A stretch of 38,000 bases of DNA, taken from positions 1 to 38,000 of the forward strand of contig CANIRU010000010.1 of NCBI GenBank assembly GCA_947470025.1, given 5' to 3'. Position numbers and translations under genes: made by a program. Numbering within the stretch: position 1 is the stretch's first letter; every line of letters starts with the position of its first letter. The notes beneath the pieces were generated by a model. That model worked only from the letters and a program-made list of their open reading frames with translations, did no database searches and was not told the DNA's origin. The stretch is from Chloroflexota bacterium. Its GTDB lineage: Bacteria; Chloroflexota; Dehalococcoidia; UBA2979. Of this stretch, positions 1-38,000 are shown one piece after another.

Positions 1-252
1 AGTGGTCAGCACCTCGCCCGTGTGATGACGAAGCGCATCCGCGACCGCTTCGGTCAGCGATGGAACCTCGTGCGATGTGGGCTCGGGAGTCGCGGACACT
101 GGCTTTCGAGGACGACGAGGCATACGCACCATTTCCGCGAGCGCCGGCTGATCTCCCATTCTCTGGATGCCCCGCACGAAACCGGCAACGGGCGATGCCC
201 GCACCGTTGCAGCGCCGTGCACGATGTTCGCTACCGCCGCCGCGGCGTCCAC
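1..252 (-). CDS. Hypothetical protein, N-terminal part, cut by left window edge
   Basis: A minus-strand reading frame stays open from an in-frame stop at about 289-291 to the left edge. It is absent from the ORF track because it has no stop inside the window. The best start I see is GTG at 252, so the first 84 codons are visible. The end of the visible part (SLTEAVADALRHHTGEVLTT) reads like a normal amphipathic helix, and codon third positions are mostly G/C. It is codirectional with the next two genes, 61 bases downstream of the zinc-ribbon gene, and could be in one transcript with them. A GAGGGG motif lies upstream but is too far from the GTG to be a convincing ribosome site, so the start is uncertain. 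No family recognised. Confidence 0.4.
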   Translation of the reverse strand, partial: MDAAAAVANIVHGAATVRASPVAGFVRGIQRMGDQPALAEMVRMPRRPRKPVSATPEPTSHEVPSLTEAVADALRHHTGEVLTT

Positions 253-313
253 ACGAAGCGGGGCGGAGCCCCTCAGAAACGATGCAATTCAAGTCCCGGT
301 CGGCCGTCCCTCA

Positions 314-496
314 CTATCGCGGCAGGTCGACGGCGAGGAAGTCGTGCCAGTCACCACACGGCTCGCAGTAGAAGCGGCGCACCGTGATCCCTGCGAGCTC
401 CGTGTCTCTCTCCACGTGATCGTCCTCACGGTGTCCACAGTGCTGGCAGACCAGCGTCACCGGAGTCTCGTCTTCGCCTGGTGCATCGGTCGTCAT
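314..496 (-). CDS. Small zinc-ribbon-like protein (60 aa)
   Basis: Encodes 60 residues with two CxxC knuckles, CQHC near residues 17-20 and CEPC near 44-47, the second followed by GDWHDF. Paired CxxC motifs about 25 residues apart are typical of a zinc ribbon, so a structural zinc is likely. The role (nucleic-acid or protein binding) cannot be told from sequence. GGGAGG sits eight bases before the ATG, a good ribosome site, which supports a real gene rather than a shadow ORF. It lies 59 bases downstream of the baeRF-like gene on the same strand and may be cotranscribed with it. The acidic N-terminus (DAPGEDET) is probably disordered. Confidence 0.7.
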   Translation of the reverse strand: MTTDAPGEDETPVTLVCQHCGHREDDHVERDTELAGITVRRFYCEPCGDWHDFLAVDLPR

Positions 497-555
497 GGCT
501 GCCTCCCGTCATCGGTGCGGGGATCGAGGTTCACTGCGCGCGCCACGCCGCGAGC

Positions 556-1596
556 CTACCGACGCCACGCGACGACGCCTCCGAGCGGATCGAGGGCGGT
601 CGCGGCTCGTGCGACGAGGACATCGACGCGCTGATCCAGTGCCTGCCGCAGCAGCGCCTCACCGTCTTCCTCGATCAGGCAGGTCGGGTCGAAGGCCACC
701 GTGCCTGCTCCCCGGTTCTCGAGGAGTCGGAAGACGGGGCCAAGCTGCGAGACGTACTCGCGCTCGCCGAGCAGTCGACTGATCTCCGCGATCTGGCGGG
801 TCGTCGCCACCGACTGCATGCGCGGCCAGATATGCTCGACCACGTCCTCCTCGGTCGCATCCTGCTCGATGCGTCCCATGAAGGAACTCTTCTCCCGCAC
901 GGCGGCGGGCAACTTCGAGCGCACGAGAACCGCGATCTCCTCCGCGCCCACGATCGCCACCTGCCTCGCGTTCACGGCCCCGACGGCGTCGGCGATCGCC
1001 GACGCGACATCCTCGGCGTACCGCTCGAGGATCACCTGGTGCGCGCGCTGCCGGCCCGCGGTGCGCCACGCGGCGCGTGCGGAGATGCGCGTCGCCCCCC
1101 AGGTGTGCTCGTCCAGCCCGTCCAGCTCGCGGACGCCGGCATACCCGACATCGACGAGCCGGAGGTGCTCGGTGTCCACCATGGCGATCAGGCCCTCTTG
1201 AGCACCCTGCACCATCTCCGCGAACGGAAGGAGCCGCGGGCGGTCGCCGACGTGCACCATCGTGTCCGTCGGCACGACGGACTGCTGGGCAAACCACAGC
1301 CCCCGGCCATGCGACGCGAAGAACACCACGCTGCGCGCGCCGTGGTCCACTTCTGTCGCCAGGTACGTCGAGATCCGCGCCGCATCCGCGACGAGCGAGG
1401 CGTGTTCCTCGCTGCGTGCCGGTCGCGTCGCGAGGGCCTCGCGCAACTGCTTCTCGATCACCGTGGGCGCTTCGTGGCGACCGCGACCGCTGACACGCCA
1501 GTCCGCGTAGACGCTGACGACCGGGATCGTCGAGGGTTCGAGTCTGACGAGCCCGAGCGGGATCGTCAGGCCGTGACTCGCCGTTGCCTGGTTCAT
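556..1596 (-). CDS. baeRF-type (bacterial archaeo-eukaryotic release-factor-like) protein
   Basis: A 346-residue soluble protein resembling the bacterial homologues of archaeo-eukaryotic release factor 1 (baeRF/Vms1-like). The N-terminal domain contains VVSVYADWRV and a central VVFFASHGRGLWFA segment. The C-terminal eRF1-domain-3-like part ends in LDPLGGVVAWRR, matching the usual GGIGAxLRY-type ending. Members are proposed to act on peptidyl-tRNA or stalled ribosomes, but most bacterial families are uncharacterised, so the biochemical role is inference. The track start (1641) is rejected for the ATG at 1596 because AAGGAGAC lies just upstream of it. The small zinc-ribbon gene follows on the same strand. 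Confidence 0.72.
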   Translation of the reverse strand: MNQATASHGLTIPLGLVRLEPSTIPVVSVYADWRVSGRGRHEAPTVIEKQLREALATRPARSEEHASLVADAARISTYLATEVDHGARSVVFFASHGRGLWFAQQSVVPTDTMVHVGDRPRLLPFAEMVQGAQEGLIAMVDTEHLRLVDVGYAGVRELDGLDEHTWGATRISARAAWRTAGRQRAHQVILERYAEDVASAIADAVGAVNARQVAIVGAEEIAVLVRSKLPAAVREKSSFMGRIEQDATEEDVVEHIWPRMQSVATTRQIAEISRLLGEREYVSQLGPVFRLLENRGAGTVAFDPTCLIEEDGEALLRQALDQRVDVLVARAATALDPLGGVVAWRR

Positions 1597-1923
1597 CGCC
1601 GTCTCCTTCGTCACTGCGGAGGTCGGACGCCCTCGACCCACCCGCCGGTACGCACGCTGGCTCGCCCGTGATCTCGATCTACTTTGGGCCCGCGGGCGGC
1701 TTTAACCGCGCACCGATCTCGAGTGCAGGGAAGCTCAAATCGTCCGCACCGTATCGAGCACCGTCCGAGCCGCATGCTGCCGAACTACCCGGAAGGTGCG
1801 GGACGTTTGTCCCGAAGCGTGGCTGCACGGGTGTAGTCAGGCCGAATGTCACCCCGCCGGCGGAGGTATCGCGCAGCTGCAACCCGGGCGTGGCGCGCCG
1901 AGTGCCGACTCGATGGCCCGCGC
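1597..1923. other. Non-coding gap with one short hairpin
   Basis: A 327-base gap between the baeRF start and the CoA-transferase stop. It should hold the promoter of the baeRF/zinc-ribbon pair and the end of the CoA-transferase transcript. The clearest structure is a perfect 6-bp hairpin at 1799-1814 (CGGGAC-gttt-GTCCCG), possibly part of a terminator but without a T tract. A 67-aa minus ORF here (1679-1882) would need a TTG start without a ribosome site and resembles no family. I see no convincing gene. Confidence 0.5.
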
Positions 1924-3213
1924 TCAGGCACGCAGCCGGACGCCGTACAGTTCGAAGGCCTCGCGCGCCAGGCGTTCTCGGAAGGCCGGCGCGGCGATAT
2001 CGAGGAGCCGCTGGGCACGCTCGCGGATCGACCGCCCGTGCAACGCGGCGATGCCGTGCTCGGTCACGACGTAGTGCACATCGCCGCGCGTGGTCACGAC
2101 CCCCGCGCCCCGTGCGAGGTGCGAGACGATCCGCGAGACCTCGCCCTCCGGCGTCGCGACGGTCGAGGTGAGCGCGATGATCGGCCGACCGCCTTCGGCG
2201 CGCGCGGCGCCGCGGATGAAATCGAGCTGCCCGCCGATGCCGCTGTAGAAGCGACCGCCGATCGAATCGGCGCAGACCTGCCCGGTGAGGTCGACCTCGA
2301 TCGCCGAATTCACCGCGACCATCTTCTCCTGCTGCGAGATGAGCACGGGATCGTTCGTGTAGTCCGAGGGATGCATCGCGACCGTCGGGTTGTCGCGCAC
2401 GAAGTCGTAGACGCGCTGGCTTCCCATCACGAACGAGCTGACGATCTGCCCCGGATGCACGCGCTTACGCCCGCCCGTCACCACGCCCGCCTCCACGAGG
2501 TCGACGACGCCGTCCGAGAACATCTCCGTGTGGATCCCGAGGTCGCGGTGGTCGCGCAGCTGCGCGAGCAGCCCATCCACCGTCCCGCCGATGCCCATCT
2601 GGAGCGTCGAGCCATCATCGACCAGTGACGCCACGTGCCGTCCGATCGCGACGTGACGCTCGTCGAGGTGCGCCCGGGCGACCTCGAGGATCGGACGGTC
2701 CGACCGGATCGCAAAGTCAATCTCATCCGAGTGCACCAGCGAGTCACCGAGCGTCCGCGGCATCTGCTCGTTGACCTCCGCAATGACCGTCCGCGCATGA
2801 CGGACCGCGGACTGCGCGACGTCCACCGAGACGCCGAGCGAGCAGTAGCCGGACGAGTCGGGGGGCGAGACCTGGATCAGCGCCACGTCCAGCGCCAATC
2901 CGCCGTCCGCGAAGAGCCGCGGGATATCGGAGAGGAAGACCGGCGTGTAGTCCGCGCGCCCTTCGGCCACCGCCAACCGCACGTTCGCGCCGATGAACAA
3001 GGCGTTATGCCGGATATGCCCCTCAAGGTCCGGGGCAACGTGAGGGGCGGGGCCTTCAAGGTGCATGGATACGGTCTGGACGTCCCGCAACCCCCTCGCG
3101 CGCTCCTTGAGCGCGTGCAGCAGCGGCGTGGGCGTGGCAGCCCCGCCATGGATGTACACGCGCTGTCCGTCTGTGACGGCGCGCATTGCCTCGACGGCGG
3201 TCGTCAACTGCAT
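1924..3213 (-). CDS. Acetyl-CoA hydrolase / 4-hydroxybutyrate CoA-transferase family protein
   Basis: A 429-residue cytosolic CoA-transferase of the Cat1/4-hydroxybutyrate CoA-transferase family, which moves CoA between acyl-CoA and a carboxylate through a glutamyl-CoA thioester. Length is normal for the family. [11 protein letters not shown] at about 225-235 carries the likely catalytic Glu230, aligned by motif with the family nucleophile. The CoA-site pattern QMGIGG (about 205-210) and the C-terminal [20 protein letters not shown] (about 377-396) are typical. The start ATG at 3213 has GGAGGACACG in front. Substrate cannot be assigned. ccr and an enoyl-CoA hydratase elsewhere in the window would fit C4 acyl-CoA metabolism, but they are not linked to this gene. 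Confidence 0.88.
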
Positions 3214-3439
3214 CGTGTCCTCCGCCCGATCCTCGACCCACGCAATCGTGCGACGAACCGCGCCGGCGCGCGAGGGAATACAGCGCCTGCTGGATCATCC
3301 ATCGAACCGTCATCGCTGCCCCCGGACGAAGGTCCGGACGCCGGATGACGTTCGTCTCCGACTGGGGCCGTCACGCGATGCCAGACTTGCTGCGCAAGCG
3401 ACCATGCGGGCATCACGCCCACCGCCGAGGAGGTCACAC

Positions 3440-3583
3440 GTGGCGCACATTGATGGGACTCGGCACACCGGCAAGATGGCGCTGCTCACGGGAGCAAGGT
3501 CGGGCATCGGCCGGGCCACCGCGCTCTGGCTGGCAGCATTCGGCCTTTCGCTCGTGCTGGCGCAGCGCGCCCCGTCCCGCTAG
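3440..3583 (+). pseudogene. N-terminal fragment of a short-chain dehydrogenase/reductase (SDR)
   Basis: From GTG 3440 (GAGGAGG upstream) a 47-codon frame reads ...[18 protein letters not shown]...LVLAQR and then stops. This is the beta-alpha-beta start of a Rossmann SDR: TGxxxGIG dinucleotide motif, helix, then the second strand ending in R, an NADP-type feature. A complete SDR is about 250 residues, so only the first fifth remains. nhaA begins 70 bases downstream and no catalytic YxxxK segment follows in any frame before it. It looks like a gene decayed by deletion. Translation of the short peptide remains possible because its ribosome site is intact. Confidence 0.7.
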
Positions 3584-3653
3584 CGTTGGTCGCGGTGCGC
3601 CGGGAAGTCTGGTCGGCAATCGATTCGTCGATCGCCGATTCAGGAGTGCCCCC

Positions 3654-4952
3654 ATGCCCGCGGACGTACCCAGCAGGATCCTCGGCCACGGCTCGTGGGC
3701 CGAGGCGCGGCGCATCGCCGCCATTCTTCGCCAGGAAACCGTCAGCGGCGCGCTCGTACTCGTCGCGACACTCTGCGCGCTGATCTGGGCGAACTCCCCG
3801 TTTGCGAGCTCCTACCACGCGCTGCGCGAGGTCCACTTCGGCCCCGCGGCGCTCCACCTCGACCTCAGCCTCGGAGCGTGGGCGGCGGACGGGCTGCTCG
3901 CGATCTTCTTCTTCGTCGTGGGCCTCGAACTGAAGCGCGAGTTCGTCGCCGGAGACCTGCGATCACCGCGACGGGCGGCGCTGCCCGTGCTTGCCGCCGT
4001 CGGAGGCATGGCGGTGCCGGCGATGCTGTTCGTGACGATGAACCTCGGAACGACCGACGGCGCGTTGCGCGGCTGGGCCATCCCGACGGCGACGGATATC
4101 GCGTTCGCGCTCGCTGTCCTGGCGATCGTCGGCACGCACCTGTCCATCGGGCTGCGGACCTTCCTCCTCACGCTCGCCGTCGTGGATGATCTCCTCGCGG
4201 TCGTGATCATCGGCGTCGTGTACACGTCCGACCTGAACTTCGCTGCGCTGATCGCGGCAACCGTTCCGCTGGCGATCTTCACCGTCGCGGCGCAGCGCCA
4301 AATGCGGGCGTGGTGGCTGCTCCTTCCACTGGCCGCGCTCACGTGGTTCTTCGTGCATGCCTCGGGCGTGCACGCCACGATCGCGGGCGTCCTGCTCGGG
4401 TTCGCCGTCCCGGTGGCGCACCGCGCCACTTCGATGACCACCGAGGACGAGGTGGGACTGGCGGAGCACTTCGAGCATCGGTTCCGCCCGATCTCCGCAG
4501 CCTTCGCCGTCCCCGTGTTCGCCTTCCTCGCCGCCGGCGTGACGGTCGGTGGTCTCGACGGATTCGTGGACGCGCTGACCGATCGAGTCGCCATGGGGAT
4601 CGTCGTCGGGCTGGTGGCCGGCAAGACGTTCGGCATCTTCTGCACGACCTACCTCGTCACGCGCTTCACGCGCGCCGAGCTCGATGTGAGTCTGCGGTGG
4701 CTCGATGTCCTGGGCGTCGCCGTGCTCGCGGGGATCGGGTTCACGGTTTCGCTGCTGATCGGCGAGCTGGCGTTCGGCGCGACGAGCACGCGCGAAGCGC
4801 ACGTGAAGATCGGCGTGCTGACTGGCTCAGTGCTCGCCGCGGTGATCGGCGCAGTCATCCTCAGCGCGCGCAACCGCGCATACCGCCGGATCGAGGAAGC
4901 TGAGGCGCTCGACACCGACCATGACGGGCTGCCGGACGCCCACGAGTCCTGA
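3654..4952 (+). CDS. nhaA: Na+/H+ antiporter NhaA with EF-hand-like C-terminal tail
   Basis: A 432-residue inner-membrane Na+/H+ antiporter for sodium and pH homeostasis. NhaA hallmarks are present: [13 protein letters not shown] near 85-97, TATDIAF with Asp148, and the ion-binding pair VVDDLL at Asp178-Asp179 (the E. coli D163/D164 motif). A final [15 protein letters not shown] helix is also seen. The track ORF starts at 3186, but CAGGAG six bases before ATG 3654 and the loss of homology upstream set this start. Unusually, the last residues form [13 protein letters not shown], a perfect DxDxDGxxDxxE calcium-loop pattern (420-431) not part of the usual transporter. It converges on arsM with 21 bases between stops. 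Confidence 0.95.
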
Positions 4953-4973
4953 CGAGGCGGTCGCCGTCTCCTG

Positions 4974-5822
4974 CTAGACGGGCCGGCGAGCAAAGACGGA
5001 CGCGCTGACCAGACCGCTGTCTGAGGGCGCATACTCCGCGGCGACATCCTCGAAGCCTGCCGCGCGAATCGCGGCCACGTAGTCGTCTACGAGCATTGCG
5101 CCGGCGACGCACCCGGCCCACTGCTCGAGGCTTGCACGCGTCGCCTCGCTCGGCTCCGCCGTCCAGACCATGTCAGAAACGCGCAGGCGACCGCCGGACG
5201 CGAGGACGCGATAGGCCTCCGCGAACACGCGCGGCTTGTCGGTCGAGAGGTTGATGACGCAGTTCGACATGACGAGGTCGAATGAGGCATCCGAGAACGG
5301 GAGGTCCTCGATCTCGCCGAGGCGGAAGCGCACGTTGGATGCGCCGACCTTCGCGGCGTTGTGACGCGCCAGGTCGATCATCTCCGGCGTCATGTCGAGG
5401 CCCCAGACAGCGCCGGTCTCGCCGACCTGCTGCGCGGCGAGGAAGCAGTCGATGCCACCACCCGAGCCAAGATCGAGCACGCGCTCGCCCGCGGTGAGTT
5501 CGGCGATCGCGAGCGGGTTGCCGCAGCCCGCGGATGCGCCGACCACACTCTCCGGCAGCCCGGCGAGGTCGTTCGCCGCGTCGTAGTTGGCGCTGCCGTA
5601 GTGCAGCTCACCGCCACTCTTCGCGAGCACGGCGCGGTCGAGCGCCTCAACGAACTCGATCGGCTGCGACTCCGTCGGGGTCGCGGGCGGGCAGCACGCA
5701 GCGGTCGAGGGTGCGACGCCCGCGCTCTCCAGCACCGCGCGGGCACGCGCGGCGTAGCGGTCGACCACGGCGCGGCGCACCGCGGCGACGTCCGGCTGGC
5801 TCGTGAGATCCGAGGCGGTCAT
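4974..5822 (-). CDS. arsM: Arsenite methyltransferase
   Basis: A 282-residue SAM-dependent methyltransferase of the ArsM family, which methylates As(III) to volatile or less retained organoarsenicals. The SAM site [12 protein letters not shown] spans about 117-128, with acidic LDM near 142-144. The four arsenic-binding/catalytic cysteines of the family are matched: Cys43 or Cys44 (AACCPP), Cys100 (SAGCGNP), Cys188 (SNCVINL) and Cys238 (WAGCVAGA). HYGSANYD near 74-81 is also typical. The upstream track start was replaced by ATG 5822, which has GAAGGAG at good spacing. No arsR, arsB or arsC lies nearby, so it appears to be a stand-alone detoxification gene. Confidence 0.93.
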
Positions 5823-5921
5823 CGGTCGCTCCTTCGTTACGCGATCTATCTGCGCGCAACGGTACCCCGCGCCCTGAGGCCACACATCGCGAGCCGGTTA
5901 ACGATCGCCGAGGCTGGCACA

Positions 5922-5987
5922 ACACGATCTTCACACGATCGGATCGGAGTGATGACACTCGTCGATCACCACTTCATCACGATCAGA
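5922..5987. promoter_or_regulatory. 11-bp-phased ACACGATC direct repeats, candidate response-regulator operator
   Basis: In the arsM/acyltransferase intergenic region, ACACGATC occurs at 5922 and again exactly 11 bases later at 5933. Looser copies stay in phase at 5955 (acactcgt) and 5977 (tcacgatc). Direct repeats on an 11-bp period are how OmpR/PhoB-family dimers bind DNA, and such a regulator is encoded at the other end of the phn locus. Position, 23-88 bases before the acyltransferase ATG, suits an operator. Assignment is inference. Confidence 0.35.
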
Positions 5988-6009
5988 CGAACAGCAGCGA
6001 GGAGCACGC

Positions 6010-6660
6010 ATGACGACCACTGAACGCGAGACCAACTCCCACGCTCCATCCCCCCTCGGCGAGACACCCGTCAGTCACCCGACAGCGCGCGTCAAGGACT
6101 CGATGCTCGGCGCGTGGACGAGGATCGGCGAGGCGACGTCCATCATGGAATCGAGCATCGGCGATTACACGTACCTCGTGGACCACTGCCAGGTCATCTA
6201 CAGCGAAGTCGGCAAATTCTGCTCGATCGCGAGCCACGTGCGCATCAACCCCGGCAACCACCCGATGTGGCGGCCGACGCAGCACCACATGACCTATCGC
6301 CGTGTCGCGTACGGCTTCGACGAGCACGACGACATCGAGTTCTTCGACTGGCGCCGCGAGGCGCGCGTGGTGGTGGGGCACGACGTCTGGATGGGCCACG
6401 GCGCAATCGTGCTGCCGGGCGTGACGATCGGCACCGGCGCGATCATCGCCGCGGGCGCGGTCGTCTCGCACGATGTGGCACCATACACAATCGTCGGCGG
6501 CGTGGCGGCGAAGCCGATCCGCCAGCGCTTTCCTCGCGAGATCGCTGACGCGTTGCTGCGCATCGCCTGGTGGGACTGGGACCGCGCGACGCTCGAGGCG
6601 CGCTTCGACGATCTGTCGATGGACATCGAGGCGTTCTGCGAGCGGTACGACCGTGCGTGA
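6010..6660 (+). CDS. Phosphonate-associated hexapeptide-repeat acyltransferase
   Basis: A 216-residue left-handed beta-helix acyltransferase. Hexapeptide turns run from about residue 30 to 165: SMLGAWTRIGEATSIMESSIGD, then VVVGHDVWMGHGAIVLPGVTIGTGAIIAAGAVV, with His residues typical of CoA-dependent O/N-acetyltransferases. It matches what is known of the phosphonate-metabolism hexapeptide family found in C-P lyase loci (TIGR03308 type), including NPGNHPMWRPTQHHMTYR near 78-95. Its precise substrate is unknown; acetylation of an aminophosphonate is a reasonable guess. GCGAGGAGC precedes the ATG. The gene overlaps the next by eight bases, so the two are probably cotranscribed toward the phn operon. 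Confidence 0.85.
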   Translation: MTTTERETNSHAPSPLGETPVSHPTARVKDSMLGAWTRIGEATSIMESSIGDYTYLVDHCQVIYSEVGKFCSIASHVRINPGNHPMWRPTQHHMTYRRVAYGFDEHDDIEFFDWRREARVVVGHDVWMGHGAIVLPGVTIGTGAIIAAGAVVSHDVAPYTIVGGVAAKPIRQRFPREIADALLRIAWWDWDRATLEARFDDLSMDIEAFCERYDRA

Positions 6661-7462
6661 CCTCCCGGTGCGCATTGCCACCGTGAACACGTGGAAGGGC
6701 GACGGCCCGTACGAGGCGCGTCTGGCGACGCTCTGCGACCAGTTGCACGCACTCGATGCTGACGTGATCGCGCTGCAGGAGGCGCTCGTCGCCGTCGACG
6801 GCTCCCTGTCGACGCCTGCGTGTCTCGCTCGCGAGCTCGGGATGACGATGGCGACGTACGCGCATCGCCGCAAGTGCCGTGATGTCGAGGGACGCGAGGT
6901 GGACTCCTGGAGCGGGCTCGCGCTGCTCAGTCGCTGGCCAGTCGTCGAGGTCGTCAGCCACGCTCTGCCATCGGACGACGAGGATGGCGAGCGAGGCGTG
7001 CTGCTCGCGGCGATCGAGAGCCCGGCCGGCGTCGTGCGCATCGGCAACACGCACCTCACCCACCTCCGCGCGCGGTCCGCGCTCCGGCAGGCCCAGCTCG
7101 GCGCGGTGCTGAGCGATCCATTCTTCGCGCGGCCGGCCAGGGCACGCCTCGTTTGTGGGGACATGAACGCCACGCCGGGGACTCCGGAGATCGGCTGGCT
7201 GCTTGGCCGTCCGCAGGAGTGGCACGTCCTCGACGCCTACGAGGCCGCAGACGGGCCGGAGATGCGCGCGACGCTCAGTGACCGGAATTGCCACGTCAAG
7301 CCCGGCACCGGTGAGCGCGTGCTGGACTACATCTTCTCGCTGGCCGACTCGGCGCACGACCACCCGTACCTTGTGGATGCGCGCGTGGTCCTCGACCGGC
7401 CGTCGGACAGCGGCGTCTTCCCCAGCGATCACTTCGGCGTAACGGTGAGCCTCGCCGTTTAG
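6653..7462 (+). CDS. Endonuclease/exonuclease/phosphatase-fold hydrolase in the phn locus
   Basis: A 269-residue metal-dependent phosphoesterase of the EEP superfamily (DNase I/ExoIII/sphingomyelinase fold). Motifs appear in order: IATVNTW with Asn12, IALQE with metal ligand Glu43, NTHLTH, GDMNATPGTPE (Asp/Asn pair) and the C-terminal SDHFGV with the Asp-His dyad. GTG 6653 is used because it overlaps the acyltransferase stop (GTGCGTGA); GTG 6668 is an alternative. No signal peptide, so cytosolic. Context points to a phosphoester made during phosphonate breakdown, for example a phosphorylated or cyclic ribose intermediate, rather than DNA. That is inference. It converges on the MBL hydrolase with 12 bases between stops. 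Confidence 0.8.
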   Translation: MRDLPVRIATVNTWKGDGPYEARLATLCDQLHALDADVIALQEALVAVDGSLSTPACLARELGMTMATYAHRRKCRDVEGREVDSWSGLALLSRWPVVEVVSHALPSDDEDGERGVLLAAIESPAGVVRIGNTHLTHLRARSALRQAQLGAVLSDPFFARPARARLVCGDMNATPGTPEIGWLLGRPQEWHVLDAYEAADGPEMRATLSDRNCHVKPGTGERVLDYIFSLADSAHDHPYLVDARVVLDRPSDSGVFPSDHFGVTVSLAV

Positions 7463-7474
7463 ACGTTGACGGGG

Positions 7475-8233
7475 CTAGACCTCGAAGCAGCGGCCCGAGG
7501 CCGCCGCCTGGACGTCACCCCCGAACGAGGTCGCCGCCTCGGACACCGCGAGCGCGCGGTCAGCGGTGTACCAGAAGTGCGACAGCACGAGGCGTTCCAC
7601 CCCCGCCTTCGCGGCCACCGCGGCGGCGTCGACAGCAGAGAGGTGCGTCGCGGGGTCGTGATGCCTCGGCGCGCCGCCGGCGAGGGTCGCCTCGGCGAGC
7701 AGGGTGTGTGCCCCCTCGGCGAGCGCGCCAATCTCCTCGCATGGCACGGTGTCCGAGGTGTACGCGAGGACGCGATCGCCGTCCTCGACGCGCATGCCGA
7801 ACGAGCGGATGCCGTGTCGCACTTCATGCGGGCGCGCGGTGAGCGTACCGAGGGCGAGCGGGACGCCGGGCTCGTACTCATGTAACGCGAGCGCGCCCTC
7901 CCAGAACGGAGTCGTGCTCGACAGCGCGCTCGCGAGGCGATCGAGGTGCGCGATGCCGCCGGGAGGCAAGTAGACATCGATCGGCCTCGCGTCCGCGACG
8001 CCGTAGGTGCGGCCGTAGCGGAGCGCGACCAGGTCGAGGTAGTGGTCGGGGTGCAGGTGGCTCACGACGATCGCGCGCAAGTCCTCCAGCGCGACGTGGC
8101 GCTGGAGCGGCCCGAGCGTGCCCGAGCCGCAGTCCAGCATCACGTGCGTATCCCCGGAAGACACGAGGTATCCGCTGCACGCTTCGCCCGGTCCGGGCTG
8201 CGACGCGCAGGAGCCGAGGATCGTCAACCTCAT
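7475..8233 (-). CDS. Metallo-beta-lactamase-fold hydrolase, candidate PhnP-like phosphodiesterase
   Basis: A 252-residue binuclear-metal hydrolase of the MBL/RNase Z-like fold. Metal ligands are visible: SHLHPDH (His59, His61, Asp63, His64), His140 in EVRHGI, Asp161 in YTSDT and His219 in LSHFWY. As last gene of the C-P lyase operon, nine bases after phnM, it is the obvious candidate for PhnP, which opens 5-phosphoribosyl 1,2-cyclic phosphate. However, it lacks the extra Cys-rich zinc segment near the N-terminus of E. coli PhnP and looks closer to YhfI/RNase Z-type proteins. The PhnP role is therefore inferred from position. Its nearest competitor for that job is the convergent EEP enzyme. 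Confidence 0.85.
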   Translation of the reverse strand: MRLTILGSCASQPGPGEACSGYLVSSGDTHVMLDCGSGTLGPLQRHVALEDLRAIVVSHLHPDHYLDLVALRYGRTYGVADARPIDVYLPPGGIAHLDRLASALSSTTPFWEGALALHEYEPGVPLALGTLTARPHEVRHGIRSFGMRVEDGDRVLAYTSDTVPCEEIGALAEGAHTLLAEATLAGGAPRHHDPATHLSAVDAAAVAAKAGVERLVLSHFWYTADRALAVSEAATSFGGDVQAAASGRCFEV

Positions 8234-8242
8234 CGCGCGAGC

Positions 8243-9457
8243 CTATCTAGTGGAGAGCGCCATCGTGCGCTCCTGCATCCGCTGCGCACGCCCGTCCGAG
8301 TAGACGACCGCGCCGCGGTACAGCGCGTCGTGCACCAGCGGTCGTCCCTGCTCGAGGTCGACGAGTACAAGGTCGCCCGACAGGCCCACCTCGACCCGCC
8401 CGCGGTCGGCGAGACCGAACGCCGCGGCGGGGTTCGCCGTGACCTTCGCCACCGCCTCCGGCAGCGTGCAGATGCCGAGCTCCACCAGCTTCGCCGCCGC
8501 GACCAGCATCGAGGGCGTGTGGTAGTCGGCACAGATGATGTCCGCGAGGCCCTCGCGCACCAGCTCGGTGGCGTCGGAGTTCCCGCTCGTGGAGCCGCCG
8601 CGCACGATGTTCGGCGCACCGACGGTGATCCACTCACCAATCTCACGCGCGCGGCGGGCGGCTTCCATCACGACGGGGAACTCCGCGATCGTGCAGCCCA
8701 GCTCGTGCATCGCGTCCACCTTCTCGGCAGAGTCGTCATCGTGCGAGGCGAGCACGAACGGCTGCGCGTGGTACTCGGAGCCCACGCGACCGAGGACGTC
8801 CATGACGGCCGTCCGGTCCTGCCGCGCCGCGATGCGCTTCTGGATGTCGGCATCCGCGTCGTACCCCGGGTCGCTGCCGTGGTACGCGGTCATCGTCTTC
8901 TTGAACTCGTCGAGGTTGCGGTATTGACCCTGCCCCGGCGTGTGGTCGTTGAGCGACATCGCCTGCACCGGCGACAGGCGAAGGGAGTCGAAGATCGCGT
9001 CGAGCGCGTCCGGCGTCCACACGTCGCAGCGGTGCAGCACCTGGTGATCCATCGAGGCGACCGAGCGGCTCTCACGGACGAGCTGCGAACGCAGGGCTGC
9101 CTCGTCCAGGGTGCGGCCGGAGCGCGGCATGTCCGCGAACGTCAGCGCGTGGAACGAGGTGGTAACGCCACCCATCAGGCAGCGGCGCTCGTAGTTCCGC
9201 ATCGCGAACAGGCCGTCGAAGTTCACGCGCGGCCGCGGGTTGATCTCGACCTCGAGGCCGTCGCAGTGGGTGTCGATCAGGCCGGGGAGCACGTGCAGCC
9301 GGTGGTCGGCGTCGATCACCTCGTCCGCATCGGACCACGACACCTCGCGGCACGGGCCGACCTCGACGATCTTCCCGTCGCGGATCAGCACGGCGCCGTC
9401 CTCGAGGACCGCGTCGGGCAGGACGATGTTCGCGTGGACGATGGACACACTGCTCAT
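8243..9457 (-). CDS. phnM: PhnM, alpha-D-ribose 1-methylphosphonate 5-triphosphate diphosphatase
   Basis: A 404-residue amidohydrolase-fold enzyme that removes pyrophosphate from ribose 1-alkylphosphonate 5-triphosphate, giving the substrate of C-P lyase. PGLIDTHCDGLE near 58-69 holds the metal-binding HxD-like motif. NDHTPGQGQYRN near 169-180, VLASHDDD near 233-240 and ICADYHTPSML near 311-321 are characteristic PhnM segments. Length is close to the usual 380 residues. The start overlaps the phnL stop (ATGA), indicating translational coupling, and the MBL gene follows after nine bases. Confidence 0.96.
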   Translation of the reverse strand: MSSVSIVHANIVLPDAVLEDGAVLIRDGKIVEVGPCREVSWSDADEVIDADHRLHVLPGLIDTHCDGLEVEINPRPRVNFDGLFAMRNYERRCLMGGVTTSFHALTFADMPRSGRTLDEAALRSQLVRESRSVASMDHQVLHRCDVWTPDALDAIFDSLRLSPVQAMSLNDHTPGQGQYRNLDEFKKTMTAYHGSDPGYDADADIQKRIAARQDRTAVMDVLGRVGSEYHAQPFVLASHDDDSAEKVDAMHELGCTIAEFPVVMEAARRAREIGEWITVGAPNIVRGGSTSGNSDATELVREGLADIICADYHTPSMLVAAAKLVELGICTLPEAVAKVTANPAAAFGLADRGRVEVGLSGDLVLVDLEQGRPLVHDALYRGAVVYSDGRAQRMQERTMALSTR

Positions 9458-10227
9458 CGGGAGACCTCCATCAGTTCGTCGGTCAGGCTGTCATCGGCGA
9501 TGCCGAGGTCCTCGTCGGGGGCGACCTCGCGGGCGATACCGTCGGCGAGCACCAGCACGCGGTCGGCGAGACGGCGGATCAACTCGCGGTCATGGAAGAT
9601 CGCGATCACCGCCGTACCGCCCGCCTGCGCCTCGCGCAGCAGGTCGATCACGCGATCACGGTTCTCGACGTCCAGCGCCGAGGTCGGCTCGTCCAGGAGC
9701 AGCAGCCGCGGCGGGTCCACGAACGCCTTCGCGACGTTGACGCGCTGCTGCTCACCGCCCGAGAAGAGCGCGGGGTACGAGGTCTGAAGCGACGGCCCCA
9801 TGCCAAGCCGCGTGAGCATCGCCGATGCGCGCTCGCGGGCGACCTCAAGGTCCACGCCGCGCCGCGTCAGCACGGAGGCGACGACATCGACGGCGGGGAC
9901 GCGCGGCGGCGCCTTCAAGAACTGCGAGACGTAGGTGATCTCGGTACGCCGGAGCGCGACCACCTCGCGCTCTGGCACCGAGAACAGATCCACAGCCTCG
10001 CCGGCGCGGGTGATGTACCGCGCCGTCCCCGCCGTGGCGAGGTACGTGCGGTTGAGGCATTTGAGGAGCGACGACTTACCAGCGCCGGACGGCCCGGCGA
10101 TCGCGAGGAACTCGCCCGGTGCGAGGTCGAACGAGACATCACGGAGCGGATGCACCTCCGCGCCGTGCAGGATGTGGAGGGTGATCGTCTTGGTGAGGCC
10201 GGAGACGGACAGCATGGGTTCGGCCAA
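9454..10227 (-). CDS. phnL: PhnL, ABC-type ATPase subunit of the C-P lyase system
   Basis: A 257-residue ABC ATPase with Walker A GPSGAGKSS near 45-53, signature FSGGEQQRV near 160-168, Walker B LLLLDEPTSALD and the H-loop IFHDREL. PhnL works with PhnG/H/I to attach the alkylphosphonate to C1 of ATP ribose; it is not a transporter subunit. TTG 10227 is chosen because AGGAG from the phnK stop region is six bases upstream. ATG 10215 is possible but would sit 18 bases from that site. Position between phnK and phnM is canonical. Confidence 0.94.
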   Translation of the reverse strand: MAEPMLSVSGLTKTITLHILHGAEVHPLRDVSFDLAPGEFLAIAGPSGAGKSSLLKCLNRTYLATAGTARYITRAGEAVDLFSVPEREVVALRRTEITYVSQFLKAPPRVPAVDVVASVLTRRGVDLEVARERASAMLTRLGMGPSLQTSYPALFSGGEQQRVNVAKAFVDPPRLLLLDEPTSALDVENRDRVIDLLREAQAGGTAVIAIFHDRELIRRLADRVLVLADGIAREVAPDEDLGIADDSLTDELMEVSR

Positions 10228-10236
10228 GCTCGGCTC

Positions 10237-11019
10237 CTAGTTCGTGACGCAGTTGACGAGCAACTGCGTGTACGGGTGTTGCGGATCCTCGAGGATCTGG
10301 TCGGTCAGCCCGGATTCGACGACGTGCCCGTCTTTCATGACGAGCGTCCGGTCCGCCAGCAGCCGGATCACACCGAGGTCGTGCGAGACGATGATCGCCG
10401 TGACGCCGTACCTGGACTGGATGTCGCGCACGAGGTCGAGCACGCCCGCCTGTACCGACACGTCGAGGCCCGTCGTGAGCTCATCGAGCAGCACGAGCTC
10501 GGGGCTATTGGCCAGCGCCTTGGCGATCTGCACGCGCTGCTGCATCCCGCCCGAGAAGAACGCGGGGAAGTCGTCCATGCGCTCGATCGGCACCTCGGTG
10601 CGGACGAGGTAGTCGGACGCCTTCGCGCGGATGTCGGAAACTCGACGCCAGTCGGCCGCCAGCAGGCGCTCCGCGACGTTGCCGCCGGCGGTCACCATCA
10701 GGTTCAGCCCCTGTCGCGGGTTCTGGTACACCATCGACATGCGGTGCGTGCGTAGTTCGCGGCGCTCGCGGCGGTCGGCCTCAAACATGTTGCGCTCGCC
10801 CTCGTGGAACGAGGTGAGGTACGCGGCGCCCGAGGTGGGGACGACATCCTGGAACAGGCACTGGAGCACGGTGCTCTTGCCGGAGCCTGACTCCCCGACG
10901 ATGCCGAGGACCTCGCCCGGGTACACGTCGAACGAGACATCCTCGCACGCGACGATGTGGTGGCCTTTGCCGCTGTAAATCTTGGTCAGGTCGCGGACGC
11001 GCAGCAGCGGCTCTACCAC
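10237..11019 (-). CDS. phnK: PhnK, ABC-type ATPase of the C-P lyase complex
   Basis: A 260-residue ABC ATPase with Walker A GESGSGKST near 36-44, YQNPRQGLNL at the Q-loop, signature FSGGMQQRV and Walker B LVLLDELTTGLD. The DEL variant of Walker B is typical of PhnK. PhnK docks on the PhnGHIJ core and supports the lyase reaction. The track ORF starts further upstream, but homology begins at GTG 11019, preceded by GGTGGAGAA and overlapping the phnJ stop by seven bases. The C-terminus DPQHPYTQLLVNCV resembles oligopeptide-transport ATPases, as usual for this family. Confidence 0.94.
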   Translation of the reverse strand: MVEPLLRVRDLTKIYSGKGHHIVACEDVSFDVYPGEVLGIVGESGSGKSTVLQCLFQDVVPTSGAAYLTSFHEGERNMFEADRRERRELRTHRMSMVYQNPRQGLNLMVTAGGNVAERLLAADWRRVSDIRAKASDYLVRTEVPIERMDDFPAFFSGGMQQRVQIAKALANSPELVLLDELTTGLDVSVQAGVLDLVRDIQSRYGVTAIIVSHDLGVIRLLADRTLVMKDGHVVESGLTDQILEDPQHPYTQLLVNCVTN

Positions 11020-11912
11020 TGGTTCTCCACCTTTCGCCCCGCCAGCACGTCGTCGCAGTACGAGGTGTCGGAGCACACCGAGAGCGTGCCGCCGTCCGCC
11101 TGCGGAGAGGTGACGAGGTAGGAGTCGGTCGCGCCGCAGCGCCGGCACGACATGTTCGGGAACGCCTCGATCTCGAACGGGTAGTCGTCGAACTCGAGCG
11201 GCTGCACATTCGTGAATGGAGGCACGGCGTAGATGCGCTTCTCACGGCCCGCGCCGAAGAGGAAGAGCGTGTCCGCCTGGTTGAGCTTGGGGATGTCCCA
11301 GCGCGGGATCGGGCTGGGGGCCATGACGAAGCGGCCGTTCACCATCACGGGGTAGCCCGCGCCAGCGGTCACCTCGCCGTTGCGCACGACGTCCTCGTAC
11401 AGCGCGAGCCACATGCGCGCGTAGTCGGCCTCGGCGTGCATCGCGCGCGCCGAGGCCACCGAGCGTTCCACGTGGCGCAGCGGCTCCGGGATCGGCACCT
11501 GGAGGATCAGGATCTGCGCCGCGGTCATCCGCTCCTCGGGGATGCGGTGCCGCGACTGGATCAGCGTCGCCTCGCCGGTCGTCAGCGTCTCGCGTGCGCC
11601 CGTCGTCTTGGCGATGAGCCGTCGGAGGTTCACCGCGTTGACGCTCGCATCGTCGCCCTGGTCGATCACCTTGATCGTGTCGTCGGCGCCCACGCAGGCC
11701 AGCGTGATCTGGAGGCCGCCCGTACCCCAGCCGCGAGCGATCGGCATCTCTCGCGAGCCGAACGGCACCTGGTGACCGGGGATCGCCACCGCCTTGAGGA
11801 TCGTGCGACGGATCTCCCGCTTCGCCATGTCGTCGAGGAAGCCGAACGTGTAGCCCTCGAACTCCGCGCCACGCTCGTCGATGAGCGCTCGCACTCCCGT
11901 CGCGCTAACCAC
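11013..11912 (-). CDS. phnJ: PhnJ, radical-SAM carbon-phosphorus lyase
   Basis: The catalytic subunit (299 aa) that uses a 4Fe-4S cluster and SAM to break the C-P bond of ribose 1-alkylphosphonate 5-phosphate, releasing the hydrocarbon (methane from methylphosphonate). The atypical cysteine set of PhnJ is complete: Cys256 and Cys259 (SCRRCG), Cys280 and Cys286 (SVCSDTSYCDD). The glycyl-radical candidate region KAVAIPGHQVPFG (Gly46) and ATLIQSRHRIPE are intact, so the enzyme should be functional. The start is a GTG overlapping the phnI stop by eight bases. Cluster assembly makes it oxygen-sensitive in vitro, as known for the family. Confidence 0.97.
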   Translation of the reverse strand: MVSATGVRALIDERGAEFEGYTFGFLDDMAKREIRRTILKAVAIPGHQVPFGSREMPIARGWGTGGLQITLACVGADDTIKVIDQGDDASVNAVNLRRLIAKTTGARETLTTGEATLIQSRHRIPEERMTAAQILILQVPIPEPLRHVERSVASARAMHAEADYARMWLALYEDVVRNGEVTAGAGYPVMVNGRFVMAPSPIPRWDIPKLNQADTLFLFGAGREKRIYAVPPFTNVQPLEFDDYPFEIEAFPNMSCRRCGATDSYLVTSPQADGGTLSVCSDTSYCDDVLAGRKVENQW

Positions 11913-13035
11913 GGCGTGCCGCCGCGACCAGCTCGCGCACCTTGCTCGTGCGGTGCACGGAAGCCACGAAGTCCACGTAGTGCGGGAGCTTCAGGTGCTC
12001 GACGAATCCCATCGCCTCGATCGAGTCGATGTGGTACATCACGTACTCCTCGTCCTCGATCGCCGCGCCGGACTTTGTCGTCTTCTTCAGCGAGCCGTCG
12101 AGGATGCTCATGGAGATCGCCTTCCGCTCGTTGCGGCCCACGACAATGCCGTACGAGACGACGTACTCCGGGTTCTCGCCCTGTACGTGCTCGTGGTCCT
12201 CGGTGCCATCGTGCGTGTGCTGCGCGCCCTCGTCGCCGCCGACGACCTGGTAGCACTCGGTCACCGGCACCCAGCCGATGCGCACCGGACCGCCTGTGAT
12301 CGGGTGCGAGATCTGCACCGGCAGGTCGCCGTAGCGCAGCTCCGCGATGTACCCGTGCGCCCCGCCGTAGCCGCGCATCCCGGCGTACGCGAGCGAGAGC
12401 ATCGCGCCCGTCTCACCGCGCGCGAGCACCTGCAGCCGCGCCGCGCGCGTCGAGGGGAAGCGCAGCGGCTCGCGGGTCACGTCGAACGGCTCGTCGTCCG
12501 AGGTGCGCCGGGGGGCCTCGTGCATCAGTCCGTCGGCACGCAGCGTGTCGATGACGAGCGGGAACTCCTCAGGCGCGGCGCCCGAGGGCAGTGCGTCGAG
12601 GTCGCCAGCGGGCGCGAGCGTCTTCGGCGGGGTGTCGCGCAGCGCGAAGTCCAGCAGGCGCTGTGTGTAGTCACGCGTGCGGCCGAGCACCTGGCCGCCC
12701 GGGATGTCCCGGAACGCCGAGGACACCCGGCGCAGGATGCGCATCTGGCGTCCCGACGAGGGAAACGAGTAGCCGACGCGCGGAAGCGTGGTGCGGTACG
12801 CCCGCAGCAGGAAGCCGGCCTCGATCGGGTCGCCCTCCGCCTGCTTTACGGCGAGCGCACCGAGGTCGAGGTCGTACACACCGCCCTCGCCCATCACCTG
12901 GTCGAGCAGCAGCTCGACGTGATCGGTCACCTGCGGCAGCGCAACCGGGTGATCGGAGTCGGTCACCTGCGCCGCGATCAGCGCCTCGGCGTGCTCGATG
13001 GCGTCCATGCCACCTCGGACAGAGCTGTATCCCAT
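11905..13035 (-). CDS. phnI: PhnI, C-P lyase core subunit with His-rich insert
   Basis: A 376-residue PhnI, which can act as a purine-nucleoside-like lyase and, with PhnG/H/L, couples phosphonate to ATP ribose. Hallmarks are GYSSVRGG at the start, GQVLGRTRDYTQRLLDFAL near 114-132, GYGGAHGYIAELR near 222-234 and the zinc-site FVEHLKLPHYVDF with His347 and His352. Between about 267 and 288 it carries a His/Asp/Glu-rich stretch (QHTHDGTEDHEH) that I do not recall in E. coli PhnI. ATG 13035 is preferred over the track start: GGAGG precedes it and only one base separates it from the phnH stop. Confidence 0.96.
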   Translation of the reverse strand: MGYSSVRGGMDAIEHAEALIAAQVTDSDHPVALPQVTDHVELLLDQVMGEGGVYDLDLGALAVKQAEGDPIEAGFLLRAYRTTLPRVGYSFPSSGRQMRILRRVSSAFRDIPGGQVLGRTRDYTQRLLDFALRDTPPKTLAPAGDLDALPSGAAPEEFPLVIDTLRADGLMHEAPRRTSDDEPFDVTREPLRFPSTRAARLQVLARGETGAMLSLAYAGMRGYGGAHGYIAELRYGDLPVQISHPITGGPVRIGWVPVTECYQVVGGDEGAQHTHDGTEDHEHVQGENPEYVVSYGIVVGRNERKAISMSILDGSLKKTTKSGAAIEDEEYVMYHIDSIEAMGFVEHLKLPHYVDFVASVHRTSKVRELVAAARRG

Positions 13036-13036
13036 C

Positions 13037-13636
13037 TCAGTCCTCCACTTCGATGCGAGCGCTGCGGGGCAGGCACGCGACGCGTCCCTGCGGGTCCACG
13101 AGCACGATGTCGATGCCAGTGGGGTACAGGGCGTTGCGCTCGATGAGCGCGTGCAGCGCCGAGGCATCGAGACCCTCGATCGCCAGCGATTGCACGGTCT
13201 CGATGCCGGGGCCGCTCAGTACGGCTCGCAGCGATCCGCTGCCGATGGCATCCACGCGGACGACGACGGTTGCCGATCGCTCCGGCTCCTCGAGGTAGCC
13301 CTCGCTCGCCATCTCGATCACCTCGAGCGCGTGCGCGGCGTCGGCAAGCACGTAGCCAGCGGCGGCGAGCACGTCAGAGCGGGCACCCGTGCGGCGCAGA
13401 ATCTGCTCGTGCACGGAGCGGTCGTCCGCCTCCACAGCGAACGTCACCTCGTGGTCAAGCAGGCACTGCATGACCACGAGCGCGCTGCCCCACGCGCCGT
13501 CAGTGGCGCGCGCCTCGGGCAGCTCGTGGATCGTGCCGGGCCGCGACATTGCGTCGAGGAGCGCACGGAACGCCCGCTGCTCCTGGTCGGCGACGACCGT
13601 CTGGCGCGGTGCTTGCGGAGAAGTGTCGATGGCCAT
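13037..13636 (-). CDS. phnH: PhnH, C-P lyase core subunit
   Basis: A 199-residue PhnH, a PLP-transferase-like fold without PLP that dimerises within the PhnGHIJ core. Recognised by QRAFRALLDAMSRPGT near 20-35 and the ending YPTGIDIVLVD...CLPRSARIEVED. The start overlaps the phnG stop by one base (TAATG), so the genes are translationally coupled. Length matches the family. Confidence 0.95.
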   Translation of the reverse strand: MAIDTSPQAPRQTVVADQEQRAFRALLDAMSRPGTIHELPEARATDGAWGSALVVMQCLLDHEVTFAVEADDRSVHEQILRRTGARSDVLAAAGYVLADAAHALEVIEMASEGYLEEPERSATVVVRVDAIGSGSLRAVLSGPGIETVQSLAIEGLDASALHALIERNALYPTGIDIVLVDPQGRVACLPRSARIEVED

Positions 13637-14055
13637 TACGTCACGTCCTCAAACTGGACACGTGTCGGCGCAACCTCGGCCCAGCGCGCCGCCCAGCGGC
13701 GCTCGTCGCTCGCGATCGCACCGTCGATGAACGCGTCGATGCGCCCGCACAGCGGGTGCTCAGCAGCCAGCGCGGCGTCGAGCACCGCGGCGGCCAGCGC
13801 GTGTTCCATCGACTTGCCCATGACCATCGCGTAGCCACGGTGCTCGCCGGCGGCGACCTCGGCCTCGGCGACCGTGACCTCTGTGAAGTTGAACGGCAGA
13901 CGGTCCGCCGGCTCCTCCACGCGCACCATCAGCAGCCCCACGGTGGGCCCGCGCGTCACCTCCACCGCGAACGTCTCGAGGACGTCGTCCGCGAGGGCGA
14001 CGATGGCAGCAGCATCCGCTGCCGCCATCGCCTCCAGCCGTTGCTCACGATTCAT
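13636..14055 (-). CDS. phnG: PhnG, C-P lyase core subunit
   Basis: A 139-residue PhnG of normal length, part of the PhnGHIJ core and required for the nucleophilic displacement of adenine by phosphonate. RGPTVGLLMVRVEEPADRLPFNFTEVTV near 35-62 and GYAMVMGKSMEHA near 74-86 are diagnostic (L/PFNLGEVTVTEA-type and YGRDxxKAE-type segments). The track start was shortened to ATG 14055, preceded by GGGAGG. It lies 49 bases downstream of phnD and continues into phnH. Confidence 0.93.
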   Translation of the reverse strand: MNREQRLEAMAAADAAAIVALADDVLETFAVEVTRGPTVGLLMVRVEEPADRLPFNFTEVTVAEAEVAAGEHRGYAMVMGKSMEHALAAAVLDAALAAEHPLCGRIDAFIDGAIASDERRWAARWAEVAPTRVQFEDVT

Positions 14056-14104
14056 GTCGCCTCCCTGCTCGCTGTTCGGCATCGATCGGCCCGAGGGCCC
14101 TCGA

Positions 14105-15190
14105 CTAGCCCTTCTCGGCGAGCTCCTTGAGGTCGAGCTTCAGCAGCTTCGCGATGTCGCGGAGCGGGTTGTAGAAGGCATCGAGGGTCTTGAGGTTGAG
14201 CTTCTCGTGCGGGTCGGCGTACCAGTAGCGTGCCGACGAAACGAGCTCCGGGTTGTCCTTCACGCTCAGGAGCGCGTCCTGCACGGCCTTCTTGAAGGTG
14301 ACAGGCAGCTTCTGCCGAATGCCGAACGCGGTGTTCGGGATCGGGTCCGTCACGTCGACGATGGCGATCTTGCCGTCCGGGCAGGCATCGAACGTCTTCT
14401 TGATCTCCTCGGCCGTGCGCGGCTTGGAGATCTCGCCGTCGGCCCACATGCAGGCTTCGATCTGCTTGCCGGCGATCAACGTGAGCAGGTTGCCCTCGTT
14501 GGTTGCACCGCCCGGCGCCTTGCCGTTCCACACGGAGAGGACCGCCGTCGGGTGGCTGCCGGCGAAGACGGTCTTGAACTCCTTGTCGGGGTCGAAGCCG
14601 CGCTTGATCAGGAGGGTCTTGGGCGCGAGGTGACCGGAGGCCGAGGCCGGGTCAACGAAGTTGAAGCCCTTGCCCTTGAAGTCCTCCAACTTCGTGATGC
14701 CGCTGCCCTTCTTCGTGAAGACCACCGACTGGTAGTACGGCACGATCTTGTCGTCGTACTTGCAGTCCTTGGCGGAGGCCGGGCAGGAGATCAACGTCGC
14801 GATCGCCTCGGCGTTCGCCTCCTGCACTGCCAGCACGTACGCGAACGGGCCGACGAGCATCGCGTCCACGCGGTCGGCGCGCATCGCCTCGATCACCGCG
14901 CCGTACGAGGTGCCAGTGAACAGCTCGACCGGCATGCCGAGCTTCTCCTCGAGGTACTTCTTGAACGGGCCCTGCTTCTTCAGCACGGACTCCGCGTCGT
15001 CGCCACCGAAGTAGCCGACGACGAACTTCTTCGGCCACCCCGCCTTCGGGTCGGCCGCCGTCGTGGACTGCGCGCTCACGTTCTTCGCCGCCGCTGCGTC
15101 GTCTTTGGCCGTGTTGCTGCCGCAGGCGCTCGCGGCGAGCGCGGTCGCGCCGATCGCGGCGAGTGCGAGATGACGCCATCGCAGGTTCAT
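14105..15190 (-). CDS. phnD: PhnD, phosphonate ABC transporter substrate-binding lipoprotein
   Basis: A 361-residue extracytoplasmic binding protein delivering phosphonates to PhnCE. The N-terminus is a lipoprotein signal with lipobox LAASAC near residues 18-23, as expected of a monoderm solute-binding protein. Family motifs: VVGYFGGDDAESV near 58-70, TSYGAVIEAMRADRVDAMLVGPFAYVLA near 95-122 and FVDPASASGHLAPK near 176-189. ATG 15190 is chosen over the track start because GAGAGGAAT precedes it and it begins the signal peptide. The 145-base gap to phnE has no gene. Confidence 0.95.
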   Translation of the reverse strand: MNLRWRHLALAAIGATALAASACGSNTAKDDAAAAKNVSAQSTTAADPKAGWPKKFVVGYFGGDDAESVLKKQGPFKKYLEEKLGMPVELFTGTSYGAVIEAMRADRVDAMLVGPFAYVLAVQEANAEAIATLISCPASAKDCKYDDKIVPYYQSVVFTKKGSGITKLEDFKGKGFNFVDPASASGHLAPKTLLIKRGFDPDKEFKTVFAGSHPTAVLSVWNGKAPGGATNEGNLLTLIAGKQIEACMWADGEISKPRTAEEIKKTFDACPDGKIAIVDVTDPIPNTAFGIRQKLPVTFKKAVQDALLSVKDNPELVSSARYWYADPHEKLNLKTLDAFYNPLRDIAKLLKLDLKELAEKG

Positions 15191-15335
15191 TCGGTATTCC
15201 TCTCGTTCCCTCTGGGTTGCCGGTGCATTTGTCGGACACGTGCTGGGGTAGATGGGCACTGGGTGGATGGACCTCGACCGCGGCCCCCGGCACGCCCTCG
15301 GAGGGACGAGGCGTGCCGGATGCCGCGAGGAGCCG

Positions 15336-16259
15336 TCAGATGAAGCGCCGCCGCACGTAGTCGCTGAAGCGATCGACGAGCGTGACCATGAGGACGATGA
15401 AGATCAGTGCGCCCAGGAGCAGGTCGTACTGGAACAGCGCCATGTACTTGCTCAGCACGAAGCCCACGCCGCCCGCCCCGACCAGGCCGAGGATCGTCGC
15501 GGAGCGCACGTTGTGCTCGAACAAGAGCAGTGCGTACGACAGCACCATTGGCATCGCCTGCGGCAGCACGGCATACGAGATGACCTGGCTCCGGCTCGCG
15601 CCGGTCGCGCGGATCGCTTTCACCTGTTCCGGGTCGATCGCCTCGATCGCCTCGGCGAACACCTTCGCCATGAAGCCCACGGAGCCGACGGCGAGGGCCA
15701 TCACTCCACCGAACGGCCCCAGCCCGACGGCCGCGACGAAGATCAAAGCGAAGATGATGTCCGGCACCGCGCGGTTGGCGTTCAGCACCATGCGTGTCGT
15801 CTGGTACACCAGCGGATGCGGCGCGATGTTGCGTGCGGCCAGCAGCGCGAACGGGATCGACAGGACAATCGCGAAGACCGTGCCGACAATCGCGATCTGA
15901 ATGGTCTGGATGACCGCATACAGGATCTCGGGGAACGGGAACGTGACATCGGCGAACCCGATCCGCGGGATGGTCACGAAGCCGAGGGCGATCGCAGGCG
16001 TCTGGAGCGCTTCATCGACCATCTCGAACTTCGGCGGGAACATGCGCACGACGAAGTTACGGATGTTCGGGATGCCTGCGATCAACTCGCTCGGGCGCGC
16101 GTTGGTCGCCTCCAGGCCCCACAGCAACAGCAGCGTGATGCCGAGAACGATCAACACTCGGCTCAGCGAGAAGCGGGGCCACACCCGCAGCAGGTCGAGG
16201 CGGCCTTCGGGAGTGATCTGAGATGGGGTGAACCCGGCGGAGTCGATCAGCCCCGCCAT
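15336..16259 (-). CDS. phnE: PhnE, phosphonate ABC transporter permease
   Basis: A 307-residue inner-membrane permease with about six hydrophobic segments. The family signature FVAAVGLGPFGGVMALAVGSVGFMAKVFAEAIEAIDPEQVKAIRATGAS (EAA loop region) spans about 165-215 and contacts PhnC. The first ATG with transporter homology is 16259, overlapping the phnC stop by one base (TGATG); the longer track ORF is rejected. The end VDRFSDYVRRRFI is typical of PhnE. Confidence 0.94.
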   Translation of the reverse strand: MAGLIDSAGFTPSQITPEGRLDLLRVWPRFSLSRVLIVLGITLLLLWGLEATNARPSELIAGIPNIRNFVVRMFPPKFEMVDEALQTPAIALGFVTIPRIGFADVTFPFPEILYAVIQTIQIAIVGTVFAIVLSIPFALLAARNIAPHPLVYQTTRMVLNANRAVPDIIFALIFVAAVGLGPFGGVMALAVGSVGFMAKVFAEAIEAIDPEQVKAIRATGASRSQVISYAVLPQAMPMVLSYALLLFEHNVRSATILGLVGAGGVGFVLSKYMALFQYDLLLGALIFIVLMVTLVDRFSDYVRRRFI

Positions 16260-17119
16260 CAGCGGGCGCTCCCCGCCAGCACCGGCTCCGCCTCGGTCGG
16301 CGCAGGGGCGTGCGTACCGATCGAAGGCGGAGCCGTGGGCGGTGTCGGCGGCACGACACCGCGGGAGAAGGACTTCCACTCGCGGTCAAAGCGATAGGTG
16401 CGGTTCAGCACGTCGTCGGTGAGCCCGGACGGCGGCCCGTCGTACACCACGACGCCCTGCGCGATGGCGCAGATGCGGTCGCAGCACTGCACCGCCAGGT
16501 CGACATCGTGGATGTTGATGAGCGTGGGCACGCCTTCGTCTCGCGCGATGCGCGCGAGGTCCGCGAGCACCTGCTCGGACAGTTCGGGGTCGAGGCTCGC
16601 GACGGGCTCGTCGGCGAGGATGACGCGCGGCTGCTGTGCGAGCGCGCGGGCGATCGAGACGCGCTGCTTCTCACCGCCCGAGAGCTGGTCGGCGCGATGG
16701 CTGGCGCGGTGCAACATCGACACGCGCTCCAGCGAGCGCACCGCGATCTCGCGATCCTCAGCCGGGAAGTGATAGACGAGCGACCCGGCCGTCCGCCGGT
16801 GTCCGAGGCGGCCCGACAGCACGTTGTTCATCACCGACAGCCGCTCGACGAGGTTGTATTCCTGCCAGATGAACCCAACCCGCCGCTGGATCGTGCGGAG
16901 GTCGTCGTTCGACGCGGCGAGGACGTCGTCGCCGTCGATCGTGAGCGAGCCGGTGGCGCCGCGTTCCAGACCGTTGATGCAGCGCAGGAGCGTGGACTTC
17001 CCGGCGCCGGAGCGCCCGATGATCGCACACACCTCGCCATCCTCGACCGTAAGGTCGATGTCCTTCAGCGCTTCGTAGCCGTTGGGATAGACGTATCGCA
17101 GGTGCTTGATGCTGAGCAT
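16259..17119 (-). CDS. phnC: PhnC, phosphonate ABC transporter ATPase
   Basis: A 286-residue import ATPase with Walker A GRSGAGKST near 34-42, WQEYNLVERLSVMNNVLSGRLGH near 84-106 (PhnC-specific), signature LSGGEKQRVSIARAL and Walker B VILADEPVASLDP. ATG 17119 with AAGAGGA upstream is preferred to the track start at 17173, whose first codons would be made of the 11-bp repeat. A Pro/Thr-rich tail of about 40 residues after the ATPase core is atypical and probably disordered. It is the first gene of the minus-strand C-P lyase operon. Confidence 0.94.
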   Translation of the reverse strand: MLSIKHLRYVYPNGYEALKDIDLTVEDGEVCAIIGRSGAGKSTLLRCINGLERGATGSLTIDGDDVLAASNDDLRTIQRRVGFIWQEYNLVERLSVMNNVLSGRLGHRRTAGSLVYHFPAEDREIAVRSLERVSMLHRASHRADQLSGGEKQRVSIARALAQQPRVILADEPVASLDPELSEQVLADLARIARDEGVPTLINIHDVDLAVQCCDRICAIAQGVVVYDGPPSGLTDDVLNRTYRFDREWKSFSRGVVPPTPPTAPPSIGTHAPAPTEAEPVLAGSAR

Positions 17120-17140
17120 GCACGTCCTCTTGCGTCGCGC

Positions 17141-17173
17141 GCGGGTCGCATGCGGGTCGCATGCGGGTCGCAT
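17141..17173. repeat. Three perfect 11-bp tandem repeats upstream of phnC
   Basis: GCGGGTCGCAT occurs three times head to tail, followed by a partial copy GCGGTTGG. On the operon strand this reads ATGCGACCCGC repeated three times, from 22 to 54 bases before the phnC ATG. The 11-bp period equals that of direct-repeat operators of OmpR/PhoB-type regulators, and such a regulator is encoded divergently next door. It could alternatively be slippage expansion of no function. Confidence 0.6.
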
Positions 17174-17325
17174 GCGGTTGGTAGACGGGACGCGGGGAAG
17201 GTCGTCGCCGCCTGATGAGGAGACTAGGGAGAACCCTGTGTCCCGAAGTGAAGGCCGCGATCGGGGATCAACAAACTCTCGTTAAGGGGGTGAGCGACTC
17301 AAGGGCCACACGAGATTCAGTGGAT

Positions 17326-17354
17326 CGCGTTGCAATCTCGTCGAAGCAAACGCG
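17326..17354. promoter_or_regulatory. Imperfect inverted repeat upstream of the response-regulator gene
   Basis: CGCGTTGC at 17326-17333 and GCAAACGCG at 17346-17354 form an inverted repeat with one base missing in the left arm, separated by 12 bases. It lies 61-89 bases before the regulator GTG in the divergent phnC/regulator gap. It could be an operator or a weak hairpin; no clear -35/-10 pair is seen beside it. Confidence 0.25.
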
Positions 17355-17414
17355 ACCTTAATCAGCACCGGCCGAGCGGCGTTGATACTCGGCGCGGACG
17401 ACAAAGGAGTCGCT

Positions 17415-18176
17415 GTGTCGACAATGCTGGTCGTAGAGGACGACAGGACGATTGCGGAAGTCGTCGCGTACCAGCTCCAGCGCGAAGGGCACCGGGCGAC
17501 GATCGCGTCCGATGGCATCGAGGCCCTCGAGCGGCTGCGGGAAGCGGCCTACGACCTCGTCATCCTCGACCTCATGTTGCCGCGGCTGTCGGGGCTCGAC
17601 GTGCTCCGGATGCTCCGGCGTGACTCCGCCACCCCCGTCATCATCCTGAGCGCACGCGACGGAGATGCCGACCAGGTCGCCGCGCTCGATCTCGGCGCGG
17701 ACGACTACATCACCAAGCCGTTCTCGATCCGCCAGCTCCTCGCACGCGTCGCCGCGATCCTGCGGCGGCGCGCCCCCGCGCCGCTCGATGCGATCGCGGC
17801 ATCTGACGCCGAGTGCGAGATCGTGATCGACGAGGAGAGCCACGAGGTGCGCAAGCGTGGGGAGGTCATCCCACTCGCACCGAAGGAGTTCGAGCTGCTC
17901 GCGTTCCTCGCGCGCCGCCCGAACCAGGTGTGCTCACGCGACGCCGCGCTGAACGCCGTATGGGGCTACGGCTACGAGGGCGAGACACGCACCGTGGACG
18001 TCCACATCCACTGGCTCCGTCGCAAGCTCGAGGACGACCCCGCACAACCGCGCTACCTCGTCACCGTCCGCCAGTACGGCTACAAGTTCGTCGCACGGCC
18101 CGCGTGTGAGGACCAGGGCGCCCGGGCCGCACATGCTGAGGCACTCGTCCCGCACGAGGAGGCACCGGCCTCCTGA
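17415..18176 (+). CDS. OmpR/PhoB-family response regulator, orphan
   Basis: A 253-residue DNA-binding response regulator. The receiver domain (about 4-118) has acidic EDD at 8-10, phospho-acceptor Asp52 in ILDLMLP, and Lys101 in DYITKPF. A winged-helix output domain (about 140-230) contains LAPKEFELLAFLARRPNQV and RTVDVHIHWLRRKLEDDP, then VRQYGYKF. GTG 17415 is used because AAAGGAG is five bases upstream. No histidine kinase gene is adjacent, so the partner is elsewhere. Divergent placement from phnC makes control of the phn operon, probably by phosphate starvation as for PhoB/PhoP, the natural inference. A 20-residue acidic tail follows the output domain. Confidence 0.92.
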   Translation: MSTMLVVEDDRTIAEVVAYQLQREGHRATIASDGIEALERLREAAYDLVILDLMLPRLSGLDVLRMLRRDSATPVIILSARDGDADQVAALDLGADDYITKPFSIRQLLARVAAILRRRAPAPLDAIAASDAECEIVIDEESHEVRKRGEVIPLAPKEFELLAFLARRPNQVCSRDAALNAVWGYGYEGETRTVDVHIHWLRRKLEDDPAQPRYLVTVRQYGYKFVARPACEDQGARAAHAEALVPHEEAPAS

Positions 18177-18210
18177 GCCCAGACCGCGTCACCGCGTGCA
18201 TCTGGGCTTC
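18177..18210. terminator. Hairpin between convergent genes
   Basis: GCCCAGA at 18177-18183 pairs with TCTGGGC at 18201-18207, followed by the pyrimidine-rich TTCTGTCTCC. It begins directly after the response-regulator stop and lies before the convergent chimeric ORF stop. The seven-bp stem with a 17-base loop is modest, so a Rho-independent role is only likely. Confidence 0.45.
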
Positions 18211-18225
18211 TGTCTCCGCTCGCCG

Positions 18226-19170
18226 TTAGCGCGCGGGGTCCACGCTGGAGAGCGCGAGGTCGGCGCCGTGCCGCAGGGTGCGAATCGCGATCACCTTCGG
18301 CCATGCGAAGCGGCGCATGAACCCCGGCTCGGTGGGCTGCGGCCCGTCGAGGGATGAGAGCAGCGCCTTCATCCCGGACTGACCCGCTACGACCCCCGCA
18401 ATCGCGGCGCTGAACGATCGGAACGAGCCCCCGTCGCACGCCACGAAGGAGATCGCCGGCGTGCCCGCGAGCGCCACCACCGTGCCAACGCCGCCCGGCA
18501 CGATGGTGAGCACGTCACGCGGGACGCCTGCCTCGTGCAGCGCCTGGACCACGGGAAGCAGCGCAGGCGAGTCGACGAGGGCGACCGCATTCCCCGCGAG
18601 CAGCGGCGCCACCAGCCACCACACCGCGCCAGTGCCGTTCGCAGACACGACGCCAACGCCACGCGGCGTGTCGTAGCGCATCCGCGTGTCCTGCCCCGCG
18701 ACCGGCACCGTGGACGCGGGCGCTCCGATCTCCGCAACTGCGCGCCCTACAGCCTCGATCAGCACTGCCGCGAGGGGCCGGTCGTCGCGACCGAGCACCT
18801 CCGCCGCCCGCTCCACCGTCGCCACGCGCTCCTCGAGCGGCGCGTCCCACGGCAGGATCGCCAGGCGCGGAGCCTCGGCGGCCGGGGCCACGTCGCCCCC
18901 GTCCGCCGGGGGCGTGACGGTGACCACAATCTCCGCAGGCTTCGGATTGCGGAACTCGTTCGGCATGACCGCTTTCGTCGTGAGCAAGCGCGAGCACGAG
19001 ACGTTGCGCCCGTCACGCACGAGAGCGACTGCCGCGCGGGTGACCTCCGGGGTGATGAAGTTGAGCGTGCCGAACTGGTCGTCCGCGCCCCAGCGTCCCC
19101 AGTTGCTCAGCCGCTGCCGGTACGCGGCGTACTCCTCCTGCGTGGGGATCGTGCGCTCGGCATAGCCCAT
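18226..19170 (-). CDS. Chimeric ORF: cyclase-family N-terminus joined to truncated aldehyde-dehydrogenase-like region
   Basis: The 314-residue ORF has two unrelated halves. Residues 1-66 (SNWGRWGADDQFGTLNFITP, then VRDGRNVS) match the N-terminus of the cyclase/kynurenine-formamidase-like family, but its metal motif HxGTHxD is absent. From about 100 on, ILPWDAPLEERVATVERAAEVL, DTPRGVGVVSANG, LLAGNAVALVDSP and HEAGVPRDVLTIVPG resemble the NAD-binding part of PutA-type aldehyde dehydrogenases. The end, KVIAIRTLRHGADLAL, recalls the PutA C-terminus. No catalytic Cys region is visible. It may be a fused pseudogene or a repurposed protein. No frame break occurs inside, which argues for some selection or a recent event. 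Confidence 0.6.
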   Translation of the reverse strand: MGYAERTIPTQEEYAAYRQRLSNWGRWGADDQFGTLNFITPEVTRAAVALVRDGRNVSCSRLLTTKAVMPNEFRNPKPAEIVVTVTPPADGGDVAPAAEAPRLAILPWDAPLEERVATVERAAEVLGRDDRPLAAVLIEAVGRAVAEIGAPASTVPVAGQDTRMRYDTPRGVGVVSANGTGAVWWLVAPLLAGNAVALVDSPALLPVVQALHEAGVPRDVLTIVPGGVGTVVALAGTPAISFVACDGGSFRSFSAAIAGVVAGQSGMKALLSSLDGPQPTEPGFMRRFAWPKVIAIRTLRHGADLALSSVDPAR

Positions 19171-19247
19171 GACGTTGCTCCTGCTGCCTCAGCGGTTGTC
19201 CGGCGGATGGTAGCGCACCGCCCGCGGGCCCCGCGCCGACGAGGGCG

Positions 19248-19253
19248 TAGAAT
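19248..19253 (+). promoter_or_regulatory. Possible -10 element upstream of MFS gene
   Basis: TAGAAT matches five of six bases of the sigma-70 -10 consensus and lies in the divergent gap between the chimeric ORF and the MFS gene. No good -35 hexamer is seen 17 bases upstream, so this is a weak call. Confidence 0.25.
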
Positions 19254-19283
19254 CCCCGCAGGCGACACGACGACGGAGACCCC

Positions 19284-19316
19284 ATGACGCGCGCTGCGGC
19301 ACCACGCTGGACGTAG
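19284..19316 (+). other. Ten-codon mini-ORF just before the MFS gene
   Basis: ATG at 19284 with GGAGACCCC in front starts MTRAAAPRWT and stops at 19314-19316, five bases before the GTG of the MFS gene. Its ribosome site is better than that of the MFS gene itself, so it could act as a leader peptide coupling translation. It could equally be accidental. Confidence 0.25.
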
Positions 19317-19321
19317 ATCGC

Positions 19322-20569
19322 GTGCCGCGCGCCCCCGTGCCGTGGGCAGAGGCGCTCCGCGGCCGGCTGCGGCCCATGTTCGTCGCCTTCGAGGCTCGCA
19401 ACTTCCGCTACCTCGCGCTGTCGACGCTGTCCCTGGGCATGGCGCAGTGGGCACAGCAGATCGGTCTGACCTGGCTCGCGCTCCAGCTCACCGGCTCCGC
19501 CGTCGAGGTTGGCATCGTGTCCGCCTTCTCCGCCGGCCCCGGGGTGATCGCCGCGCCGATCGGCGGTTACCTCGCGGACCGCTTCCGCCGCCGCAGCGTC
19601 CTCGTCTGGACCACGTCCGCGAGCGGCGTGCAGGCGACGATCCTCGCGGTGCTCGTAGTGACCGGTCGCATCGAGCTGTGGCAACTCTACGCCCTCGCGA
19701 TCACGGGCGGCGTGCTGCAGTCGATCACCCAGCCCGCGCGACAGGCGTTCGTCTACGACGTCTCTACGGACGAGACGTTGGCGAACGCGGTGGCGATGAA
19801 CTCCGGGATGCAGAGCCTCGCCCGGGTCGCCGGGCCGCCTGCGATCGGCGCGATGATCGTGTTCAGCACGGCGGCGCCGTTCATGTTCATGGCGTTCGCT
19901 CAACTGATCGCGATGACGCTCACGCTCCGCATCGGCACCCAGACGCGGCAGGCGCAGGCGACGCTCGGCGGCAGTCCCATCCGGCAGATCGTCGAAGGCG
20001 TACAGGCCGTCCGGCACGACCGGCGGATCCTCGGACTGATCGTGATGTGGGGGATCGTCTCGCTGATCATCTTCCCGTACGTCCCGTTCCTCGCGGTCGT
20101 GTCAAAGGACGTGCTGCATACGGGCAACGCGGGATACGGGCTGCTCGCGTCGATGGCCGGGTGGGGCGCCATCCTCGGGCTGCTGTACATGACGTGGTGG
20201 GGCGAGTTCCAGCACAAGGGCTGGGCGATGATCCTCAACTACGTCGTCTACGGCCTCGTGCTGATCGTCCTGGCGTTTTCGACGAACCTCGCGCTGTCGC
20301 TGCTGATGCTGATCCTCGCGGGCTTCTTCTCGTCGATCTCGAACACGCTGAACCAGACACTGCTCCAGTTGATCACCGACAACCATGTGCGAGGCCGAGT
20401 GATGTCGATCTGGCAGCTCTGCCAGGGCCTGCAACCGCTGGGCGCGCTGCCCATGGGCTTCCTGATCGCGTACGCGGGCCCGCAGATCGGCATCGGCGCG
20501 TTCATGGTCGCGGGCACCGCAGCAATCATCGTCTACAGCCTGGTGTGGACATCCGTCCGGCGCCTCTAG
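19322..20569 (+). CDS. MFS transporter, exporter-like (EntS/MFS_3 type)
   Basis: A 415-residue, 12-helix major facilitator protein. [31 protein letters not shown] near 25-55, [14 protein letters not shown] (loop 2-3 motif) near 81-94 and [25 protein letters not shown] near 138-162 are typical of the enterobactin-exporter-like MFS_3 group that includes drug and siderophore efflux pumps. Substrate unknown. The GTG start has no strong ribosome site. It lies 67 bases upstream of ccr on the same strand; shared transcription is possible but functional linkage is not evident. Confidence 0.85.
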
Positions 20570-20636
20570 CGCATCGAGCCTCGCGCCTTGCGGCGCGCAC
20601 GCACCACATGTATCAACGACAGGGGAGGCCGCCACC

Positions 20637-21929
20637 GTGCGCCTCGCCACCGCGACTGACGAGGGGAACCCGATGCCCGACGTGAAAGACCTGTACGACC
20701 TCGGCGAGACGCCGCCGCTGGGCCACGTGCCCGCGAAGATGCACGCCTCCGTCATCCGCGCATCGCGCTTCGGCGAGCCGTTGCAGGCGTTCCAGAGTGA
20801 GGTCGTCGACACGCCCTCGATCGGCCCGAAGCAGGTGCTGGTCTGGGTGATGGCCGCGGGGGTGAACTACAACAACGTCTGGGCCGCCCTCGGCAAGCCG
20901 GTGGACGTGATCGCCACGCGCAACCGTGCGGGTGAGACGGAGGGCTTCCACATCGGCGGCTCGGACGCCTCGGGCATCGTGTGGGCGATCGGCGACCAGG
21001 TCAGCAACGTGAAGGTCGGCGACGAGGTCGTCCTCGGCTTCGGCATGTGGGACGAGGACGCGCCGGACATCCAGGCCGGCGCCGACCCCACCACCTCCGT
21101 CACCAACAAGATCTGGGGCTACGAGACGAACTTCGGCTCGTTCGCGCAGTTCACGCGCGTCAACTACACCCAGTGCTACCCGAAGCCGAAGCAGCTCACG
21201 TGGGAGGCCGCAGGGGCGTACATGCTCGTCGGCACGACCGCCTACCGGATGCTGATGGGCTGGGAGCCGCACACCGTCCGCGAGAACGACGCCGTGCTGA
21301 TCTGGGGCGGCTCGGGCGGCATCGGCAGCATGGCGATCCAGCTGACCAAGGCCTTCGGCGGCATCCCGATCGCCGTGGTGTCCGAGGAGTCGAAGTACGA
21401 GTTCTGCTACCAGATGGGCGCGAAGGGCGTCATCAACCGCAAGGACCCCGCGTTCACGCACTGGGGGCGGCTCCCCGACCTCGATGACCAGGTGGCGTTC
21501 GGCGAGTGGATGAAGGGCGCCCGCGCGTTCGGCGCGAAGTTCTGGGAAGTCCTCGGGGAGCGACGCGCTCCGCGCATCGTGTTCGAGCACCCCGGTGAGT
21601 CCACCATCCCGACCTCGACGTTCCTCGTCGACAACGGCGGCATGGTCGTGATCTGCGCCGGCACCAGCGGCTACAACGCGGACGTCGACCTGCGCTACCT
21701 GTGGATGCGCCAGAAGCGCCTCCAGGGCTCGCACTGCGCGAACGTCGAGCAGAGCACCGCGCTCAACGACATGGTCGCCGCCGGACAGATCGACCCCGTC
21801 CTGTCGAGGACCTTCCCCTTCGACGGCATCGGCGAGGCGCACCAGCTCATGCACGAGAACCGCCACCCAGCGGGCAACATGGCCATCCTCGTCAACGCGA
21901 CGCGCGAGGGCATGACCACCCTCGAATAG
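20637..21929 (+). CDS. ccr: Crotonyl-CoA carboxylase/reductase
   Basis: A 430-residue medium-chain dehydrogenase-fold enzyme that reductively carboxylates crotonyl-CoA to ethylmalonyl-CoA with NADPH and CO2. [11 protein letters not shown] near 76-86, [15 protein letters not shown] near 158-172 and [11 protein letters not shown] near 362-372 are Ccr signatures. By motif alignment Asn79, Tyr162-Glu163 and His366 correspond to the CO2-site residues described for Kitasatospora Ccr (Asn81, Phe170-Glu171, His365), with Phe replaced by Tyr. NADPH-site [13 protein letters not shown] lies near 223-235. GTG 20637 has GGGGAGG upstream; ATG 20673, preceded by GAGGGGA, is a real alternative. The gene suggests an ethylmalonyl-CoA pathway or ethylmalonyl-CoA supply. 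A strong terminator follows. Confidence 0.93.
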
Positions 21930-21952
21930 GCGCTGCGTTAACTCACTCGACG

Positions 21953-21994
21953 GGACACGGAACGGCCCGCCGATTGGCGGGCCGTTCTGTGTCC
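21953..21994. terminator. Strong bidirectional hairpin after ccr
   Basis: A 19-bp stem (GGACACGGAACGGCCCGCC against GGCGGGCCGTTCTGTGTCC, one G-T pair) with a GATT loop, between the convergent ccr and RTX-like genes. There is no long T tract, but stem strength and position make a shared terminator very likely. Confidence 0.85.
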
Positions 21995-22018
21995 TGCTCG
22001 ACCTGGCGCGCTTCGGCG

Positions 22019-22498
22019 CTAGGGCATGTAGACGAGCGTCTCGCACGCGTTGCTCGCCGGGTTGTCGTTCTGCCGGTAGTAGCACGTGTCCGTGTTGTTA
22101 CCCCCGTTGAAGCTGTTGTTCGCGTACTTCCCGCCGATGAGCACGTCGTTCCCGGCGCCGCCGTCGAGCGCATTGGTGATCGAGCTGCTGGCCCCACTCG
22201 CGATGATGCAGTCCGTACCGCCGCCGCCTGCGAGCGTCTGGTTGCGCGAGCCGTTGCCGATGATCAGCTCCGCGGCGTTCGTGCCTGTGCCGCTGGCGCC
22301 GGTGACGACGATCATGCTGGTCAGCGTGAGTCCAGCGCACTGAGCCGGCTTGAACTTGTTCGCGCCGATCTGCGTGCTGTCCACGACGCGCTTCGCGCCG
22401 GCCATCGTCGGGATGCTGACCGAGGCGGCATACGCCGGCATGACCGCGTTCGCGCCGAGGAAGACCAACGCCGCGAGGATGAGGATGCGTACCCGCAC
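22019..22498 (-). CDS. Secreted RTX-like calcium-binding protein
   Basis: A 159-residue exported protein. The first 25 residues form a Sec signal with cleavage expected after PAYA (position 24). The mature part is Gly/Asn/Ser-rich and contains nonapeptide-like turns: LAGGGGTDCIIASG and LDGGAGNDVLIGGKYANNSFNGGNNTD, close to the RTX GGxGxDxLx consensus that binds Ca2+ in a parallel beta roll. Cys residues (in AQCAG, TDCII, DTCYY, NACET) could form disulfides. GTG 22498 follows the peptidase gene after two bases, so it is the last gene of the three-gene secretion operon. Role, perhaps adhesive or surface-layer, is inference. Confidence 0.75.
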   Translation of the reverse strand: MRVRILILAALVFLGANAVMPAYAASVSIPTMAGAKRVVDSTQIGANKFKPAQCAGLTLTSMIVVTGASGTGTNAAELIIGNGSRNQTLAGGGGTDCIIASGASSSITNALDGGAGNDVLIGGKYANNSFNGGNNTDTCYYRQNDNPASNACETLVYMP

Positions 22499-22500
22499 GA

Positions 22501-24150
22501 TTAGGCCTCGACTCGCTCGGCTTCGTGAGCCGTGACGACCGCGGGGACGATCCAGTAGACGTAGGTCTCGGACATCGCGCGGACGAAGTAGACGTGGATG
22601 TCGCCGTCCAGCATGTGGCCAATGGTCGTGCCCTCAGCGGCGGCAACCGTCTGCAGGTCCTGGAAGCGCTTCACGAACACCGCGGACTCCGGGACCGGGC
22701 TGCCTTCCGCCACGTCCACCATCTGGTTCGCGTAGCGGACGCGGATGCGGTCCGCCTCGCCCATGCGGGACAGCATCAGCGTCGACACCGCGCCGAGGAC
22801 CAGCACCAGCGTCGAGACGCCGATGGCAATCGCGGCCGCCTGCGGCAGTTCCCGGTACTCGAACGACAGGCCGGTCATCGGGACGACCAGGTGCCGTTCT
22901 GTCTCGCCGGTCACCTTTACGGTCGGCTTCTCGTCGAGCGAGAGCGCCGTCTTGCCGACGGTGGAGTCCAGCGACATCACGCGGTTGTTCATCGAGAACT
23001 GCATCGTCTGCTCGACGTCGCGCTCAAACGGGACGCCCGCCGTCGTGCCGGTCGCGTGAACCTTCGCGAAGACGCGCAGGGTGTAGGTGGTCAGGCCTTC
23101 CTGGATCTTCAAGGCCTGCTCCATCTGGGAGGCCAGCGCGTTCACCTGGTCCATGGAAAGGGTGCCCGTGCCGTGGAGGTTGCCCGTGAACGGGGTCTCC
23201 GCGCGCAGCGTGATCTCACGCTGCCACCCCGTCTCGTGACGAAGCTGCGCGACCAGGCTGTAGGTGCCCGCGACGTTCTTCGGCGCGACGTGGCCGTCGC
23301 CCTCGGCCAGCTGGTAGTCGTAACCGATGTCCACGCTGCGGGTCGCGCCGCGGATGATCGGCTGCGGGGCGACGATGCGGTTGCCGTCGTACAGGCCGAC
23401 CGGCGCGTCGCCGGAGTAGTTCAGCTCACCGTGCTCGGCGAAGGCGACCGCCGTCGAGGACGGCGTCGTGTAGCCCTGGCGTTCGACCAGCATCAGCAGC
23501 CCGGCGGCACCGACGATGGCGATGGCCGCCGCGGTCGCGATCTGGCTGCCGGTCGGGTGCGAGAAGGCGAAGACCTCGAGGCCGTGCGTCGCGGCGGGGG
23601 TGCCGATCGGGCGGCGCACGCGGCGCATGCCGCGGCGGATCCGCTTCGAGGAGGCGGCGCCGGCCAGCATCGTGACCAGCGTGATGGCAATCACGACCTT
23701 GGGGTTGGCCGCGTACTGGAGGTAGGTGATGCCGTTCGGCACCGTGAAGGAGAGGCCACCGACGACCTCGTTGTACGCCGGGCGGTAGGGGTCGACCGTT
23801 GTGCGGTTGTCTCCCTGGAAGGTCAGGCGGCTGCCGTCGTCGCCGATGACGCGGTGAATGACGACGCCGAGCTCCGGGCTGCGGTACGCCGCCACGTCGC
23901 CCACGCTCGGGCGACCGTCGTTGCTGACGAACGCGATGTCGCCGCGGTGCATGCCGGGCTCCATCGAATTGCCGTTGACGACCAGCATCGTGAGCTGGCC
24001 GCCCAGGGCGGGGGGCGCGAAGGCCACCCAGAGTGCGGCCGTGAGCAGCAGGGAGAACCCCACGCCCAGCGTCTTCAGGAGAGTCCGACCGCCAATGGTT
24101 CGGCGCGCAGCGCCTGCGGGAGCAGTACCGGGAGTGTCGTTGTAGGTCAC
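22501..24150 (-). CDS. SipW-type signal peptidase I fused to a DUF5305-like region
   Basis: A 549-residue membrane protein. Residues 1-165 form an archaeal/ER/SipW-type signal peptidase I: membrane helix about 27-49, GNSMEPGMHRGD with nucleophile Ser62, VIHRVI with His99 replacing the usual Lys, and FQGDNR. After two further hydrophobic segments, a long extracytoplasmic region (about 235-440) and a last membrane helix near 443-465 resemble the DUF5305 architecture known mainly from archaea. A cytoplasmic tail of about 80 residues follows. GTG 24150 has GAGGTAG upstream. It is flanked by two exported proteins, which are its likely substrates. The extra domain may hold or present the cargo (inference). 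Confidence 0.8.
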   Translation of the reverse strand: MTYNDTPGTAPAGAARRTIGGRTLLKTLGVGFSLLLTAALWVAFAPPALGGQLTMLVVNGNSMEPGMHRGDIAFVSNDGRPSVGDVAAYRSPELGVVIHRVIGDDGSRLTFQGDNRTTVDPYRPAYNEVVGGLSFTVPNGITYLQYAANPKVVIAITLVTMLAGAASSKRIRRGMRRVRRPIGTPAATHGLEVFAFSHPTGSQIATAAAIAIVGAAGLLMLVERQGYTTPSSTAVAFAEHGELNYSGDAPVGLYDGNRIVAPQPIIRGATRSVDIGYDYQLAEGDGHVAPKNVAGTYSLVAQLRHETGWQREITLRAETPFTGNLHGTGTLSMDQVNALASQMEQALKIQEGLTTYTLRVFAKVHATGTTAGVPFERDVEQTMQFSMNNRVMSLDSTVGKTALSLDEKPTVKVTGETERHLVVPMTGLSFEYRELPQAAAIAIGVSTLVLVLGAVSTLMLSRMGEADRIRVRYANQMVDVAEGSPVPESAVFVKRFQDLQTVAAAEGTTIGHMLDGDIHVYFVRAMSETYVYWIVPAVVTAHEAERVEA

Positions 24151-24217
24151 GATCTACCTCGATCCTTGCGTCCCGCAGGACACGCCAATCTATCGGTCGG
24201 AAACGTCGGTTCCGGGC

Positions 24218-24613
24218 TTACTGGACCAGGAGCACGTCGAAGGTGGTGGTGCCGCTGACCGTCTCGCCCAGCGTGCTGCCGTTGTTGCAGTTGATGGTCC
24301 ACGGGCTCACCGATCCCGTGATGCTGCAGCTCTTGTACGCGCTGGAGAGCTTCACCTTGGCCGTGCCCGGGATGACCGCGCCGGTCGCCGTGAACGAGAC
24401 CGAGTCGATGTTCGCCGCGTTCGTGGCGTTCAGCGTGTAGGACGGGGCCGAGATGGTGTACCCGGATACCGCCTGCGAGTTCTGACCGGCGACGTTCGTC
24501 GCGGCGTTGAAGGTGTTCGACGTCGCGAACGCCGAGGTGCCGAGCGACAGCACGCCGATGCCGACCACTGCGGGCAGGAGACCGATGCGGCCGAAGATGT
24601 TGAGCAGGGACAT
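24218..24613 (-). CDS. Small exported protein, candidate SipW-type peptidase substrate
   Basis: A 131-residue protein with a long N-terminal hydrophobic segment (LPAVVGIGVLSLGTSAFATS) resembling TasA/CalY-type signals cleaved by SipW peptidases. The mature part is Ser/Thr/Asn/Ala-rich, beta-prone, with one cysteine pair (SCSITGSV...INCNN). ATG 24613 is preceded by GGAGG. It is the first gene of the operon, 67 bases before the peptidase gene, the arrangement expected for a dedicated substrate. By analogy with TasA it could form surface fibres, but no direct homology is visible. Confidence 0.7.
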   Translation of the reverse strand: MSLLNIFGRIGLLPAVVGIGVLSLGTSAFATSNTFNAATNVAGQNSQAVSGYTISAPSYTLNATNAANIDSVSFTATGAVIPGTAKVKLSSAYKSCSITGSVSPWTINCNNGSTLGETVSGTTTFDVLLVQ

Positions 24614-24889
24614 GGGGGCTTCCTCCGAAAGATTGGTGCAGCGGTTGCTGCTTCGATAGTCAGAACATTACGGATGGGGTGCCTCGATGCTTCGGATGGT
24701 CGGGGTAGTCCCCCCGTGCACCTGAATGAAGATCGAGTAGAGGCGGGTAGTGAAAGCCTTCACTCAGGGTTGATTCGCGTCTCGATCGACTCGAAACGCC
24801 GCTCGCCCGGGCGTGCGGGTCGAGCATCGCCCGCGCATCTGCGAAGATGCGGGCGCCACACCGGTAGACACGGCTGCGAGGAGCACGAC
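24614..24889. promoter_or_regulatory. Divergent promoter region with hairpins
   Basis: This 276-base gap separates the divergent secretion operon and enoyl-CoA hydratase gene and must hold both promoters. Visible structures are CGGGG-tagt-CCCCG at 24701-24716 and a bulged hairpin GCCCGCgcATCT...AGATGCGGGC at 24829-24854, 35 bases before the hydratase ATG. I found no confident -35/-10 pair. Confidence 0.4.
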
Positions 24890-25723
24890 ATGGCAGACAG
24901 CGACACGGTCCTCTACGAGCGCGAGGGCCGAGTGGCCTACCTCACCCTGAACCGGCCGGAGCGCCTCAACGCCTTCAACGTCGACCAGTGGCGCAGCCTG
25001 GAGGCGGGGCTCGCACGAGCGGGCGACGACCCCGAGGTGCGCATCATCATCATCCGAGGCGCGGGCCGGGCGTTCTCGGCGGGTGCCGACGTCCGCGCGA
25101 ACGAGGGCCGCAGCCCGGGCGAGATCGCCGCGACCGCGCACGCCGATGTCGTAGACGATGCCATTAGCCTCTACGGGACGATCGACCGCTACCTGAGGAT
25201 CTTCAACTTCCCGAAGCCGATCATCGCGCAGGTCCACGGCTACTGCCTCGGCGTCGCGACCCAGCTCGCCGTCATGTGTGACATCACCGTTGTCGCCGAG
25301 GACGCCCACATCGGCGTCCCCACCACCCCCCGCGGCGGCGGCTACATCAGCCCGATGTGGGCGTGGCTGATTGGTCCGAAGCGCGCGAAGGAGATGTCCT
25401 ACACCGTCGGCGGCAGCATCGACGGCATCACCGCCTCGCAGTGGGGCTGGGCGAACCGCGCCGTCCCAGCTGCCGACCTCGACGCCACGGTGCGAGAGAT
25501 GGCGACGAGAATGGCGAACCTCCCGTCGAAGTTCCTCCAGCTCAAGAAGTCGAGCATCAACCGCCAGATGGACATCCAGGGCTTCAGCGCCGCCATCCGC
25601 ACCGGCGCCGAGATCGACGCCCTGCTCCACTTCACCGACACCGCCCAGGTCGTCCGCAAGGCCGTCACCGAGCTCGGCCTCCGCGGCACCATCGAGGCGT
25701 TCAACGCAGGCACCCTGCTCTAG
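24890..25723 (+). CDS. Enoyl-CoA hydratase/isomerase family protein
   Basis: A 277-residue crotonase-fold protein. LTLNRPERLNAFN near 18-30, GAGRAFSAGADVRANEG near 57-73 (first oxyanion-hole segment) and KPIIAQVHGYCLGVATQLAVMCDI near 110-133 (second oxyanion segment) are typical. The usual catalytic Glu positions after HGYC are not obvious: the region reads GVATQLAVMCD, and further on VPTTPRGGGYISP replaces the common PExxLG. The reaction may therefore be isomerisation, hydrolysis or another crotonase chemistry rather than hydration. ATG 24890 has GAGGAG upstream; the longer track start is rejected. Confidence 0.87.
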   Translation: MADSDTVLYEREGRVAYLTLNRPERLNAFNVDQWRSLEAGLARAGDDPEVRIIIIRGAGRAFSAGADVRANEGRSPGEIAATAHADVVDDAISLYGTIDRYLRIFNFPKPIIAQVHGYCLGVATQLAVMCDITVVAEDAHIGVPTTPRGGGYISPMWAWLIGPKRAKEMSYTVGGSIDGITASQWGWANRAVPAADLDATVREMATRMANLPSKFLQLKKSSINRQMDIQGFSAAIRTGAEIDALLHFTDTAQVVRKAVTELGLRGTIEAFNAGTLL

Positions 25724-25925
25724 ACATTCGGCCAGATTCGGGGGGGGCAGCGCGACCCTACGGTCGCAGCCGGCGTCCGCCGGGAGTGTGAGGGGGGCAG
25801 CTCCTCACACCTGATTCCTCCCCTGCTCTCCCCCTCCCGCGCCGGGGGGGGCAGGGAGTGGGCCGCCCCACGCTGCGGCCTCGACAGGACTCGCCAGCCC
25901 CGAGGCCGCGCCCCGCAGCCCCCGA
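25724..25925. other. Hairpin-dense intergenic region between convergent genes
   Basis: Three separate perfect stems lie in 202 bases: GCGACC-ctac-GGTCGC at 25752-25767, GTGTGAGG...CCTCACAC at 25786-25810, and GCGGCCTCG...CGAGGCCGC at 25875-25909. The hydratase and GNAT genes converge here, so one or more should act as terminators. Poly-G runs of seven or eight bases also occur. Confidence 0.6.
25812..25858. repeat. C/G-run palindromic element, possible dispersed repeat
   Basis: A pyrimidine arm (CCCCTGCTCTCCCCCTCCCGCGCC) faces a purine arm (GGGGGGGGCAGGGAG). The style matches dispersed CCCTCxCCC/GGGxGAGGG intergenic repeats of high-GC bacteria and resembles the element at 33654-33690. Copy number elsewhere cannot be checked here. 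Confidence 0.4.
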
Positions 25926-26381
25926 CTACAGCACGAGGTCCATGTCCCGGTGCTCGATCCCCGCGTCGAGGTACACGGGCCCTCGTGCGACGTACCCGAG
26001 CCCCTCGTAGAACGGAATCGCGTGCGTTTGAGCCGCCAGCGTCACGCCGGGGAAGCCCAGCCCGCGTGCCGCATCCTGCAGCGCGCGCATGATCGTGGCA
26101 CCGTACCCTCGGCCGCGGTGCTCGGCCAGCACCGCGACGCGGCCGATGTGCGGGTACCCGCCGTCGTGCGTCGCCAGCAGCAGCCGCGCCGTCGCGATCA
26201 CCGTGCCGTCGAGGCGGCCGATCACCTGCAGCACGTCGGCGCGCACCCACGGCTCCGCGTCGAAGCGGTCGATCTCTTCCTCGACGGGCACGTGCTGCTC
26301 CTCGACGAAGACGCGCGTGCGCACGGCCAGCGCCGCCGCCAGCTCCGCGGGGGTGCCGACCCGGGTGACCTCGAACGCCAT
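25926..26381 (-). CDS. GNAT acetyltransferase, ElaA-like
   Basis: A 151-residue GNAT N-acetyltransferase. VRTRVFVEEQHVPVEEEID near 20-38 is the ElaA/YjcF-type N-terminal motif, and VAVLAEHRGRGYGATIM near 82-98 is the acetyl-CoA pyrophosphate loop (R/QxxGxG/A). IPFYEGLGYVARGP is the standard C-terminal motif. Substrate unknown. GGGAGACGTAC precedes the ATG. It is 20 bases downstream of the MFS gene and probably cotranscribed with it. Confidence 0.9.
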   Translation of the reverse strand: MAFEVTRVGTPAELAAALAVRTRVFVEEQHVPVEEEIDRFDAEPWVRADVLQVIGRLDGTVIATARLLLATHDGGYPHIGRVAVLAEHRGRGYGATIMRALQDAARGLGFPGVTLAAQTHAIPFYEGLGYVARGPVYLDAGIEHRDMDLVL

Positions 26382-26401
26382 GTACGTCTCCCAGGCCGAC
26401 G

Positions 26402-27703
26402 CTACCCGAGCAGGTCCGCGGCCGCCACGGGCGCGGGACGGCTCGGCGGGCGCAGGAACAGCAGCACGACCACCGCGCCGAACCCGGCGATCGCCGCGAA
26501 CGTCGCCAGTGGCAGCGAGTAGTCGCCGGTGCGGTCGTAGGAGTAGCCAAGGAACGGCGGCGCGAGCACCCCGACCGTCGTGAACGTGTTCATCATCCCG
26601 TTGATCCGACCGAACGAGCTGCGCCCGAACATGTCCCCGATAATCGAGAGGTTCGCGGGTGCCATACCCTCCTGAAACGCGACCAGCACGACGAAGAGCA
26701 GCATGAGCGCCCAGTCATCGGGCCCCACGAACAGCAGCAGGAGCATCGCGCACATGCTGCTGACGTGGCCGGTCGCCATCAGCGTGACCTTGCTCGTGCG
26801 GTCGGCCGCGTAGCCGATCGCCAGCAGCAGCCCACTCGCCACCACGGCCCACAGGCCGAGGTACCCCGCGCCCGCCGCCTGGCTCATCCCCTTCGCGACC
26901 ACGATCGGGATCAGCTGCCCCTGCACTGCGCCCGTCAATGATGTCCGCACCACCGTGCTGAACACGATGATCCAGTACGTGCGGGTGCGCATCCCCTCGC
27001 GGAGCGTGAAGTCGTGCGAGAGGTGAGGGGCCACCCGCGACGCGCCCGTCGCCCCCAGCGGCGGCTCCACCGCCCCATCCGGGCGCTGCCCGATTGCCTC
27101 CGGGGAGTGCTTCACGAACGCGGTCAGCGGCAGGACGAAGACGAGCACCGCGATCCCCGCTCCGACGGTCGCTGTCTGCCACCCGTACCGCGCCGTCGCC
27201 AGCGCGAGCAGCGGCACGAGGATCGCGCGCCCCGCGCGGATCGAGAACGAGAAGATGCTCAAGACCCTGGTGCGATGGCGCACGAACCAGACGTTCGCCA
27301 CCTGCTGCAGCGAAAACGCGAAGCCGATGTTGAACCCGACGGAGATCAGCCCCATATAGAGCAGCACGAACATCAGATAGTTGTCGACGAACGGCAGCAG
27401 CATCAGCCCCGTGCCGCCCATCAGGCAGCCGATCGTCATCAGCAACCGCGGCCCTCGACGGTCCAGCACCCACCCGGCCACCGGCCCGATCACGCCCGTC
27501 TCGAGCCGCGCAAGGGATAGCGCGAACGCCAGCGACCCGTGCCCCACCCCCAGCTGCGCCGTCAGCGGCAGGAACAGCACGGAGGACACGGCCTGGTTCA
27601 TCGAACCGAAGCCATTGATCACGGACCCGACGACGACGATTACCCAGCCGTAGTAGTGCCCGCCCGGCACGCGGACGGCGGTCTGGGTCGGACGGATCGC
27701 CAT
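26402..27703 (-). CDS. MFS transporter, monocarboxylate/oxalate-antiporter-like
   Basis: A 433-residue 12-helix major facilitator. GGHYYGWVIVVVGSVINGFGS near the N-terminus, GPVAGWVLDRRGPRLLMTIG near 75-94 (loop 2-3 motif) and a central hydrophilic loop around 200-230 fit the monocarboxylate porter/OFA-type group. Small organic acids are plausible substrates, but none is proven by sequence. The track start is replaced by ATG 27703, which has GAGGGAG upstream. It forms a two-gene unit with the GNAT gene. Confidence 0.87.
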   Translation of the reverse strand: MAIRPTQTAVRVPGGHYYGWVIVVVGSVINGFGSMNQAVSSVLFLPLTAQLGVGHGSLAFALSLARLETGVIGPVAGWVLDRRGPRLLMTIGCLMGGTGLMLLPFVDNYLMFVLLYMGLISVGFNIGFAFSLQQVANVWFVRHRTRVLSIFSFSIRAGRAILVPLLALATARYGWQTATVGAGIAVLVFVLPLTAFVKHSPEAIGQRPDGAVEPPLGATGASRVAPHLSHDFTLREGMRTRTYWIIVFSTVVRTSLTGAVQGQLIPIVVAKGMSQAAGAGYLGLWAVVASGLLLAIGYAADRTSKVTLMATGHVSSMCAMLLLLFVGPDDWALMLLFVVLVAFQEGMAPANLSIIGDMFGRSSFGRINGMMNTFTTVGVLAPPFLGYSYDRTGDYSLPLATFAAIAGFGAVVVLLFLRPPSRPAPVAAADLLG

Positions 27704-27819
27704 CGAGGCTCCCTCAACACGAAGTGACGCGTGGGCTCGCAACGCGCCGCACTATATCGGCATCGCGATTGTGATGCAGGACGCGTGGGAGGCCCGTCGG
27801 GGCGGCGTACGCTGGATGC

Positions 27820-28569
27820 ATGTTGCGTCGCGCCGCCGGGCTCCCCGCCCTCCTTCTGCTGGCATTCGCCCTGGGCTGCACCGCGGCGGACGCCCCGGCG
27901 GCCGAGACCCCGGCTGTGGCTCGGACCGCGACGCCGAACGCCACCGCGACCCCGACCGCCTCGAGTCCCACGCCCACCCCAACACCCGCGCCGGAGCGGC
28001 TCGATATCCGCGCGAGCCGCCTCGCCATCCCGTCGCTCGGCATCGACGCCCCGGTGCAGGACAGCCGGATCATCCCCGCCTCGACGTACCCGCCGACGCC
28101 CGGCTGCCCAGCGCCGCCTCCCGACGAGGAGACGTTCACCGTCCCGAACCAGGGCATCGCCACCCCCATCGAGGCGATCGATGGCCTGGAGAACCGGTCG
28201 TGGATCTTCGGGCACAGCCGCTGGCAGAACACGCCGGGGCTGCTCTACTCGCTGCAGGACATCAACCTCGGCGACGAGGTGTTCGTCGAAGGCACAGAGC
28301 GCACCTCAGGGGCGCGGGTTCCTCGTCGGCGGTTCGTCGTCGATGGCATCTACCTGACGGACATCGACTCCGGGGGCACGCTGGTCGGCGGCGAGATGCC
28401 CGCGAAGCCCACGGTGATCCTCCAGACCAGCGTGCGGGAGGACGGCGGGGGAAAGGCGTGGCTGCTCGACCAGCAGAAGGTCACCGCGAAGGCCCGCAAC
28501 CTGATCGAGGGCGATGTGAACGATCGCTGCAAGTACCTCCTGCTCTTCGTCTTCGCCCGCGCCTCGTAA
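27820..28569 (+). CDS. Sortase-fold lipoprotein lacking the catalytic cysteine
   Basis: A 249-residue exported protein. The signal LPALLLLAFALGC has a lipobox-like ALGC, so Cys20 may be lipidated. A Thr/Pro-rich linker follows to about residue 60. The rest resembles class D/E sortases: LAIPSLGIDAPVQ near 69-81, WIFGHSRWQNTPGLLYSLQDINLGDEVFV near 128-156 with the conserved GH histidine, and a beta strand TVILQTSV where active sortases have TLxTC. Cys is replaced by Ser, so transpeptidation is unlikely by the usual mechanism. The catalytic Arg position is unclear. It may be a degenerate or binding-only sortase. No clear ribosome site precedes the ATG. Confidence 0.7.
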   Translation: MLRRAAGLPALLLLAFALGCTAADAPAAETPAVARTATPNATATPTASSPTPTPTPAPERLDIRASRLAIPSLGIDAPVQDSRIIPASTYPPTPGCPAPPPDEETFTVPNQGIATPIEAIDGLENRSWIFGHSRWQNTPGLLYSLQDINLGDEVFVEGTERTSGARVPRRRFVVDGIYLTDIDSGGTLVGGEMPAKPTVILQTSVREDGGGKAWLLDQQKVTAKARNLIEGDVNDRCKYLLLFVFARAS

Positions 28570-28743
28570 AACTGTCCTGATCATGAACTGCCGCAGATCG
28601 TTAACTCTTCGTCGGTTCGGCCTGGGATACGATTCCCGTCCGCCCCTCCCTCCGGGGAGACCGGCGCGGCCACCGTTGCGTGACCACCACCGCGCCCTCG
28701 CAGGCTCGTCGATGCGACGAGTAGCCTCGACGGAGAACGCACC

Positions 28744-29598
28744 GTGACGCTGGCCCCTCCCGGCCCCGGCGCTCCTGACCCTCACAGCGGCACCGCCACG
28801 CCCGAGGATCGCCCGCCTCGACGCCACTGGCGCCTCGGCTGGCGGTGGCTCGCACCGCTGGCGCTCGGGATGCTCGGCTCGCTCGTCGGGCTGCTCTTGT
28901 TTACCTCGCTCCGCACGGAGCCGAGGCCGCTCACCCGGACGGACGTTCAGCACGCCGTCGCCACCGCCGTCGCGAAAGCCGCCGAGGCCCCCGCCCGCTC
29001 GACCGAGGTCTTCCGGGTGATCCTCCCATCGCTGGTCTACATCCGCACCGAGGGCAACGAGCAGACCTCCGAGGGCCAGGGCATCGGCACCGGCGTCATC
29101 ATCCGCGACGACGGCATGGTCCTAACGGCGCACCACGTGGTGCAGGGTGCGCGCCGCATCATCGTCACCTTCGCCGACGGGACCGAGTCGAGCGCGAAGC
29201 TCGTCAGCGCGATGCCGAACGACCTCGCAGTGCTGCAGGCTGAGAAGGGCCCCGAGCTCATCGTGCCGGCGGTCCTCGCTGGCGGCGCGACGGTCGGCGA
29301 TGAGACGTTCGCCGTGGGCAACCCACTCGGCCTCACGGCCTCGCTGAGCGCAGGTGTGATCTCCGGCCTCAACCGCACGATCCCACCCCGCCCCAATCGC
29401 GAGGCGCTGACGAACCTCATCCAGTTCGACGCGGCGGTGAACCCCGGCAACTCCGGCGGCCCGCTGCTCAACCGCGAGGGCCAGGTGATCGGCATCGTCA
29501 CGGCGCTCGCCAACCCGAACAACGAGCGTTCGTTCACGGGCATCGGCTTCGCCGTGCCGATCAGCGCCGCCGGCGGCGCGGGTACCCTGCCCCGATAA
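28744..29598 (+). CDS. Membrane-anchored trypsin-like serine protease (HtrA-like, no PDZ)
   Basis: A 284-residue protein with a cytoplasmic proline-rich N-terminus, one membrane helix (WLAPLALGMLGSLVGLLLF, about 35-53) and an extracytoplasmic chymotrypsin-fold domain. The triad is complete: His131 in LTAHHVV, Asp160 in PNDLAVL and Ser237 in NPGNSGGPL. Compared with DegP/HtrA it ends right after the protease core, without any PDZ domain; FTGIGFAVPIS is the normal last strand, then AAGGAGTLPR. Probably an envelope quality-control or processing protease. GTG 28744 has GGAGAA upstream. The next operon starts 46 bases later on the same strand. Confidence 0.88.
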   Translation: MTLAPPGPGAPDPHSGTATPEDRPPRRHWRLGWRWLAPLALGMLGSLVGLLLFTSLRTEPRPLTRTDVQHAVATAVAKAAEAPARSTEVFRVILPSLVYIRTEGNEQTSEGQGIGTGVIIRDDGMVLTAHHVVQGARRIIVTFADGTESSAKLVSAMPNDLAVLQAEKGPELIVPAVLAGGATVGDETFAVGNPLGLTASLSAGVISGLNRTIPPRPNREALTNLIQFDAAVNPGNSGGPLLNREGQVIGIVTALANPNNERSFTGIGFAVPISAAGGAGTLPR

Positions 29599-29644
29599 GC
29601 ACGAGGTACCACCCAGTACAGACGAGGTACAGAGGAGCGCGTTG

Positions 29645-30661
29645 ATGAGCATGTCCCCGAACCATCTGTCCCCCGACAGCCACCGCCCGATGGAGCAGGT
29701 GCTGTACGAGATCAAGAAGGTGATCGTCGGACAGGATGTGCTCCTCGAGCGGCTCCTCGTCGCGCTGCTCGCGCGCGGCCACGTGCTGGTCGAGGGCGTC
29801 CCGGGCCTCGCGAAGACGCTGGCGATCAAGACGCTCGCGGCGGCCGTCGGCGGCGACTTCAAGCGCGTGCAGTTCACTCCCGACCTCGTGCCCGCGGACC
29901 TCACCGGCACGCGCATCTACAACCAGCAATCCGGCGAGTTCCAGACCTCGCTCGGCCCGGTGTTCACCAACCTCCTCCTCGCCGACGAGATCAACCGCGC
30001 CCCGGCGAAGGTCCAGAGCGCACTCCTCGAGGTGATGCAGGAGCGCCAGGTGACGATCGGCCGCGAGACGCACCCCGTCCCCAACCCGTTCCTCGTGCTC
30101 GCGACGCAGAACCCGATCGAGTCGGAGGGCACCTACGCGCTGCCGGAGGCGCAGCAGGACCGCTTCATGCTGAAAGTGCTCGTCGGCTACCCGACGCAGA
30201 CCGAGGAGTTCGTGATCGTGGAGCGCATGACGCGCGCCATGGAGCACACGCAGCAGATCGTCGATGGCCCCGGCCTGCTCGAGTTGCAGCGCGCCGCCGA
30301 CAACGTGTACGTGGACCCCGCGCTGATGGAGTACGCCGTGAAGCTGGTGCGCGCGACGCGCGAGCCGGCGCTCGTCGGCCAGCCCGAGGTGGCCCGGCTG
30401 ATCGAGTTCGGCGCGAGCCCGCGTGCCTCGATCAACCTCATCCTCGCCGGCCGCGCGCTCGCCTTCGTCCGCGGGCGCGACTACGCGCTGGCGGCGGACG
30501 TGCGCGACCTGGCGTTCGATGTCATCCGCCACCGCCTCGTGCTGTCGTACGAGGCACTCGCCACGAACGTCAGCGCGGACGACATCCTCGAGCGGCTGTT
30601 GCCCGGCATCCCGCTCCCGGAGGCGTCGCTCATCGAGAGCCGCGCAGGAGCGCGCGCCTAG
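29645..30661 (+). CDS. MoxR-family AAA+ ATPase
   Basis: A 338-residue MoxR ATPase, a chaperone-like AAA+ that acts with VWA-domain partners in assembling metalloenzymes or envelope complexes. Walker A is GVPGLAKT near 46-53, Walker B LLLADEINRAPAKVQSALLEVMQERQ near 110-135, sensor 1 LATQNPIESEGTYALPEAQQDRF near 156-178. The C-terminal lid contains GASPRASINLILAGRALAF. ATG 29645 (GAGGAG upstream) is preferred to TTG 29642. It heads a four-gene operon with the DUF58 and two VWA genes. Confidence 0.94.
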   Translation: MSMSPNHLSPDSHRPMEQVLYEIKKVIVGQDVLLERLLVALLARGHVLVEGVPGLAKTLAIKTLAAAVGGDFKRVQFTPDLVPADLTGTRIYNQQSGEFQTSLGPVFTNLLLADEINRAPAKVQSALLEVMQERQVTIGRETHPVPNPFLVLATQNPIESEGTYALPEAQQDRFMLKVLVGYPTQTEEFVIVERMTRAMEHTQQIVDGPGLLELQRAADNVYVDPALMEYAVKLVRATREPALVGQPEVARLIEFGASPRASINLILAGRALAFVRGRDYALAADVRDLAFDVIRHRLVLSYEALATNVSADDILERLLPGIPLPEASLIESRAGARA

Positions 30662-30662
30662 C

Positions 30663-31574
30663 ATGGTCACCGCGCCCAGAAGCGGGACGGGGACGCCGAC
30701 GCCGGAGCAGGTGCTCCAGCGACTCGACTGGCAGGTCGTGCGGCGTCTCGACGGCCTCTTGCAGGGCGACTACCGCACGCTGTTCTACGGCGCAGGCGTC
30801 GACTTCGCCGACCTCCGCGAGTACCAGCCGACGGACGATGCGCGCTACATCGACTGGAACGTCACCGCGCGGATGAACATGCCCTTCGTGCGCGAGTACC
30901 TCGAGGATCGCGAGCTCACCGCGTGGATGCTCCTCGACCGCTCGCCCTCGATGGCGTTCGGGCCGGACACGCACACGAAGGGCCATGTGCTCACCGACGT
31001 AGTGACGACGCTCGCGCAGCTCCTGAGCCGTCGAGGCAACCGCGTCGGCGCAATCCTCTACAACAACGTCGTCGAGGAGACGATCCCGCCGCGGAGCGGA
31101 CGCCGCCACGTGCTGCGGCTGACCCACGAGCTGATGAAGCCACCCCCGCGCGACGGCACCGCGACCGACCTCGGCGGACTGGTCCGCGCCGGGCTCAACA
31201 CGATCAAGCGCCGCTCGCTCGTGTTCCTCGTCTCCGACTTCCTCGGCGAGGCGGGCTGGGAGCGCGCGCTGCCGCTGCTCGCGCGCCGTCACGATGTCGT
31301 CGCGATCCGCCTGTGGGACCCGCGCGAGGTCGAGTTCCCCGATGTCGGCCTGATCGTCCTCGAGGATTCCGAGACCGGCGAGCAGATCTCCGTGGACACC
31401 AGCGACCCAGTGCTGCGGCAGGCGCTCACCGCCTCGGCCCGCGAGCGCGAGGCGCGCATCGCCGCGGCCTTCCGGCAGGCAGGCGTCGAGGGCTTCGACA
31501 TCTCGACCGACGAGGATCTCGTCGGTGCACTGGTGCGGCTGGCCGCGCAGCGGAAGCAGCGAGTCCGTCGATGA
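30663..31574 (+). CDS. DUF58 domain protein (VWA-like)
   Basis: A 303-residue soluble protein starting one base after the moxR-like stop. GAGVDFADLREYQPTDDARYIDWNVTARM near 43-71 is the DUF58 signature, followed by a VWA-like domain with LLDRSPSM (DxSxS-like, the first Ser replaced by Arg-Ser spacing) and VFLVSDFLGE. DUF58 proteins are standard partners of MoxR ATPases. The stop overlaps the next gene start (ATGA), so translation is coupled. Confidence 0.9.
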   Translation: MVTAPRSGTGTPTPEQVLQRLDWQVVRRLDGLLQGDYRTLFYGAGVDFADLREYQPTDDARYIDWNVTARMNMPFVREYLEDRELTAWMLLDRSPSMAFGPDTHTKGHVLTDVVTTLAQLLSRRGNRVGAILYNNVVEETIPPRSGRRHVLRLTHELMKPPPRDGTATDLGGLVRAGLNTIKRRSLVFLVSDFLGEAGWERALPLLARRHDVVAIRLWDPREVEFPDVGLIVLEDSETGEQISVDTSDPVLRQALTASAREREARIAAAFRQAGVEGFDISTDEDLVGALVRLAAQRKQRVRR

Positions 31575-32569
31575 CGTTCACGTGGCCGCTGATGCTGCTG
31601 TCGCTGCTGCTCGTGCCCGCGCTCGTCGCCGCGTACCTGGTCGTGACGCGCCGCCGTGATGCCGCCGCGGGCGCGCTCGGCCTGCGCTTCACCGACACCA
31701 CGCCCCGCACGACCACCCGCCGAGGTCGCCTGCCTCGACGGCACATCGCGCCCGCGATCTTCCTGCTGGCAATCGCGCTGCTGCTCGCCTCGCTCGCGCG
31801 CCCGAAGGTCGTGCTCGCGCTCCCGCGCCTCGAGGGCACGGTGATCCTCGCGTTCGACGTGTCGACGAGCATGAAGGCGGACGACCTGAAGCCGACGCGC
31901 ATGGACGCGGCGAAGGCCGCCGCGAGCGCCTTCGTGAAGCAGCAGCCCTCGACGATCAAGATCGGCGTGGTCGCATTCAGCGACAACGCCTCCACGATGA
32001 TCCAGCCCAGCGACGAGAAGGACGAAGTGCTGCAGGCGATCGACCGCCTGTCGCCGCAGGGTGGCACGTCGATCAGCGAGGGCATGTTCGCATCGCTCGG
32101 CGCGATCGCGGGCAAGGCGATCCAGGTGCCCGAGAACGTGACCGAGGAGGACCTGGTGTCGATGGACATCGGGCACTTCGGGTCGGCGGTGATCGTGCTG
32201 CTGTCTGACGGCGAGCACACGTCGCGCGTCGACCCGCTGCTCGTCGCCGAGCTCGCATCGGGCGCGGGCGTCCGCATCTACCCGATCGGCCTCGGCAAGC
32301 CGCAGGGCGCCACCCTCACCGTCGATGGCTACCGCATCGCGACCGCGCTCAACGAGCCGCTGCTGCGCGGCATCGCCCAGACCACCGACGGCACCTACCT
32401 CCGTGCCGAGGATGAGGCGCAACTCGCGGAGACGTACAAGAAGATCGACCTGAAGCTCACGACCAGCGGCAAGGACTACGAGGTCACCTCGCTGTTCGCC
32501 GGAGCCTCGATGTTGCTGTTGTTCCTCGGATCGGTGCTGACGATCCGCTGGTTCGGACGGGTGCCCTAG
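31571..32569 (+). CDS. VWA-domain membrane protein, BatA-like (first copy)
   Basis: A 332-residue protein with two N-terminal membrane helices (about 5-25 and 60-78), a von Willebrand A domain and a C-terminal helix (about 305-325), the BatA/BatB layout. The metal-ion site is intact: FDVSTSM (DxSxS), a Thr in GGTSISEG and Asp in LLSDGEHT. It belongs with MoxR and DUF58 as an envelope complex that may bind partner proteins outside the membrane. ATG 31571 overlaps the DUF58 stop. Confidence 0.9.
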   Translation: MTFTWPLMLLSLLLVPALVAAYLVVTRRRDAAAGALGLRFTDTTPRTTTRRGRLPRRHIAPAIFLLAIALLLASLARPKVVLALPRLEGTVILAFDVSTSMKADDLKPTRMDAAKAAASAFVKQQPSTIKIGVVAFSDNASTMIQPSDEKDEVLQAIDRLSPQGGTSISEGMFASLGAIAGKAIQVPENVTEEDLVSMDIGHFGSAVIVLLSDGEHTSRVDPLLVAELASGAGVRIYPIGLGKPQGATLTVDGYRIATALNEPLLRGIAQTTDGTYLRAEDEAQLAETYKKIDLKLTTSGKDYEVTSLFAGASMLLLFLGSVLTIRWFGRVP

Positions 32570-32571
32570 CC

Positions 32572-33642
32572 ATGACGTTTGCCTGGCCCTACGCACTGGT
32601 CCTGCTCCTCGTGGCGCCGCTGTTGCTGGCGGTCTACCTGATCATGCTGCGCCGCCGCCGCCGCTTCGCCGTCAGCTACGCCAGCCTCTCCCTGATCCGC
32701 GAGGCGCTTCCGAAGCGCTCGAGGTGGCGACGCCGCATCCCGTTCGCGCTGCTGCTGCTGTCGCTCATGTTCCTCGCGGTCGCCGCGGCCCGCCCGCAGG
32801 CCGAGGCATCCGTGCCGATGAGCCGCACGACGATCATCCTCGCCCTCGACGTGTCCCGTTCGATGTGCTCCACGGACATCGAACCGAACCGGCTCGCTGT
32901 CGCGCAGCAGGTCGCGAAGACCTTCGTCGCGGATCAGCCCTCCGGCACGCGCATCGGCTTCGTCGCGTTCTCGGGCGGCGCGCAGCTCCTCGTCCCCCCG
33001 ACCACCGATAAGAAGCAGCTCACGACCGCCATCGAGACACTCACCGCGGGTCGAGGCACGGCTGTCGGCACGGCGCTCCTGCGCTCGATCGACGCGATCG
33101 CGAGCATCAATCCCAACGTCACACGCGTGGACGTCGATCCCGGCGGGGCGGCCGCCCGGTCGCTGCCGCCGGGGGGATACCAGCCCGACATCGTTGTCCT
33201 GCTGACGGACGGCGCGACGACCCAGGGTGTCGCCCCGCTGAAGGCGGCGCAGCAGGCCGTCGACCGCCGCCTCCGCGTCTACACCATCGGCTTCGGCACG
33301 CCCGAGGGTGGCCAGCTCGTCTGCTCTCGCGAGCAGCTGGGGACTGACGTGTTCATGCCGCAGTTCGGTGGCGGGGGCGCCGGCCGCTTCGGCGCGGACG
33401 GGCCACCTCGAGCCGCGTTGCGCATCGACGAGAAGACGCTGCAGGGGATCGCGGACCTGACCGGCGGCACCTACCACCGCGCCGTCGACGCCCCCCAGCT
33501 CGTCGAGGTCTTCCGCAACCTCCCCCAGCAGATCGTGCTCCAGAAGCAGCACATCGAGATCAGCTTCGGCTTCACCGCCATCGCCGCCGCGCTCGCCCTC
33601 GCCGCCACCGGCCTGTCGCTCGCCTGGAACCGCTACAGCTAA
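32572..33642 (+). CDS. VWA-domain membrane protein, BatA-like (second copy)
   Basis: A 356-residue paralogue of the preceding protein, two bases downstream. Same layout: helices near 5-25 and 55-73, VWA domain with LDVSRSM and LLTDGATTQ, and a C-terminal helix near 330-350. It differs by two extra segments: about 175-205 (VDPGGAAARSLPPGGY) and a Gly-rich insert near 262-285 (PQFGGGGAGRFGADG). The pair probably arose by tandem duplication and may form a heteromer. Confidence 0.9.
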   Translation: MTFAWPYALVLLLVAPLLLAVYLIMLRRRRRFAVSYASLSLIREALPKRSRWRRRIPFALLLLSLMFLAVAAARPQAEASVPMSRTTIILALDVSRSMCSTDIEPNRLAVAQQVAKTFVADQPSGTRIGFVAFSGGAQLLVPPTTDKKQLTTAIETLTAGRGTAVGTALLRSIDAIASINPNVTRVDVDPGGAAARSLPPGGYQPDIVVLLTDGATTQGVAPLKAAQQAVDRRLRVYTIGFGTPEGGQLVCSREQLGTDVFMPQFGGGGAGRFGADGPPRAALRIDEKTLQGIADLTGGTYHRAVDAPQLVEVFRNLPQQIVLQKQHIEISFGFTAIAAALALAATGLSLAWNRYS

Positions 33643-33653
33643 TCCGCCTGCTG

Positions 33654-33690
33654 GCCCCCTCCCCCTCTACGGGCGAGGGTTGGGGTGTGA
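33654..33690. repeat. CCCCCTCCCCCTC/GAGGGTTGGGG palindromic element
   Basis: Right after the VWA operon, CCCCCTCCCCCTCTACGGGCGAGGGTTGGGGTGTGAG can fold into a hairpin. It has the look of dispersed CCCTCTCCC-GGGAGAGGGTTGGGGTG repeats that sit between genes in many high-GC genomes. It may also terminate the operon. Related in style to the element at 25812-25858. Confidence 0.5.
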
Positions 33691-33722
33691 GTTGCTCTGC
33701 GACGGCGCGCCAAGGTGGACAT

Positions 33723-33777
33723 GGCACCCGGCACGGTCGAGGCACCGCGGCCGCCGATGGCGATCCGGTCGGGTGCC
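33723..33777. promoter_or_regulatory. Long-range inverted repeat upstream of fds operon
   Basis: GGCACCCG at 33723-33730 and CGGGTGCC at 33770-33777 are perfect 8-bp complements around a 39-base GC-rich loop. It could be an mRNA structure, the base of a larger fold, or an operator pair, about 105 bases before fdsG. No known riboswitch class was recognised. Confidence 0.3.
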
Positions 33778-33846
33778 TGAGACGATAGTTCCAGGCACAT
33801 CAGCCCTCTGATCGGCCTCGAACGGCGTCGGCGGGAGGGCTCGATT

Positions 33847-33859
33847 CATAATGTATGCT
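33847..33859 (+). promoter_or_regulatory. Probable -10 region of the fds operon
   Basis: CATAATGTATGCT is a rare AT-rich island with two -10-like hexamers (CATAAT, TATGCT), 24-36 bases before the fdsG start. A matching -35 box is not evident, so an alternative or activator-dependent promoter is possible. Confidence 0.35.
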
Positions 33860-33882
33860 ATCGGCCTCCGGACCTGGAACGT

Positions 33883-34395
33883 GTGGGTGATGCCGTGACG
33901 GACACGCAGGCGAGCGGCGGGGACGTGGAGCGAGCGCGACTGACCGTCGATGCCCTCGCACGGTTGCCCGGCGCCCTGCTCCCCATCCTCCACGCCCTGC
34001 AGGACGAGTTCGGGTATGTCGATGACGCCGCGATCCCGCTGATCACCGACGCCTTGAACCTCTCCCGCGCCGAGGTCATCGGCGTGCTGCACTTCTACCA
34101 CGACTTCCGCACCACCCCCGGCGGCCGTCACACGCTCCAGGTCTGCCGCGCCGAGGCGTGTCAGGCCATGGGCTCCGACGCCCTCGTGCGGCACGTCGAG
34201 GAGCGCCTCGGCGTCGCCATGGGCGAGACGACCGAGGACGGCGCGGTCACCCTGCGCGACGTGTACTGCCTGGGCAACTGCGCGCTCTCCCCTGCCGTGA
34301 TGCTCGATGGCCGGCTGCATGGCCGCGTCACCCCCGACCGCGTCGACGCCATCCTGAACGCGACCGTCGAGGCGCCCGCCGGGAGCACGAGGTGA
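33883..34395 (+). CDS. fdsG: Formate dehydrogenase gamma subunit / NuoE-like [2Fe-2S] protein
   Basis: A 170-residue thioredoxin-like ferredoxin of the NuoE family. The [2Fe-2S] ligands are Cys88 and Cys93 (VCRAEACQAMG) and Cys129 and Cys133 (YCLGNCALSPAVM). In the order NuoE-NuoF-molybdoenzyme it serves as the FdsG subunit that passes electrons between the FMN subunit and the catalytic subunit. GTG 33883 is taken from the track; GTG 33895 is also possible. Its stop overlaps fdsB (GTGA). Confidence 0.88.
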   Translation: MGDAVTDTQASGGDVERARLTVDALARLPGALLPILHALQDEFGYVDDAAIPLITDALNLSRAEVIGVLHFYHDFRTTPGGRHTLQVCRAEACQAMGSDALVRHVEERLGVAMGETTEDGAVTLRDVYCLGNCALSPAVMLDGRLHGRVTPDRVDAILNATVEAPAGSTR

Positions 34396-35945
34396 CCACA
34401 CGCGTCTTCGTCCCCCGCGACGCCGCCGCGCGCTCCGTCGGCGCAGACGACGTCGCACTGGCGATCGCCGCAGAGGCGCACGCGCACGGCCTCGACGTGA
34501 CGATCGTCCGCAACGGCTCGCGCGGCATGGTCTGGCTCGAACCCCTCGTCGAGGTGGAGACGGATGTCGGCCGGGTCGGCTTCGGCCACGTCGCGCCCGA
34601 GGAGATCGGCGGCCTCCTCGACGCCGGGATGCTGGAGGGCCGCGGCCCGCGCCGTCTCGGGCTGATCGAGAACATCCCGTACTTCGCGAAGCAGCAACGC
34701 CTCACCTTCGCGCGCTGCGGCGTGGTCGACCCGCTGTCGCTGGACGACTACCTCGCGCACGGGGGCTACCTCGGCCTCACGCGCGCCCTCGGCATGACCG
34801 GCGACGAGGTGGTGACGGAAGTCATCGAGTCGGGTCTGCGCGGCCGGGGCGGCGCGGGCTTCCCGACCGGCATCAAGTGGCGCACGGTCCTCGGCGTGGC
34901 CGCCGACCAGAAGTACATCGTCTGCAACGCCGACGAGGGCGACAGCGGCACCTTCGCTGACCGCATGCTGATCGAGGGCGACCCGTTCACGCTGATCGAG
35001 GGCATGACGATCGCCGGCATCGCCGTCGGCGCGACGCGGGGCTACGTCTACCTCCGCTCGGAGTACCCGGACGCCTTCCGCACGCTGACCGAGGCGGTGG
35101 CCATCGCGCGTGAGCGCGGCTACCTCGGTACGTCGGTCGCCGGGAGCGCGCACGCCTTCGACCTCGATGTCCGCCTTGGCGCAGGCGCGTACATCTGCGG
35201 CGAGGAGACGGCGCTCCTCGAGAGCCTCGAGGGCAAGAAAGGCGTCATCCGCCCGCGCCCGCCGCTGCCGGCGATCAGCGGCCTGTTCGGACAGCCGACC
35301 GTCGTGAACAACGTGCTCTCGCTCGCCACCGTCCCGGTGATCCTCGAGCGCGGCGCAGCGGCCTACCAGGCGTTCGGCATGGGCCGCTCACGCGGCACGC
35401 AGCCGGTGCAACTCGCGGGCAACGTGAAGCGCGGCGGGCTCATCGAGCTCGCCTTCGGCGTCACCCTGCGCGAGGTGATCGAGGACTTCGGCGGCGGCAC
35501 CGCCACCGGCCGGCCGCTGCGCGCTGTGCAGGTCGGCGGCCCGCTGGGCGCTTACTTCCCGGCGTCGATGCTCGACACGCCGCTGGACTACGAGGCGATG
35601 GCCGCCGCGAGCGGTCTGCTTGGCCACGGCGGCATCGTCGTCTTCGACGACACGGTCGACCTCGCGCAGCAGGCGCGGTTCGCGATGGCCTTCTGCGCCG
35701 TGGAGAGCTGCGGCAAGTGCACCCCCTGCCGCATCGGCTCCACCCGCGGCGTCGAGGTGATGGACCGGATCATCGCGGGTGAGAACCGCACCGCAAACCT
35801 CGAGCTGCTCGACGACCTGACCACGATCATGACCAGCGCATCGCTGTGCGCGCTGGGCGGACTGACGCCGATCCCGGTGCGCAGCGCGCTCCAGCACTTC
35901 CCCGAGGACTTCAGCCGGCCGATCGTGCCGATCGCCACCGCCTGA
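34392..35945 (+). CDS. fdsB: Formate dehydrogenase beta subunit / NuoF-like NADH-binding flavoprotein
   Basis: A 517-residue NuoF-type subunit. After a thioredoxin-like N-terminal part (about 1-90), the FMN/NADH region contains GLRGRGGAGFPTGIKW near 153-168, CNADEGDSGTFADR and GAGAYICGEETALLESLEG. The C-terminal 4Fe-4S site is ESCGKCTPCRIGSTRG plus a later Cys in SLCALGG. It carries electrons from formate oxidation to NAD+ (or the reverse). GTG 34392 overlaps the fdsG stop. Fusion of the thioredoxin-like and NuoF parts is standard in FdsB/HoxF-like proteins. Confidence 0.92.
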   Translation: MTTRVFVPRDAAARSVGADDVALAIAAEAHAHGLDVTIVRNGSRGMVWLEPLVEVETDVGRVGFGHVAPEEIGGLLDAGMLEGRGPRRLGLIENIPYFAKQQRLTFARCGVVDPLSLDDYLAHGGYLGLTRALGMTGDEVVTEVIESGLRGRGGAGFPTGIKWRTVLGVAADQKYIVCNADEGDSGTFADRMLIEGDPFTLIEGMTIAGIAVGATRGYVYLRSEYPDAFRTLTEAVAIARERGYLGTSVAGSAHAFDLDVRLGAGAYICGEETALLESLEGKKGVIRPRPPLPAISGLFGQPTVVNNVLSLATVPVILERGAAAYQAFGMGRSRGTQPVQLAGNVKRGGLIELAFGVTLREVIEDFGGGTATGRPLRAVQVGGPLGAYFPASMLDTPLDYEAMAAASGLLGHGGIVVFDDTVDLAQQARFAMAFCAVESCGKCTPCRIGSTRGVEVMDRIIAGENRTANLELLDDLTTIMTSASLCALGGLTPIPVRSALQHFPEDFSRPIVPIATA

Positions 35946-35980
35946 GACGCGCATACTGAGATCGCCGGTGAGGTGATGCC

Positions 35981-38000
35981 ATGACCCTGATCCACGAACC
36001 CGACCTCGGCACTCCCGCGCGCCAGTCCGGCGTGCTGGTCACGGTCGAGATCGACGGCAAGATGGTGATGGTACCCGCGGGCACCTCGGTGATGCGCGCC
36101 GCGGCGCTCGCCGGCGTCGGCGTCCCGAAGCTCTGCGCCACCGACAACCTCGAGCCCTTCGGCTCCTGCCGCCTTTGCCTCGTGGAGATCGAGGGCCGCC
36201 GCGGCACACCCGCCTCCTGCACCACACCGGTCGAGGACAACATGCGCGTCACGACCCAGACGCCGCAGCTCGCTGGCCTCCGTCGGGGTGTCATGGAGCT
36301 GTACATCTCCGATCACCCGCTGGACTGCCTGACCTGCGCCGCCAACGGCGACTGCGAGTTGCAGGACATGGCGGGCGCCGTCGGCCTGCGCGAGGTGCGC
36401 TACGGCTACGAGGGTGCGAACCACCTCGACGCCCCGAAGGACGAGACCAACCCGTACTTCACCTTCGACGCCGCGAAGTGCATCGTCTGCTCGCGCTGCG
36501 TGCGCGCGTGCGAGGAAGTGCAGGGCACCTTCGCTCTGACGATCGCCGGGCGCGGCTTCGACTCGAAAGTCTCCGCCGGCGGTCACTCGTTCGTCGACTC
36601 CGAATGCGTGTCGTGCGGCGCCTGCGTGCAGGCGTGCCCGACGGCGACGCTCACCGAGAAGTCGATCATCGAGGCCGGTCAGCCGGATCACAGCGTCGTC
36701 ACGACGTGCGGGTACTGCGGCGTCGGCTGTTCCTTCAAAGCCGAGATGAAGGGCAACGAGGTCGTCCGCATGATGCCGTTCAAGGACGGCAAGGCGAACC
36801 ACGGCCACTCCTGCGTGAAGGGCCGCTTCGCATGGGGCTACGCCACGCACCGCGACCGTGTGTTGAGCCCGATGATCCGCTCGAAGATCACCGACCCGTG
36901 GCGCGAAGTCTCGTGGGACGAGGCGATCTCCTACGCGGCGTCCGAGTTCAAGCGCATCCAGGCGAAGTACGGCCAGGACGCCATCGGTGGCATCACGTCA
37001 TCGCGCTGCACGAACGAGGAGACGTTCCTCGTGCAGAAGCTGGTGCGCGCGGGCTTCGGCAACAACAACGTGGACACCTGCGCCCGCGTCTGCCACTCCC
37101 CCACCGGCTACGGCCTGAAGACGACGCTCGGCACCTCCGCCGGCACGCAAGACTTCGATTCCGTCGAGGCCGCCGACGTGATCATGGTGATCGGTGCGAA
37201 CCCGACGGACGCGCACCCAGTCTTCGCGTCGCAGATGAAGCGCCGCCTGCGCGCGGGCGCGAAGTTGATCGTCGTCGACCCGCGGCGCATCGACCTGATC
37301 AAGCTCCCGCACGTCGAGGCGGACTACCACCTCCCGCTGCGTCCCGGCACCAACGTCGCCGTGATCAATGCGATGGCGCACGTCGTGGTGACCGAGGACC
37401 TCGTGGACCACGCCTACGTGCAGGAGCGCTGCGACCCCGCCGCCTTCGCGCGCTGGGCCGCCTTCGTCGCGGAGGAGCGCAACTCCCCCGAAGCGCTCGA
37501 GGCGACGACCGGCGTCTCCGCCGCCGACCTGCGTGGCGCGGCGCGGCTGTACGCGACCGGCGGCAACGCCGCGATCTACTACGGCCTCGGCGTCACCGAG
37601 CACAGCCAGGGCTCCACCATGGTCATGGGCATCGCGAACCTCGCGATGGCGACCGGGAACATCGGCCGGCCGGGCGTTGGCGTGAACCCGTTGCGCGGCC
37701 AGAACAACGTGCAGGGCTCCTGCGACATGGGCTCCTTCCCGCACGAGTTCTCCGGCTACCGCCACGTCTCTGACGAGGGCGTCCGCACGATGTTCGAGAA
37801 CGCCTGGAACGTCGGCCTCCAGGCGGAGCCGGGCCTGCGCATCCCGAACATGTTCGACGCGGCCCTCGACGGCACGTTCAAGGGTCTCTACATCCAGGGC
37901 GAGGACATCGTGCAGTCCGACCCGAACACGAAGCACGTCACGGCGGGCCTCGGCGCGATGGAGTGCATCATCGTGCAGGACCTGTTCATCAACGAGACCG
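35981..38000 (+). CDS. fdsA: NAD-dependent formate dehydrogenase catalytic subunit, 3' end outside window
   Basis: The first 673 codons of a Mo/W-bis-MGD formate dehydrogenase, missing from the ORF track because it has no stop in the window. Domains in order: plant-type [2Fe-2S] (Cys52, Cys63, Cys66, Cys80), His/Cys cluster site HPLDCLTCAANGDCELQ, two 4Fe-4S motifs (CIVCSRCVRACEE, CVSCGACVQACPT), the CGYCGVGC cluster, then the molybdopterin domain. Active-site motif CARVCHSPTGYG supplies Cys371, so it is a cysteine, not selenocysteine, enzyme. ATG 35981 is preceded by GAGGTGA. Together with FdsG/FdsB it forms a soluble NAD+-linked complex that oxidises formate and may reduce CO2. Confidence 0.93.
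   Translation, partial: MTLIHEPDLGTPARQSGVLVTVEIDGKMVMVPAGTSVMRAAALAGVGVPKLCATDNLEPFGSCRLCLVEIEGRRGTPASCTTPVEDNMRVTTQTPQLAGLRRGVMELYISDHPLDCLTCAANGDCELQDMAGAVGLREVRYGYEGANHLDAPKDETNPYFTFDAAKCIVCSRCVRACEEVQGTFALTIAGRGFDSKVSAGGHSFVDSECVSCGACVQACPTATLTEKSIIEAGQPDHSVVTTCGYCGVGCSFKAEMKGNEVVRMMPFKDGKANHGHSCVKGRFAWGYATHRDRVLSPMIRSKITDPWREVSWDEAISYAASEFKRIQAKYGQDAIGGITSSRCTNEETFLVQKLVRAGFGNNNVDTCARVCHSPTGYGLKTTLGTSAGTQDFDSVEAADVIMVIGANPTDAHPVFASQMKRRLRAGAKLIVVDPRRIDLIKLPHVEADYHLPLRPGTNVAVINAMAHVVVTEDLVDHAYVQERCDPAAFARWAAFVAEERNSPEALEATTGVSAADLRGAARLYATGGNAAIYYGLGVTEHSQGSTMVMGIANLAMATGNIGRPGVGVNPLRGQNNVQGSCDMGSFPHEFSGYRHVSDEGVRTMFENAWNVGLQAEPGLRIPNMFDAALDGTFKGLYIQGEDIVQSDPNTKHVTAGLGAMECIIVQDLFINET

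Follow-up and report, generated by a model that had tools for sequence, protein, structure and literature searches.

The gene examined here lies in a 38,000-nucleotide stretch of a Dehalococcoidia contig (the window, taken at its full length) and raises the question of what a sortase-like protein does when Ser stands in the place of the catalytic Cys. Sortases fasten bacterial proteins to the cell wall. In all described classes, their activity is said to depend on an essential Cys, which is part of a His-Cys-Arg triad and lies in a TLxTC signature (PMC13257024). The engineered C184S substitution in S. aureus SrtA is described as lowering activity dramatically in a passage of PMC4827206 that cites Frankel 2007, so a simple Ser replacement would be expected to cripple a sortase. 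No report of a natural Ser sortase was found in the open-access literature, which was the scope of the search. From the sequence alone, a first-pass annotation had proposed a lipid-anchored protein of sortase fold that keeps the GH histidine region and carries Ser at the active site, either as a noncatalytic binder or with Ser as the nucleophile. The features of the gene are given in Table 1.

Table 1. Features of the Ser-type sortase-fold gene and its product (positions are those of the window)
Feature	Position	Strand	Basis or conservation
Complete gene for the Ser-type sortase-fold lipoprotein (249 aa from ATG)	27820..28569	+	
Signal peptide with lipobox FALGC (residues 16-20), predicted lipidated Cys20	27820..27879	+	Sequence; Cys20 kept by all 7 aligned members
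Low-complexity Thr/Pro/Ala linker, approximately residues 21-58	27880..27993	+	Sequence; length differs between relatives
Sortase-fold domain, residues 59-249, approximately 190 aa	27994..28566	+	Profile comparison, predicted model, Foldseek
Cys96, within PGCP insertion; predicted disulfide with Cys237	28105..28107	+	In core members; absent from L027 and L028
GHSRW (131-135), end of beta-4, with catalytic-type His132	28210..28224	+	Invariant in 14 aligned members
QTSVR, closing beta-7; Ser204 in place of the catalytic Cys, Arg206 two residues later (Ser+2)	28423..28437	+	No change at Gln, Thr, Ser, or Arg in any member
Cys237, predicted to pair with Cys96 in a disulfide	28528..28530	+	In core members; absent from L027 and L028
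Lys238 (Lys or Arg in relatives), start of beta-8, at the place of the catalytic Arg of Cys sortases	28531..28533	+	

When the window protein was compared with sequence models of sortases, the Pfam model Sortase (PF04203) gave an E value of 0.054 (13.7 bits, below the gathering score of 26.6), and the NCBIfam model of class F sortases (NF033748) gave an E value of 3.7e-4 (20.2 bits, under the curated cut-off of 166). Across the 14 family members compared, PF04203 matched 12 at E values of up to 10 (best, 4.4e-6), and NF033748 matched 13 (best, 9.2e-7, with the top member reaching 28.6 bits). A search of the PDB by sequence returned no significant match. In a profile-profile comparison, the Ser family matched the Cys lipoprotein-type sortases with a probability of 96.9% and an E value of 1.3e-10 over its N-terminal two thirds, His included; the C-terminal third alone showed no significant similarity to the Cys sortases in this type of comparison. 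When the profile alignment was extended, the Ser of the family fell on the Cys of the Cys sortases. A class F sortase from Austwickia was misaligned when added to the family alignment.

AlphaFold2 produced a poor model of the window domain (pLDDT 57), yet sortases took all of the first seven places among its PDB matches. A model built from the same family sequences, with the query swapped for the close relative L002, was of moderate confidence (pLDDT 72.7, pTM 0.71); in it beta-4 ends at GH, QTS lies on beta-7, and an extra predicted helix lengthens the connection between beta-7 and beta-8. Using Foldseek, it was found that PDB ranks 1 to 36 for the L002 model were all sortases (E values from 2.9e-4, probability up to 1.00), with TM scores to PDB sortases of only approximately 0.4. 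These predictions support an eight-stranded beta-barrel sortase fold, with the His after beta-4 and the nucleophile position ending beta-7, and speak against a nonsortase fold. Of the two classes suggested for comparison by the first-pass annotation, D and E, class E sortases were among the top Foldseek matches, while the sequence matches pointed weakly to class F and not to D. The proposed lipoprotein anchor was supported by the FALGC lipobox, read as a pattern from the sequence, whose Cys was kept in all seven aligned sequences; a Thr/Pro linker follows it. Through a lipid on Cys20, the protein would be tethered at the outer face of the membrane.

The His motif of the window protein is intact (WIFGHSRW), as had been annotated, and the TLxTC signature is replaced by VILQTS, with VILQTSVRED ending the putative beta-7. 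In the 14-member alignment, the most distant sequences of which are 35 to 37% identical to the window protein, G131, H132, S133, R134, and W135, together with Q202, T203, S204, and R206, were invariant. Taking GHSRW and QTSxR as the expected active site, 9 of their 10 columns were invariant, compared with 25 of the 181 other columns (Fisher P = 6e-7). The spacing from His to Ser is 72 to 76 residues, against 69 to 74 from His to Cys in the Dehalococcoidia Cys lipoprotein-type sortases. QTS was present in all 16 members holding the region, so the Cys-to-Ser change proposed earlier is natural and the Ser is conserved in every relative in which it could be read. Its codon is AGC in all 16, one base away from the Cys codon TGC; as Ser133 of GHSRW is likewise AGY in every readable member, the constancy of AGC at Ser204 mainly shows continuity of the residue. 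From strand geometry, the invariant Arg206 would sit on the same side of beta-7 as Ser204. The residue starting beta-8 is Lys in all members but L028, which has Arg. Only two cysteines, Cys96 and Cys237, are present in the domain, and both are missing in L027 and L028, the two most divergent members, whose domains are cysteine-free. This joint absence suggests that the two form a disulfide.

To delimit the family, 84,980 species genomes were scanned, and seven clear relatives were identified, all in Chloroflexi/Dehalococcoidia MAGs, along with a truncated fragment under an Acidobacteria label and a single ordinary sortase of Actinobacterial origin. The Acidobacteria-labelled contig (L008, positions 1 to 503) starts with a fragment of a Ser-family gene that is cut before the Ser region, and the contig is probably misbinned or chimeric. 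Within the GTDB family to which the window belongs, profile searches recovered the Ser family in 16 of 44 genomes. Among 393 sampled genomes of the class, strong matches were confined to that GTDB family, and those weaker matches outside it that were read were ordinary Cys sortases. No Ser-family member was found outside it in a sample of 400 Chloroflexota genomes (E value of 1e-6), and scans of viral contigs added no further relatives. The Ser family is thus small, and the members found all fall within a single Dehalococcoidia family of the GTDB. One assembly (L007/L026; L007, positions 8001 to 8575) carries a frameshift between the His and Ser motifs, with QTS kept and both halves otherwise conserved, which reflects either an assembly error or recent decay.

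Against the nearest relative, dN/dS was approximately 0.055/0.449, or 0.12; this purifying selection argues against a decaying gene. With QTS found in 16 genomes as well, a sequencing error or a pseudogene was ruled out. The maximum-likelihood tree placed a single branch with support of 100/100 between the 14 Ser sequences, which form a monophyletic group, and 27 Cys sequences. One change of nucleophile would explain this division, and its direction is taken to be from Cys to Ser because Cys is the rule elsewhere.

Neighboring genes in the window encode an MFS transporter, a trypsin-like protease, and a MoxR/DUF58/VWA block. No conserved gene neighborhood could be identified, as the neighbors checked in relatives were mostly unrelated to each other; full synteny was found only with the close relative L001, and the trypsin-MoxR-DUF58-VWA block recurred in L001 and L006 alone. 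Elsewhere in the window, the gene at 22501-24150 (-) encodes a signal peptidase domain (S24/S26) to which a C-terminal region resembling DUF5305 (below the Pfam cut-off) is fused. It adjoins the gene at 24218-24613 (-), whose small secreted product matches SpaA_2 weakly; together the two products look like a dedicated peptidase paired with a surface or fiber protein. The genome of the window carries three further sortases over the cut-off, all of Cys type, with L012 among its Cys sortases. One Cys sortase of this genome (L011, 1501-1968, +) has an extra segment of approximately 75 aa past the sortase domain at its C terminus, in the same open reading frame. The cell probably makes peptidoglycan, since its genome encodes penicillin-binding transpeptidases. 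The LPxTG-like substrates that the first-pass annotation had suggested seeking did not materialize: no LPXTG anchor was detected over the cut-off (PF00746 and TIGR01167, models that may overlook LAxTG-type or novel signals) in this approximately 80%-complete genome.

We favor a catalytic reading, in which a lipid-anchored sortase-fold protein has had its active site rebuilt around Ser, with a probability that we put at a little under one half (approximately 0.47); a working Ser-His-Arg acyl-transferase or hydrolase is slightly more likely than a dead binder. Tethered at the outer face of the membrane, the protein would bind a peptide or a sorting-signal-like strand in the groove between beta-6, beta-7, and beta-8. 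Ser204, aided by His132, would attack a peptide or ester carbonyl, and the oxyanion role may fall to Arg206, on the same face of beta-7, or to Lys/Arg238 of beta-8. Acyl transfer or hydrolysis would follow, via an ester rather than a thioester intermediate. The more specific proposal, a natural Ser-nucleophile sortase that uses Ser-His-Arg, forms ester acyl-enzymes, and was fixed once in the ancestor of this Dehalococcoidia lineage, is held tentatively, nearer to doubt than to belief. Several points count against a Ser enzyme: no acidic residue is known to polarize His132, the canonical beta-8 Arg is mostly Lys, and neither a substrate with a sorting signal (over the cut-off in the genome searched) nor a conserved partner gene was found. 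The effect of C184S in SrtA, the nonsignificant match of the C-terminal third to Cys sortases, and the low pLDDT of the window protein's own model weigh on the same side.

The alternative to be taken most seriously, while still doubtful, is a pseudo-sortase, which would keep the fold and groove but not the catalysis. Anchored by its lipid, such a protein would bind peptides, sorting signals, or strands of the cell wall, and it might, for instance, serve the three ordinary Cys sortases that this genome encodes as a chaperone or regulator. The presence of these enzymes is in keeping with such a role, as are the change of the beta-8 Arg mostly to Lys and the absence of the Cys on which published sortases depend (PMC13257024; for C184S, the passage in PMC4827206). 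However, at a relaxed nucleophile position, variation to Ala, Gly, or Thr would be expected, whereas the Ser, the His, and the Arg at Ser+2 never drift across 16 members, down to approximately 35% identity. The unbroken retention of Ser-His-Arg is compatible with an active site rebuilt around Ser or with a site that uses these residues for binding. An unlikely alternative is that the fold has taken on another chemistry, as a hydrolase or esterase of a nonprotein substrate such as a cell-wall or glycolipid ester. Ser is a common hydrolase nucleophile, and both the helix-lengthened beta-7/beta-8 connection and the lack of sorting signals over the cut-off in the approximately 80%-complete genome would suit it, but neither esterase genes nor a cell-wall operon is conserved alongside the gene in the relatives whose neighbors were checked. 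An ordinary Cys sortase with Cys96 or Cys237 as its nucleophile, or a sequencing error at the Ser codon, is highly improbable and was rejected, for although core members keep both cysteines, neither is at the end of beta-7, the cysteine-free domains of L027 and L028 mean that no other Cys can be the nucleophile, and QTS recurs in 16 genomes.

The finding is thus real: in this family of sortase-fold proteins, the nucleophile position is occupied by a conserved Ser. If the preferred reading of a catalytic Ser is right, a natural family that keeps Ser, His, and Arg allows one to test how the sortase fold works with Ser; otherwise, it allows one to test what the sortase groove does without catalysis. 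In both cases it does so in a phylum whose surface assembly has been little studied.

Among known systems, class F sortases (NF033748) are the best family match for 13 of the 14 Ser-family members. Both have a single short domain and correspond over the N-terminal two thirds, where the GH histidine lies. They differ in that the Ser family scores 17 to 29 bits against the cut-off of 166, has Ser for Cys, and carries the predicted helix between beta-7 and beta-8 and the PGCP insertion with its predicted disulfide. The class C, A, and E sortases 2xwg, 2w1j, 5k9a, and 9j0t were the top Foldseek matches (probability up to 1.00), with TM scores of approximately 0.4 and 10 to 16% identity; the PDB matches of these classes are all Cys enzymes or mutants engineered from them. 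With the Cys lipoprotein-type sortases of Dehalococcoidia (L029 to L042 and L012), the Ser family shares the Thr/Pro linker, the spacing from His to nucleophile, and, in those inspected, the lipoprotein-type N terminus. Those at L029 to L042, from another Dehalococcoidia family, often occur as tandem pairs whose loops differ in length, with Cys-to-Arg distances of 14 and 17 to 18 residues. The Dehalococcoidia Cys sortases have TCGG and the beta-8 Arg at +14 to +18, whereas the Ser family has TSxR and Lys or Arg at +33/34.
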